Assembly: GCF_025149945.1 (NCBI RefSeq)
Contig: NZ_JALXVH010000021.1
Location: forward strand, 1-46,676
DNA length: 46,676 nt
Direction of reading: 5' to 3'
From: Kocuria sp. p3-SID1428
Lineage (GTDB): Bacteria > Actinomycetota > Actinomycetes > Actinomycetales > Micrococcaceae
This document shows positions 1 through 46,676 of the stretch, in pieces; the first letter of the stretch is position 1; every line of letters begins with the position of its first letter. Both the position numbers and the translations under genes were made by a program. Under the pieces are notes generated by a model. It was not told where the DNA came from. It saw only the letters and a list, made by a program, of their open reading frames with translations, and did not search any database.

Positions 1-39
1 TGCGTCTCGGGGCCGTCGCACGAGCACCCGGGGGTCTGC

Positions 40-1401
40 TCAGCCCAGCAGCCACTCCTGCAGGGCCGCGCCCAGCCCGTGCAGGTCCTCGACGTGGACC
101 ATCTCCCGCGCCGAGTGCATGGACAGCAGCCCGACTCCCACGTCCAGGGTGCGCATCCCCAGCCGGCCCGCCGTGATGGGGCCGATCGTGGAGCCGCACG
201 GGACGCCGTTGTGGGAGACGAACTCCTGGACCGGCACCCCGGCGCGACGGCAGGCCAGCTGCCACTGGGCCGCGCCGTCGGCGTCGGTGGTGTAGTGCTG
301 ATCCGCGTTGATCTTCAGCAGCGGACCGCCTGCCGGGCCCGGCCGCACAGCGGGGTCGTGGTGACCCGGGTAGTTGGGGTGCACCAGGTGCCCCGCATCG
401 GAGGACAGGCACGACGACGAGGCGATCGCCGCCCGTCGCCGATCCTCGTCCCAGCCCAGCGCCGCGCCCACGCGCACCAGCACGTCCTCCAGGAACGGCC
501 CGGCGGCACCGGAGCGGGTGCGCGAGCCCACCTCCTCGTGATCGAAGGCCGCGAGCACGGCGATGTGCTCGGCGCCGCGCAGGTCGTCCAGGCGCGTGCT
601 CAGCGCCTCGAGACCGGCGTGCACGGAGGTGAGGTTGTCGAGCCGGCTTGAGGCCAGCAGCTCCTGCTGCGCCCCGAACAGGCGCGGGCGCTGCGTGTCC
701 GCCAGCACGATGTCCCAGCCCAGCAGGTCCTCGGCGCGCACCGTCTCCCCACCCTGGGAGGCGGCCTCGGCCAGTAGCGCCAGCACATCCCCGGGCTCAT
801 CGCCGCAGCCCCAGATCGGCTGGGTGTGCTGCTGCGGATCCAGGCTCAGGGACTTGTTGGCCCCGCGATCCAGGTGGATGGCCAGCTGCGGGATCCGCGC
901 CACCGGGGCGGTGGCCACCAGACGGGACTCGGTCCCCTGCTCCGTGCGCACGGCGATCCGCCCTGCCAGGCGCAGCTCGCGATCCAGCCACGAGTTCACG
1001 AGCGGACCGCCGTAGATCTCCACGCCGGCCTGCCACCACCCCGAGCGCCCTGTGCTGGGGCGCGGCTTGAGCTTGAACGACGGCGAGTCCGTGTGCGCTC
1101 CGACCACCCGGAACCCGGCTCGGCCTCCCAGGGACTCCGGGGTCACCCAGGCGATCAGGGCGCCGTCGCGCACCACGTACGACGGCTGCCGGACGTCGTC
1201 GCCGGACCAGGCCTCGCGCTCGTCGAGCCGGTGGAAGCCCGCGGCCTCGAGGCGCCGCGCCCCCTCGGCCGCGGCGTGGAAGGAGCTCGGCGAGGCCATC
1301 ACGTATCGGGCGAGGTCCTGGGCGGTGCGCCCGGCCGGCGACTGCGACCACTCGGGGTCGGCGGGGATCTGGGGACTGTGCTGAGCATGCGTGTCGACCA
1401 T
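40..1401 (-). CDS. apeB: M18 family aminopeptidase
   Basis: Probable cytoplasmic dinuclear-zinc aminopeptidase that removes N-terminal residues from peptides. The 453-residue protein carries the M18 signatures in order: GAHTDSP (metal-binding His and Asp), FDHEEVGS (catalytic and metal-binding Glu pair), SSDAGHLVHPNY, and a C-terminal NADQHYTTDADG block. Length and motif order match full bacterial M18 enzymes, so the gene looks intact. An in-frame ATG exists further upstream at 1509, but it would overlap the divergent gene at 1501. The ATG at 1401 begins at the conserved N-terminal region and lies one base after a predicted transcription start, so I chose it. It stands alone, divergent from a small membrane protein. 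Family assignment is secure; the natural substrate is not known from sequence. Confidence 0.93.
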   Translation of the reverse strand: MVDTHAQHSPQIPADPEWSQSPAGRTAQDLARYVMASPSSFHAAAEGARRLEAAGFHRLDEREAWSGDDVRQPSYVVRDGALIAWVTPESLGGRAGFRVVGAHTDSPSFKLKPRPSTGRSGWWQAGVEIYGGPLVNSWLDRELRLAGRIAVRTEQGTESRLVATAPVARIPQLAIHLDRGANKSLSLDPQQHTQPIWGCGDEPGDVLALLAEAASQGGETVRAEDLLGWDIVLADTQRPRLFGAQQELLASSRLDNLTSVHAGLEALSTRLDDLRGAEHIAVLAAFDHEEVGSRTRSGAAGPFLEDVLVRVGAALGWDEDRRRAAIASSSCLSSDAGHLVHPNYPGHHDPAVRPGPAGGPLLKINADQHYTTDADGAAQWQLACRRAGVPVQEFVSHNGVPCGSTIGPITAGRLGMRTLDVGVGLLSMHSAREMVHVEDLHGLGAALQEWLLG

Positions 1402-1408
1402 GCGCCCC

Positions 1409-1414
1409 AGTGTA
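1409..1414 (-). promoter_or_regulatory. -10 hexamer of apeB, leaderless geometry
   Basis: On the minus strand TACACT (4 of 6 against TATAAT) ends seven bases before the ATG at 1401, which puts the expected transcription start at 1402 or 1401. No Shine-Dalgarno sequence precedes the ATG. No convincing -35 is visible. Confidence 0.4.
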
Positions 1415-1488
1415 GGGAGGGGCCTCGCCGCCGCAGGGGCGCTGCCGTCGAACTTCGAGACGGTGGCCGTTCTGCGGGCCGGAGCCTG

Positions 1489-1494
1489 TAGGTT
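1489..1494 (+). promoter_or_regulatory. -10 hexamer for the gene at 1501, leaderless geometry
   Basis: TAGGTT has the actinobacterial TAnnnT form and begins exactly 12 bases before the ATG at 1501, so transcription would start on the start codon itself. There is no Shine-Dalgarno sequence in the gap and no clear -35. Confidence 0.42.
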
Positions 1495-1500
1495 CGCTGT

Positions 1501-1911
1501 ATGACACACGCGGCCCCGGAGGCCCCTCCGAAGACCGCCTCCCCTGAGCTCCCCGTCGGCGGCACAGGACGGGGCCCCTCGATGGGGCTCACGGCTCTGG
1601 TCCTCGCGCTGACGACCCTGGTGCTCTCCACGTTCTGCGCGGCCTTCGTGGGCGTGGTGCTGATCGAGGCGCAGGAGTTCAGCGACGGCACCTGGGCCGG
1701 GATGCCGCGCACCTTCCAGGTCAAGACCTCCGCGCTGCTGGCAGCACAGGCGGCCTGCGGCCTCATGGGCCTGGTGGCGATGGCCGTGGGCGCGACGGCC
1801 TTCCTGCGTCGACGCGGGCGCGGGGCGGCCCGGATGGCCATGATCGTGGCGGGGCTGGGGCCCTTGGTGGCCTGGGGGACCTGGAGCGCCGCCTCGAGCG
1901 TCGCCGCCTGA
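1501..1911 (+). CDS. Small integral membrane protein, function unknown
   Basis: A 136-residue protein of no family I can name. The first 28 residues are Pro/Ala/Gly-rich and probably cytoplasmic. Three hydrophobic segments follow: about 29-53 (LTALVLALTTLVLSTFC), about 79-102, and about 111-134. A basic RRRGRG loop between the second and third sets the topology. The layout resembles the DUF4190-type small membrane proteins common in actinobacteria, but I see no diagnostic motif. Translation begins at the ATG that coincides with the predicted transcription start. It diverges from apeB and converges on the CPBP protease. The coding call rests on codon use and the clean membrane pattern. Confidence 0.7.
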   Translation: MTHAAPEAPPKTASPELPVGGTGRGPSMGLTALVLALTTLVLSTFCAAFVGVVLIEAQEFSDGTWAGMPRTFQVKTSALLAAQAACGLMGLVAMAVGATAFLRRRGRGAARMAMIVAGLGPLVAWGTWSAASSVAA

Positions 1912-2011
1912 GCTCCCGCCTCGACCGGCAGCGCCGAGCCGGCACGCCGGCCCCGATCACGCCCGAGACGCACCCCCGCCCCTCTTCCTGCAGGTGCGGG
2001 GATGCGGCCGT

Positions 2012-3334
2012 CTAGTGCCTCGACCGCTCCGATGGAGACGCCGTGGGCACCGACTGCTGCGGCTGTCCGTGCGCGGGTGCCGCAGGCTGCCCGACGGGGG
2101 TGCCCGGTGTCTGCCGACTGACCGGACCGGTCGGCCCTGCTTGCCCGCCGGCGCGCCAGGCGCCCAGCATGTCGGCGATCTCCGCGGCGGCGGGCAGCTC
2201 GCGCACCCCGGCGGCATCGAGGCCGGTGAAGCGCTCCCAGTCCCGACGCGCAGGCTCCGGCCACACGGCGCTGCGTCGGGTCACGGCCAGCCCCCGCCGC
2301 TTGGCGATCCAGATCGCCACGAAGCCGAAGGCGATCTGCAGCGCCGCGCTGGAGACGAATCCGAACCAGCCCACGGAGGCGGCCTGCGCCTCGGGGTCGT
2401 AGGGCATGAACAGCAGGACCACCGTGGCGAAGAGGTTGTTGACGATGTGCAGCGAGATCGCAGCCTCGAGTCCGCCGGTGCGCCAGGTCACCCACCCGGC
2501 CACGACGGCCATCATGCCGACCGAGAGCTGACCCCAGATGTCGTAGAGGTGCCCGAGCATGAACAGCGGTGCGGGCAGCAGGATCGCGAACAGGGGGTGG
2601 CGCAGCCAGCGGCCGAGCATCTGGGCCAGATAGCCGCGGAACACGACCTCCTCGGCGGTGCACTGGACGGGGACGATCAGCAGCGCCAGGATCAGCGAGA
2701 GCCACCACCACGGCTGCGGCTCGAAGACGACCGCCTCCTCCTGCGGGTCCAGCCAGCCCAGCAGCGCCCCGAGCCCGAGCTGGACGGCGGCATAGAGCAC
2801 GATGGCCACCACGGCGGTGATCAGCAGGTACGTCCAGCGGATCCGTCCGGTCACCGACCAGATCAGCCCGAGCGGCTTGGGGCGCATGACCCAGCGGGCG
2901 AACAGCGCGATGGGCAGCCAGATCGCGACCGAGCCGAACAGCAGCACGAGCAGCCACGGGTCCGCCATGTTCATCTGTGTGGGGTCCCCGGTCATGAACG
3001 AGTCCGCGACCCCCGGCCGGAAGAGGAAGATCCCCAGCAGGAGCACGAGGGTGAAGACGATGCTCGCCCCGAGATACAGTGCGCCGCTGAGCGCCCCTTC
3101 GATCAGCGGGGCCCAGGGGCGGTGCCGGTGATCGGCCAGGGCGAGCCGGTGGTACGGCAGATCGCGGACCTGCGCGCCCAGCGGCAGCCGACGCTCTGCT
3201 GACACCGCGGCCGCCTGTGCAGCAGCACCCGGGGCGGACGGCCCCGGCGCCGCCCAGGGAGAGGTCTGCGCTGGAGCCGCCCGGGGCGGCTGCGGGGCGG
3301 GAAGATCGCTGCTCATGGACACCACGGTATCCAT
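2012..3334 (-). CDS. CPBP family intramembrane metalloprotease
   Basis: Membrane protein of the CPBP (CAAX protease and bacteriocin-processing, ABI) family, 440 residues. The three conserved motifs are present in the C-terminal half: EEVVFRG (about residue 226, the Glu-Glu pair and Arg), FMLGHLYD, and HIVNN (metal-binding His and Asn). A Pro/Ala-rich N-terminus of about 70 residues precedes some eight hydrophobic segments. A further 80-residue Pro/Gln-rich tail after the last segment is probably cytoplasmic. Two ATG codons are possible, at 3334 and 3316. The outer one has a purine-rich GGGGGAGGG about 13 bases upstream, somewhat far for a ribosome binding site; the inner one has none. The substrate cannot be read from the sequence. 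Confidence 0.88.
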   Translation of the reverse strand: MDTVVSMSSDLPAPQPPRAAPAQTSPWAAPGPSAPGAAAQAAAVSAERRLPLGAQVRDLPYHRLALADHRHRPWAPLIEGALSGALYLGASIVFTLVLLLGIFLFRPGVADSFMTGDPTQMNMADPWLLVLLFGSVAIWLPIALFARWVMRPKPLGLIWSVTGRIRWTYLLITAVVAIVLYAAVQLGLGALLGWLDPQEEAVVFEPQPWWWLSLILALLIVPVQCTAEEVVFRGYLAQMLGRWLRHPLFAILLPAPLFMLGHLYDIWGQLSVGMMAVVAGWVTWRTGGLEAAISLHIVNNLFATVVLLFMPYDPEAQAASVGWFGFVSSAALQIAFGFVAIWIAKRRGLAVTRRSAVWPEPARRDWERFTGLDAAGVRELPAAAEIADMLGAWRAGGQAGPTGPVSRQTPGTPVGQPAAPAHGQPQQSVPTASPSERSRH

Positions 3335-3422
3335 TCGGGACGACGACGCCCTCCCCCTGGAGGACGGCTCTGCCCGCGACAGTGCTCCTGCGCGAGGACG
3401 ATGCCGCAGACCGCAGCATGAC

Positions 3423-3455
3423 GCCGCAGCACGGCGGCCATCGCCGTGCTGCGGC
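3423..3455 (-). terminator. Hairpin terminator after the amidotransferase gene
   Basis: A perfect 14-bp stem (GCCGCAGCACGGCG and its complement) with a five-base loop begins ten bases after the stop of the minus-strand gene at 3465. There is no T tract, as is usual for actinobacterial terminators. Confidence 0.75.
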
Positions 3456-3464
3456 TTGTGGCCC

Positions 3465-4214
3465 TCAGCGCGCGAAGACCTCCGCGAAGCGGGCCAGCAG
3501 GCGCCGCGGCTGATCGGCCCGGGGCCCGTCGATCACCCGACGACGCACCTCCTCCGCGTCCTCCGGACGGAAGTACCCGTGGTGCTTATAGGCATCGATC
3601 CGGCTCAGCAGGGCGGTGTCGTCCAGCTCGGGATGGAACTGCGTGGCCCAGGCCCGCTGGCCGACGCGGAACATCTGCACCGGGCACTCTTCGCCGGTGG
3701 CCAGCAGCACCGCCCCCTCCGGCAGATCGCGCACGGCCTCCTGATGCCCCACGTACCCCCAGAAGGTCTCCGGCAACCCCTCCAGCAGGACGTCCCGGGA
3801 ACCCTCCTCGGTCACGGTGACGCGGATGGGCCCGACGCCCTCGGCGTAGGTGCCGTCCACGACTCCGCCCTGGTGCACCCCGAGCGTGCCCACGCCGTAG
3901 CAGGCCCCGAAGAACGGCACGTTCTGGTCCATCACGCGGTCGAGCAGCTCGCCCAGGTCCTTCTCCACGCGGACCTGCACCTCGGTCTTCTCCGCCTGCG
4001 GCGTCGAGGTCGTGAACGGCGAGCCGCCCACGAAGATCCCGGAGAGCTCCCCCAGGTCCAGCTCCCGCAGCTCACGGGCGGCCTCCGGGCCCACCTCCAG
4101 GCGCAGCTGGCGCAGCTGATCTGGCTGCAGCCCCGTGAAGCGCAGGAAGGTCTCGAGCTCCTCCTCGGCGATCGAGTCCTCCGGGCGGGTGGAGATCAGG
4201 AGGAACGGCTTCAC
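3465..4214 (-). CDS. Class I glutamine amidotransferase-like protein
   Basis: Stand-alone GATase1 domain of 249 residues. The nucleophile Cys105 lies in FFGACYGVGTLG, and the His194/Glu196 pair of the triad in TQFHPELD, so the glutamine-hydrolysing site is complete. No synthetase domain is attached, unlike GuaA, so the ammonia acceptor or partner is unknown. Similar free-standing proteins are usually annotated 'GMP synthase-like' without proof. The start is GTG at 4214, ten bases after the ptsI stop, so the gene is probably co-transcribed with ptsI. A strong hairpin follows. A direct link to sugar phosphotransfer is not evident from the sequence. Confidence 0.86.
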   Translation of the reverse strand: MKPFLLISTRPEDSIAEEELETFLRFTGLQPDQLRQLRLEVGPEAARELRELDLGELSGIFVGGSPFTTSTPQAEKTEVQVRVEKDLGELLDRVMDQNVPFFGACYGVGTLGVHQGGVVDGTYAEGVGPIRVTVTEEGSRDVLLEGLPETFWGYVGHQEAVRDLPEGAVLLATGEECPVQMFRVGQRAWATQFHPELDDTALLSRIDAYKHHGYFRPEDAEEVRRRVIDGPRADQPRRLLARFAEVFAR

Positions 4215-4224
4215 CTGCGCCGCC

Positions 4225-5943
4225 TCAGCCCTGAGCGCCGGACAGAGCGGCCGAGGCGGCCTCGCGAGCGGCCTCCGGCGAGGCGGCCTGCACGGCGGCC
4301 TCCGCGGCGCGCTTCATCTGCTCGTCCGTGGCCTCGCCGAGCTTCACTCCGACGGCTGCCAGAGCCGGAGCCGCCGCCGACAGGGAGGTGATGCCCATAC
4401 CGATCAGGACGCATGCCAGCAGGGGGTCCGCAGCGGCCTCGCCGCACACGCCCACGGGCTTGCCGGCGCGCTGGCCCGCCTGCGCGGCCATCTGCACCAG
4501 CTTGAGCACGGCGGGCTGCCACGGATCGGTGAGCTGGGCCAGGCCCGAGGCCATGCGGTCGGCGGCCATGGTGTACTGCGTGAGGTCGTTGGTGCCGATC
4601 GAGAAGAAGTCCACGTGCTCGAGCAGCTGATCGCCCAGCAGGGCTGACGAGGGGACCTCGATCATGACACCGGGCTTGAGGCCGCGCTCGCGGCACAGGT
4701 CGCCGAACCAGCGGGCCTCCTCCACCGTGGCGATCATGGGGGCCATGACCCATGGCTCAGCCCCGGAGCCCTCCGCCGCCGCCGCGATGGCGTCGAGCTG
4801 GCGGGTCAGGACGCCGTCGTCGTCGAAGGCGATGCGCACACCGCGCACGCCCAGCGACGGATTGGGCTCATCCGGCATGGTCGCAAAGGCCAGCGGCTTG
4901 TCCGAGCCGGCATCCAGCGTTCGCACGACCACCTTGGAGCCGTCGAAGGCATCGAAGACCTCACGGTAGAGGTCGGCCTGCTCCTGGACGGTGGGCTCGG
5001 ACTGGGCCTTGAGGAAGGACAGCTCGGTGCGGAACAGACCCACGCCCTCCGGCAGGCCGGTGCCCACGGCGGTGCGGGCTCCTGCGCCGTCCTGGACGTT
5101 GGCCAGCAGCTGGATGCGGGTCCCGTCCGCACTGACCGCCGGGCCGATCCAGGTGCGGATGCGCGCCAGGGTCTCGGCGGACTCGGCGGCCCGCGCGGCG
5201 GCGGAGTCCGCCTCCGGAGCCAACTCGATCACGCCGGACTCGCCGTCGACCAGGATCAGCTGGCCGTCCTGGATCTGCCGCAGCTCGGAGCCCGCACCCA
5301 CCACGCAGGGGATGCCGAACTGACGGGCGATGATCGCAGTGTGGCTGGTCTTGCCGCCCAGCTCGGTGACGATGCCCTGCACGAGCTCGGGCTTGAGCCC
5401 CGCGGTGTCCGCGGGGGCGAGGTCGTCGGCCAGCAGGATGATCGGCTCGGCCGGATCCGGCACGCCGGGCTCCGGCTCCCCGCGCAGCTCGGCGATGACG
5501 CGGTCGCGGATGTCCTTCAGATCGGTCGTGCGCTCAGCCATGAGGCCGCCGATCTTCTCGAACTTGGCCACGAACGTGTCCGTGGCGCGCACGGCAGCCA
5601 GCTCGGCGGATGCTCCGGAGTCGATCTGCTTGCCGACGGCGCGGCGCCAGCCCTTGTCCGTGACCAGCGCCGCGGTGGCACCCAGGACCTCGGCGGCATG
5701 GCCCTCCGCACGCTGCGCCCGAGCATCCAGGCGGCCGGCGACGGTGGCGGCGGCGATGTCGAAGCGCTCCTTCTGCGGCTCGCGATCGGCCTCCGGGACC
5801 TCCGGGCCATCGCTGGGCAGCGCCGGGCGGGGGCGGACCCACATGGCGGGACGGGCCGCGACGCCGGCGACGACGCCGATGCCCGTCAGGTCGGCCTGCG
5901 GGGCCTCGGCAGCGGCAGAGTTCAAACGGGCATCTTCGGACAT
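4225..5943 (-). CDS. ptsI: PTS enzyme I (phosphoenolpyruvate-protein phosphotransferase)
   Basis: Cytoplasmic first enzyme of the sugar phosphotransferase system; it passes phosphate from phosphoenolpyruvate to HPr. At 572 residues it is full length. The phosphorylated histidine is His201 in GGKTSHTAIIARQFG. The PEP-binding barrel follows, with RTLDAGSDKPL, FFSIGTNDLTQYTMA, and the near-C-terminal GVCGEAAADPLLACVLIGMG containing the catalytic Cys. The ATG at 5943 has GAGGAG eight bases upstream. It is transcribed away from fruR-fruK-fruA-ptsH, the same arrangement known from Corynebacterium glutamicum. Its predicted promoter overlaps that of fruR, so the two are likely regulated together. Confidence 0.97.
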   Translation of the reverse strand: MSEDARLNSAAAEAPQADLTGIGVVAGVAARPAMWVRPRPALPSDGPEVPEADREPQKERFDIAAATVAGRLDARAQRAEGHAAEVLGATAALVTDKGWRRAVGKQIDSGASAELAAVRATDTFVAKFEKIGGLMAERTTDLKDIRDRVIAELRGEPEPGVPDPAEPIILLADDLAPADTAGLKPELVQGIVTELGGKTSHTAIIARQFGIPCVVGAGSELRQIQDGQLILVDGESGVIELAPEADSAAARAAESAETLARIRTWIGPAVSADGTRIQLLANVQDGAGARTAVGTGLPEGVGLFRTELSFLKAQSEPTVQEQADLYREVFDAFDGSKVVVRTLDAGSDKPLAFATMPDEPNPSLGVRGVRIAFDDDGVLTRQLDAIAAAAEGSGAEPWVMAPMIATVEEARWFGDLCRERGLKPGVMIEVPSSALLGDQLLEHVDFFSIGTNDLTQYTMAADRMASGLAQLTDPWQPAVLKLVQMAAQAGQRAGKPVGVCGEAAADPLLACVLIGMGITSLSAAAPALAAVGVKLGEATDEQMKRAAEAAVQAASPEAAREAASAALSGAQG

Positions 5944-6012
5944 GACGGTCGCTCCTCATCATCGAGTCGCTGGAACCGCGCGGACATGCGCGGGCGAGCA
6001 CCTGTTAGACGC

Positions 6013-6042
6013 ATTCTAGTGAAGCAGGACACAGATTGACAA
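6013..6042 (-). promoter_or_regulatory. ptsI promoter
   Basis: Reading the minus strand, TTGTCA (6042-6037) and TAGAAT (6018-6013) are separated by 18 bases; each matches the sigma-70-type consensus at 5 of 6. The start would be near 6006, giving a leader of about 60 bases with GAGGAG before the ATG. The -35 lies on the same bases as the fruR -35 on the other strand. Confidence 0.65.
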
Positions 6043-6065
6043 TCAACGCACCCGGGCACGATCAT
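6036..6065 (+). promoter_or_regulatory. fruR promoter, leaderless geometry
   Basis: A perfect TTGACA at 6036-6041 and GATCAT (4 of 6) at 6060-6065, 18 bases apart. Transcription would start at 6072, the A of the fruR ATG. The core ATTGACAAT is nearly palindromic and is shared with the opposing ptsI promoter. Confidence 0.6.
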
Positions 6066-6071
6066 GAACAA

Positions 6072-6923
6072 ATGGGCGTAAGGAACATCACAGAGCACTC
6101 GCTCTCGGAGAGCGTGGAGCCGGATGCCGGGCAGTCCCTCTTCGCACCCGAGCGCAGACAGGCGATCTCCCAGCGGGCCGCGGTCCAGGGCCGCGTCTCC
6201 GTGACCGAGCTTGCCGCGCAGTTCGCGGTCGCCCCCGAGACCATCCGGCGCGACCTCGATGTCCTGGAGCGGCAGGGCCGCATCCAGCGGGTGCACGGAG
6301 GAGCCATCCCTCCCCTGGGGCGCAACGGCCGCGAGGCAGCCGTCGACGACCGCCGGGCCACCCGGATCGAGGCCAAGACCGCGATCGCCCGCGCGGCCAT
6401 GGGGCACCTGCCCCCGGCGCACGGCTCCGTCCTGCTGGACGGCGGAAGCACCACGGGCTGCCTGGCCGCCGCCATGGCCGCCGCAGCGCGTGAGGGAGCA
6501 CTGGATCCCATGACAGTCGTGACCAACTCCCCGAGCGCCGGCGTGGAGCTCTCCCACGCCCGCGATGTCGAGGTCCTCCTGCTGAGCGGGCGCCTGCGCC
6601 CGGTCACGGAGACGGTCGTGGGGGCCCAGACCAATGCGCTGCTGGGCTTGATCTCGGCCGACGTCGCCTTCCTGGGCTCCAACGGGCTGTCCGCGCAGTT
6701 CGGGCTGACCACCCCGGACGCGGAGGAGGCCGCCGCCAAGCGCCTGATGGCCGCACGGTCCCAGCGCGTGATCGCCCTGGTCGACTCGACCAAGTTCGGC
6801 GCCGAGCACCTGTGCACGTTCGCCGAGCTCAACGCGATCGACGTCCTCATCACCGACGCCCCACCGCCCAGTGCCCTTGCCGAAGCCCTGAACCGAGCAG
6901 AGATCGAGGTCGTGATCGCATGA
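6072..6923 (+). CDS. fruR: DeoR family repressor of the fructose PTS operon
   Basis: DeoR-type transcription factor, 283 residues from this start. An N-terminal winged helix-turn-helix (APERRQAISQRAA, VSVTELAAQFAVAPETIRRD, LDVLERQGRIQRVHGGA) is followed by the sugar-phosphate sensing DeoRC domain (LDGGSTT, VTNSPSAGVELSH, GLTTPDAEEAAAKRLM). Such proteins bind sugar phosphates, here probably fructose 1-phosphate, and are usually repressors. The start is debatable. A TTG at 6036 has AGGA six bases upstream, but those bases form a perfect -35 hexamer. The ATG at 6072 falls exactly at the predicted transcription start, which I prefer. A GTG at 6114 is also in frame. It overlaps fruK by ATGA. Confidence 0.92.
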   Translation: MGVRNITEHSLSESVEPDAGQSLFAPERRQAISQRAAVQGRVSVTELAAQFAVAPETIRRDLDVLERQGRIQRVHGGAIPPLGRNGREAAVDDRRATRIEAKTAIARAAMGHLPPAHGSVLLDGGSTTGCLAAAMAAAAREGALDPMTVVTNSPSAGVELSHARDVEVLLLSGRLRPVTETVVGAQTNALLGLISADVAFLGSNGLSAQFGLTTPDAEEAAAKRLMAARSQRVIALVDSTKFGAEHLCTFAELNAIDVLITDAPPPSALAEALNRAEIEVVIA

Positions 6924-7885
6924 TCGTCACCTTCACCGCCAGCCCCAGCATCGACCGCACCGCGGCGCTGACCGCCCCGCTGGAGCGCGGCGGCGTCAAC
7001 CGCATCGACACCGTGGACGACGGCCCCGGAGGAAAGGGCATCAACGTCTCCCGCGCCCTGGCCCTGGCCGGCACGCCCACCCTGGCGGTGCTGCCCGCAG
7101 CCGGCGGCGACCCGCTGCTGACCGCCCTCGCCCAGGCGGATGTGGCCCATCGAGCCGTGGACGTCGCCGGACGCGTGCGCACCAACATCACGCTGAGCGA
7201 GCCCGACGGCACCACCACCAAGATCAACGAGCCCGGGGCGCTGCTGGATGACGACGCCCAGCAGGCCTGCCTGGCCGCGGTCCGCGATGCCGTCTCGCCC
7301 GGCGACTGGGTGGCCCTGTGCGGCTCCCTGCCCCCGGGCCCGTCGCAGGACTGGTACGCGCAGCTGATCACGCAGCTGCGCGGGACCGGCGTGCGGATCG
7401 CCGTGGACACCTCGGACGCCCCGCTCGTGGCGCTGTCCGAGCAGCTCGAGACCGCCGCCCCGGACATCCTCAAGCCCAACGGCCTCGAGCTCGGCCAGCT
7501 CGTGGGCGATGACGGACTGGCGATCGAGGCGGCCGCCGACGACGGCGACTTCCGGCCCGCCGCACTCGCCGCCCGCAAGCTCGTGGAGCGCGGCGTCGCC
7601 GAGGTGCTGGCCACGCTCGGCGGCGCCGGGGCCGTGCTGGTCACCGCCGAGGGCGCCTGGTGCGCCACGCCGCCGCCCATCACCCCGGTCTCGACCGTGG
7701 GAGCCGGCGACTCCTCGCTGTCCGGGCTGCTGATCGCCCACACGGAGGGCCTGGCCCCGGCCGAGCGGCTGCGCCGGGCGGTGGCCTACGGCTCCGGCGC
7801 CACCGCGCTTGCCGGCACCGGCGTCCCCTCCCCCGAGCAGATCGACCTCGACGGCACCACGGTGACCGAGCTGCCGCTGGACTGA
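6920..7885 (+). CDS. fruK: 1-phosphofructokinase
   Basis: PfkB-family sugar kinase, 321 residues. It phosphorylates fructose 1-phosphate, the product of the fructose PTS, to fructose 1,6-bisphosphate in the cytoplasm. Visible signatures are TFTASPSIDRT at the N-terminus, the PfkB signature 1 region GPGGKGINVSRAL, and signature 2 STVGAGDSSLSGLL with the catalytic Asp in GAGDS. The ATG overlaps the fruR stop as ATGA, which indicates translational coupling. The neighbouring fruA makes fructose 1-phosphate the obvious substrate rather than tagatose 6-phosphate or another sugar phosphate. A GTG-type extension upstream lies inside fruR and was rejected. Confidence 0.95.
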   Translation: MIVTFTASPSIDRTAALTAPLERGGVNRIDTVDDGPGGKGINVSRALALAGTPTLAVLPAAGGDPLLTALAQADVAHRAVDVAGRVRTNITLSEPDGTTTKINEPGALLDDDAQQACLAAVRDAVSPGDWVALCGSLPPGPSQDWYAQLITQLRGTGVRIAVDTSDAPLVALSEQLETAAPDILKPNGLELGQLVGDDGLAIEAAADDGDFRPAALAARKLVERGVAEVLATLGGAGAVLVTAEGAWCATPPPITPVSTVGAGDSSLSGLLIAHTEGLAPAERLRRAVAYGSGATALAGTGVPSPEQIDLDGTTVTELPLD

Positions 7886-7909
7886 AGCGGCCCCTTCCAG
7901 ACCTCCCCC

Positions 7910-7928
7910 TGCATCCGCAGCGGATGCA
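7910..7928. promoter_or_regulatory. Palindrome in the fruK-fruA gap
   Basis: TGCATCCG, a three-base centre CAG, then CGGATGCA: a perfect 8-bp inverted repeat in the 125-base gap between fruK and fruA. It could be an operator, an attenuating or processing hairpin, or a weak terminator. The rest of the gap shows only the fruA ribosome binding site (AAGGA, 8000-8004). Confidence 0.45.
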
Positions 7929-8010
7929 TGATCCCCGCGGTCGCCGTCCGGAGTCCCCCGGCGGCGAGCACCACCGAGCGGCCCATGGCCGCAGCATCGA
8001 AGGACAGGAC

Positions 8011-10185
8011 ATGTCAGAGAACGCACCGCTGATCACAGCCGACCTGGTCTCGCTCGACCAGGACCTCGGCTCCGAGAAGACCAAGGTCATCACCCGCATG
8101 GCCGGAGTCGTCGCCGCCTCCGGCCGGGCGGACTCCGCAAAGGGGCTCGCCGGGGATGCCCTGGCCCGCGAGGAGCAGTCCGCCACGGGCCAGCCCGGCG
8201 GCATCGGCATCCCGCACTGCCGCTCCGCGCACGTGCAGACCACCTCGCTGGCCTTCGCCCGCCTGCCCAAGCCCGTGGACTTCGGCGCCAAGGACGGCCC
8301 CGCGGATCTGATCTTCCTGATCGCCGCCGCCGACGGCGAGGGCCAGGCACACCTCAAGGTGCTGTCCAAGCTCGCTCGGGCCATGGCCCGCAAGACCTTC
8401 CTGTCCGCGCTGCGCGAGGCGCAGTCGGCCGAGGAGGTCGTGGCGATCGTCGAGGAGGTGCTGGCCCCCAAGCCCAAGCCGGCCACCGATCAGCTCGACG
8501 CGGCACCGGCCCCCGGTGGCAGCACGGCCAACGGATCCTCCGACCCCCAGTACGGGGGCGCCGCCGCAGCCCCCGCAGGAGCCGGTGCGGCCGGTGCGGC
8601 AGCCGTCGGCGACGGCTCCGGACCCGATGCCCCCGCCAAGCGCCGCCTGGTGGCCGTGACCTCGTGCCCCACCGGCATCGCCCACACCTACATGGCGGCC
8701 GAGGCACTCGAGCAGAAGGCCGCCGAGATGGGCCACGAGCTCGTCGTGGAGACCCAGGGCTCCTCCGGCGGCACGCCGCTGAGCCAGGAGCAGATCGATG
8801 CCGCGGACGCCGTCGTCTTCGCCGTGGGCGTGGGCGTGCGCGACCGCGAGCGCTTCGGCGGCAAGCCGGGCGTGGAGGCCGGTGTGAACGTGGGCGTCTC
8901 GGACCCTGGGGGCCTGATCACCAAGGCGCTGGCCGCAGCCGATGACCCCAACGGCCACCGGATCGCCGGAGGCGGCGGCTCGGGCGGCGAGTCCGCCGGC
9001 GCGGGCCAGAGCGGCACGAGCTGGCCGCGGCGCATCCAGCAGGCGCTGATGACCGGCGTGTCCTACATGATCCCGTTCGTCTCCGCGGGCGGTCTGCTGA
9101 TCGCGATCAGCTTCCTGCTCGGCGACGCCGGCATCGCCAACGTGTCCGGCGACATCGTGGCGAACAGCAGCCTGTCCAACCTGCCCAGCGCCGCCGACTA
9201 CTCGGATGTCGCCATCCGCGGCGACGGCCTGTGGCTCTACCTGGCGGCCGTGCTCAGCGTCGTCGGCGGCATGGCCATGACGTTCCTGGTCCCGGCGCTG
9301 TCGGGCTACATCGCCTATGCCCTCGCCGGTCGCCCCGGCATCGCCCCGGGCTTCGTGGGCGGCGCGATCGCCGTGGCGCTGAACGCCGGCTTCATCGGAG
9401 GCCTGGTCACCGGTCTGATCGCCGGCCTGATCGCCATGTGGATCGCCTCGATCAAGGTGCCCCGCTGGCTGGCCGGGCTCATGCCCGTGGTCATCATCCC
9501 GCTGGTCACCACGCTGATCGTGGGCCTTCTGATGTACCTGCTGCTCGGCGCTCCGCTGGCCGCACTCATGACCGCCCTGCAGAACGGGCTGTCGTCGATG
9601 TCCGGCTCCTCCGCGATCCTGCTCGGCGTGATCCTCGGCCTGATGATGTGCTTCGACCTGGGCGGGCCGGTCAACAAGGCCGCCTACCTCTTCGGCACCG
9701 CGGGCCTGTCCGCCGGCGGCGAGGCGAACCAGATGATCATGGCCGCCGTCATGGCCTCCGGCATGGTCCCGCCGCTGGCGCTGGCCCTGTCCACCACGGT
9801 GCGCGGCAAGCTCTACAGCGAGGCCGAGCGCGAGAACGGCCGCTCCGCGTGGCTGCTCGGCGCGGCCTTCATCTCCGAGGGCGCCATCCCGTTCGCGGCG
9901 GCCGACCCGCTGCGCGTCATCCCCTCGATGATGGCCGGCGGCGCGGTCACGGGCGGACTGATCGCGGCGCTGAACGTCACGCAGAACGCTCCCCACGGCG
10001 GCATCTTCGTGATCGGCACGATCGGCAACCCGCTGGGCTTCCTGATCGCGCTGGTCGCCGGTGTGGTGTTCTCGGCCGTGATCGTCACGCTGCTGAAGAC
10101 CCAGCGCCAGCGCGCTCTGATGGTCCGGGCGCAGGCCGAGGCCCAGTCCGCAGATGCGCCCACGACGCAGACAGCCGCGGTCTGA
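8011..10185 (+). CDS. fruA: PTS fructose transporter, EIIABC
   Basis: Membrane permease that imports fructose and phosphorylates it to fructose 1-phosphate. All three PTS domains are in one 724-residue chain. EIIA (about 5-150) has the phosphorylated His69 in GIGIPHCRS. A Gly/Ala-rich linker (about 155-205) follows. EIIB (about 208-310) has Cys219 in VTSCPTGIAHTYMAAEAL. EIIC (about 340-700) has about eight hydrophobic segments, with the signature DLGGPVNKAAYLFG and SEGAIPFAAADPLR. The ATG at 8011 has AAGGA six bases upstream; the open frame before it overlaps fruK and is not coding. HPr from the next gene supplies phosphate. The A-B-C order is the usual one for fructose enzymes II. Confidence 0.96.
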   Translation: MSENAPLITADLVSLDQDLGSEKTKVITRMAGVVAASGRADSAKGLAGDALAREEQSATGQPGGIGIPHCRSAHVQTTSLAFARLPKPVDFGAKDGPADLIFLIAAADGEGQAHLKVLSKLARAMARKTFLSALREAQSAEEVVAIVEEVLAPKPKPATDQLDAAPAPGGSTANGSSDPQYGGAAAAPAGAGAAGAAAVGDGSGPDAPAKRRLVAVTSCPTGIAHTYMAAEALEQKAAEMGHELVVETQGSSGGTPLSQEQIDAADAVVFAVGVGVRDRERFGGKPGVEAGVNVGVSDPGGLITKALAAADDPNGHRIAGGGGSGGESAGAGQSGTSWPRRIQQALMTGVSYMIPFVSAGGLLIAISFLLGDAGIANVSGDIVANSSLSNLPSAADYSDVAIRGDGLWLYLAAVLSVVGGMAMTFLVPALSGYIAYALAGRPGIAPGFVGGAIAVALNAGFIGGLVTGLIAGLIAMWIASIKVPRWLAGLMPVVIIPLVTTLIVGLLMYLLLGAPLAALMTALQNGLSSMSGSSAILLGVILGLMMCFDLGGPVNKAAYLFGTAGLSAGGEANQMIMAAVMASGMVPPLALALSTTVRGKLYSEAERENGRSAWLLGAAFISEGAIPFAAADPLRVIPSMMAGGAVTGGLIAALNVTQNAPHGGIFVIGTIGNPLGFLIALVAGVVFSAVIVTLLKTQRQRALMVRAQAEAQSADAPTTQTAAV

Positions 10186-10245
10186 ACCGCCTAGGCTGAG
10201 GACACCACGAGAAGCGGTGCGAGGACGCACCCGTCAGGAGGAAGC

Positions 10246-10515
10246 ATGCCCAGCAAGAAGGTCATCGTCGGCTCGGCCGTCGGTCTGCACGCCCGTCCCG
10301 CAGCGATCATCTCCGAGGCCGCCGGTGAGTACGACGACGAGATCCTGATCGGCCTCGTGGCCGACCCGGACGAGGAGCCGGCAGACGCCTCGTCGTCGCT
10401 GCTGATCATGGCCCTGGGTGCTGAGAAGGGCACCGAGGTCGAGGTCTCCTCGGACAACGCCGAGGCCGTCGAGAAGATCGCCGGGCTGATCGAGCAGGAT
10501 CTCGACGCCAGCTGA
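10246..10515 (+). CDS. ptsH: HPr phosphocarrier protein
   Basis: Small cytoplasmic PTS carrier of 89 residues that relays phosphate from enzyme I (ptsI at 5943) to the EIIA domain of FruA. The active-site His15 sits in GLHARPAA. A serine in SSSLLIMALGAEKG occupies the region of the regulatory Ser46 of firmicute HPr, but actinobacteria generally lack HPr-kinase control, so I do not infer that. AGGAGG lies five bases before the ATG. It is the last gene of the operon and is followed by a very strong hairpin. A TAGGCT element at 10192-10197 could give it an additional promoter of its own. Confidence 0.97.
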   Translation: MPSKKVIVGSAVGLHARPAAIISEAAGEYDDEILIGLVADPDEEPADASSSLLIMALGAEKGTEVEVSSDNAEAVEKIAGLIEQDLDAS

Positions 10516-10550
10516 TCCGCCTCCTCCCGCAGAACCGGGAGCGGACATGA

Positions 10551-10582
10551 GGACCCCCGCAGCCGCCTGGCTGCGGGGGTCC
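10551..10582 (+). terminator. Terminator of the fruR-fruK-fruA-ptsH operon
   Basis: A perfect 14-bp stem (GGACCCCCGCAGCC and its complement) with the four-base loop GCCT, 36 bases after the ptsH stop. Its G+C content makes it very stable. Confidence 0.9.
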
Positions 10583-10736
10583 TCCGCTGTGCGCGTCCGT
10601 CGTCGCGCCACCGCACGCTCCCGCCCGCACCTACGTGCCTGGACGCCCGTCAGCGACCCCGGAGCGCACTTGCGCACGTAGGCGCGAGGAAAGAGGGGCT
10701 GGGGCAGAGACGCGCGAGGTGATGGCCGCGGGCGGG

Positions 10737-12095
10737 TCAGGCGGCCGGGACCTGGGCGGCAGGGCCTGCGAGGCGGCCCCGTCGGGCCGTGACGACGACG
10801 GCCGCGGACCAGGTCAGCAGCAGGACGAACAGGATCAGGTAGGGGATGACCCAGATGGTCTCGGCGGCATGCAGATGCACGCCGAAGAGGTCGACGATCC
10901 ACAGCCCGCGCATGGGACCGATATAGGCGCCCACGAGCCAGATCCACGCCATGACCTGCGCCGGCATCCGGAACCGCCCGCGCAGGACATGCGGGAAGGC
11001 CTCGGTGAACAGCGCCACGGCGATCACCGGGTAGTAGACCTGGTGATGCGACCAGGAGATCGGCGACATGAACAGCATCACGAGCGCGTTCAGGGAGATC
11101 GCCGAAAGGGTCATCCCCCGGCGCAGCAGCGGCGGCAGCGCCACGGCCACCGCGATCAGCATGATCAGCACCAGCACATAGCGGATCGGGTCCACCGCCT
11201 CGGCGGGGACGCCCGTCTTGATGAGCACGCCGGTCAGCGCAGTGTTGTCGATGTACTTGATCGAGCCCACGCGATCGGACGAGGAGACGGAGTCGGTCCA
11301 GAACTGGATCGAGTCCCGGTACAGGACCAGGAAGCCCAGACCGACGGTGGCCGCGAAGGTGAGACCCATGGCGAGGATCGCCTTGAGGTTCTTCCCCATG
11401 AGGAAGATCAGGCCGAAGGCCAGGGGCGTGAGCTTGATGCCGGCGGCGATGCCGATCAGCACGCCGCGCGGGATGAAGGCCACCGCGTTCTCCAGGCGGC
11501 TGCCGGTGCCATCGGTGCGGCGCACGAGGTCCAGGAAGATCAGGGCGAAGAGCAGGATGTTGACCTGCCCGAGCGAGATCGTACGGATCCAGGGGCCGCA
11601 GAACAGGATCACCGCAGTGATCAGCGCAATCGAGGCCGACGAGCCCAGCGCCCGCGTCCAGGGCAGGGGGCGTCCACGGCGCTCGGCGACGGCCAGCAGG
11701 CTGCGCCCCAGCACGAACGCGCCCAGAACGTCCAGGCCGAGCAGCAGGAAGCGCGTGACGTCGAACGGGATCCAGGCCAGGAGCCCGAACAGCAGGGCGG
11801 CGAACGGCGGGTAGGTGAACGGCAGGGTGTCCCCGCCCCAGGGCACCGGGAACTCGAGGTCGTAGAGCGGCTGAGCACGGGTCTCGGGATGAGCGACCCA
11901 TTGGGCGCCCATGTCGTAGACCATGAGGTCCAGCGATCCCTCGATCACGAGCTTGACGGCCCAGGCCAGCACTGCCACCAGTGCGATCCAGGCCAGAGCT
12001 CTGCCCCAAGCGGGGCCGTCGCCAGAGCGGGGCGCGGGTGCGGCGCGATCAGCGGCATGCGCGACGGCGGCGCTGGAGCGGGCAGAGGAAGACAA
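10737..12095 (-). CDS. GT87 family membrane mannosyltransferase-like protein
   Basis: Polytopic membrane protein of 452 residues resembling the GT87 (DUF2029) glycosyltransferases, such as the actinobacterial polyprenyl-phosphomannose-dependent alpha-1,2-mannosyltransferases. About ten hydrophobic segments are visible. An extracytoplasmic DLMVYDMGAQ motif after the first segment holds the acidic residues expected at the active site. FTYPPFAALLFG and SHHQVYYP are also typical of the family. The start is TTG at 12095, supported by a perfect AGGAGG five bases upstream. The gene probably acts in assembly of lipomannan or another cell-wall glycan, using polyprenyl-phosphomannose; acceptor and linkage are not readable. 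It lies 84 bases after the metallophosphoesterase gene and may share its transcript. Confidence 0.82.
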   Translation of the reverse strand: MSSSARSSAAVAHAADRAAPAPRSGDGPAWGRALAWIALVAVLAWAVKLVIEGSLDLMVYDMGAQWVAHPETRAQPLYDLEFPVPWGGDTLPFTYPPFAALLFGLLAWIPFDVTRFLLLGLDVLGAFVLGRSLLAVAERRGRPLPWTRALGSSASIALITAVILFCGPWIRTISLGQVNILLFALIFLDLVRRTDGTGSRLENAVAFIPRGVLIGIAAGIKLTPLAFGLIFLMGKNLKAILAMGLTFAATVGLGFLVLYRDSIQFWTDSVSSSDRVGSIKYIDNTALTGVLIKTGVPAEAVDPIRYVLVLIMLIAVAVALPPLLRRGMTLSAISLNALVMLFMSPISWSHHQVYYPVIAVALFTEAFPHVLRGRFRMPAQVMAWIWLVGAYIGPMRGLWIVDLFGVHLHAAETIWVIPYLILFVLLLTWSAAVVVTARRGRLAGPAAQVPAA

Positions 12096-12179
12096 CCGGA
12101 CCTCCTGGACGGTGGGTGCGGCCCCGGGCGGGACCGGACCAGGGTAGCCCTCGGGCCATGGAAGCCTCGAGGGATCGGC

Positions 12180-13991
12180 TCAGCCGCGCCGAAGCGTGCG
12201 CCGGACCACGCTCACCGCCAGCGCGCCCGCGGCCCCGAGCACCATCCCCCAGCGGTCCGGGCGCACCAGGCCGTGGGCGTCCTGAGCCGGGGTCAGCTGC
12301 GGGCCTCGCTGCACGCCGAGGTGCTGGGTGCGCAGCCGCGTGGTCCGCGTGCGCAGCGACACCGGCAGAACCAGCTGATGCGGATCGGCCCACGGGGTCT
12401 GCCCGCCGGCAGCGGCCCCGGCGGAGGCCCCGGGGTCCCACGGAGCCGGTCTGTCGGGCGCCCCGAGTCGAAGCCGCTCGAGCTGCTCGACAGGGGCGTG
12501 GGCGTCGGGATCGAAGCTGTCGAGCACGGGCGAGTACGTGCTGATGCGCATCTCGCCGTCGGCCGCACGGAACTGCAGCAGGCGCACGAACCCGGTCCGG
12601 GCCTCCCCGCGGGGATCACCGTCATCCCGCGGCTCCCGCAGCCGGTGGGCCTGGTAGTCGGCCAGCACCGCGGTGCTGGGGTGGGCCGGGTCCGAGCGAT
12701 CGATGTTCCACCCGGTGCCGGAGACGTGGCCGCTGAGCACGAGCACCACGTTGGCGTTGCGCGAGACCAGGCGCTCCTGGAGGCGGACGCCGTCGTCGGG
12801 ACCGAAGCTGCGCGGTCCGCCCCAGGGCGCACCGGAGCCGTCGGGCCGTGTGCCGGCGTCCAGGAAATGGTGGGTGCACAGGATGGCGTCGCGGTCGGAG
12901 TGGTTCTGCAGGACGGTGTCGGCCCATTCGATCTGCTCGTCGTCGACCCCGTAGCCCAGGTGCAGCATCAGCAGACGCGTGCCGCCGATCTCGAGCAGGT
13001 CGTAACGGCAGCTGCTGTCCTCCGGCCGCCAGGTGCCGCCGCGCACCGTCTCCGCGCCCTCGAAGGCGCTCGGGCGCTGCGGAGGCCGCCGCTGTGGGCC
13101 GAACCAGGTGTTGTAGAGGCTCAGCTCGGGGGCGCCGCCGTCGTCCTGGTCATCGGAGCCCCACCGGTTATCGTGATTGCCCGGCAGGACCCCGCAGGGC
13201 ACGCCTGCCTGCTCGATCGCCTCGATCATCTCGCTGGCCACGGCGAACTCGGCCTCGGCCGTCGAGCGGCGGTCCCACCACCAGCACCAGTGCTGCACGA
13301 GGTCGCCGGTGTGCACCGCATAGGCGATCTTGCGCGGACCCGCGTTCCGGGCGACCCAGTCCGTGAGGGCCGCGATCGAGTCTCGGAAGCGCTCAGCCCG
13401 CTGTGGGTCGCGGGTCTGGGCCGCACCCTCGGCCAGGTGCTGGGTGTCGCTGATGTGCAGGATCGCGAAGTCGTAGTCCTCGGACTCGGCGAAGCCCGGC
13501 TCGGCGCCGCGCACGGGCGCCGCGAAGTCGTCCTGGGCCAGGACCAGCAGGTGCGCCATGACCGGGTGGCCGTCCTCGTCCGGGTGCAGCAGCTGCGGTT
13601 CGAGCGCCGCCGTCAGCTCGAGCGGCTCGCGCTGCCCGCGGCCCTCGCTCTGCTCGAGCAGCCGCCATGAACCGGCCTCGTCAGGCTCCTGGGCCCACAG
13701 CGACACCGTGCGGCCCTGCGGTGCGCTGCCCGACCAGACGGCCTGGGCCGCTCCGGAGGAATCCAGGCGCACGGTGGCGCGCAGGTAGGGCATCGCGTGG
13801 GTCTGCGCGCTGTCCAGGCCGGCACCGCCGGCGTTCTGGACCGTCTCCGCCGCGGCTTCCCGCTCCTGATCCGCCTCCAGCTCGAAGAGCTCGGAGTCCG
13901 GGCGCAGCGCCGTGGTCCCCAGTCGCACCTGCTGCACGCGGCCCGACGAGCGTCGGCGAGGTCGGTTCCGGGAGCTCTCGGGCGAGATCAT
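12180..13991 (-). CDS. Calcineurin-like metallophosphoesterase with N-terminal beta domain
   Basis: Predicted dinuclear-metal phosphoesterase of 603 residues. The five calcineurin-like blocks are present in order: HISDTQHL (about 177), HTGDLVQHW (about 229), LPGNHDNRWG (about 272), CTHHFLD (about 370) and LSGHVSGTGWN (about 420). The first block has DTQ instead of the usual DxH, a common variant. Residues about 60-150 look like an immunoglobulin or purple-acid-phosphatase-type beta domain. A short hydrophobic stretch GMVLGAAGALAVSVV near the C-terminus, followed by RRTLRRG, looks like a membrane anchor with a cytoplasmic basic tail. No signal peptide follows from the chosen ATG at 13991; a longer reading exists but runs into moeZ. 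Substrate unknown. Confidence 0.85.
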   Translation of the reverse strand: MISPESSRNRPRRRSSGRVQQVRLGTTALRPDSELFELEADQEREAAAETVQNAGGAGLDSAQTHAMPYLRATVRLDSSGAAQAVWSGSAPQGRTVSLWAQEPDEAGSWRLLEQSEGRGQREPLELTAALEPQLLHPDEDGHPVMAHLLVLAQDDFAAPVRGAEPGFAESEDYDFAILHISDTQHLAEGAAQTRDPQRAERFRDSIAALTDWVARNAGPRKIAYAVHTGDLVQHWCWWWDRRSTAEAEFAVASEMIEAIEQAGVPCGVLPGNHDNRWGSDDQDDGGAPELSLYNTWFGPQRRPPQRPSAFEGAETVRGGTWRPEDSSCRYDLLEIGGTRLLMLHLGYGVDDEQIEWADTVLQNHSDRDAILCTHHFLDAGTRPDGSGAPWGGPRSFGPDDGVRLQERLVSRNANVVLVLSGHVSGTGWNIDRSDPAHPSTAVLADYQAHRLREPRDDGDPRGEARTGFVRLLQFRAADGEMRISTYSPVLDSFDPDAHAPVEQLERLRLGAPDRPAPWDPGASAGAAAGGQTPWADPHQLVLPVSLRTRTTRLRTQHLGVQRGPQLTPAQDAHGLVRPDRWGMVLGAAGALAVSVVRRTLRRG

Positions 13992-14115
13992 CGGCACTAG
14001 TTCCCCTGTGTCCTCTCGGAGGCAGCGCATGGCGCAGCGCCGCCGCGGCACGATCCTGTCACCCCGGGGTGAACTGCGAGTGGCCGTCGTCCGACGGATC
14101 GCTGAGCCGTTGTGC

Positions 14116-15402
14116 TCAGTCGCCGGTCGTGGGCAGGCCCTCGCCGCTCCACGACGACATGCCGCCGGCCAGGTGCCGGAGTCGTCGAGCCCGCCCCGCC
14201 GCGAGATCCGCCGCGCGCAGGCGCTCGAGGGCCTGCGCTGAGCGCGCACCGGCCTGGCACAGGAGGATGACCTCGTCCGCGCCGTCCAGCTGATCCGCCG
14301 CGGCGCCGGCCGGCTCCGGTGCACCGGCTTGCCGGAGGAACTCGCCCAGCGGCATGAGCCGCGCGCCGTCGATCCGGACGAGCCGGTGCTCCCAGGACTC
14401 GCGCACATCCACCAGCTCGAACGACGCCTGCCCCGCCGCCCGCTGCGCCAGCAGATCGCGCAGCTGCTCGGGGGTCACCAGATCCGGGTCCGACGACGGT
14501 CGCCCCGGCTTCCCCGCAGCGCGGCTCGCGGCGCACTGGGCCGGATCCGCGAGCGCCCCTGCCGCCTCCTCGGGCCCCGGATAGCCGTCGCGGGCCGGAT
14601 CGGCGAAGGGCGAGATCCGTGTCACCGCGATAGCGTCTTCGGCACGGCGCAGCGGCAGCTGCCGCCAGGTTCCGTCGAGGCCGTCGCAGACCGAGACCCT
14701 CCCCAGCAGCGGGGAGCCGGTGCCCATGACCAGTTTCATGGCCTCCATGGCCATGCTCGCCCCGAGCATCCCCGGCAGCGCGCCGAGCACGCCGGCCTCC
14801 GCGCAGCTGGGCACCGAGCCGGGCCGCGGCGGCACGGGGTGCAGGTCCCGATATGTGGGCCCGTGCTGGGCCCAGAATACGCTGAGCTGCCCGTCGAAGC
14901 GCAGGATCGAGGCCCATACATGGGGGATCGCAGCGATCTCGCACGCGTCCGAGACCAGATACCGGGTGGCGAAATTATCCGAGCCGTCGAGCACCAGATC
15001 GCACCCGGCCACGAGCTGCGCAGCGCTTGCGGCATCCAGGCGCCGGCGGTGCTGCACCACCTGCACATCCGGATTCAGCTGCCGGATCCTCGCGGCGGCG
15101 GAGGCCGCCTTGGCCTGTCCCACGGTCTCGACGCCGTGGATCACCTGGCGCTGGAGGTTGGACAGCTCCACGATGTCGTCGTCGACGATCTCCAGCGTCC
15201 CCACGCCCGCGGCTGCCAGGTACAGCAGCGCCGGGGAGCCCAGCGCCCCGGCACCCACGCACAGCACCCTGGCCGCGCGCAGCCGACGCTGGCCGAGCTC
15301 GCCGATCTGCGGGACGCGCAGATTGCGGGCGTAGCGGCGCAGCTGCTCCGGGCTCAGCTCGGGGCCGGGCTCGACGAGCGGCGGCAGCACGGACGCGCTC
15401 AC
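14116..15402 (-). CDS. moeZ: MoeZ-type adenylyltransferase/sulfurtransferase (MoeB plus rhodanese)
   Basis: Activates the C-terminal glycine of sulfur-carrier proteins such as MoaD by adenylation and then supplies sulfur for the thiocarboxylate used in molybdopterin synthesis. The 428-residue chain has an E1-like ThiF/MoeB domain (ATP-binding CVGAGALGSPALLYL at about 48, DGSDNFATRYL, PSCAEAGVLG). A C-terminal rhodanese domain (VDVRESWEHRL) has its active cysteine in ILLCQAGARSAQA. The GTG at 15402 overlaps the preceding stop as GTGA and yields [17 protein letters not shown], a typical MoeZ N-terminus. A second GTG at 15414 is possible. Actinobacterial MoeZ proteins often also serve ThiS and CysO, so its role may extend beyond molybdenum cofactor. 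Confidence 0.92.
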   Translation of the reverse strand: MSASVLPPLVEPGPELSPEQLRRYARNLRVPQIGELGQRRLRAARVLCVGAGALGSPALLYLAAAGVGTLEIVDDDIVELSNLQRQVIHGVETVGQAKAASAAARIRQLNPDVQVVQHRRRLDAASAAQLVAGCDLVLDGSDNFATRYLVSDACEIAAIPHVWASILRFDGQLSVFWAQHGPTYRDLHPVPPRPGSVPSCAEAGVLGALPGMLGASMAMEAMKLVMGTGSPLLGRVSVCDGLDGTWRQLPLRRAEDAIAVTRISPFADPARDGYPGPEEAAGALADPAQCAASRAAGKPGRPSSDPDLVTPEQLRDLLAQRAAGQASFELVDVRESWEHRLVRIDGARLMPLGEFLRQAGAPEPAGAAADQLDGADEVILLCQAGARSAQALERLRAADLAAGRARRLRHLAGGMSSWSGEGLPTTGD

Positions 15403-16445
15403 AGGTTCACCCACTGCTTGCCGCCGTCGCCCAGGTGCTGCTCCTTCCAGATCGGCACCCGGGCCTTGATGAGATCCACGAGCTCGTCGCAGGCTTGGAA
15501 GGCGATCTTGCGGTGAGAGGCGCCCACCGCGACCTCCATGGCCGTCTCCCCCACCGTCAGATGCCCGATCCGGTGGGCTGCAGCGATCCGCAGGCCCGGG
15601 TGCGTCTCGGCGATCTCCCGGCAGGCCCCGCGCAGCGCATCAGCGGCCTGCGGGTGCCCGGTGTAGTCCAGGGAGACGACGCCGCGGCCGCCGTCGTGAT
15701 CGCGCACGATGCCGCTGAAGCCCACGACGGCCCCGACCGTGGACGCGGCGACCGCCGCTCGCAGGCCCGCGGGATCCAGCGGCTGATCGCTCACCCGGCA
15801 GTCCACGATCGTCGACGGCGCCAGGTCGGCGGGGTGGTCCCCCTGCTGACCGGAGGGCTGGAAGCCGCCCTGCGGTCGCGTGTGCCCGGCCTCCCGGTCT
15901 CCCTCGAGCTGGTGCAGGATGTGCTCGAGCAGCGGGATGATCACGGCCATGCCGTCCTTGACCCCGCCGCGGGAACCGGGGAGGTTCACCACGAGCGTGC
16001 GCCCGCTGACCCCGGCCAGCCCGCGCGAGAGCACGGCGGTGCGCACGTGCTGCAGCCCCTCGGACCACAGCGCGTGGACGAGCCCGGGCAGCTGCATGTC
16101 CAGCAGCTCGGCGGTGATCTCCGGGGTGCGGTCATCGGCCATCATCCCGGTGCCGCCGGAGGTCACGACCAGGTCCGGGCGCTGCCGCTCCGGCAGCTCG
16201 CGCAGCAGCCGGTGCAGCTGCCGGCGCAGAGGCTCGCCGTCGGCCACGACGACGGGCTCCGGGCACTCGATCCCTGCCCGTCGCAGCGCCTCGACCCCGG
16301 CCGGACCGGCGGTGTCCTGATAGGTGCCCGCGGCCGCGCGGGTCGAGGCCACGACGACCACAGCCCGGCGCGGCGGCAGGTGCGGATCCCGCTCGCCCCA
16401 GGCACGGGCGCGGCCCGACTCGCTGCTCATCGACTCTGCGCTCAT
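15399..16445 (-). CDS. MoaB/Mog-MoaE fusion protein
   Basis: Two molybdenum-cofactor enzymes in one 348-residue chain. Residues about 15-170 are a MoaB/MogA domain that adenylates molybdopterin ([18 protein letters not shown] and [16 protein letters not shown]). Residues about 205-348 are MoaE, the large subunit of molybdopterin synthase ([30 protein letters not shown], and [20 protein letters not shown] with the catalytic lysines). A Gln/Gly/Pro-rich linker of about 30 residues joins them. The ATG at 16445 overlaps the moaC stop as ATGA, and the stop overlaps moeZ as GTGA, so the three proteins are probably made in step. The partner MoaD is encoded 15 kb away at 31842. Both domains keep their key motifs. 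Confidence 0.92.
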
Positions 16446-16939
16446 CCGTGGGAGTCCTCTCGCGTCCAGTCGCCGGACTTGCCGCCCGACTTGGCCAGCA
16501 CCCGGATCCCGCCGATCTCGGCCTGCTTGTCCACGGCCTTGATCATGTCGTAGAGCGTCAGCGCCGCCACCGAGACGGCCGTGAGCGCCTCCATCTCCAC
16601 GCCGGTGACGCCGCGGGTGCGCACCGTGGCCAGCAGGCGCACCGAGTCCTCGCGGCGCTCGAAGTCCACCGCGGCCTTGGCGATCGGCAGCGGGTGGCAC
16701 AGCGGGATGAGCTCCGGGGTGCGTTTGGCGGCCATGATGCCCGCGATCCGCGCCGTGGGCAGGGCATCGCCCTTGGGCAGCTCAGCCGCGAAAATCATCT
16801 CGATCACCTCGGCTCTGGTGCTCAGCACGGCCTCCGCGGTGGCCTCCCGGGAGGTCTCGGCCTTGGCGGAGACGTCGACCATGTGGGCGGAGCCGTCCGC
16901 ACGGACGTGGCTCAGGCCGCTGGGCGGGATCTCGGGCAT
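16442..16939 (-). CDS. moaC: Cyclic pyranopterin monophosphate synthase MoaC
   Basis: Works after MoaA in converting GTP to cyclic pyranopterin monophosphate, the first molybdenum-cofactor intermediate. At 165 residues it is normal length. Conserved stretches include [43 protein letters not shown] with the catalytic Lys-Asp region after it, and the terminal [12 protein letters not shown] chose the ATG at 16939 because AGGAGG lies four bases upstream; a further in-frame ATG at 16996 has no such site. It heads the moaC, moaBE, moeZ run, joined by four-base overlaps. No FNR-like palindrome is visible upstream of it, unlike at moaA. Confidence 0.95.
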
Positions 16940-17027
16940 GGAGTCCTCCTGGGATGGGGTGTCGAAATGAGAGTCGGAAGGGCGTCGTGCGTCCACGGTA
17001 CGGCGACCGGACGACGACCCAGCAGGT

Positions 17028-17063
17028 CGCCCGGCCCGCCCCGGAACCTGGGCGGACCGGGCG
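17028..17063 (-). terminator. Hairpin terminator after narK
   Basis: A 14-bp G+C stem with one mismatch and an eight-base loop lies 37 bases past the narK stop, between narK and moaC. It probably ends the nar transcript and separates it from moaC. Confidence 0.6.
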
Positions 17064-17099
17064 GACGAGGCGGGCCTGCGTGCGCCCGGCAGCAGCGGC

Positions 17100-18335
17100 T
17101 CAGGCCGCCGTGCGCTCGTCCACCCTGCCGCCGTTGCGCAGCACGAGGGCCACGAGCAGCCCGAGGAGGCAGAAGGCCGTCAGCAGCATCAGCCCCAGGA
17201 AGTAGGAGTTGTGCTCCGGGTTGTAGGTGGCGCCCATGACCAGCGGCGGGAAGTAGCCGCCCAGGCCGCCCGCCGCGGCGATCACGCCGGAGACGGTGCC
17301 GACGGTGCGCGCATCCGAGGCGCGGGAGACCCAGGCGAAGACACCGCCGGTGCCCAGCCCCAGGAAGACGGCCATGATCAGGAACAGCGGACCGTAGACG
17401 AACTCGTGCGCGGGCTGGAAGGCGACCACGGCCGCCAGCGCGGCGGTGCCGATGTAGGAGGTCAGCGACACCGTCTTGGGGCCGAGCTTGTCGGCCAGCG
17501 TGCCGCCGATCGGGCGGGCGATGACCGCGGCGAGAGCGAACCCGGCGGTGCGGGTGCCTGCGGCGGTGGGGTCGTAGTCGTACACGTTGCCCAGGTAGGT
17601 GGGCAGGTAGTTCGAGAAGGCGACGAACCCGCCGAAGACGATCGCGTACATGAAGCACAGCATCCAGGTCTCCTTCAGCGCGAAGGCGGCCCGCAGCTTG
17701 GGCATCATGGGCGTGGGCTCCAGCCCGCGACGGGTGGGCGATTCGCGCAGCGCGATCCAGCTGATCGCCGCCATGGCGGCCACCAGCACCGCGATCAGGA
17801 TGTGGGCGCCCATGTAGCCCATCCCGGCGACGATGCGCGGTGTCACGAAGGCGGAGACCGCGGTGCCGACCATGCCCGCGCCGAACACGCCGGTGGCGAA
17901 GCCCTTGCGGTGGGCCTCGTACCAGGCGGAGCAGAAGGGGATGCCGATCGAGAACACGGTGCCGGCGATGCCCAGGAAGAAGGAGACGAGCACGAGCAGC
18001 CCGAAGCTGTTGAGCTGGCCCACGATCGCGGTGAGCAGCACCAGCGGGGCCGTGATGCCCAGGACGGCCGTGAACATCACGCGTCCGCCGTAGCGATCGG
18101 TCAGCGCGCCCACCGGGACGCGGGCCACCGAGCCGACCAGGATCGGCATGGCCACCAGGACCGAGGTCTGCCCGGCGCTGAGGTCCATGGCCTCCGAGTA
18201 GCGCGAGGACAGCGGCCCGATGATGGTCCAGGCCCAGAAGCCCATGACCGAGGCCAGGGTCGCGATGATCAGGTTGCGGGTCTGGCCGGCTCTCATCTCG
18301 GTCTCGACGGAGGCCTGGTTCTCGACAGCGGACAT
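17100..18335 (-). CDS. narK: NarK-type nitrate/nitrite transporter (MFS)
   Basis: Major facilitator membrane protein of 411 residues with twelve predicted transmembrane segments. Nitrate/nitrite-porter features include [16 protein letters not shown] in segment 1, the loop motif [10 protein letters not shown] between segments 2 and 3, and a second [12 protein letters not shown] after segment 8. The glycine-rich [21 protein letters not shown] matches the nitrate signature of segment 5. It should import nitrate or exchange it for nitrite to feed the adjacent cytoplasm-facing nitrate reductase. Proton symport and exchange cannot be told apart here. AGGAG is seven bases before the ATG. It follows narI by 78 bases and is probably the last gene of the nar operon. 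Confidence 0.93.
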
Positions 18336-18413
18336 GGCTGATCTCCTGAAGGGGTCGTGGCCGCGCTCGGCGCGACGGGAGGGTGTGCAGTGGGGCCCGG
18401 GGTCAGGCCCGTC

Positions 18414-19214
18414 TCAGCGGCGTCCGGAGGATGTCGGCTGGCGCTTGGGCCGCGAGGCGGACGACGTCGCCCGGTCCTGCGTGCCGATCGGGTCCCAGCC
18501 GCGTCGGACCGGGGTGTGTCCGGGGGTGCGGCCGCGGTCGCGGGAGCGGTAGATGATGTACGGCCGGAAGAGGTAGTGCACCGGCGCCGTGAACGCGTGG
18601 ATCAGGCGGGTGAACGGCCAGGCGATGAACAGCGCGAACGCGAAGAGCACGTGCACCTTGAACGACGGCGACGACGCGGCCATGGCCCCGATGTCCGGCT
18701 GCAGGATCCAGATCGAGCGGAACCACGGGGAGACGGTCTCGCGGTAGTTGACCACCGAGTCGTCGAAGACCGAGATCAGCGTGGTCGCCACACCCGCCAG
18801 CAGGGCCGCCACCAGCAGGACGTACATCATCTTGTCGTTGTTCGTGGTGGCCATGAAGACCGGCCCGGTGGTGCGGCGGCGGTAGATCAGCAGGGCCAGG
18901 CCCACCAGGGTGCCGATGCCCGCGAACATGCCGATCGTCAGCGCCATGATGTGGTACATGTGCTCGGACACCCCGGCGTAATCCGTCCACGACTTGGGGA
19001 TGACCAGGCCCACGATGTGCCCGATCAGCACCGCCAGGATCCCGAAGTGGAACAGCGGCGAGGCGATCCGCAGCAGTCTGCCCTCGTAGAGGGACGACGA
19101 GCGGGTGGTCCAGCCGAACTGGTCGTACTTGTAGCGCCAGATCGTGCCGCCGATGAAGATCAGCAGCACCACGTAGGGAAGCACTCCCCACAGCAGGATG
19201 TCGATGAGGTTCAT
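18414..19214 (-). CDS. narI: Respiratory nitrate reductase gamma subunit
   Basis: Membrane cytochrome b subunit of nitrate reductase A type. It oxidises quinol and passes electrons to NarH. At 266 residues it has five hydrophobic segments: about 4-24, 50-72, 87-109, 128-149 and 183-207. The histidines expected for the two b hemes lie in PLFHFGILAVLIGHIVGL (segment 2) and near HVLFAFALFIAWPFTRLIH (segment 5). The C-terminus carries a basic, Ser/Thr-rich tail of about 45 residues beyond the usual end; nothing marks it as a domain. The gene starts six bases after the narJ stop. Confidence 0.96.
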   Translation of the reverse strand: MNLIDILLWGVLPYVVLLIFIGGTIWRYKYDQFGWTTRSSSLYEGRLLRIASPLFHFGILAVLIGHIVGLVIPKSWTDYAGVSEHMYHIMALTIGMFAGIGTLVGLALLIYRRRTTGPVFMATTNNDKMMYVLLVAALLAGVATTLISVFDDSVVNYRETVSPWFRSIWILQPDIGAMAASSPSFKVHVLFAFALFIAWPFTRLIHAFTAPVHYLFRPYIIYRSRDRGRTPGHTPVRRGWDPIGTQDRATSSASRPKRQPTSSGRR

Positions 19215-19220
19215 GCGGTC

Positions 19221-20045
19221 TCAGCCCCTGGAGCTCGTGGAGGCGGCGGCCTCGCGTCGATGGGTGGGTGTGCAGCCGGCGGCGCGAGCGGCCGAGGGGT
19301 GGCTCGCCGGATCCACGGGCACGGCCCCGGCGGCCCCGCCCGTCATCCCGGAGGCCGAGGAGTCGGACAGCGGGAGCAGGCGCGGGTCGAACGGCTGCAG
19401 GCCCACGGTCTCCGTGGGCGGGCCGTAGCCGGCCATGCGCATCACGGCATCGCGGTCCTCCGGGGAGGGCCCGGGCAGCGTGGTGCACACGAGCTCGATG
19501 ATCCCCAGGTGCGGGAGGCCGTCGTCCTTCAGCGCCAGGCGCAGCAGCTCGAGGGAGGGCCGGTAGCGCTGCAGCAGCTCGGCGCCGTCGTCGGGGGCCA
19601 CGAGCGCTGCGAACTCCAGGACCACCGGGAGGTGATCGGGCAGCTCGGAGTCGTCCAGGCGGAACCCGTGCTCGGCGTAGAGCTGCTTGAACGACAGCAG
19701 CGACTCGCCGCGGCGGCGGGTGTCGCCGTCGGTCCAGTACGTGAGGTGCAGGCTGTGTCGGCGCGAGAGGTCGTACTCCTGGACCCAGTCGCCCTGGATC
19801 TCGGGCAGCGGCTTGGAGAGCATCCACTGCTCGAGGCGGTCAACGGGCGCCGGATCCACACCGACCTCCTGCAGCGCGGCGCGGATCTGCGGGATCCGCC
19901 CGAGCAGCTCCCGGTCCGGGTAGCCCAGCAGCAGCGCTGCCGACTGGCGTACCACGGCGGAGCGCTGCGGGTCGGGGTCGCGCCACGGCGCGGTCTCGAC
20001 GGTGCCCTTGCCGCCCAGGCCGAAGATCTTGGCCAGCAGGCTCAT
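19221..20045 (-). CDS. narJ: Nitrate reductase assembly chaperone
   Basis: TorD/NarJ-type chaperone that holds apo-NarGH while the molybdenum cofactor and iron-sulfur clusters are inserted; it is not part of the mature enzyme. The family core lies at residues about 30-215 (SAALLLGYPDRELL; YDLSRRHSLHLTYWTDGDTRRRGESL, here quoted as two parts YDLSRRHSLHLTYW and DGDTRRRGESL). It is followed by HLPVVLEFAAL. At 274 residues it is longer than the E. coli protein because of a low-complexity Ala/Ser/Pro-rich C-terminal extension. The ATG overlaps the narH stop as ATGA, so it is translationally coupled. Confidence 0.95.
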   Translation of the reverse strand: MSLLAKIFGLGGKGTVETAPWRDPDPQRSAVVRQSAALLLGYPDRELLGRIPQIRAALQEVGVDPAPVDRLEQWMLSKPLPEIQGDWVQEYDLSRRHSLHLTYWTDGDTRRRGESLLSFKQLYAEHGFRLDDSELPDHLPVVLEFAALVAPDDGAELLQRYRPSLELLRLALKDDGLPHLGIIELVCTTLPGPSPEDRDAVMRMAGYGPPTETVGLQPFDPRLLPLSDSSASGMTGGAAGAVPVDPASHPSAARAAGCTPTHRREAAASTSSRG

Positions 20046-21721
20046 GACCCGTCTCCCTTCGATCCGGACGAGCGCTGCGGGAACAGCCCGTACGGGGTGC
20101 CGTTGCCGTCCCAGTTCAGGAGGTTCACGCGCCCCGACATCTCGGTGGCCCCTGCGGGCGCCTCCGCGGTCTGGCGCGCCTTGAGGGCGGCGAAGTTCTC
20201 GACCGCCACCGGGGTGGGACGCCCCGAGGCCTCGCCCAGTCCGCCCATCTGGCCCATGCCCGGGCCGCCGTCGCCGTCCAGGGAGCAGCCCATCTCCTCG
20301 AGGTTGTGGGCGTCCTCGGTATGCGCGGCGGGGATGACGTAGCGCTCGGAGTACTTGGCGATCGCCATGAGGCGGTACATCTCGTACATCTGCGCACCGG
20401 TCATGCCCACCGCCTGGGCGATGGACTCATCGGCCTGGTCCCCCAGGGTGATGTCGCGCATGTAGGAGCGCATGGCGGCCAGCTTGCGCAGCACGTCCGT
20501 GATGATGTCCGTGTCCCCGGCCGTGAACAGCTCGGCCAGGTACTCCACGGGGATGCGCAGCGAGTCGATCGCCCCGAACAGGACGTCGAGATCCTGGCCG
20601 TCGTGGCCTTGCGCGGACAGCAGGTCGACGATCGGCGACAGCGGCGGGACGTACCAGACCATCGGCATGGTGCGGTACTCGGGGTGCAGGGGCAGAGCCA
20701 CCCGCAGCTCCTTGGCCAGCTTGTAGACCGGCGACTTCCGGGCGGCGTCCATCCAGTCCTCGGGGATGCCGTCGGCGCGGGCCTGGCGCTGGACCTCTGG
20801 ATCGTTCGGGTCGAGCATCAGGTCGAGCTGGGCCTCGTAGAGGTCCTTCTCATCCGGGGTCGCGGCGGCCTCGGTGACGCGGTCGGCGTCGTAGAGGAAG
20901 ATGCCGATGTAGCGCATGCGGCCGACGCAGGTCTCGGCGCACACGGTGGGGATGCCGACCTCCACACGGGGGTAGCAGAACGTGCACTTCTCGGCCTTGC
21001 CGGTCTTGTGGTTGTAGTAGATCTTCTTGTACGGGCAGCCGGTGATGCACTGGCGCCAGCCGCGGCACTGGTCCTGATCGACCAGCACGATGCCGTCCTC
21101 GGCGCGCTTGTAGATCGCCCCCGACGGGCACGCCGCCATGCAGGACGGGTTCAGGCAGTGCTCGCAGATCCGCGGCAGGTGGAACATGAAGGTCTTCTCG
21201 AAGTCCAGCTTGATGCGGTCCTCCGAGTCGCGGCGCAGCTTCTGCAGCACCGGGTCCTGGGCCTCCGTGGCCTCGACGCCGCCCAGGGAGTCGTCCCAGT
21301 TGGCCGACCACTCGACCTTGGTGTCCGCACCGGTGATCAGCGACTTGGGCTTGGCCACCGGGAAGTCGTCCGAGGCCGGGGCCGCCACGAGGTTCTCGTA
21401 GTCGTAGGTCCACGGCTCGTAGTAGTCGTCCAGGTGCGGCTGCACGGGGGAGGCGAAGATGCCGAAGAGCTTCTGCAGGCGATTGCCCGACTTGAGCTGC
21501 AGGTTGCCGCGGCGGTTGAGCTTCCAGCCGCCGCGCCACTTCTCCTGGTCCTCGTAGCGGCGCGGGTAGCCCTGCCCGGGACGGGTCTCCACGTTGTTGA
21601 ACCAGACGTACTCGGTGCCGGCGCGGTTGGTCCACGCCTGCTTGCACGTCACGGAGCACGTGTGGCACCCCAGGCACTTGTCGAGGGTCATGACCATCGC
21701 GGTCTGAGCCATGATGCGCAT
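20042..21721 (-). CDS. narH: Respiratory nitrate reductase beta subunit
   Basis: Electron-transfer subunit with four iron-sulfur clusters, linking NarI hemes to NarG. The 559-residue protein has the four cysteine groups: CLGCHTCSVTCKQAW near the N-terminus, then CEHCLNPSCMAACPSG, CRGWRQCITGCPYKKIYYN, and CTFCYPRV with the later CAETCVGR. The Trp in CRGWRQC replaces a cysteine and marks the [3Fe-4S] cluster, as in other NarH proteins. The start codon overlaps the narG stop by one base (TGATG), and the stop overlaps narJ. Reading upstream past 21721 would enter narG and is not supported. Confidence 0.97.
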   Translation of the reverse strand: MRIMAQTAMVMTLDKCLGCHTCSVTCKQAWTNRAGTEYVWFNNVETRPGQGYPRRYEDQEKWRGGWKLNRRGNLQLKSGNRLQKLFGIFASPVQPHLDDYYEPWTYDYENLVAAPASDDFPVAKPKSLITGADTKVEWSANWDDSLGGVEATEAQDPVLQKLRRDSEDRIKLDFEKTFMFHLPRICEHCLNPSCMAACPSGAIYKRAEDGIVLVDQDQCRGWRQCITGCPYKKIYYNHKTGKAEKCTFCYPRVEVGIPTVCAETCVGRMRYIGIFLYDADRVTEAAATPDEKDLYEAQLDLMLDPNDPEVQRQARADGIPEDWMDAARKSPVYKLAKELRVALPLHPEYRTMPMVWYVPPLSPIVDLLSAQGHDGQDLDVLFGAIDSLRIPVEYLAELFTAGDTDIITDVLRKLAAMRSYMRDITLGDQADESIAQAVGMTGAQMYEMYRLMAIAKYSERYVIPAAHTEDAHNLEEMGCSLDGDGGPGMGQMGGLGEASGRPTPVAVENFAALKARQTAEAPAGATEMSGRVNLLNWDGNGTPYGLFPQRSSGSKGDGS

Positions 21722-24700
21722 CAGTACTGGACCTCCTGCGAGCGCTTGCGGACGACCGAGGTGACATCTCGGTTGTTGCCGGTGGGGCCGTGGTAGTTGA
21801 AGGCCCAGGACTGCTGGGCGTAGCCGCCCACCATGTGGGTGGGCTTGAGCATGATCCGAGTGACCGAGTTGTGAATGCCGCCGCGGCGGCCGGTGGCCTC
21901 GGACTTGGGGACGTCGATCGTGCGCTCCTGCGCGTGGTGGACGAAGACCGCTCCGGCGCGCATGCGGCTGGTGACGATCGCCCGTCCGACGAACACGCCG
22001 TTGGTGTTCACGCACTCGACCCAGTCGTTGTCCTTGACCTGGATCAGCGCGGCGTCCTGGTCCGACATCCACACCGACGTGCCTCCGCGCGAGAGCGAGA
22101 GCATGAACAGGTTGTCCTGGTACTCGGAGTGGATGGACCACTTGTTGTGCGGGGTCAGGTAGCGCACGGCCACCGACAGCTCCCCGCGCTCGCCGAGCCT
22201 CGGCTCGCCGAACAGCGCCGCATTGTTCAGCGGCGGGCGGTAGGTGGGGAGGTTCTCCCCCATGTCCGACATCCAGTCGTGGTCCAGGAAGAAGTGCATG
22301 CGCCCGGTGAGCGTGTGGAACGGCTTGAGGCGCTCGATGTTCACCGTGAACGGGGCATAGCGCCGCCCGCCGGTCTCCGAGCCGGACCACTCCGGGGAGG
22401 TGATGACCGGTACCGGGGCGGCCTGGGTGTCGGCGAAGGTGATCTTCTTCTCCTCCGAGCCCAGCGCGAGGTCGTGCAGCTGCTTGCCCACGCGCTTCTC
22501 GAGGGTCTTGAAGCCCTGTACCGCCAGTTCGCCGTTCGTGGTCCCGGACAGCGCCAGGATGGCCTCGGCCATGCGGGCGTCGGTCTCGAGCGCGGGACGG
22601 CCCTCGGCCGCTCCGGAGTCGAAGACGCCGTGCTTGCGCCCCAGCGCTGCGACCTCGTGGCCGACGTCGAAGGTGATGTTCTTAGTGGTCAGACCCAGCT
22701 TGTCCGCCAGCGGGCCGAGGGCCACGAACTTCTGGCCGATAGCGGTGTAGTCGCGCTCGACGACCTTGAGGTTGGGGAAGTTCTTCCCCGGCACCGCGGG
22801 CAGGTCCGTGCCGCGCCACTCGGGCACGTGCCCGCCGGGCTGGTTGATCTGCCCCGGGGTGTCGTGGGTGATCGCGGTGGCCACCAGGTCGTGCCGGGTG
22901 TCCAGGCGGCCCTTGGCCAGGCGGGCGACCTCGTCCGCGAGCAGCCGGAACAGCTCATGATCCGTCTTGGCCTCCCACGGCGGGGTGATCGCCGGGTTGA
23001 AGGCGTGGACGTACGGGTGCATGTCCGTGGAGGAGAGGTCGAACTTCTCGTACCAGGTGGCGGCCGGGAACACGACGTCGGAGAGCAGCGTCGAGGACGT
23101 CATGCGGAAGTCCGCCGAGACCAGCAGGTCGAGCTTGCCCTCCGGGGCCTGCTCGTGCCAGGCGACGTCGCGCGGCTTGTGGTCCACGTGGTCCCGGCCC
23201 AGCACATTGTGGTGCGTGCCCAGTAGGTGCTTGAGGAAGTACTCCTCGCCCTTGGCGGAGGAGCCCAGCAGGTTCGAGCGCCACAGCACGAGCGTGCGCG
23301 CCCAGTTCGCCTCCGCGTCCGGGTCCTCGACCGCGAACTGCAGCTTGCCGGCCTTGGCCTGATCGGCGACCCACTGGCCCTCCGATTCGGCATCCCCGCG
23401 CTCGACGGCAGCCGCTGCGGCGTCGGCGACGTCGAGCGGGTTCTGTGTGAACTGCGGATAGAACGGCATCCAGCCCAGACGCGTGGACTGGGCCACGACG
23501 TCGGCGGTGTGCATGCCGTCCAGGTGGCCCTTGGCCAGCGGCGACTGCAGGTGCGCCGAGGAGTGGCCGTCCTGGCGGAACTGGTCGGTGTGCATGTACC
23601 AGAACGCCGTGCCGATCATGAACCGCGGCGGGCGCGACCAGTCCGAGGCCGAAGCCATGGTGGCCCAGCCGGTGATGGGTCGGGCCTTCTCCTGGCCGAC
23701 GTAGTGCGCCCAGCCGCCGCCGTTGCGGCCCTGGCAGCCGCACAGCATGAGCATGGCCAGGATCGCGCGGTAGGTGACATCGCCGTGGTACCACTGGCAC
23801 AGCCCGCCGCCCAGGATGATCATGGAGCGCCCGCCCGAGCGCTCCGCGTTGGCGGCGAACTCGCGGGCCACCCGGATCGCGGCCTCGGCAGGCACGGAGG
23901 AGATCGCCTCCTGCCAGGCCGGGGTGTAGGCGGTCTCGGCGTCGTCGTAGCCTCCCGACCACTGCCCCGGCAGGCCGTCGCGTCCGACCGCGTACTGGGC
24001 GAGCATCAGGTCGAAGACCGTGGTGACGGTGCGCCCGGCGACCGTGCGCACGGGCACACCGCGGCGGACCACGGAGCCCTCCCCGGTGTCGTCGACGAAG
24101 GCCGGCAGCGAGATCTCCGCGGCCGTCCCGTCCCAGTCGCCCAGATCCATGATCGACAGCGCCGGATCGTGGCCCTCGAGGTCCAGGTTCCAGTCGCCCT
24201 CGTCCTGGGCGTTGTAGCGGAAGCCCATGGAGCCCTTGGGGATGAAGGCCTCGCCCGTGGCGCGTTCGAGCATCACGGTCTTGAACGCGGGATCGGCCTG
24301 ATCGGAGCCCAGGTCCTCGGCGGTGACGAACTTGCCCGGGACCACCTGGCCGTCGTCGCCGGTGACCAGGGTGACCAGGAACGGCAGGTCCGTGAACTGC
24401 TTGACGTAGTCCTCGAAGAACGGGGTGCGCTTCTGCACGAAGTGCTCCGTGAGGATGACCTGGCCCATGCTCATGGCCAGCGCGGCATCGGAGCCGGGCT
24501 GGGCGGGCAGCCACTCGTCGGCGAACTTGGTGCTGTCCGCGTAGTCCGGGGAGACTGAGACGACCTTGGTGCCGCGGTAGCGCACCTCCGCGACCCAGTG
24601 GGCATCCGGGGTGCGGGTCACCGGGATGTTGGAGCCCCACATCATGAGGTAGGTGGCATCCCACCAGTCCCCTGACTCCGGGACGTCCGTCTGATCGCCG

Positions 24701-25458
24701 AAGACCTGCGGCGAGGCGACCGGCAGATCGGCGTACCAGTCGTAGAAGCTGTTCATCACGCCGCCGATGAGATTGATGAACCGGGCGCCGGCGGCGTGGG
24801 AGACCATGGACATGGCCGGGATCGGCGAGAAGCCGACGCAGCGGTCCGGGCCGTAGGCGCCGATCGTGTGCACGTGGGCCGCGGCTGTCATCTCGAGGGC
24901 CTCCTGCCAGGACGCGCGCACCAGTCCGCCCTTGCCGCGGGCCTGCTGGAACTCCCGGCGCTTGGCAGGGTCGCCCACGATCGAGGCCCAGGCCGCCACG
25001 GCGTCGCCGCCGTGGGCCTCGCGGGCCTGGCGGTACATCTCGAGCAGCACGCCGCGGACATATGGATAGCGCACGCGCGTGGGCGAGTACGTGTACCAGG
25101 AGAAGGCGGCGCCGCGGGGGCATCCGCGCGGCTCGTACTCGGGGCTGTCAGGACCCACCGAGGGGTAGTCCGTCTCCTGGGCCTCCCAGGTGATGATCCC
25201 GTCCTTGACGTAGACCTTCCATGAGCACGACCCGGTGCAGTTCACGCCGTGGGTCGAGCGCACGACCTTGTCGTGGCTCCAGCGGTTGCGGTAGAAGGAG
25301 TCGCCCGTGCGGCCGCCCTCCCGGAACTCGGCGCGGCCGTCCGCGGTCTGCTCGCGACGGGTGAAGAAGCGGCCGGTCTTCAGCAGCGCCTGGCTGGCGG
25401 GGCCGTCGACGCCTGCGGCGTGGGCAGTATGCGCTCCGGAAGTCGTATTCGTGCTCAT
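21721..25458 (-). CDS. narG: Respiratory nitrate reductase alpha subunit
   Basis: Catalytic subunit that reduces nitrate to nitrite at a bis-MGD molybdenum centre on the cytoplasmic side. At 1245 residues it is full length. The FS0 [4Fe-4S] ligands are His70, Cys74 and Cys78 in HGVNCTGSCSW, and Cys113 in EPRGCPRGAAF. The molybdenum-ligand aspartate region is FYDWYADLPVASPQ (about 238-251), followed by DQTDVPESGDWWD and WGSNIPVTRTPDAHW. No functional twin-arginine signal is present, as expected for this cytoplasm-facing type. The operon order is narGHJI-narK. The 300-base upstream region holds an FNR-like palindrome, suggesting induction at low oxygen. Confidence 0.98.
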   Translation of the reverse strand: MSTNTTSGAHTAHAAGVDGPASQALLKTGRFFTRREQTADGRAEFREGGRTGDSFYRNRWSHDKVVRSTHGVNCTGSCSWKVYVKDGIITWEAQETDYPSVGPDSPEYEPRGCPRGAAFSWYTYSPTRVRYPYVRGVLLEMYRQAREAHGGDAVAAWASIVGDPAKRREFQQARGKGGLVRASWQEALEMTAAAHVHTIGAYGPDRCVGFSPIPAMSMVSHAAGARFINLIGGVMNSFYDWYADLPVASPQVFGDQTDVPESGDWWDATYLMMWGSNIPVTRTPDAHWVAEVRYRGTKVVSVSPDYADSTKFADEWLPAQPGSDAALAMSMGQVILTEHFVQKRTPFFEDYVKQFTDLPFLVTLVTGDDGQVVPGKFVTAEDLGSDQADPAFKTVMLERATGEAFIPKGSMGFRYNAQDEGDWNLDLEGHDPALSIMDLGDWDGTAAEISLPAFVDDTGEGSVVRRGVPVRTVAGRTVTTVFDLMLAQYAVGRDGLPGQWSGGYDDAETAYTPAWQEAISSVPAEAAIRVAREFAANAERSGGRSMIILGGGLCQWYHGDVTYRAILAMLMLCGCQGRNGGGWAHYVGQEKARPITGWATMASASDWSRPPRFMIGTAFWYMHTDQFRQDGHSSAHLQSPLAKGHLDGMHTADVVAQSTRLGWMPFYPQFTQNPLDVADAAAAAVERGDAESEGQWVADQAKAGKLQFAVEDPDAEANWARTLVLWRSNLLGSSAKGEEYFLKHLLGTHHNVLGRDHVDHKPRDVAWHEQAPEGKLDLLVSADFRMTSSTLLSDVVFPAATWYEKFDLSSTDMHPYVHAFNPAITPPWEAKTDHELFRLLADEVARLAKGRLDTRHDLVATAITHDTPGQINQPGGHVPEWRGTDLPAVPGKNFPNLKVVERDYTAIGQKFVALGPLADKLGLTTKNITFDVGHEVAALGRKHGVFDSGAAEGRPALETDARMAEAILALSGTTNGELAVQGFKTLEKRVGKQLHDLALGSEEKKITFADTQAAPVPVITSPEWSGSETGGRRYAPFTVNIERLKPFHTLTGRMHFFLDHDWMSDMGENLPTYRPPLNNAALFGEPRLGERGELSVAVRYLTPHNKWSIHSEYQDNLFMLSLSRGGTSVWMSDQDAALIQVKDNDWVECVNTNGVFVGRAIVTSRMRAGAVFVHHAQERTIDVPKSEATGRRGGIHNSVTRIMLKPTHMVGGYAQQSWAFNYHGPTGNNRDVTSVVRKRSQEVQY

Positions 25459-25499
25459 AGCTCGAGGCTATCGACGAGGCCGAGTCGCTGAGGAATGAT

Positions 25500-25517
25500 T
25501 TCCGGCAGTTGCCGGAA
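25500..25517. promoter_or_regulatory. Palindrome near the narG transcription start
   Basis: TTCCGGCAGTTGCCGGAA: perfect 8-bp arms around GT. It lies where transcription from the FNR-like promoter would begin, so it could be an operator for a second regulator or a hairpin at the 5' end of the message. TTCCGGAA recurs at about 25710. Confidence 0.5.
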
Positions 25518-25541
25518 TTGCAGAATCGACCGCGAGGAACC

Positions 25542-25557
25542 CTTGATCTGCGTCAAG
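25542..25557 (-). promoter_or_regulatory. FNR-like box upstream of narG
   Basis: CTTGATCTGCGTCAAG, with arms CTTGA and TCAAG; 9 of 10 specific bases match TTGAT-N4-ATCAA. Its centre is about 91 bases from the narG ATG and about 40 bases from the start implied by the TGCAAT hexamer, as for a class II activator site. The same arms recur at moaA. Confidence 0.65.
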
Positions 25558-25759
25558 GAACGGCGGATCAATATCTGACAGCGGCGTGATCACGCGGATC
25601 CATAGCCTTCAGGATGGCCAGGCAAACCTGAGAAGAATTAGCACACAATCGCGTTGCCTAATGCTCGCGCATCATTTCTTCTCGAGCTGATTCCGAGAAT
25701 GCAAGTCATTTCCGGAAGATGCCACGGGGTCTCCGGCGGTCGACGCCCGGCGAGGAACG

Positions 25760-26149
25760 TCAGCCAGCGTTCGCACCCTCATCCGCCTCGCGCTCGCGCT
25801 GGCGCGCCGACGGATTCGAGGCCACCGCGACGACGGCCGTGACCAGCAGCAGGAGGAAGGTCCCGTAGAACATCCACACCGACGGATAGAACCAGAACAG
25901 CGTCATGCCCCAGCCCGCGAGCGTGAGCACCAGCGCGAGCACCGACAGCACCAGCAGCCCCAGCCGGACGGTCGCGAAGCGCTCGGCGCGCCCGCGCAGC
26001 CCGTAGAAGGCGGCCAGGCCCATCAGGAAGAGGGTGAAGAACAGCTGCCCGGTGACCGTGATCGCGTCCTGGTGGTACTGATGCATCCCGAGCGCCTGGA
26101 TCACGGCGGCGATCGCGAACAGGGCGGGGGCGATGACGGCGGACTTCAT
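25760..26149 (-). CDS. Small four-helix membrane protein, function unknown
   Basis: A 129-residue protein with four predicted transmembrane segments (about 3-20, 30-48, 59-81 and 85-109) and a charged C-terminus ending in Arg/Glu residues. A histidine-containing GMHQYHQD loop follows the first segment. I recognise no named family. The ATG at 26149 has AGGAG ten bases upstream, and TAGACT on the minus strand (26192-26187) could be its -10. The open frame extends further upstream but runs antisense to the PadR remnant and is not coding. It lies between the nar operon and a degraded region; no functional link to nitrate respiration is visible. Confidence 0.72.
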   Translation of the reverse strand: MKSAVIAPALFAIAAVIQALGMHQYHQDAITVTGQLFFTLFLMGLAAFYGLRGRAERFATVRLGLLVLSVLALVLTLAGWGMTLFWFYPSVWMFYGTFLLLLVTAVVAVASNPSARQREREADEGANAG

Positions 26150-26194
26150 GCGGGGAGATCTCCTGGGGCCGGTGACGGACGCGGTCAGTCTAGA

Positions 26195-26434
26195 GCCGAG
26201 GCCGGGCTCGGCGAGATCAAGGGCGGCACGCTCTACCCCCTGCTCGCCCGCCTGGAGACCCGCGAGCTCGTGACGATCGAGTGGCGCACCGGCGAGGGCG
26301 GGCCCGGGCGCAAGTACTTCCGCCTCACCGACGCCGGCCGCGCCGAGCTGGCCGACGCCCGCACCGCCTGGTCGACCTTCGCACGCGCCGTCGACGCCCA
26401 TCTGGAGCTCGACCGAGCTCCGTCGCGCCCCTGA
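26195..26434 (+). pseudogene. PadR family regulator, 5' truncated remnant
   Basis: The frame reads GLGEIKGGTLYPLLARLE, then PGRKYFRLTDAGRAEL, which is the second half of a PadR winged-helix domain and its C-terminal helix. The first 30 to 40 residues of a normal PadR protein, including the first helices and start codon, are missing. The preceding bases are the promoter and 5' end of the opposing membrane-protein gene, so a deletion probably joined the two. No start codon with a ribosome binding site lies near the remnant. PadR genes usually precede a HAAS-domain membrane protein, exactly what follows at 26461, so this was once a regulator-partner pair. Confidence 0.8.
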
Positions 26435-26460
26435 ACTCCACCCTTCATCAGGAGGTCACC

Positions 26461-27216
26461 ATGAGCACAGCACCCGATTCCCTGGCCGATGAGCACGAGG
26501 TCTGGCAGCGGCCCTTCGTGCGGATGCATCGCCGCTGGTGCGATGACTTCATCCTCGAGCTGCGCCTGCGGGATGTGCCCGGCGCACGGATCGGCGACCG
26601 CCTCGCCGAGGTCGAGTCGCACTGCATCGAGACGGGCACCGACCCGGAGGAGGCTTTCGGCGACGCCCGGGAGTATGCCCGGGAGGTCGGCGACGCAGAT
26701 GAGCCGGTGCGGGACACGGGCGTCCTGCGCGTCACTCTGATCTCCCCGACGGCCCTGGTCGTCTTCCTCACAGGCATCGACGCGACGAACCGCTGGGCCC
26801 GAGGCGAGGCGCTGTCCTTCAACCTGGTGGAGCTGGTCATCCTGGGCCTGCTGGTCACCGGAGTCGCCGCGCTGCCCTTCGTGCTCGGACCGCTGCTGCG
26901 CAGGACCTGGCTCGGCATCGTCTTCTTCGCGGGGCTCTTCCTGCTGGGCGCGCTGCGCGCGCTGGCCGGTCTGCTGCCGCTGGCTTCTGTGGTCGATGGC
27001 ATCCCCGCGGCCCCCGTCTCCGTGGGTGCCCTCCCGATCCTGTGCGTGCTCTCGGCCCTCGAGATGCGCGAGCTGTCCGACGGTGACTGGGTCACCTCAC
27101 CCTTGCGCGCCCCGGACGGCGCGCGAACGCCGGCGCGACGCGGCGTGGTGCTGATCGCCTGGATCTTCCCGATCGCCTTCGTCGCGCTGGGCGCTCTGGC
27201 CTGGATCGTCGCCTGA
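26461..27216 (+). CDS. HAAS domain-containing membrane protein
   Basis: A 251-residue protein. Residues about 22-77 (RRWCDDFILELRLRDVPG and IGDRLAEVESHCIETG, then PEEAFGDAREYAREV) match the helical HAAS/DUF1700-type domain found in proteins paired with PadR regulators. Some five hydrophobic segments follow (about 91-107, 119-141, 148-172, 179-201 and 230-250). In intact systems the PadR gene represses the pair; here only a PadR fragment remains upstream, so control is probably lost or changed. The ATG has AGGAGG five bases upstream and the frame is undamaged. The role is not established; a sensing or envelope-stress role is inference. Confidence 0.75.
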   Translation: MSTAPDSLADEHEVWQRPFVRMHRRWCDDFILELRLRDVPGARIGDRLAEVESHCIETGTDPEEAFGDAREYAREVGDADEPVRDTGVLRVTLISPTALVVFLTGIDATNRWARGEALSFNLVELVILGLLVTGVAALPFVLGPLLRRTWLGIVFFAGLFLLGALRALAGLLPLASVVDGIPAAPVSVGALPILCVLSALEMRELSDGDWVTSPLRAPDGARTPARRGVVLIAWIFPIAFVALGALAWIVA

Positions 27217-27234
27217 GCGGAATCCGGCCCGGGC

Positions 27235-28403
27235 TCAGAGGTGAGCGCAGGTGGAGACCGGGGCCCTGCCGTCGAACCGGGCCTGGAGGAAGCTGAGGAT
27301 GTGCGGCTGGGACGTGACGTAGCCGCCCACGTGCCCGGCACCCAGCGTGGGGGCCAACTGCACGCTCGCACCCTGCGCGCACCACCTGCCGGCGAGCTCG
27401 CGCCCCGTCCGGTCGGAGCGATCGCCGAGGTGGTGCACTCCCCGACCGTCTCCGTGTAGAGCTGCACGCCGCGGGGGTTCAGGAACGACGCCGGCGAGAT
27501 GCCCTCGGACTCGATCAGACCGCTGAGCGTGTACATGAGGAAGCCGTTGCACAGGCCGCTGTCGATCTGGGCCGCGACCTGGTGCAGATCCGCGGGCACC
27601 GCACCCGCCGCGATCGCGCGCACCTTCAGCTCATGAGCATAAGAGGCAGCCAGCTCGCCCGCTGAGGCGGCGGCCCCACCGCCCTGCGAGTAGCCCACGA
27701 TCCCGACCGGCGTCTGCGCGCTGGTCCCGCCCATGCAGGCGTCGCGCGCGGCGCGGGTCGCGTCGAAGACGGCGTGACCCTGGTCCAGGCGGTCCATGTA
27801 GGCGTGCGGGCCCTGCATCCCCAGGCCGATGTAGTCCGTCACGACCACGTCGTAGCCGGCCAGCAGCAGGGCGTTGATGGCCGCGGCCTCGTACTCGGTG
27901 CCCTGCGCGCCCTGATGGCTGGGCGCGCACTGATCCGCCACGCCCTGCGTGCCCACCGCGTAGGTGATCAGCGGACGGGCCCCGCTGCCCCGTCACGGCG
28001 AGCCCGACTCCAGGAACGAGCCCATCACCGGGACGATCGCCCCGTCCGAGTCGGTCCTGGTGTACATGATCCGCGACTGCGCCTCACCCAGCCGCACGGC
28101 CCGCGCAGGGCCGAGGCAGAACGGGGAGGCCTCGTGCTTGAGCAGGCTCGCGGGCGAGTCGGGCGGCTGCGACGGCGCGACGTAGAACGGCCCCAGCGGC
28201 TGGTCCGCCGCGCTGTCGGCCGCCCCGACGGCGAGGGCCTGAGACGGAGCAGGGGGCGCGGTCTCCGGGACCGCTCCGACAGCAGGCTCGGCGGCACTCG
28301 ACGACGACTCGGGTGCGGCCGCAGCGGGCACGAGGCCGCCGAGACCGAGTGCGGTGACGGCCAGGGTCACCGTGAGGCAGGACAGCGGCGCGCGGAGCTT
28401 CAT
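27235..28403 (-). pseudogene. Secreted lipase family protein, degraded
   Basis: Remains of a secretory lipase-type alpha/beta hydrolase. The ATG at 28403 begins an intact signal peptide (MKLRAPLSCLTVTLAVTALG, then a GLVPAAAA cleavage region). The frame continues to LESGSP, meets a TGA at 27995-27993, and resumes in the same frame as RGSGARPLITYAVGTQG; relatives have Trp there, so TGG to TGA is likely. The nucleophile elbow GYSQGG is intact. Near 27430, after VGECTTSAI, the frame shifts to GRWCAQGASVQLAPTLGAGH with the catalytic His. Roughly 70 residues expected between them, including the region of the catalytic Asp, are absent. Two or three independent lesions make sequencing error an unlikely full explanation. 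Confidence 0.85.
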
Positions 28404-28612
28404 GAGGACCTCGACGCGGGTGCGGATGCAGCTGGTGGCCGGAGCGCAGCCCCCGCCCGCTTCGCCTGCGACGTGCGGCGACGATCCCGCGTCACGTTCA
28501 AGACAGAAGTGCATTCTTGGCCTCGAGGCCTCAGCCCGAGGCCGCGGATGTGATATGTACCATAGGTTGAGCGCCGCCATGGCGCTCCCCAGACCCCGTT
28601 CCAGGAGGACCC

Positions 28613-28972
28613 ATGACCATCGTGATCGCCCGCGCCGGCACCGCCGAGGGCCAGGCCGCCCTGGACGCCGGACTGGCCGAGGCAGCCCGCCGCTCGGAGG
28701 ACGCCGTGATCTTCCACCTCGGCGGGGACGATTCGGATACCGAGGCCCAGGAGCTGCAGGGCGTCAAGGTCGCTCACCAGTTCCCGGACGCCCGCGGCCG
28801 CGACGCCGTCGGCGATCTGCTGGATGCCGCCGAGGCCGCGGACGCCTCCCTGATCGTCGTGGGCATCCGCCACCGCAGTCCCATGGGCAAGCTGCTGCTG
28901 GGCAGCGCCGCGCAGCAGATCCTGCTCGAGTCCGCCTGCCCGGTGCTGGCCGTCAAGCCCGAGCGCCGCTGA
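28613..28972 (+). CDS. Universal stress protein (UspA family)
   Basis: Single-domain Usp of 119 residues, slightly short for the family. The C-terminal nucleotide-binding pattern is present as VVGIRHRSPMGKLLLGSAAQQIL (the GxRxx-G-x(9)-G-S type, here in two parts GIRHRS and GKLLLGS), followed by ACPVLAVKP. That pattern suggests an ATP-binding type. AGGAGG lies four bases before the ATG. It stands alone between the degraded lipase and moeA, and a very strong hairpin follows. The specific stress cannot be read from the sequence; low-oxygen induction is common in actinobacteria but no FNR-like box is seen upstream here. Confidence 0.93.
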   Translation: MTIVIARAGTAEGQAALDAGLAEAARRSEDAVIFHLGGDDSDTEAQELQGVKVAHQFPDARGRDAVGDLLDAAEAADASLIVVGIRHRSPMGKLLLGSAAQQILLESACPVLAVKPERR

Positions 28973-28984
28973 GGTCTCTCCTCC

Positions 28985-29023
28985 AGAGCCCGGCACCTCG
29001 CCCTCCGCGAGGTGCCGGGCTCT
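28985..29023 (+). terminator. Terminator after the universal stress gene
   Basis: A perfect stem of 16 bp (AGAGCCCGGCACCTCG and its complement), extendable to 17 bp, with a five- to seven-base loop, 13 bases after the stop. It is followed by a short T-containing tail (GATCGTTCC). Confidence 0.9.
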
Positions 29024-29134
29024 GATCGTTCCCTGGACCGCCCGCCCGGTGAGGGGTCGCCTCTGCCGCCCTTCACCGGCAGAAGGCCTGCACGACAGAC
29101 CCTTCACGGCCGCGGGCATCCGCGTCCGAGCACC

Positions 29135-30448
29135 TCAGAGCAGACGGACCTCCACGGGCTCGCCGGCGGGCACCGATCCCTCGCCGGGGCCCAGGACGAT
29201 CAGGGCGTCGGCCTGCGCGGCCGTGGCCAGCAGGTGCGAGCTGTACCCGCCGAGTCGGTGCGCCTGCCGTCCGTCCCAGCGGGCCCGCACGATCCGAGAC
29301 CGACCGGGCAGCCGCTCGAGATCCTCGGCGCACGCGGCGCTGATCGTGCGCGGCGCCTCGGCTCCGGCACCCGCCGCCGCGAGCGCCGGGCGCAGCAGGG
29401 CCTCCGCCGAGACCCAGGTGGACACCGGATTTCCGGGCAGGCAGACGACCGCCGTGCCGTCGGTCATGGCCAGGCCCTGCGGACCGCCCGGCTGCATGGC
29501 CACGTGCAGGAACTCGCTGTCCGGTTCGGCGCCCAGCACGCGGCGCACGACCTCGAAGGCCCCCTCGGAGATCCCGCCGGAGCTCACCCAGAGATCGGGC
29601 GCCTCGAAGTCGGAGGAGGCCAGCAGGCGGCGCAGCTCATCGTCGTCGTCGATCACGTGACGCACCGCCGTGACACGGCACCCCATCCGCTCCAGCTGCG
29701 CCCGCAGCAGCGGCGCATTGGCATTGTGGATCTGGGCGGCGGCCGGCTCCTGCCCGGGCGCGACCACCTCGTCCCCGGTGGTCAGGACGCCGACCCGCAG
29801 CGCAGGGCGCACCCGCACCCGCTGCAGGCCCAGAGCCGCGATCGCCCCGATCGCCACGGGGCTCAGAACCATCCCGGCACCCAGCACGGACTCGCCGCGC
29901 GCGACATCCGAACCTGCCGGGCGCACGAAGCGCCCCCTGGGCTGCTCCGCCGGCACCTGCACCACGGCACCGTCGGGGAGGAACTGCGCCGGTGCGACCT
30001 CCTCGACCGGCACGACGGCGTCCGCACCGACCGGGATCGGCGCCCCGGTCATCACGGGCGCGGCCGTCCCGGGCGCCAACGGGGCGGGCTCGTGCCCGGC
30101 GGCACCGGTCGCGGCCACCGTCAGCTCAACGACGCCCGGCTCAGCACCGCCTGTCTGGGCATCGGCCTGCGAGCCGCCGTCGTGCAGAGGACCGCCCTGC
30201 GTGTCGGCAGCGCGCACGGCGTAACCGTCCATCTGGGAGTCGTCGAAGCGCGGCAGCGGGATCGGGGCCGTCAGCTCCTCGGCCAGCACCCGACCGGCGG
30301 CATCCTCCAGCGCGACCTCCTCCGTCGCCCGGTCTGACCACCGGCTGCGCTCGATGACGCCCTGGATCGCGGCGATGTGCTCGTCCACGCCGCGCGATCG
30401 GTGCCCGTGCCTGCCGCCGTGCCCTGCCATGTCGGCCACCCCTGCCAT
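29135..30448 (-). CDS. moeA: Molybdopterin molybdotransferase MoeA
   Basis: Inserts molybdate into adenylated molybdopterin to give Mo-molybdopterin. The 437-residue protein has the canonical N-terminal DDSQMDGYAVRA, the glycine-rich GVLTTGDEVV, the MoCF-binding SSGGISEGAFEVV, and CLPGNPVSTWVS. This is the orthodox MoeA of the window; the second copy at 32978 departs from the motifs. Two starts are possible: ATG 30448, and ATG 30430, which has AGGGGTG six bases upstream. The two lie in a direct repeat (CCCTGCCATGTC read on the plus strand). It diverges from moaA across a gap with an FNR-like box, whose spacing favours moaA rather than this gene. Confidence 0.93.
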   Translation of the reverse strand: MAGVADMAGHGGRHGHRSRGVDEHIAAIQGVIERSRWSDRATEEVALEDAAGRVLAEELTAPIPLPRFDDSQMDGYAVRAADTQGGPLHDGGSQADAQTGGAEPGVVELTVAATGAAGHEPAPLAPGTAAPVMTGAPIPVGADAVVPVEEVAPAQFLPDGAVVQVPAEQPRGRFVRPAGSDVARGESVLGAGMVLSPVAIGAIAALGLQRVRVRPALRVGVLTTGDEVVAPGQEPAAAQIHNANAPLLRAQLERMGCRVTAVRHVIDDDDELRRLLASSDFEAPDLWVSSGGISEGAFEVVRRVLGAEPDSEFLHVAMQPGGPQGLAMTDGTAVVCLPGNPVSTWVSAEALLRPALAAAGAGAEAPRTISAACAEDLERLPGRSRIVRARWDGRQAHRLGGYSSHLLATAAQADALIVLGPGEGSVPAGEPVEVRLL

Positions 30449-30467
30449 GTCCGCCCCGCTGCTCCGG

Positions 30468-30483
30468 CTTGAGCCGCGTCAAG
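30468..30483 (+). promoter_or_regulatory. FNR-like box upstream of moaA
   Basis: CTTGAGCCGCGTCAAG, with the same arms (CTTGA, TCAAG) and spacing as the narG box. Its centre, 30475.5, is exactly -41.5 from a start at 30517, which is the start predicted by the TATGGT hexamer at 30505-30510. Confidence 0.65.
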
Positions 30484-30504
30484 GCTCCCGGAGACTGTAC
30501 TGTC

Positions 30505-30510
30505 TATGGT
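30505..30510 (+). promoter_or_regulatory. moaA promoter -10
   Basis: TATGGT matches TATAAT at 4 of 6 positions and sits at -12 to -7 from 30517. No -35 hexamer is present; the FNR-like box takes its place, as at activator-dependent promoters. Confidence 0.5.
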
Positions 30511-30536
30511 CTCTGATCCGGCACCGTCAGCAGGAA

Positions 30537-30552
30537 CGCGCCGGCCGGCGCG
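30537..30552 (+). other. 16-bp palindrome in the moaA leader
   Basis: CGCGCCGGCCGGCGCG is a perfect palindrome about 20 bases into the predicted 143-base leader of moaA. The leader also holds two near-copies of CAGCAGATCCG. It may fold; I could not match it to a known Moco riboswitch. Confidence 0.4.
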
Positions 30553-30659
30553 AAGCAAGTCCGGGCCACCGCAGCAGGATCCGCAGACTGCGCCGATAGC
30601 CTGGCAGACACGACCAGCACCGGCTGCAGCAGATCCGGGAAGGGAACGAGGTGAGCCCC

Positions 30660-31781
30660 ATGACCACCGCACTCGGGATGCCAGGCCTGCGCACGCGCCT
30701 GGAGCCCTCACCCGCGGATCCGTCGCAGGGACTGGTCGACTCCTTCGGGCGCCGGGCCGCCGATCTGCGCATCTCCCTGACCGACAAGTGCAATCTGCGC
30801 TGCACCTACTGCATGCCCGCCGAGGGGATGGACTGGCGTCCGTCCTCCGAGCTGCTCACCGCCGCCGAGATCCAGCGCCTGGTGCGCATCGGCGTGCAGC
30901 GCCTGGGCATCGTGGAGCTGCGCCTGACCGGAGGCGAGCCCCTGATCCGTCCGGATCTGGAGGAGATCATCGCCGGAGTGCACCGCGAGCACCCCGAGCT
31001 GCCGATCTCCCTGACCACGAACGCGATCGGGCTGGACCGTCGCGCCGCCGGGCTCCGGGAGGCCGGGCTGACGCGGCTGAACGTCTCGCTGGACACCCTG
31101 GACCGGGAGACCTTCGCCCGTCTGGCCCGTCGCGACCGGCTCCCGCAGGTGCTGGCGGGGATCCGTGCCGCTCAGGAGGCGGGTCTGGAGCCCGTGAAGA
31201 TCAACTCCGTGCTGCTGCGCGGGATCAACGACCACGGCGCAGCCGAGCTGTTGTCCTGGAGCCTCGAGCAGGGGCTGCACCTGCGCTTCATCGAGCAGAT
31301 GCCCCTGGACGAGGACCGCACCTGGACGCGCCGAGGCATGATCACGGCCGCGGAGATCCGGCAGCTGCTGGGACGGCGCTTCCGTCTAGATCCTCGCCCG
31401 GTCCCCCGCGCCGGAGCCCCGGCCGAGCTGTGGGACGTGCGCGCCCTCGGAGCAGACCTGTCGGAGGAGCCGCTGGGCACGGTGGGGATCATCGCGTCGG
31501 TGACCGAGCCGTTCTGCGGCGACTGCCGCCGCACCCGCCTGACCGCCGAGGGCGAGATCCGCTCCTGCCTGTTCTCCCATGAGGAGTTCGGGCTGCGCGA
31601 CCTGCTGCGCGGGCAGACCGAGCAGGGCGCGCTGCCGCAGGAGCGGGCGGACGAACTGATCGCCGAGCGCTGGCGCGCGGCCATGTGGATCAAGCCCGCG
31701 GCGCACGGCATGGATCGCACCGGACTGGGCGACGACGGCTTCATCCAGCCCGAGCGCTCCATGTCCGCGATCGGTGGATGA
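30660..31781 (+). CDS. moaA: GTP 3',8-cyclase MoaA
   Basis: Radical SAM enzyme that, with MoaC, starts molybdenum-cofactor synthesis from GTP. The 373-residue protein has both iron-sulfur sites: Cys44, Cys48 and Cys51 in CNLRCTYC, and Cys286, Cys289 and Cys303 in CGDCRRTR...RSC (CX2CX13C). LRLTGGEPLIRPDL is the SAM-binding region. The chain ends in the functionally important Gly-Gly (MSAIGG). The ATG at 30660 has GAGGTGA five bases upstream; a GTG at 30651 inside that element is the alternative. It heads moaA-moaD-mobA-moeA2 under a predicted FNR-type promoter. Confidence 0.96.
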   Translation: MTTALGMPGLRTRLEPSPADPSQGLVDSFGRRAADLRISLTDKCNLRCTYCMPAEGMDWRPSSELLTAAEIQRLVRIGVQRLGIVELRLTGGEPLIRPDLEEIIAGVHREHPELPISLTTNAIGLDRRAAGLREAGLTRLNVSLDTLDRETFARLARRDRLPQVLAGIRAAQEAGLEPVKINSVLLRGINDHGAAELLSWSLEQGLHLRFIEQMPLDEDRTWTRRGMITAAEIRQLLGRRFRLDPRPVPRAGAPAELWDVRALGADLSEEPLGTVGIIASVTEPFCGDCRRTRLTAEGEIRSCLFSHEEFGLRDLLRGQTEQGALPQERADELIAERWRAAMWIKPAAHGMDRTGLGDDGFIQPERSMSAIGG

Positions 31782-31841
31782 GATCCTGATCCGACCATAA
31801 CCCGCCGCCGTGCGCGCGCGAGATCACGATGGAGGTGCGAT

Positions 31842-32132
31842 ATGTCGCTGACGGTCAACTACTACGCCGCGGCCAAGGCCTCGGTGGGCCAGGACACACA
31901 GCAGCTGGACTACGACGCCCTGCCTCGCGACGGCGACGGCCGCGTCACCCGGGGTGCGGTGGAGAACGCGCTGATCGCGGCGCATCCCACCGCGCCTGCG
32001 GGCGAGCTGCCGCTGGCCGAGGTGCTCGAGCGCTGCTCGTTCCTGCTCGACGGCCAGGCCTGCCCCGAGCCCGAGACCGAGATCTCCGACGGCTCCGCCC
32101 TGGACGTCCTGCCGCCCTTCGCCGGGGGCTGA
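31842..32132 (+). CDS. moaD: Molybdopterin synthase small subunit MoaD
   Basis: Ubiquitin-like sulfur carrier, 96 residues. Its C-terminal Gly-Gly (LPPFAGG) is adenylated and thiocarboxylated by MoeZ and then donates sulfur within the MoaD-MoaE synthase. The beta-grasp start MSLTVNYYAAAKASVG and the end DGSALDVLPPFAGG are typical. It is somewhat longer than E. coli MoaD, through the central RDGDGRVTRGAVENAL part. GGAGGTG lies five bases before the ATG. MoaE is not beside it but in the fusion at 15399. It follows moaA by 60 bases in the same operon, and only one base separates its stop from the mobA start. Confidence 0.93.
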   Translation: MSLTVNYYAAAKASVGQDTQQLDYDALPRDGDGRVTRGAVENALIAAHPTAPAGELPLAEVLERCSFLLDGQACPEPETEISDGSALDVLPPFAGG

Positions 32133-32133
32133 G

Positions 32134-32970
32134 GTGGCCCCGCTGCCGAAGCTGCCGGTCCCGGTGCCTGCTCCGGCATCCGCGCCGACGCCCACCCGCA
32201 GCTCCCGCGCGGCGCTGAGCGCGATCGTGGTCGCCGGTGGCCGGTCCTCTCGCCTGGGCGGATCGCCCAAGGCGCTGATGCGCCCGGATCGCGACGGCGC
32301 CCCTGCCCTCGTGCACGGCGCCGTCGAAGCCCTGAGCGGGCTCGGCCTTCCGGCGCATCGGATCGCCGTCGTGGGCCCGGAGGGCCTTCCCCTGCCGGAC
32401 GGCGTGCTGCGCACCCGAGAGGACCCGCCGTTCTCCGGTCCGGCGGCCGCCCTGGCCGCTGGCGCACTCGCCCTGGCGCTGGCCGAGCCCTCCGGGGCCT
32501 GCGCCTCCGCCGAGCCCTCCGAACCTGAAGGGGGCGACGATCCCGCCGCGCCCGGCACTGCGGACCGCGCCGTCGACCCCGACGAGCAGTGGACCCTCAC
32601 CCTGGCCTGCGACATGCCCCGGGTCGCCGACGCCGCTCGGGCCCTGATCGCCGAGATCGAGGCACGGGGCACGAGCCGAGCGCCCTCCCCCGCCTCGGAG
32701 GCCACCGACTCGGGCCGCACCAGCACAGCGCCCCTCGAGGCCCCGCGCGGGATCGTGCTGAGCGATCGCGGCATCCTCCAGCCGCTGGCCGCCGTCTACC
32801 GCAGCGCGGTGCTGGGTCGGCAGCTGGTCGACCAGCCCGTCGTCGATCGCTCGGTGCGTCGAGTCCTCGGGCCGCTGTGGGACCGGCAAACAGCCGTCAG
32901 GGGACTGACCGATGACGTGGACACATGGGACGATGTGAAGAGATTCGGGCTCGTGCCCGTTCAGGACTGA
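32134..32970 (+). CDS. mobA: Molybdenum cofactor guanylyltransferase MobA
   Basis: Attaches GMP to Mo-molybdopterin to form MGD, the cofactor form NarG requires. The N-terminal nucleotide-binding motif VVAGGRSSRLGGSPKALM lies at about 31-48 after a Pro/Ala-rich leader of 29 residues, which is not part of the family core. The second conserved site is LACDMPRV with the metal-binding Asp. A low-complexity Ser/Glu/Pro insertion of about 30 residues (about 125-150) and another at about 185-200 lengthen the protein to 278 residues. The start is GTG, one base after the moaD stop, so it probably relies on translational coupling. Its presence supports a bis-MGD enzyme as the main client. Confidence 0.9.
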   Translation: MAPLPKLPVPVPAPASAPTPTRSSRAALSAIVVAGGRSSRLGGSPKALMRPDRDGAPALVHGAVEALSGLGLPAHRIAVVGPEGLPLPDGVLRTREDPPFSGPAAALAAGALALALAEPSGACASAEPSEPEGGDDPAAPGTADRAVDPDEQWTLTLACDMPRVADAARALIAEIEARGTSRAPSPASEATDSGRTSTAPLEAPRGIVLSDRGILQPLAAVYRSAVLGRQLVDQPVVDRSVRRVLGPLWDRQTAVRGLTDDVDTWDDVKRFGLVPVQD

Positions 32971-32977
32971 GGAGACC

Positions 32978-34327
32978 ATGAGCGATCAGCCGCAGACCAC
33001 CCGCACTCTTCGCAGCCCCGACTGGGCGCAGGCCCGCCAGGCGGCCTTCGACGCCGCTGCGGCGCTGCCGCCGCACTGGCTCCCTCTCGGGGAGACGGTG
33101 GGCGAGACCCTGGCCGAGGACCTGCGCGCCGAACGTCCGGTGCCCCACTACACCTCCTCGGCCATGGACGGCTGGGCAGTGAACGGACCGGGCCCCTGGC
33201 GGATCAACCGCGGCGAGTACGAGCAGATCGACCAGCGCGTGGCCTGGGCCCGCACCGAGGAGCCGCAGCTCAAGCCCCCGCGATCGCTGGCCGTCGGCGA
33301 GGCCGCACCGATCGTCACGGGCGGACTGGTCCCGTTCAGCACGAGCGCGGTGCTGCGCTCGGAATGGGGCCTCGAGGACGGCGACTCGCTGCGCCTGAGC
33401 CCCGAGGCACCGGAGGGCGCCCCCGAGGAGGGACAGAACCTGCGCCGGGCAGGCCGCGAAGCCGAGACCGGAGAGCTGCTGATCCGCGCCGGGACGCGGC
33501 TGACCCCGGGGCACGTGGCCTTCGCGGCCACCACGGGCCTGGACATGCTCCCGCTGCTGCGGCGCCCGCGCGTGACCCTGCTGCTGACCGGCGACGAAGT
33601 CGACGAGGACGGCGTCCCGGAGCCGGGACGGGTCCGGGACGCCTTCGGCCCGCAGCTGCCGCAGTTCGTCCACCTCCTGGGCGGTCAGGTGGATGCCGTG
33701 CACCGCGTGGGCGATGACCGCGAGCAGATGCTCGAGCGGCTCACCGGCTCCGCGGTGGGCGCGGAGTCCGTGCTGGACTCCCGCGCGCAGCTGATCATCA
33801 CCACGGGCGGCACGGGCCGCTCGACCGCGGATCATCTGCGCCCGTCGCTGGAGGACAGCGGCGCGCATCTGCTCATCGACGAGCTGGGCCTGCGCCCGGG
33901 CCACCCCGCGCTGCTTGCCCGCATGCCGGAGGACGGCCCGTTCGTCCTGGGCCTTCCCGGCAACCCGCTGGCGGCCATGACCACCCTGATGCTGCTGGGG
34001 GCGCCGCTGCTGGCCGGGCTCGGCGGCAACGTCATCCCGCCGCTGACCACGGTGCGCCTGACCCGCGAGCTGCCGGCCTCCAAGACGGATCGACTGGCAC
34101 CGGGACTGGCCTTCGTGGCTGGCGCCGCCGTCTCCGGGACCACGATCACCGACCTGAGCGAAGGCGCTGACGCCCAGGGCACCGAGCTGCCCAGCGCGGT
34201 GGCGCTGTCACGCGCGGGCTCCGACCAGCTGCGCGGCTTCTCGCAGGCCAACGTGCTGCTGCTGATCCCCGCCGACGGCGTGCGGCCGGGCGAGCCCGTC
34301 CAGGCGCTGCCGCTTCCCTGGCTCTGA
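32978..34327 (+). CDS. Divergent second MoeA-like protein
   Basis: MoeA-fold protein of 449 residues, last gene of the moaA operon, with GAGGAG four bases before the ATG. It retains the overall layout: YTSSAMDGWAV, LLLTGDEVDEDG, LGLPGNPLAAM and a C-terminal beta domain. The most diagnostic stretch departs from the norm. Where MoeA has a GGVS-type molybdopterin site with an acidic residue, this protein reads TTGGTGRSTADHLRP, and the N-terminal part has Trp for Tyr in AMDGYAV. It also carries an acidic insertion at about 150-160. It may have a specialised role in metal insertion, or act with MoeA at 29135; a catalytic role is not certain. Confidence 0.85.
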   Translation: MSDQPQTTRTLRSPDWAQARQAAFDAAAALPPHWLPLGETVGETLAEDLRAERPVPHYTSSAMDGWAVNGPGPWRINRGEYEQIDQRVAWARTEEPQLKPPRSLAVGEAAPIVTGGLVPFSTSAVLRSEWGLEDGDSLRLSPEAPEGAPEEGQNLRRAGREAETGELLIRAGTRLTPGHVAFAATTGLDMLPLLRRPRVTLLLTGDEVDEDGVPEPGRVRDAFGPQLPQFVHLLGGQVDAVHRVGDDREQMLERLTGSAVGAESVLDSRAQLIITTGGTGRSTADHLRPSLEDSGAHLLIDELGLRPGHPALLARMPEDGPFVLGLPGNPLAAMTTLMLLGAPLLAGLGGNVIPPLTTVRLTRELPASKTDRLAPGLAFVAGAAVSGTTITDLSEGADAQGTELPSAVALSRAGSDQLRGFSQANVLLLIPADGVRPGEPVQALPLPWL

Positions 34328-34396
34328 GGCGGCGGGAGCACCGGTCGGCCGGCCGGACCGCAAGGGGCCCGTCGTCCGACCGAGCAGGCTGGTCCG

Positions 34397-34906
34397 TCAG
34401 GCCGTGACGAAGTACGCGATCGCGCAGATCACGAAGACCGCCGAGGCCGCCAGAGCGCATCCCAGCTCGATCACGATCCCGAGGCCCATGGCCTTGAGCG
34501 CGATCCAGCTGGATTCCAGGGCGGAGCTCAGATCGCGCTGCCGGTGGGTCTCCGAGGCCAGCAGGCCCACCGCGAAGCCGAGGAACAGGCCCACGACCGG
34601 GATCACGAACAGGCCGATGACTGCGCCCACCACGCCGTAGAGCACCGAGCTGTTGGGGATCTGCCGCTGCTTGAGCCGTGCACCGGTCAGCGCCATCGAC
34701 GCCGACATGCCGGCCAGCGCCAGCGTGACGCCCAGGGCCAGGGCCACCCAGCCTTCCGGCGAGCGCACCACGACCGCCCAGATCACCAGGCCGATCACGA
34801 CCGTGATCGATCCGGGCAGGACCGGCACCACAATGCCGATGCAGCCGATGGCCAGCAGGAGGACGGCGACGACGGTCGCGATGATCTCGGGAAGCATGCC
34901 GCCCAT
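34397..34906 (-). CDS. DUF456 family membrane protein
   Basis: A 169-residue membrane protein matching the DUF456 pattern: two glycine-rich hydrophobic hairpins with IGCIGIVVPVLPGSITVVIG near the N-terminus and YGVVGAVIGLFVIPVVGLFLG in the middle (seen as GVVGAVIGLF and PVVGLFLGF). A C-terminal hydrophobic stretch runs to the end (ELGCALAASAVFVICAIAYF). About five to six segments are predicted. Two ATG codons, 34906 and 34897, are possible and neither has a strong ribosome binding site. The family is widespread in actinobacteria and has no established function. It converges with moeA2 and diverges from the transglycosylase gene at 35052. Confidence 0.82.
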   Translation of the reverse strand: MGGMLPEIIATVVAVLLLAIGCIGIVVPVLPGSITVVIGLVIWAVVVRSPEGWVALALGVTLALAGMSASMALTGARLKQRQIPNSSVLYGVVGAVIGLFVIPVVGLFLGFAVGLLASETHRQRDLSSALESSWIALKAMGLGIVIELGCALAASAVFVICAIAYFVTA

Positions 34907-35038
34907 TGTGCCCGCCCGGTCCCGTCGGGAGGCGCTGTGCACAGGCGCGGCCGATGACCGGCTCCAGCGCGGGCACCGCCGAGCGCCGATGTCTGGCGTG
35001 TCCATGACCGGGCATGTTCGCTGCTGGGCGGTGTGGCC

Positions 35039-35044
35039 TAGGCT
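35039..35044 (+). promoter_or_regulatory. -10 hexamer of the transglycosylase gene, leaderless geometry
   Basis: TAGGCT begins 13 bases before the ATG at 35052, so transcription would start at 35051 or 35052. There is no Shine-Dalgarno sequence; the -35 region is weak. Confidence 0.42.
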
Positions 35045-35051
35045 CGAGTCG

Positions 35052-35765
35052 ATGCCGTCTCCCGACAAGCGCACCTCCGCCAAGAGCCCACGCCGCTCAT
35101 CCCCCGCGCCCCGGCGCAAGGCGCCGCCGCGTCCGCAGCCGCGCGAGGGCAGCCGGGCGGCAGGCGGGTCGGCACCGGGCCGCTCCAGCGCAAGCCGCTC
35201 GAGCAGAGCCCGCTCGAATGCGGTGCTGCGCGCCTGGCCGGTCTGGGGCGCGCTCGTGCTGCTGGTGATCGGAACTGCCGGCGCGATCATGCACAACAGC
35301 GACCCGCAGTGCTCGGACCACGGCGGGACCATCCCCCGGCAGTGGGCCGACGATGTCGCACGCTCCGCCGAGGTCTCCGGGCTGCCGCCCGAGCTGCTGG
35401 CCGCTCAGCTGGATGTGGAGAGCCGCTGGGATCCGGAGGCCGAGAGCCCCGTGGGCGCGCAGGGGCTGGCGCAGTTCATGCCCGAGACCTGGGAGATCTA
35501 CGGCGAGGGGGAGCCCACGGATCCCGAGGCCTCGATCCGCGCCCAGGGCCGCTATCTGCGCGATCTGCGCGAGATGGTCGCCGAGCTCGACCCCGCGGAC
35601 GAGCAGGAGGAGATCGAGCTGGTGCTGGCCTCCTACAACGCCGGGCCCACCGTGGTGCTCGATGCCGGCGGCATCCCCGAGTACCGGGAGACGCAGCGCT
35701 ACGTCGAGCAGATCACGCAGCTGTCCGAGACCCGCTACGCCGGAGTCTGCTCGGACGACTCCTGA
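35052..35765 (+). CDS. Membrane-anchored lytic transglycosylase (SLT fold)
   Basis: A 237-residue protein for peptidoglycan cleavage. A basic, Ser/Pro-rich cytoplasmic stretch of about 58 residues leads into one transmembrane segment (WPVWGALVLLVIGTAGAIM, about 62-80). An extracytoplasmic SLT domain follows at about 95-230. The catalytic Glu lies in LLAAQLDVESRWDPEAES, followed by GAQGLAQFMPETWEIYG and LASYNAGPTVVLD, the standard transglycosylase motifs. Two cysteines (QCSDHG and the C-terminal GVCSDDS) could form a disulfide. The gene stands alone and is followed by a hairpin shared with the glutamate dehydrogenase gene. Family is secure; its role in growth or recycling is inference. Confidence 0.88.
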   Translation: MPSPDKRTSAKSPRRSSPAPRRKAPPRPQPREGSRAAGGSAPGRSSASRSSRARSNAVLRAWPVWGALVLLVIGTAGAIMHNSDPQCSDHGGTIPRQWADDVARSAEVSGLPPELLAAQLDVESRWDPEAESPVGAQGLAQFMPETWEIYGEGEPTDPEASIRAQGRYLRDLREMVAELDPADEQEEIELVLASYNAGPTVVLDAGGIPEYRETQRYVEQITQLSETRYAGVCSDDS

Positions 35766-35802
35766 GCCGCACCTTCCCCGACGCCGTCCACCGCACACGA
35801 CA

Positions 35803-35839
35803 ACGGCGCCCGCCGCCTTCGAGAGGCAGCGGGCGCCGT
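35803..35839. terminator. Bidirectional hairpin between converging genes
   Basis: A 15-bp stem with one mismatch (ACGGCGCCCGCCGCC against GGCAGCGGGCGCCGT) and a seven-base loop lies between the transglycosylase and glutamate dehydrogenase stops. It could end both transcripts. Confidence 0.8.
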
Positions 35840-35864
35840 CGCGCTCAGGAGGCGGTCCCGGTGA

Positions 35865-38800
35865 TCAGCCGCTGATCAGCGAGCGCATGGAGCGCAGCGC
35901 CACCGACAGCGAGGCCATGTCCGTGGCCGCGTCACGGGTGGAACCGGATTCGATCTCCTCGAGGGTGCGGCCCACGCGCTCCAGGGACTGGCGGTTGTCC
36001 TCGACCCAGGCCTCGGTCTTCTGCTCGGCCGTCTCCCCCTGGGCGCTCAGGGCCTTGGCGGTCATGGCCGTGAGCGTGGCATAGGCGTCCTCGCGCATGG
36101 ACATCCGGGCCAGCACCTCCCAGCGGGAGGTCTGCGGCAGAGCCGAGATCCGGGTGAGCAGCGCCTGGAAGCCGAAGCGCTCGAACAGGGCGAAGTAGAG
36201 CCGCCCCACCACCTCGAGGTCCCGCTCGGAGGCCTCCGTGCGCGCCAGCTGCACGATGTCCAGCAGCGAGTAGGAGTCCAGCAGGCGCGACCACGAGCGG
36301 GCGAGGTCCTCGGGCACCTCGGCCTCGAGGGCCTGCTGGTAAAGGCGGTCCGCGTTCTGCGCGTCCTCGGCGCCCAGGAAGGTCAGGCCCTCGCGTCTGA
36401 CCTCGCCGATCTGGGCGAAGGACTCGACGATCTCCTCGACCGGCTGCTGCGAGAGCCCGCGGCTGATGAGCCACCGCACCGCGCGGTCCAGCAGGCGCCG
36501 GACGTCCTGGATCATCTGGATCCACTGCTCGGTCGGCACGTCAGCCGGCAGCTCGGCCAGCTGCTGCATCAGGGGATCGAGCTCGAAGATCTCCACGGCG
36601 GCCAGGAACGCGGTGGCCAGCTCGCCGGGCTCGCACGAGGTCTGCTCGAGCGCCCGGTAGGCGAAGGTCGACCCGCCCATGTTGATCATCTGGTTGGCCA
36701 CCAGGGTGCCCACGATCTCGCGGCGCAGCGGGTGCGTCTGCAGGTCCTCGCCGAAGCGCTCCCCCATGGCCTCCGGGAAGTAGCGCTGCACGACCTGCGC
36801 CGTCCAGGGGTCATCGGCCAGGTCCGAGCGGATCAGCTGGCCGGAGAGCTGGATCTTGGCGTAGGCGGTGAGCACCGACAGCTCCGGAGCGGTCAGGGGC
36901 TCGGCCACCTCGGCGTCCTGCGCGCGCTCCTCGAGCTGGGCGTCGGTGGGCAGGTACTCGATCGCTCGGTCCAGATCAGCGTGCTCCTCGAGCCAGTCCA
37001 TGAACCGCGCGTAGGTCAGCGTGTAGTCACCGGCCTTCCAGCGGTCGACGCTGAGGGTGATGTTCTGCGCCACGTTGGTGCGCAGCACCAGGGAGGCGAC
37101 CTCATCGGTCATGGACTCGATGAACCCGGCACGGTCCTGTTCGGCGAGCTCGCCGGCGGCGACCATGCGGTCCACGAGGATCTTGATGTTGACCTCGCGG
37201 TCGGAGGACTCCACCCCGCCGGAGTTGTCGATCGCGTCGGTGTTGACCAGCACGCCGTTCTGGGCGGCCTCGATGCGGCCGAGCTGGGTCGCGCCCAGGT
37301 TGCCGCCCTCGCCGATCACACGCACGCGGACGTCGGCCCCGTTGACGCGGATCGCGTCGTTGGCCTTGTCGCCCACGTCCGCGTTCGACTCCGACTCCGC
37401 CTTGAAGTAGGTGCCGATGCCGCCGTTGTAGAACAGGTCCACCGGGGCCTTGAGGATCGCGCGCATCAGCTCCGGCGGAGCCAGCTCCGTGGTGCCCTCG
37501 GGCAGGCCCAGGACCTCGCGGACCTGATCGGAGACCGGGATCGACTTCGACGTCCGCGAGTAGACGCCGCCGCCGTCCGAGATCACGGACTCGTCGTAGT
37601 CCTGCCACGACGAGCGCCCGAGCTCGAAGACCCGCTTGCGCTCGGCGAAGGAGGCCGCCGGGTCCGGATCCGGGTCCAGGAAGATGTCGCGGTGGTCGAA
37701 GGCCGCCACCAGCTTGATGTGCTCCGAGAGCAGCATCCCGTTGCCGAAGACGTCGCCGGACATGTCGCCCACGCCCACGACCGTGAAGTCCTGGGTCTGG
37801 GTGTCGTGGCCGAGCTCGAAGAAGTGGCGCTTGACCGACTCCCAGGCCCCGCGGGCGGTGATGCCCATGGCCTTGTGGTCGTAGCCCACCGAGCCGCCGG
37901 AGGCGAAGGCGTCGCCGAGCCAGAAGCCGCGCTCCTTGCTGATGCCGTTGGCGGTGTCGGAGAAGCGGGCGGTGCCCTTGTCTGCGGCGACCACCAGGTA
38001 GGAGTCGTCGCCGTCGCGGCGCACGACGGCCTGGGGCTCGACGGTGCGATCCTCGCCGTCGTCGCCGGGAACCAGGTTGTCCGTGACATCCAGCAGGGAG
38101 CCGATGAACTCCTTGTAGGCATCCTCACCGGCGGCGGCCCAGGCCTCGCGGTCCTGCGCGGGATCCGGCAGCTGCTTGGGGAAGAATCCGCCCTTGGCGC
38201 CGTCGGGGATGATCACGGAGTTCTTGACCATCTGCGCCTTGACCAGCCCGAGGACCTCGGTGCGGAAGTCCTCGCGGCGATCGGACCAGCGCAGCCCGCC
38301 GCGCGAGACGGGGCCGAAGCGCAGGTGCGTGCCCTCCACTCGCGGGGACCAGACCCAGATCTCGTGGCGCGGGCGCGGCAGCGGGGCCGCGGAGATGCGC
38401 CGCGGCTCGAGCTTCAGCGCGATCGCCGGGCGGTCCTCCTGATAGGCGTTCGTGCGGGCCGTGGCGGAGACGACCTCCACGAGAGTGCGCAGGAAGCGGT
38501 CGGCATCCAGCGAGGGCACCTCGTCCAGGGCGGCCTCGAGCTGCTCCAGGACCTTCTCGCGAGCGGCCTGGCGAGACTCGTCGTCGTCGAAGCGCTCGGG
38601 CTCGAACGACGTCTCGAACAGCTCGACGATCCCCCGGGTGACCTGCGGCTGGGCCAGCAGCGTGTCCGACATGAACTCGAAGGAGTGCGGGACCCGCAGC
38701 TGCAGCAGGTACTTCACGTAGGCGCGCAGCACGGCGATCGAGCGCCAGTGCATGCGCTCGGCCAGCACGAGCCGGTCCAGGGAGTCCGACTCCGAGCGCC

Positions 38801-40748
38801 CCGAGATCACCGCGCACAGGATCTCCTCGATGAGGTCCTCGGTGCGGGCATCGTCCGGGCCCACGGCGTCGACGCCGGCGGGCAGCTCGACGCCGAAGTC
38901 GTAGAGCTGGAACTCGCGGCCGTCGCCGGTGCGGATCTGATAGGGCTTCTGATCCAGCACGGTCAGCCCGAGGTTCTGCTCCATGGGCAGCATCTCGGTC
39001 AGGGTGAGGCTGCGGGTCAGGTAGACGTTGACCCGCGCCGGCTCGCCCTCGGCGGCCGGCGGGGCCACGCGCACCTCGGCGGGCAGGGCCTCGTCACGGC
39101 CCCACAGCATCTCGCAGCGGCGCAGGTCCTCGATGGCCTCGTCGATCTCGTAGTGGGCGCGGTAGTCCGCGGGGAACGCCTCCGCCCAGCGTTGCACGTA
39201 TTCCCGGGCGCGCTTGGAGTCGAAGAGCTCCTCGATCTCCATGGACAGCGCCTCGGGCCACGAGCGGGCGGCCTTGCGCACCTTCAGCTGCAGGTCCTCG
39301 TGATCCACCGGCGGCGGGGTGTCCTGCGGAAGGCGCAGCCGGAAGAACAGGCGGGCCAGCGAGGAGGTCGACAGGGAGACGTCGAAGTCGACGTCCACGG
39401 CACCGTAGGCCTCGGTGAGGATGTCCGAGATCCGCTGGCGGACCTCGGTGTTGTAGCGATCGCGCGGCAGGTAGACGACGGCCGAGACGAAGCGCCCGAA
39501 CAGGTCGGTGCGGGAGAACACGCGCGTCACACGGCGCTCGTCGAGCTCCAGCACGCCGCGGGCGGCCTGCACGGCCTCGTCCACGGACATGTGCAGCAGC
39601 TCGTCGCGCGGGTACTCCTCCAGCACGGACTGCAGGTCGCGGTCCGAATGGGAGTCGGGGCGGAAGCCGAAGGACTCGGCCACGGCCCGGACCTTGTCCC
39701 GCACCCATGGGGTGTTGCGGGCCGAGGTCGAGTACGCCTTGCGGGCGAACAGGCCCAGGATCAGGTACTCGCCGTCGACCTGGCCGTCGGCGTCGAAGCG
39801 GCGCACGCCGATGTAGTCGAGGTAGTCGTTGCGGTGCAGCTCCGAACGGGTGTTCGCCTTGGTCACGAACATGGCCTGGCGATCGCGCGCGTGCTCGGCG
39901 GCCTGCACGGTGAGCCGACGGGGGCGACCGGCCTTCTCCTGGGGCTCGGTCAGGATGCCCAGGCCGCTGCCCTTCACGGAGGACAGGTAGAGGCCCTCGT
40001 CGTCCTCGGAGAGGTCGTACTCCTTGACGCCCATGAGCACGAAGCGGCCGTCGAGCAGCCAGCTCAGGAACTCCTGGGCCGGCTCGACGTCGTCGAGCTG
40101 CGAGCGCATGGGGCTCAGGGAGTCGTTGACGGTGTCGACCCAGCGGACCATGTCGTCGTGATCCGCATCGATCTGCGCGACCGTGCTCAGCGCGGGACGC
40201 AGGGCCTCGATGAGCTCCTGGGCTCTGTCCTCGTCCAGGTGCTCCACCAGCTCGACCTGGATCCAGGACTCGGCGGCCGAGGTCTCGCCGAGCCCGCCCA
40301 CGACCGGGATGGCCTGGGTGTCGCCGCTGGAGATGGCGCGGATGTCCTCGAGCTCATCGACGCTGCGCAGCTGACCGTCGTCGTCGCGGGTGGCCCGCAG
40401 GATCGGGTGCACGACCAGGCGCGCACCACCCCAGTCGCCGGCGATCCGGGCGTTGAGGGTGGAGACCAGGTAGGGGACGTCGTCGGCGACGATCAGCACG
40501 ACGGTGCGCGATTCCTCGTCCACGGTGGTGATCAGGGTCTCGCCGCGCTCACGGCGCTGAGCGAGCTCGCGGTGGCGCTGCGCGCGGGCCACGAGCACGT
40601 CCTCGCCGCGCCTGTCGAGGTCCTGCGCCGGAGCGCCGGCGTAGTAGGTCTGCACCCACGCCTCTGAGCCGAGCTGCGGATGCTCCCGGCCTCCTGTGCC
40701 CTGCTGGTCTGCTGTCGAGAGGTCGGGACGGTCCTGGGACTCTGCCAC
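35865..40748 (-). CDS. gdh: NAD-specific glutamate dehydrogenase, large type
   Basis: The approximately 180-kDa class of glutamate dehydrogenase, 1627 residues, oxidising glutamate to 2-oxoglutarate with NAD; it mainly serves glutamate catabolism. An N-terminal half with ACT-like regulatory regions precedes the catalytic core, which starts near residue 810: RFGPVSRGGLRWSDRREDF, then the substrate lysine region IPDGAKGGFFPKQ (about 854), VGVGDMSGDVFGNGML, DLFYNGGIGTYFK, and the dinucleotide-binding VIGEGGNLGATQLGR. A helical C-terminal domain of about 400 residues follows. The start is GTG at 40748, with AAGGTG about ten bases upstream. It is monocistronic and divergent from the glycerophosphodiesterase gene. 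No frameshift is visible over nearly 5 kb. Confidence 0.96.
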   Translation of the reverse strand: MAESQDRPDLSTADQQGTGGREHPQLGSEAWVQTYYAGAPAQDLDRRGEDVLVARAQRHRELAQRRERGETLITTVDEESRTVVLIVADDVPYLVSTLNARIAGDWGGARLVVHPILRATRDDDGQLRSVDELEDIRAISSGDTQAIPVVGGLGETSAAESWIQVELVEHLDEDRAQELIEALRPALSTVAQIDADHDDMVRWVDTVNDSLSPMRSQLDDVEPAQEFLSWLLDGRFVLMGVKEYDLSEDDEGLYLSSVKGSGLGILTEPQEKAGRPRRLTVQAAEHARDRQAMFVTKANTRSELHRNDYLDYIGVRRFDADGQVDGEYLILGLFARKAYSTSARNTPWVRDKVRAVAESFGFRPDSHSDRDLQSVLEEYPRDELLHMSVDEAVQAARGVLELDERRVTRVFSRTDLFGRFVSAVVYLPRDRYNTEVRQRISDILTEAYGAVDVDFDVSLSTSSLARLFFRLRLPQDTPPPVDHEDLQLKVRKAARSWPEALSMEIEELFDSKRAREYVQRWAEAFPADYRAHYEIDEAIEDLRRCEMLWGRDEALPAEVRVAPPAAEGEPARVNVYLTRSLTLTEMLPMEQNLGLTVLDQKPYQIRTGDGREFQLYDFGVELPAGVDAVGPDDARTEDLIEEILCAVISGRSESDSLDRLVLAERMHWRSIAVLRAYVKYLLQLRVPHSFEFMSDTLLAQPQVTRGIVELFETSFEPERFDDDESRQAAREKVLEQLEAALDEVPSLDADRFLRTLVEVVSATARTNAYQEDRPAIALKLEPRRISAAPLPRPRHEIWVWSPRVEGTHLRFGPVSRGGLRWSDRREDFRTEVLGLVKAQMVKNSVIIPDGAKGGFFPKQLPDPAQDREAWAAAGEDAYKEFIGSLLDVTDNLVPGDDGEDRTVEPQAVVRRDGDDSYLVVAADKGTARFSDTANGISKERGFWLGDAFASGGSVGYDHKAMGITARGAWESVKRHFFELGHDTQTQDFTVVGVGDMSGDVFGNGMLLSEHIKLVAAFDHRDIFLDPDPDPAASFAERKRVFELGRSSWQDYDESVISDGGGVYSRTSKSIPVSDQVREVLGLPEGTTELAPPELMRAILKAPVDLFYNGGIGTYFKAESESNADVGDKANDAIRVNGADVRVRVIGEGGNLGATQLGRIEAAQNGVLVNTDAIDNSGGVESSDREVNIKILVDRMVAAGELAEQDRAGFIESMTDEVASLVLRTNVAQNITLSVDRWKAGDYTLTYARFMDWLEEHADLDRAIEYLPTDAQLEERAQDAEVAEPLTAPELSVLTAYAKIQLSGQLIRSDLADDPWTAQVVQRYFPEAMGERFGEDLQTHPLRREIVGTLVANQMINMGGSTFAYRALEQTSCEPGELATAFLAAVEIFELDPLMQQLAELPADVPTEQWIQMIQDVRRLLDRAVRWLISRGLSQQPVEEIVESFAQIGEVRREGLTFLGAEDAQNADRLYQQALEAEVPEDLARSWSRLLDSYSLLDIVQLARTEASERDLEVVGRLYFALFERFGFQALLTRISALPQTSRWEVLARMSMREDAYATLTAMTAKALSAQGETAEQKTEAWVEDNRQSLERVGRTLEEIESGSTRDAATDMASLSVALRSMRSLISG

Positions 40749-41182
40749 TGGGGGATCACACCTTTGTGAAGTCGTGAGCTGGTCATCCGCTTCTGGCGGC
40801 CGATCCGGCCACTGTAGCCCGCACGATCACAGGCGGAACAGGGGCACGGCGAGGCATCTGTCCGCATGACCAGACGGCCATGGCCTCCTGGCGTCTTCCG
40901 TGATCGCCGCGCGCTCGGCCTCCGACCCCGACGACGGCCCCAACGCACAGGTTCCCACAGTATCCCCGCTGGTCAGAGCATCTTCCATGCATCTGAGGCA
41001 GTTCACGCGCAGGCCATCCGATGGACCCCCGCACCTCGCTCGGGCGCCACCGGAAGCTCAAGGGCGGTTCCTAGTGTCGCCGGTGTCTGCCCGGGCCGCA
41101 TCGGGCCTGCCGTCGATTGACCGCAGACGGATGCGCACTGCCCGGCACGCATCCTTCACCGTCCCATGGAAAGGCCCCTCCC
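40749..41182. other. Divergent intergenic region, no gene seen
   Basis: A 434-base gap between the glutamate dehydrogenase and glycerophosphodiesterase starts. On the minus strand TACAGT near 40815 could be a -10 for the dehydrogenase gene. On the plus strand TTGACC (41117-41122) resembles a -35 but has no -10 at the right distance. Open frames here are short, lack ribosome binding sites and match nothing I know. I see no RNA gene or repeat. Confidence 0.5.
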
Positions 41183-42286
41183 ATGCCCATGAACACCTCG
41201 CTGCGCACCGTCGCGCTCGGAGCCGTCCTGGTCCTGGCCGCATCGTCCGCCCCGGCCGCCGTCGCCGCCCCTGCCCCCGTGAACACTGCGAGCGCCTCGC
41301 AGGCCGAGGACTTCGATCTGCAGTCCCACCGCGGCGGGCGCGCCGAGTGGACCGAGTCCTCCCTGACCGCCTTCTCCCGCTCGCTCGAGCTCGGCGTCAC
41401 GACCCTCGAGCTGGACACCCACCTCACCGAGGACGACGTCGTCATGGTGTGGCACGACGACACCATCCAGGCCGAGAAGTGCCAGGACACCGGCCCGGCG
41501 ACCCCCAACGATCCGGACTACCCCTACGTGGGCGACCGGTTCCGCGAGCTGACCTACGCGCAGATCCAGACCCTGGACTGCGGCTACCAGCAGCTGCCCG
41601 GCTACCCGGTGCAGGACAACATCGAGGGCAATCGCATCGCGACCCTCGAGGAGGTCTTCGCCCTGGCGGTCCAGCACGGCGCCGAGGACGGGATCCGCTG
41701 GAACATCGAGACCAAGGTCGAGGATCCCACCGACGCCCCGGAGCGCGCGGCCCTGGTGGCCGGCGTCATGGCCACGATCCAGGAGCACGGCTGGCCCGAA
41801 CGCACCACGCTGCAGTCCTTCGACTGGGCCGCCCTGGACCAGGTCCGCGAGATCGATCCCGAGATGACCCTGGTGGCGCTGGCCGAGGCCGAGAACCCGG
41901 TGGACGCCGGGATGGACCCGCAGGATGCGGCCGAGCGCGGCTACGACGTCTGGTCGCCGCGGCACACCCTGCTCACCGAGCAGAACATCGCCGAGGCGCA
42001 CGAGCTCGGCCTGACCGTGACCCCGTGGACCGTCAACAACCGTGTGGACATGGAGCGGCTCATCGACTGGGGCGTGGACGGGCTGATCACGGACTACCCC
42101 TCGACCCTGCGCGACGTCATGGCCGATCGCGACTGGGCGCTGCCGCAGGCCTACCCGCTGGTCGAGCAGCCCGAGTTCGGCAAGGGCGCGCAGACCCGCG
42201 CCGAGCGCGAGCACACCGGCGCCGCCCGTTCGGTCGAGGACGTGCGCGAGCGCTCTGCCGAGGCCCGCACCCGCTACACCCGCTGA
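41183..42286 (+). CDS. Secreted glycerophosphodiester phosphodiesterase
   Basis: Hydrolyses deacylated phospholipids to glycerol 3-phosphate and an alcohol, here outside the membrane. The 367-residue precursor begins with a clear Sec signal peptide (MNTSLRTVALGAVLVLAASS, cleavage likely after PAAVAAPA at about 33). The GDPD TIM barrel follows with SHRGGRAEWTESSLTAF (catalytic His, substrate Glu), LELDTHLTEDDVVMVWHDD (metal Glu and Asp, second catalytic His), IRWNIETKVED, and the terminal VDGLITDYPSTLRDV. The ATG at 41183 has AAAGG eight bases upstream; an ATG six bases later is also possible. The last 45 residues are charged and beyond the barrel. Probably used for phosphate or glycerol scavenging. 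Confidence 0.92.
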   Translation: MPMNTSLRTVALGAVLVLAASSAPAAVAAPAPVNTASASQAEDFDLQSHRGGRAEWTESSLTAFSRSLELGVTTLELDTHLTEDDVVMVWHDDTIQAEKCQDTGPATPNDPDYPYVGDRFRELTYAQIQTLDCGYQQLPGYPVQDNIEGNRIATLEEVFALAVQHGAEDGIRWNIETKVEDPTDAPERAALVAGVMATIQEHGWPERTTLQSFDWAALDQVREIDPEMTLVALAEAENPVDAGMDPQDAAERGYDVWSPRHTLLTEQNIAEAHELGLTVTPWTVNNRVDMERLIDWGVDGLITDYPSTLRDVMADRDWALPQAYPLVEQPEFGKGAQTRAEREHTGAARSVEDVRERSAEARTRYTR

Positions 42287-42330
42287 TCGACTCCGCAGCG
42301 CCGGCCGGCTCCGCCGCCGCGGACGTCCGG

Positions 42331-42380
42331 GCACGACGACGCCGGCCCTTCCTGCGCGGGGAGGGCCGGCGTCGTCGTGC
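42331..42380. terminator. Bidirectional terminator between converging genes
   Basis: A perfect 19-bp stem (42331-42349 with 42362-42380), extendable to about 22 bp with a T-G pair, and a loop of six to twelve bases. It lies between the stops at 42286 and 42399 and should end both transcripts. Confidence 0.92.
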
Positions 42381-42398
42381 TGTGAGAGCCGCAGAGGC

Positions 42399-42920
42399 TC
42401 AGCCGATCCACTCCTGCTGGATCTGCAGGACCTGGGTGTTGATGATCCGGGGGTGCGTGCTGCCGGACCAGTGGTTCAGCGCGATGCGGATCAGGGAGCC
42501 GTGGCTGACCATGAGGACGTCGCGGCCGGGGTTCTCGGCGGCGATCTCCTGCACAGCCCGCAGCGCCCTGGCCGCGAGCTCGTCCTCCGGCTCGGCGGGG
42601 ATCATCAGCTCGGCGTACTTCTGGGCGGTGAGGTTCTCGTTGTGCTTGCCCTCCGTGGAGCCGAACGACCGTTCGATCAGGTCGTCGCAGACTCCGCCGA
42701 GCTCGGCGCCCAGGGCCTGCGCCACGATCCGCCCGGTCTCCCGGGCGCGGGACAGCGGCGAGGTGACCACCAGATCCCAGCTCTCGCCCTCGTCGATCAT
42801 GCGCTGGGCCGCATCGCGGGCCTGCTGGCGCCCGGTGTCATTGAGCGGGATGTCCGTGCGCCCCTGGAAGCGCATGGCACGGTTCCAGTCGGTCTCGCCG
42901 TGGCGCATGAACGCGAGCAT
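42399..42920 (-). CDS. Histidine phosphatase family protein
   Basis: Phosphoglycerate-mutase-like phosphatase, 173 residues. The catalytic RHG motif is FMRHGETDWN at residue 5 onward (His7 would carry the phosphate). The second His is in VLMVSHGSLIRIAL at about 143, and the acid/base Glu in DLIERSFGSTEG. Length and the SPLSRARETG block fit the broad GpmB/CobC-like group. The substrate cannot be told: alpha-ribazole phosphate, phosphoglycerate or others are all possible. AGGAG is five bases before the ATG. It converges with the glycerophosphodiesterase gene across a strong terminator and diverges from the aldo/keto reductase gene. Confidence 0.9.
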   Translation of the reverse strand: MLAFMRHGETDWNRAMRFQGRTDIPLNDTGRQQARDAAQRMIDEGESWDLVVTSPLSRARETGRIVAQALGAELGGVCDDLIERSFGSTEGKHNENLTAQKYAELMIPAEPEDELAARALRAVQEIAAENPGRDVLMVSHGSLIRIALNHWSGSTHPRIINTQVLQIQQEWIG

Positions 42921-43015
42921 GAGCTCTCCTGACCGGCCCCGGGCGGGACCTCGACGCTGTGTGCTGGGGGTGCGGCGGACTCGCCTGCTCGGGCCGGTCC
43001 GACCAGACTGGGGCC

Positions 43016-44038
43016 ATGAGCGATTCCAGCACCAGTGTCCCCCAGCCCTCGGACACCCGCGATGACCCGGGCCTCACTCGGCTGATCTACGGCGCCATGC
43101 CGCTGGGCGGGTCATGGGATGCCGAGGACCCCCTGAGCGACGAGCAGACGGAGATCAGCTGCGCCGCGCTCGATGCCGCGGAGGAGGCCGGGTACCGCGA
43201 TCTCGACCTGGCCGACATCTACTCCGCCGGGAAGTCCGAGACGGTCGTGGGGCACTGGCTCGCGCAGGACCCGAGCCGCCGTCAGCGCATGCGCGTGCAG
43301 ACCAAGGCGGGCATCCGGATCCCAGGCGCCACCGCCGACGGAAGCGCCCCCATGCACTACCGGCTCGAGACCGCCACCGTGCGCGGCTCGCTCGAGGACT
43401 CGCTGACCCGCCTGGGGATGGAGTCCGTGGAGCGGTTCTTCATCCACCGCTGGGACCCCTTGGCGGATCTCGACGAGCTCGGGGCCGCGCTGGATGCGAT
43501 CGTCGACGAGGGGCTGGCCCGCCGCGTGGCGGTGTCGAACATGCCGTGGGATCACCTGCAGCTGCTCCAGCAGGCGATGACCAGCCCGCTGTCGGCCGCC
43601 CAGGTCCAGCTGAGCCTGGATCACCGCGACCTGATCGAGGCTCAGATCCTGTGGAACCACCCCGAGGGCCGCACCACGGTCCAGGACGGGACGTTCCTGG
43701 AGCGCTGCGCCCGCGCCGGCATCGAGGTCCAGGCCTGGGGATCGATGGCCCAGGGGATCTTCACCGGGGCGCCCGCCCCGAGCTCGACCGACGAGGTCCG
43801 CAATCTGGAGCCCACCATCGAGCTCGTGCGGCAGCTGGCCCGGGAGCTGGAGTGCTCCCGCGAGGCGGTCGTGCTGGCCTGGCTGATGCGCCTGCCGCAG
43901 CGGATCCGCCCAGTGATCGGCACCACCAGCCCCGAGCGCATCCGCGCCTGCGCGCAGGCCGATGTGGCCGCCGCGAATATGACGCACGAGCAGTGGTACC
44001 GCCTCTGGAACACCGCTCGCGGCCACGACGTGCCATAG
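43016..44038 (+). CDS. Aldo/keto reductase family oxidoreductase
   Basis: NADPH-dependent TIM-barrel oxidoreductase of 340 residues. The tetrad is visible as Asp and Tyr in DLADIYSAGKSE, Lys in VQTKAGIR, and His in FFIHRWDPLADL. The N-terminal LIYGAMPLGG and the C-terminal IRPVIGTTSPERIRAC (cofactor-binding region) are typical of the YdhF-like branch, which also has DLIEAQILWNH and QAWGSMAQG. The physiological substrate is unknown. The ATG at 43016 lacks a ribosome binding site, and CAGACT starts exactly 12 bases upstream, so the message may be leaderless, though that hexamer is weak. The gene is on its own. Confidence 0.9.
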   Translation: MSDSSTSVPQPSDTRDDPGLTRLIYGAMPLGGSWDAEDPLSDEQTEISCAALDAAEEAGYRDLDLADIYSAGKSETVVGHWLAQDPSRRQRMRVQTKAGIRIPGATADGSAPMHYRLETATVRGSLEDSLTRLGMESVERFFIHRWDPLADLDELGAALDAIVDEGLARRVAVSNMPWDHLQLLQQAMTSPLSAAQVQLSLDHRDLIEAQILWNHPEGRTTVQDGTFLERCARAGIEVQAWGSMAQGIFTGAPAPSSTDEVRNLEPTIELVRQLARELECSREAVVLAWLMRLPQRIRPVIGTTSPERIRACAQADVAAANMTHEQWYRLWNTARGHDVP

Positions 44039-44226
44039 GCCCAGGTCACAGACCACATCCGCCGCTCTTGTCGTCGCAATAGCGGACACGCGTCCCCGGA
44101 ACGGCCCACCGCCCGGCATTCCGGCTTGCCAGCCCGCCTCCCCTGCCGGTAATTTGCGATCGACACACCGGCGCGCGGCTTCCCCCAGGCCCCCACCTGG
44201 ACGCCGCCGGCATGGGGAGGAGCATC

Positions 44227-44799
44227 ATGACCACCACCGTCGAGTCCGACGACCACAGCGCAGCAGCCCCGATCCTGGGCGTCGATCCGTCGTCGCTGAG
44301 CCTGCAGCACCGCGTCCCGCGCCTTCCGGCGCTGGCCGTGCGCACCGAGCAGCTGCCGCAGCTCGTCTCTGCCTCGGTCGAGCTGCGGCTGCTGGGCAGC
44401 GGCCACCAGGTCGTGGTGCGCCTGGACGAGACCGAGTGGATCGAGACGCTCGCGCAGATGCCCGGACGGCTCCCGCACCTGCCCACGCAGACCCGGGTCG
44501 AGTCCCCGCTGCCCGGAAGCGGGCCCTACGAGGCACGCTGCACGCTGACCGAGCACTCCCCGCGAGGTCTGGTCAAGCAGCGCGAGCGCTTCCAGCACCA
44601 CAGCGCGGCCGCCCAGGCCTCTCTGCTGCTTCGCGGCGGCGACGGCGCCGCGGCCGCCATGTGCCTCTACCTCCCCGACGGCGACGACGAGCTGCAGTGG
44701 CGCACCTGGCGCACGCAGCCGGCGACCGGACGGCTCGTGCAGACCGTCAGCACCGTGCAGCTGCCCCCTGCGATCGGACGGCGGCTGCGCGCCAGCTGA
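44227..44799 (+). CDS. DUF2617 family protein
   Basis: A 190-residue soluble protein matching the actinobacterial DUF2617 family: VELRLLGSGHQVVVRL near residues 50-65, YEARCTLTEHSPRGLV at about 100-115, and DELQWRTWRTQPATGRLVQT near the C-terminus (read as LQWRTWRTQP and GRLVQTVS). No function is established for the family. GGGGAGGAG lies five bases before the ATG at 44227; an ATG at 44212 is in frame but would place that element inside the gene. The 188-base gap upstream holds a possible TAATTT -10 near 44150 and a small CCAGG/CCTGG hairpin and no gene. Confidence 0.85.
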   Translation: MTTTVESDDHSAAAPILGVDPSSLSLQHRVPRLPALAVRTEQLPQLVSASVELRLLGSGHQVVVRLDETEWIETLAQMPGRLPHLPTQTRVESPLPGSGPYEARCTLTEHSPRGLVKQRERFQHHSAAAQASLLLRGGDGAAAAMCLYLPDGDDELQWRTWRTQPATGRLVQTVSTVQLPPAIGRRLRAS

Positions 44800-44847
44800 G
44801 CCGGCCTCGCGGCGCCGTCGTCGTGCCCGCACAGGGCGGCACCGCCC

Positions 44848-45348
44848 TCAGCTGAACAGCGGGTCTCCCGCGTACGGGGCCAGCAGCTCGCGCTGGGCCG
44901 ACTGCAGCCGCAGCACGGTCTGGGACTGCGGGTCGAAGAACGCCAGCTGCGTGTGCGCGCGGATGCACCATTCGCCCGTGCGCGGGTCGGCGATCTCGAT
45001 GCCCAGGACCAGCGCCGCGCCGGCGGCCTTCACGATGCGCACGCGCGTGGGCGCGGGGATGTTGCTGTACTCGAGCGGACGCACGTAGCGCACGCGATGC
45101 TCCACCACGAGGGCCTGGGTGCCCTCCGGCAGGGCGTCGAAGAGCCGGACCTGCGCCGGGCGCGCCTGATGCCCGGTGCCCACGGGCACGCCGAAGGCCT
45201 CGATGCGCGCCTCCTCGAGCATGCGCACGATCTCCACGTTGTTGATGTGGCCGTAGGCGTCCATGTCGCCCCAGCGCATGGGGATCCGGACGACGACGCC
45301 CGGGCCGTCCTCGGCGAACTCGGACGCGGCAGAGGTGTTCTCGGACAT
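44848..45348 (-). CDS. Acyl-CoA thioesterase (hotdog fold)
   Basis: A 166-residue hotdog-fold protein of the 4-hydroxybenzoyl-CoA thioesterase type. The family signature is VRIPMRWGDMDAYGHINNVEI (catalytic Asp in RWGDMDAYGHINN, about residues 26-38), followed by VEHRVRYVRPLEYSN and a hydrophobic beta strand AGAALVLGIEIAD. It probably hydrolyses short or medium acyl-CoA esters in the cytoplasm. The ATG at 45348 has AAGGAT about eleven bases upstream; on the minus strand TATTCT (45383-45378) is a fair -10. The frame extends upstream but that part lies in the promoter. It diverges from the YdcF-like gene. Confidence 0.9.
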   Translation of the reverse strand: MSENTSAASEFAEDGPGVVVRIPMRWGDMDAYGHINNVEIVRMLEEARIEAFGVPVGTGHQARPAQVRLFDALPEGTQALVVEHRVRYVRPLEYSNIPAPTRVRIVKAAGAALVLGIEIADPRTGEWCIRAHTQLAFFDPQSQTVLRLQSAQRELLAPYAGDPLFS

Positions 45349-45434
45349 GTTGCGGGATCCTTCCGGGTGGGGGCCCCAGAATAGAGGCCGCGGCACGACG
45401 ATCCGCACCCCATCCCGAGCAGAGCGGCACCTTC

Positions 45435-46085
45435 ATGAGCACGACCCCCCATTCGCCCAGGAGCGCCTCGCCCCGCCGTCGTCGCCTGGCGGCCCTCGGG
45501 ATCGCCGCCGGCGCACTGGTGCTCGCCTGGCTGATCGTGTGCACCTCCGTGCTGCTGCACCCCGAGATCACCGAGGCCCCCCAGCCGGCCGATGCGGTGT
45601 TCGTGCTCGGTCCCGCCGACGGGACCCGCGTGGAGCACGCCCGTGAGCTCATGGAGCAGGGCCTGGCGCCCACTGTCGTGTACGCCACCCCGCAGGGCGA
45701 TTTCGGCGGAGGCGGCCAGGCGACCACCGACGAGATCGGCAAGCCGCACTGCGAGACCGACGTTGACTACGAGGCCATCTGCTTCGAGCCCGACCCCTCC
45801 ACCACGCAGGGCGAGGCCATGAAGCTGCGTGAGCTGGTGGACGAGCGGGGCTGGGACGACATCATCGTGATCACCATGCGCCCTCACGTGGCCCGGGCCC
45901 AGCTGATCGTGGACCGGTGCTACAGCGGTCAGACCCAGTGGTCGCCCATCGACTACGTGGACTCCTACTGGCGCCACCCCTGGATGACGTTCAAGGCCTA
46001 CGTCTACCAGTCCGCCGGCTTCCTCAAGGCCTGGGCGACCCCCGGCTGCGACACCCAGCTGCCCGGCAAACCCAAGTCCATCTGA
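45435..46085 (+). CDS. YdcF/DUF218 family membrane-anchored protein
   Basis: A 216-residue protein with a basic N-terminus (RSASPRRRRLAA), one transmembrane segment (about 19-38, ALGIAAGALVLAWLIVCTSV), and an extracytoplasmic DUF218 domain. Family features are DAVFVLGPADGTRVEHARELM, STTQGEAMKLRELV and IVITMRPHVARAQLIVDRCY (shown here as VITMRPHVARAQLI). Three or four cysteines in the outer domain may form disulfides. The related SanA and ElyC proteins affect envelope integrity; the precise role here is unknown. No strong ribosome binding site precedes the ATG. The tRNA gene follows 90 bases downstream. Confidence 0.87.
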   Translation: MSTTPHSPRSASPRRRRLAALGIAAGALVLAWLIVCTSVLLHPEITEAPQPADAVFVLGPADGTRVEHARELMEQGLAPTVVYATPQGDFGGGGQATTDEIGKPHCETDVDYEAICFEPDPSTTQGEAMKLRELVDERGWDDIIVITMRPHVARAQLIVDRCYSGQTQWSPIDYVDSYWRHPWMTFKAYVYQSAGFLKAWATPGCDTQLPGKPKSI

Positions 46086-46102
46086 GGCCCCGTCCGCCCG
46101 GA

Positions 46103-46132
46103 TTGGCGCGCGAGCACGGACTCGGGTACGCT
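46103..46132 (+). promoter_or_regulatory. Promoter of tRNA-Leu
   Basis: TTGGCG and TACGCT are separated by 18 bases; the start would be near 46139, about 37 bases before the mature tRNA. A small CGCAGG/CCTGCG hairpin lies in the leader. Confidence 0.6.
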
Positions 46133-46175
46133 ATCCGTCGTTGCCCGCAGGGATGAGAGTTCCTGCGAACCACGA

Positions 46176-46259
46176 GCGCGAGTGGCGGAATTGGCAGACG
46201 CGCACGGTTCAGGTCCGTGTGCCCGAGAGGGCGTGGGGGTTCAAGTCCCCCCTCGCGCA
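46176..46259 (+). tRNA. tRNA-Leu (anticodon CAG)
   Basis: An 84-base class II tRNA. The acceptor arms GCGCGAG and CTCGCGC pair perfectly, with A as discriminator. The anticodon stem CACGG/CCGTG encloses TTCAGGT, giving anticodon CAG for the CUG codon. A long variable arm (GCCCGAGAGGGC) is typical of tRNA-Leu. The T arm holds GGTTCAAGTCC. The 3' CCA is not encoded. CUG is the dominant leucine codon in this genome. Confidence 0.97.
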
Positions 46260-46270
46260 CGAAAGTCCCA

Positions 46271-46304
46271 GAAGCACCCCGATCCCTTCGGATCGGGGTG
46301 CTTC
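46271..46304 (+). terminator. Terminator of tRNA-Leu
   Basis: A perfect 15-bp stem (GAAGCACCCCGATCC and its complement) with the stable tetraloop CTTC, 11 bases after the tRNA. Confidence 0.93.
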
Positions 46305-46336
46305 TGTCTGTGCTGACAGGCTCCGACACCCCTCGC

Positions 46337-46356
46337 GGGTTATAGGGGGTTATAGG
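46337..46356. repeat. Tandem 10-bp direct repeat
   Basis: GGGTTATAGG occurs twice with no gap. Each copy includes TATAGG, which could serve as a -10 element. Function unknown. Confidence 0.7.
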
Positions 46357-46406
46357 CAGAAATGTGTGTACGGGATCGGCCTGCATCCCCGTGATCACGC
46401 CGCAGC

Positions 46407-46444
46407 AGGCCGCTCGATATGCTCTGGGGCATATCGAGCGGCCT
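46407..46444. repeat. 16-bp perfect inverted repeat
   Basis: AGGCCGCTCGATATGC, loop TCTGGG, then the exact complement. The middle of the stem (CGATATGC) is AT-richer than most terminators in this window, and no gene ends just before it. Two further inverted repeats follow at 46509-46532 and 46535-46548 (GCTTGCCGGCAAGC). Confidence 0.75.
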
Positions 46445-46676
46445 CGCAGCGTGGACGCCTCGACCCAGAGGCCCCGTGGTGTGGTTCTGGCGCTGCGGGC
46501 TGAAGCGCCGTCGCTGAGTCCCCTCAGCGGCGATGCTTGCCGGCAAGCTCGAGCGCAGAATCCCCAATGCCGCACCAGGGGCGCCATGAAGGGTCACCCG
46601 CGCGCCTCCCGGCGTCCCTGCGCCCTGATCCCGACGGCAATCTGCGCCGCCAGAAGGTCGGCTGACCGTGAGAGCT

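Follow-up and report, generated by a model that had tools for sequence, protein, structure and literature searches.

The two CTTGA-N6-TCAAG palindromes upstream of narG and moaA in this stretch of DNA ('the window', 46,676 bases from Kocuria, near K. palustris) are probably operators of one FNR-like Crp/Fnr protein of this Kocuria clade, which would activate moaA, the flavohaemoglobin gene hmp and narG. The palindromes look like genuine docking sites, since in relatives the sites and one FNR-like protein occur together. The sites and their conserved placement were observed in the genome comparison, as was their co-occurrence with the one Crp/Fnr protein, which rests on few events because the five genomes form one clade.

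A pattern scan of the whole window returned exactly two exact matches, CTTGACGCAGATCAAG (narG strand; 25542..25557, minus strand) and CTTGAGCCGCGTCAAG (30468..30483, plus strand). Both are located where the sequence-only reading had placed them, and a third exact copy was absent from the 46,676 bases, as it had reported. Both contain the FNR-type operator core TTGA-N6-TCAA. The likeness to TTGAT-N4-ATCAA that had been suggested holds for this core and fails for the inner T/A pair, which is half present at the narG site (T...G) and missing from the moaA site (G...G). The positions before the nar genes and before moaA were also upheld, with the refinement that the second site is within a divergent moeA/moaA promoter.

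The gene narG (nitrate reductase alpha subunit; 21721..25458, minus strand; TIGR01580, 1549 bits, cut-off 1084) is the first of a same-strand run of narG, narH, narJ, narI, an MFS transporter, a MoCF/MoaE protein and a ThiF/rhodanese protein. Its palindrome occupies -99 to -84 from the narG ATG and lies at the same place in five relatives (-100 to -102). A -10 box, TAGCCT (25465..25470, minus strand), is proposed 6 nt before the ATG, giving a leaderless start. The arrangement TAnnnT-N6/7-ATG was present at narG in 6/6 species with the palindrome and at 13 of 15 narG loci without it; narG looks leaderless, with the palindrome centre near -92. A TAnnnT box 21 bp after the narG palindrome was found in 0/6 species. 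Between the narG site and the -10 box, an 18-bp palindrome, TTCCGGCAGTTGCCGGAA (25500..25517, no strand assigned), was the single match of its type in the window (shuffles, mean = 0.02). It contains a GGCAAC kept in 5/6 species and is a possible second operator. Wide conservation at narG was not found: TTGA-N6-TCAA occurred within 450 bp upstream of 4/80 narG loci, three from Kocuria and one from Arthrobacter with different flanks.

The second palindrome is 20 bp from the listed start of a moeA-like gene (29135..30448, minus strand; MoeA_actino, 323.5 bits, below the cut-off of 560), divergent from moaA (GTP 3',8-cyclase; 30660..31781, plus strand; TIGR02666, 345.5 bits, cut-off 284; ATG start, alternative GTG at 30651). 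A proposed moaA -10 box, TATGGT (30505..30510, plus strand), begins exactly 21 bp past the palindrome. TAnnnT was present exactly 21 bp after the site at moaA in 5/5 species and at hmp in 3/5, the hmp genes of K. palustris and the closest genome examined (G130) having CACGAT and AACGAT at this offset. Across moaA and hmp, 8/10 sites had TAnnnT at 21 bp, vs. at most 1/10 at every other offset from 5 to 44. Class II geometry, with the site centred at -41.5, is proposed from this spacing for moaA and some hmp promoters. The spacing to the -10-like box also indicates that the site between moeA and moaA is directed at moaA; direction at moeA was rejected, as TAnnnT at 21 bp was absent on the moeA side (read by eye). 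An RNA element at moaA was likewise rejected, with Rfam giving one tRNA only in the entire window.

The sites were counted by locus in the genus, with the five promoter sets compiled by hand. The narG site was present in 5/5 regulator-bearing genomes vs. 0/15 other narG loci (22 rows, 20 used; two G204 fragments dropped). For hmp, the counts were 5/5 vs. 0/25 other loci (32 rows, 30 used; two without a locus dropped), or 0/24 for the controls without L248, which starts at residue 135 and has no promoter shown. The moaA site was present in 4/5 regulator-bearing genomes vs. 0/24 other moaA loci (34 rows, 29 used; four without a locus and one internal fragment dropped). Absence of sites is weaker at some other used control loci because these are partial or carry a stop; among the controls, two-mismatch matches were one at narG of K. 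coralli (G004; -318) and two at the hmp locus L255. Aligned moaA sites had 0 mismatches in G130, 1 in G209, 1 in K. subflava and 2 in K. soli, and the palindrome was absent from the K. palustris moaA promoter. Conservation in close relatives, whose absence the sequence-only reading had named among three refuting outcomes, was complete at narG and partial at moaA in the regulator-bearing genomes. The FNR-type wiring of nar and moa that it had conjectured for this lineage is supported by these counts and by the presence of a regulator in relatives.

That regulator, a particular Crp/Fnr protein (loci L196-L200), is known from the relatives' genomes and was encoded in 5/27 genus genomes (62-100% identity), every other match being at most 35% identical. 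Its recognition helix is GTTPETLSR or GTTPETISR in the five orthologues vs. GLTVETISR in E. coli FNR, and the FNR DNA-reading residues E209, S212 and R213 have aligned matches; the helix matches that of E. coli FNR and differs from those of CRP and the GlxR-like protein. The sequence-only reading had proposed looking for a Crp/Fnr gene that encodes N-terminal cysteines; one is present in these relatives, with an FNR-type recognition helix. The protein differs from canonical FNR. Of the four FNR cluster cysteines (C20, C23, C29 and C122), C29 and C122 alone could be matched in the alignment, their counterparts being kept in 117/120 and 119/120 homologues, respectively. These homologues show the FLP-type pattern of two conserved cysteines, one N-terminal and the other central, and the Kocuria clade has an additional Cys-x-Cys near the N-terminus, a region modelled with pLDDT of about 46. 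The NCBIfam Fnr model scored 37.8 bits (below the cut-off of 228), and among PDB entries DNR (50.2 bits) was matched less strongly than Crp proteins. No site with two or fewer mismatches, as autoregulation would need, was found in the 600 bp ahead of any of the five regulator genes, and no nar gene was found among the typed K. soli neighbours of the regulator.

That the two copies in the window are a coincidence is extremely improbable, even though the bare motif is unenriched by count in whole genomes and several copies fall within open reading frames. Dinucleotide shuffles averaged 0.32 (sd 0.57) sites with at most one mismatch, vs. four in the window. Exact sites per simulated window averaged 0.005 (first-order) or 0.015 (third-order background), and 0/400 simulated windows had two sites under either background model; a chance origin of the pair was rejected on this basis. 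Conserved narG placement in six species and the fixed spacing at moaA and hmp also stand against coincidence, as does G130, where CTTGA-N6-TCAAG occurs exactly three times in a 2,897,960-bp contig, upstream of narG, moaA and hmp. The genome-wide scan was mixed for the earlier expectation that the motif should exceed chance: in G130 all three copies were at these targets, but across 27 genus genomes there were 39 exact sites vs. 161 for the reversed control pattern, so that the bare motif was rarer than its control. A 43-base pattern with one mismatch allowed gave 18 matches vs. 27 for its control (12 genomes). Copies mostly inside genes had been named as a ground for doubt; the five regulator-bearing genomes have 15 exact sites and, against the proposal, four of them fall within long open reading frames, with one more being intergenic without a clear target.

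A more serious alternative, although the less probable one, keeps the same regulator and sites with nitric oxide or nitrite as the signal, as with DNR/NnrR and, in functional terms, ArnR of corynebacteria. It is favored by hmp being a target in 5/5 regulator-bearing genomes, by the NO-sensitive Corynebacterium ArnR co-regulating narG and hmp (available text of PMC12343034), and by the DNR site, CTTGATnnnnATCAAG (available text of PMC1274295). The kept counterparts of FNR C29 and C122 suit a cysteine-based sensor instead, although NO could also act on an Fe-S cluster. Binding by another protein such as GlxR, which activates narKGHJI in C. glutamicum (available text of PMC12343034), or action of the protein as a repressor, is improbable. 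GlxR-like proteins were present both with and without the sites. The GlxR/CRP-type helix R-E-x-x-x-(R/K), as in the GlxR-like R-E-T-V-N-K, suits TGTGA-N6-TCACA; the window sites are TTGA-N6-TCAA and the regulator helix is P-E-T-L-S-R, and GlxR was disfavored by both genome distribution and helix. Repression is compatible with the sequence, but sites centred at -41.5 and -92 are placed as for an activator.

The preferred reading is a small activator regulon of narG, moaA and hmp, in which binding, activation and oxygen control are inferred. A regulator dimer would bind CTTGA-N6-TCAAG via its FNR-type recognition helix (E-T-x-S-R). At moaA and hmp it would activate in class II fashion from -41.5, and at the leaderless narG promoter in class I fashion from about -92. 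Nitrate reductase, the cofactor it needs and NO detoxification would then be switched on together. The signal would most likely be low oxygen or a redox change sensed by the conserved cysteines; NO is the chief competing candidate.

E. coli FNR, which has nar and moa genes among its targets, shares with this proposal the core operator, the three aligned DNA-reading residues and the nar and moa targets; it differs in lineage, in that two of its four cluster cysteines lack an aligned counterpart, in the extra N-terminal Cys-x-Cys of Kocuria and in the activator-like placement at Kocuria hmp. FLP-type proteins often have two cysteines (available text of PMC5039431), one N-terminal and one central as here, whereas the Kocuria clade has the added Cys-x-Cys and nar, moa and hmp as targets. 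The FNR-like regulator DNR and NnrR of proteobacterial denitrifiers, which are activated by NO through haem, resemble the proposal in the DNR motif (available text of PMC1274295) and in having nitrogen-oxide targets; they are set apart by the PDB comparison above. Control of actinobacterial nitrate respiration has been described for Corynebacterium ArnR and GlxR, with narG and hmp jointly controlled (available text of PMC12343034), but ArnR is a winged-helix [4Fe-4S] repressor with no relation to Crp/Fnr. A paralogous Crp/Fnr protein found with heavy-metal genes in Micrococcaceae has the palindrome, TAnnnT at 21 bp and an identical TPETLSR helix; it is 33-35% identical to the Kocuria regulator in most pairings, and the palindrome there lies next to the gene of the paralogue itself and an HMA protein, frequently accompanied by a P-type ATPase. 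No description of an FNR-type regulon in Kocuria was found by title or abstract opening in the literature searched, with subscription papers mostly outside it.

K. coralli has neither regulator nor sites, a joint absence that favors the proposal; it branches within the clade according to the NarG and combined trees (support 1.0) and the MoaA tree (support 0.83). As a speculative and rather unlikely extension, the Kocuria clade might have started from an FLP-like regulator with two cysteines and, through an added N-terminal Cys-x-Cys, arrived at a sensor with at least four, an FNR-like [4Fe-4S] sensor arisen independently of proteobacterial FNR and wired to narG, moaA and hmp, with sensor and sites later lost together in K. 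coralli. The extra cysteines make the regulator a test case for the evolution of an oxygen or NO sensor, and the proposal gives one regulator gene and three promoters open to direct testing. If true, Kocuria would control nitrate respiration through a compact FNR-type regulon (narG, moaA, hmp), a solution unlike that of Corynebacterium and with a visible history of gain and loss.

The exact motif CTTGA-N6-TCAAG was scanned across the whole window and matched only twice, at CTTGATCTGCGTCAAG (25542-25557) and CTTGAGCCGCGTCAAG (30468-30483). This confirmed the two palindromes of the sequence-only reading, which had reported no third copy, and their placement before narG and moaA was borne out: the first comes to within 84 bases of the narG ATG, and the second lies between the divergent moeA and moaA genes. 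Expected exact sites per simulated window were 0.005 or 0.015 under two background models, and two sites were seen in 0/400 windows under each. Two MoeA-like genes (29135-30448 and 32978-34327), both below the NCBIfam cut-off, flank moaA. The window grouped with G130, a further Kocuria genome, in NarG and MoaA trees, with K. palustris next (NarG identity 97% and 94%, respectively). The second MoeA-like gene was 99.6% identical in G130, above the NarG value.

One Crp/Fnr protein, hereafter the regulator, had strong homologues (62-100% identity) in 5/27 genus genomes (K. palustris, K. subflava, K. soli, G130 and another Kocuria, G209); all other matches to it were of 35% identity or less. The upstream regions were compared across these relatives, as had been proposed, and the sites were conserved. 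Allowing one mismatch, a narG site was present in 5/5 regulator-bearing genomes vs. 0/15 other narG loci, and a site at the flavohaemoglobin gene hmp in 5/5 vs. 0/25 other hmp loci (0/24 once one fragment showing no promoter is left out). Allowing two mismatches, a moaA site was present in 4/5 vs. 0/24 other moaA loci, with none in K. palustris and a weak one in K. soli. Fisher probabilities were 6e-5, 6e-5 and 4e-4 for narG, hmp and moaA (20, 20 and 25 loci; kinship ignored), and these co-occurrence counts rest on one clade, formed by the five genomes together with the nested K. coralli (support 1.0 for NarG and for the combined set, 0.83 for MoaA). The K. coralli assembly, of unstated completeness, lacked the regulator (best match 34%). 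Allowing one mismatch, it showed no site at narG, and its sole hmp match (44% identical, containing a stop) had none either; at moaA the right arm and -10 box are kept and the left arm has decayed. On the simplest reading, one gain was followed by one joint loss of regulator and sites.

The genome-wide scan that had been suggested gave a mixed outcome. In G130 (2.9 Mb) the three exact copies, all on one 2,897,960-bp contig, lie one each at narG (at -100), in the moeA/moaA promoter and at hmp, but across 27 genus genomes the bare motif was rarer than the reversed pattern counted as background (39 vs. 161 sites), i.e. not enriched by count. Three random sites would hit these three promoters, of 250 bp each, with a chance of ∼4e-12, hmp having been chosen after it was seen. 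The two exact copies in K. palustris lie at narG and hmp. Motif plus -10 box, one mismatch allowed, gave 18 matches vs. 27 for the control in 12 genomes, and TTGA-N6-TCAA plus TAnnnT gave 82 vs. ∼54 in 197 family genomes (the latter two figures hand-counted). The signal is the placement of the copies, not their number. The sequence-only reading had held that a motif lying mostly inside genes would speak against it; among 15 exact sites in the regulator-bearing genomes, 10 were at narG (5), hmp (4) and moaA (1), while four were inside long open reading frames, and the last was intergenic in G209 with no clear target gene.

At moaA, TAnnnT was found exactly 21 bp after the palindrome in 5/5 species with the site (TATGGT in the window), and at hmp in 3/5, the other two carrying CACGAT and AACGAT. 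Across offsets 5 to 44 at both genes, TAnnnT occurred in 8/10 promoters at 21 and in at most one at any other offset. A -10 box at -12 to -7 would put the palindrome centre at -41.5, which is the class II position. The 21-bp spacing recurs in other family members where the palindrome precedes a heavy-metal-associated (HMA) protein gene. At these Micrococcaceae loci (L085, L091, L083, L130-L156, L308-L321) the HMA protein is small, a P-type ATPase is often next, and several genomes have a divergent Crp/Fnr paralogue gene; one palindrome among them precedes a ZIP-like transporter gene.

At narG, TAnnnT was at 21 bp in 0/6 species. It was found 6-7 nt before the ATG in 6/6 species with the palindrome and 13/15 loci without, or 19/21 Kocuria narG promoters examined (L256-L276, window included), and with a box so placed narG is probably leaderless. 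The palindrome centre would then be 91.5 to 94.5 bases upstream, as would suit a class I site; a literature search on this class I reading found no paper. Palindrome-less Kocuria narG promoters (L262, L265, L267-L269, L271) share another element instead, roughly TATTCCCGCANGTCA by eye, which suggests rewiring of this promoter within the genus. GGCAAC was seen at about -55 of narG in 5/6 species, K. palustris having TGCAAC there; the window's copy lies within an 18-bp perfect palindrome (25500-25517). The hmp loci L226-L230 carry two GGCAAC/GTTGCC copies just upstream of the FNR-like palindrome in 5/5 genomes. From the scanned narG and hmp promoters, a second regulator common to both genes is possible.

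A Crp/Fnr gene with N-terminal cysteines had been named as one to look for, and it is present in relatives, with Cys-x-Cys near the N-terminus of the Kocuria-clade proteins (10 and 11 of 120 listed homologues at its two columns, two Kocuria-clade entries starting later in the sequence). Cysteines aligned with FNR C29 and C122 were kept in 117/120 and 119/120 listed homologues, and FNR C20 and C23 had no aligned counterpart. The recognition helix of the five regulators (GTTPETLSR or GTTPETISR) aligns with GLTVETISR of E. coli FNR; the same region is GCSRETVGR in E. coli CRP and GASRETVNK in a Kocuria GlxR-like protein. The NCBIfam Fnr model scored 37.8 bits, below its 228 cut-off. The AlphaFold model was good (mean pLDDT 89.7), with GlxR and M. 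tuberculosis CRP as best PDB matches and FNR from rank 31; its first residues scored about 46. According to the available text of PMC5039431, two cysteines are common in Gram-positive FNR-like proteins, and there is dispute over the activation of these proteins through Fe-S.

The sites, their conservation and their co-occurrence with the regulator, known here from orthologues in related genomes, are observed; binding, activation and signal are predicted. NO is a serious rival as the signal, because the NO-sensitive repressor ArnR pairs narG and hmp in Corynebacterium (available portion of PMC12343034) and DNR uses the same motif (accessible part of PMC1274295). The same portion of PMC12343034 has GlxR acting on nar in Corynebacterium, and ArnR, though alike in its narG and hmp pairing, is a repressor unrelated to the Kocuria regulator. 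On the most likely reading, a dimer of the regulator would bind the palindromes at moaA, hmp and narG and aid RNA polymerase, as class II at moaA and hmp and as class I at narG. Nitrate reductase would thereby be produced jointly with its cofactor and with the means of NO detoxification.
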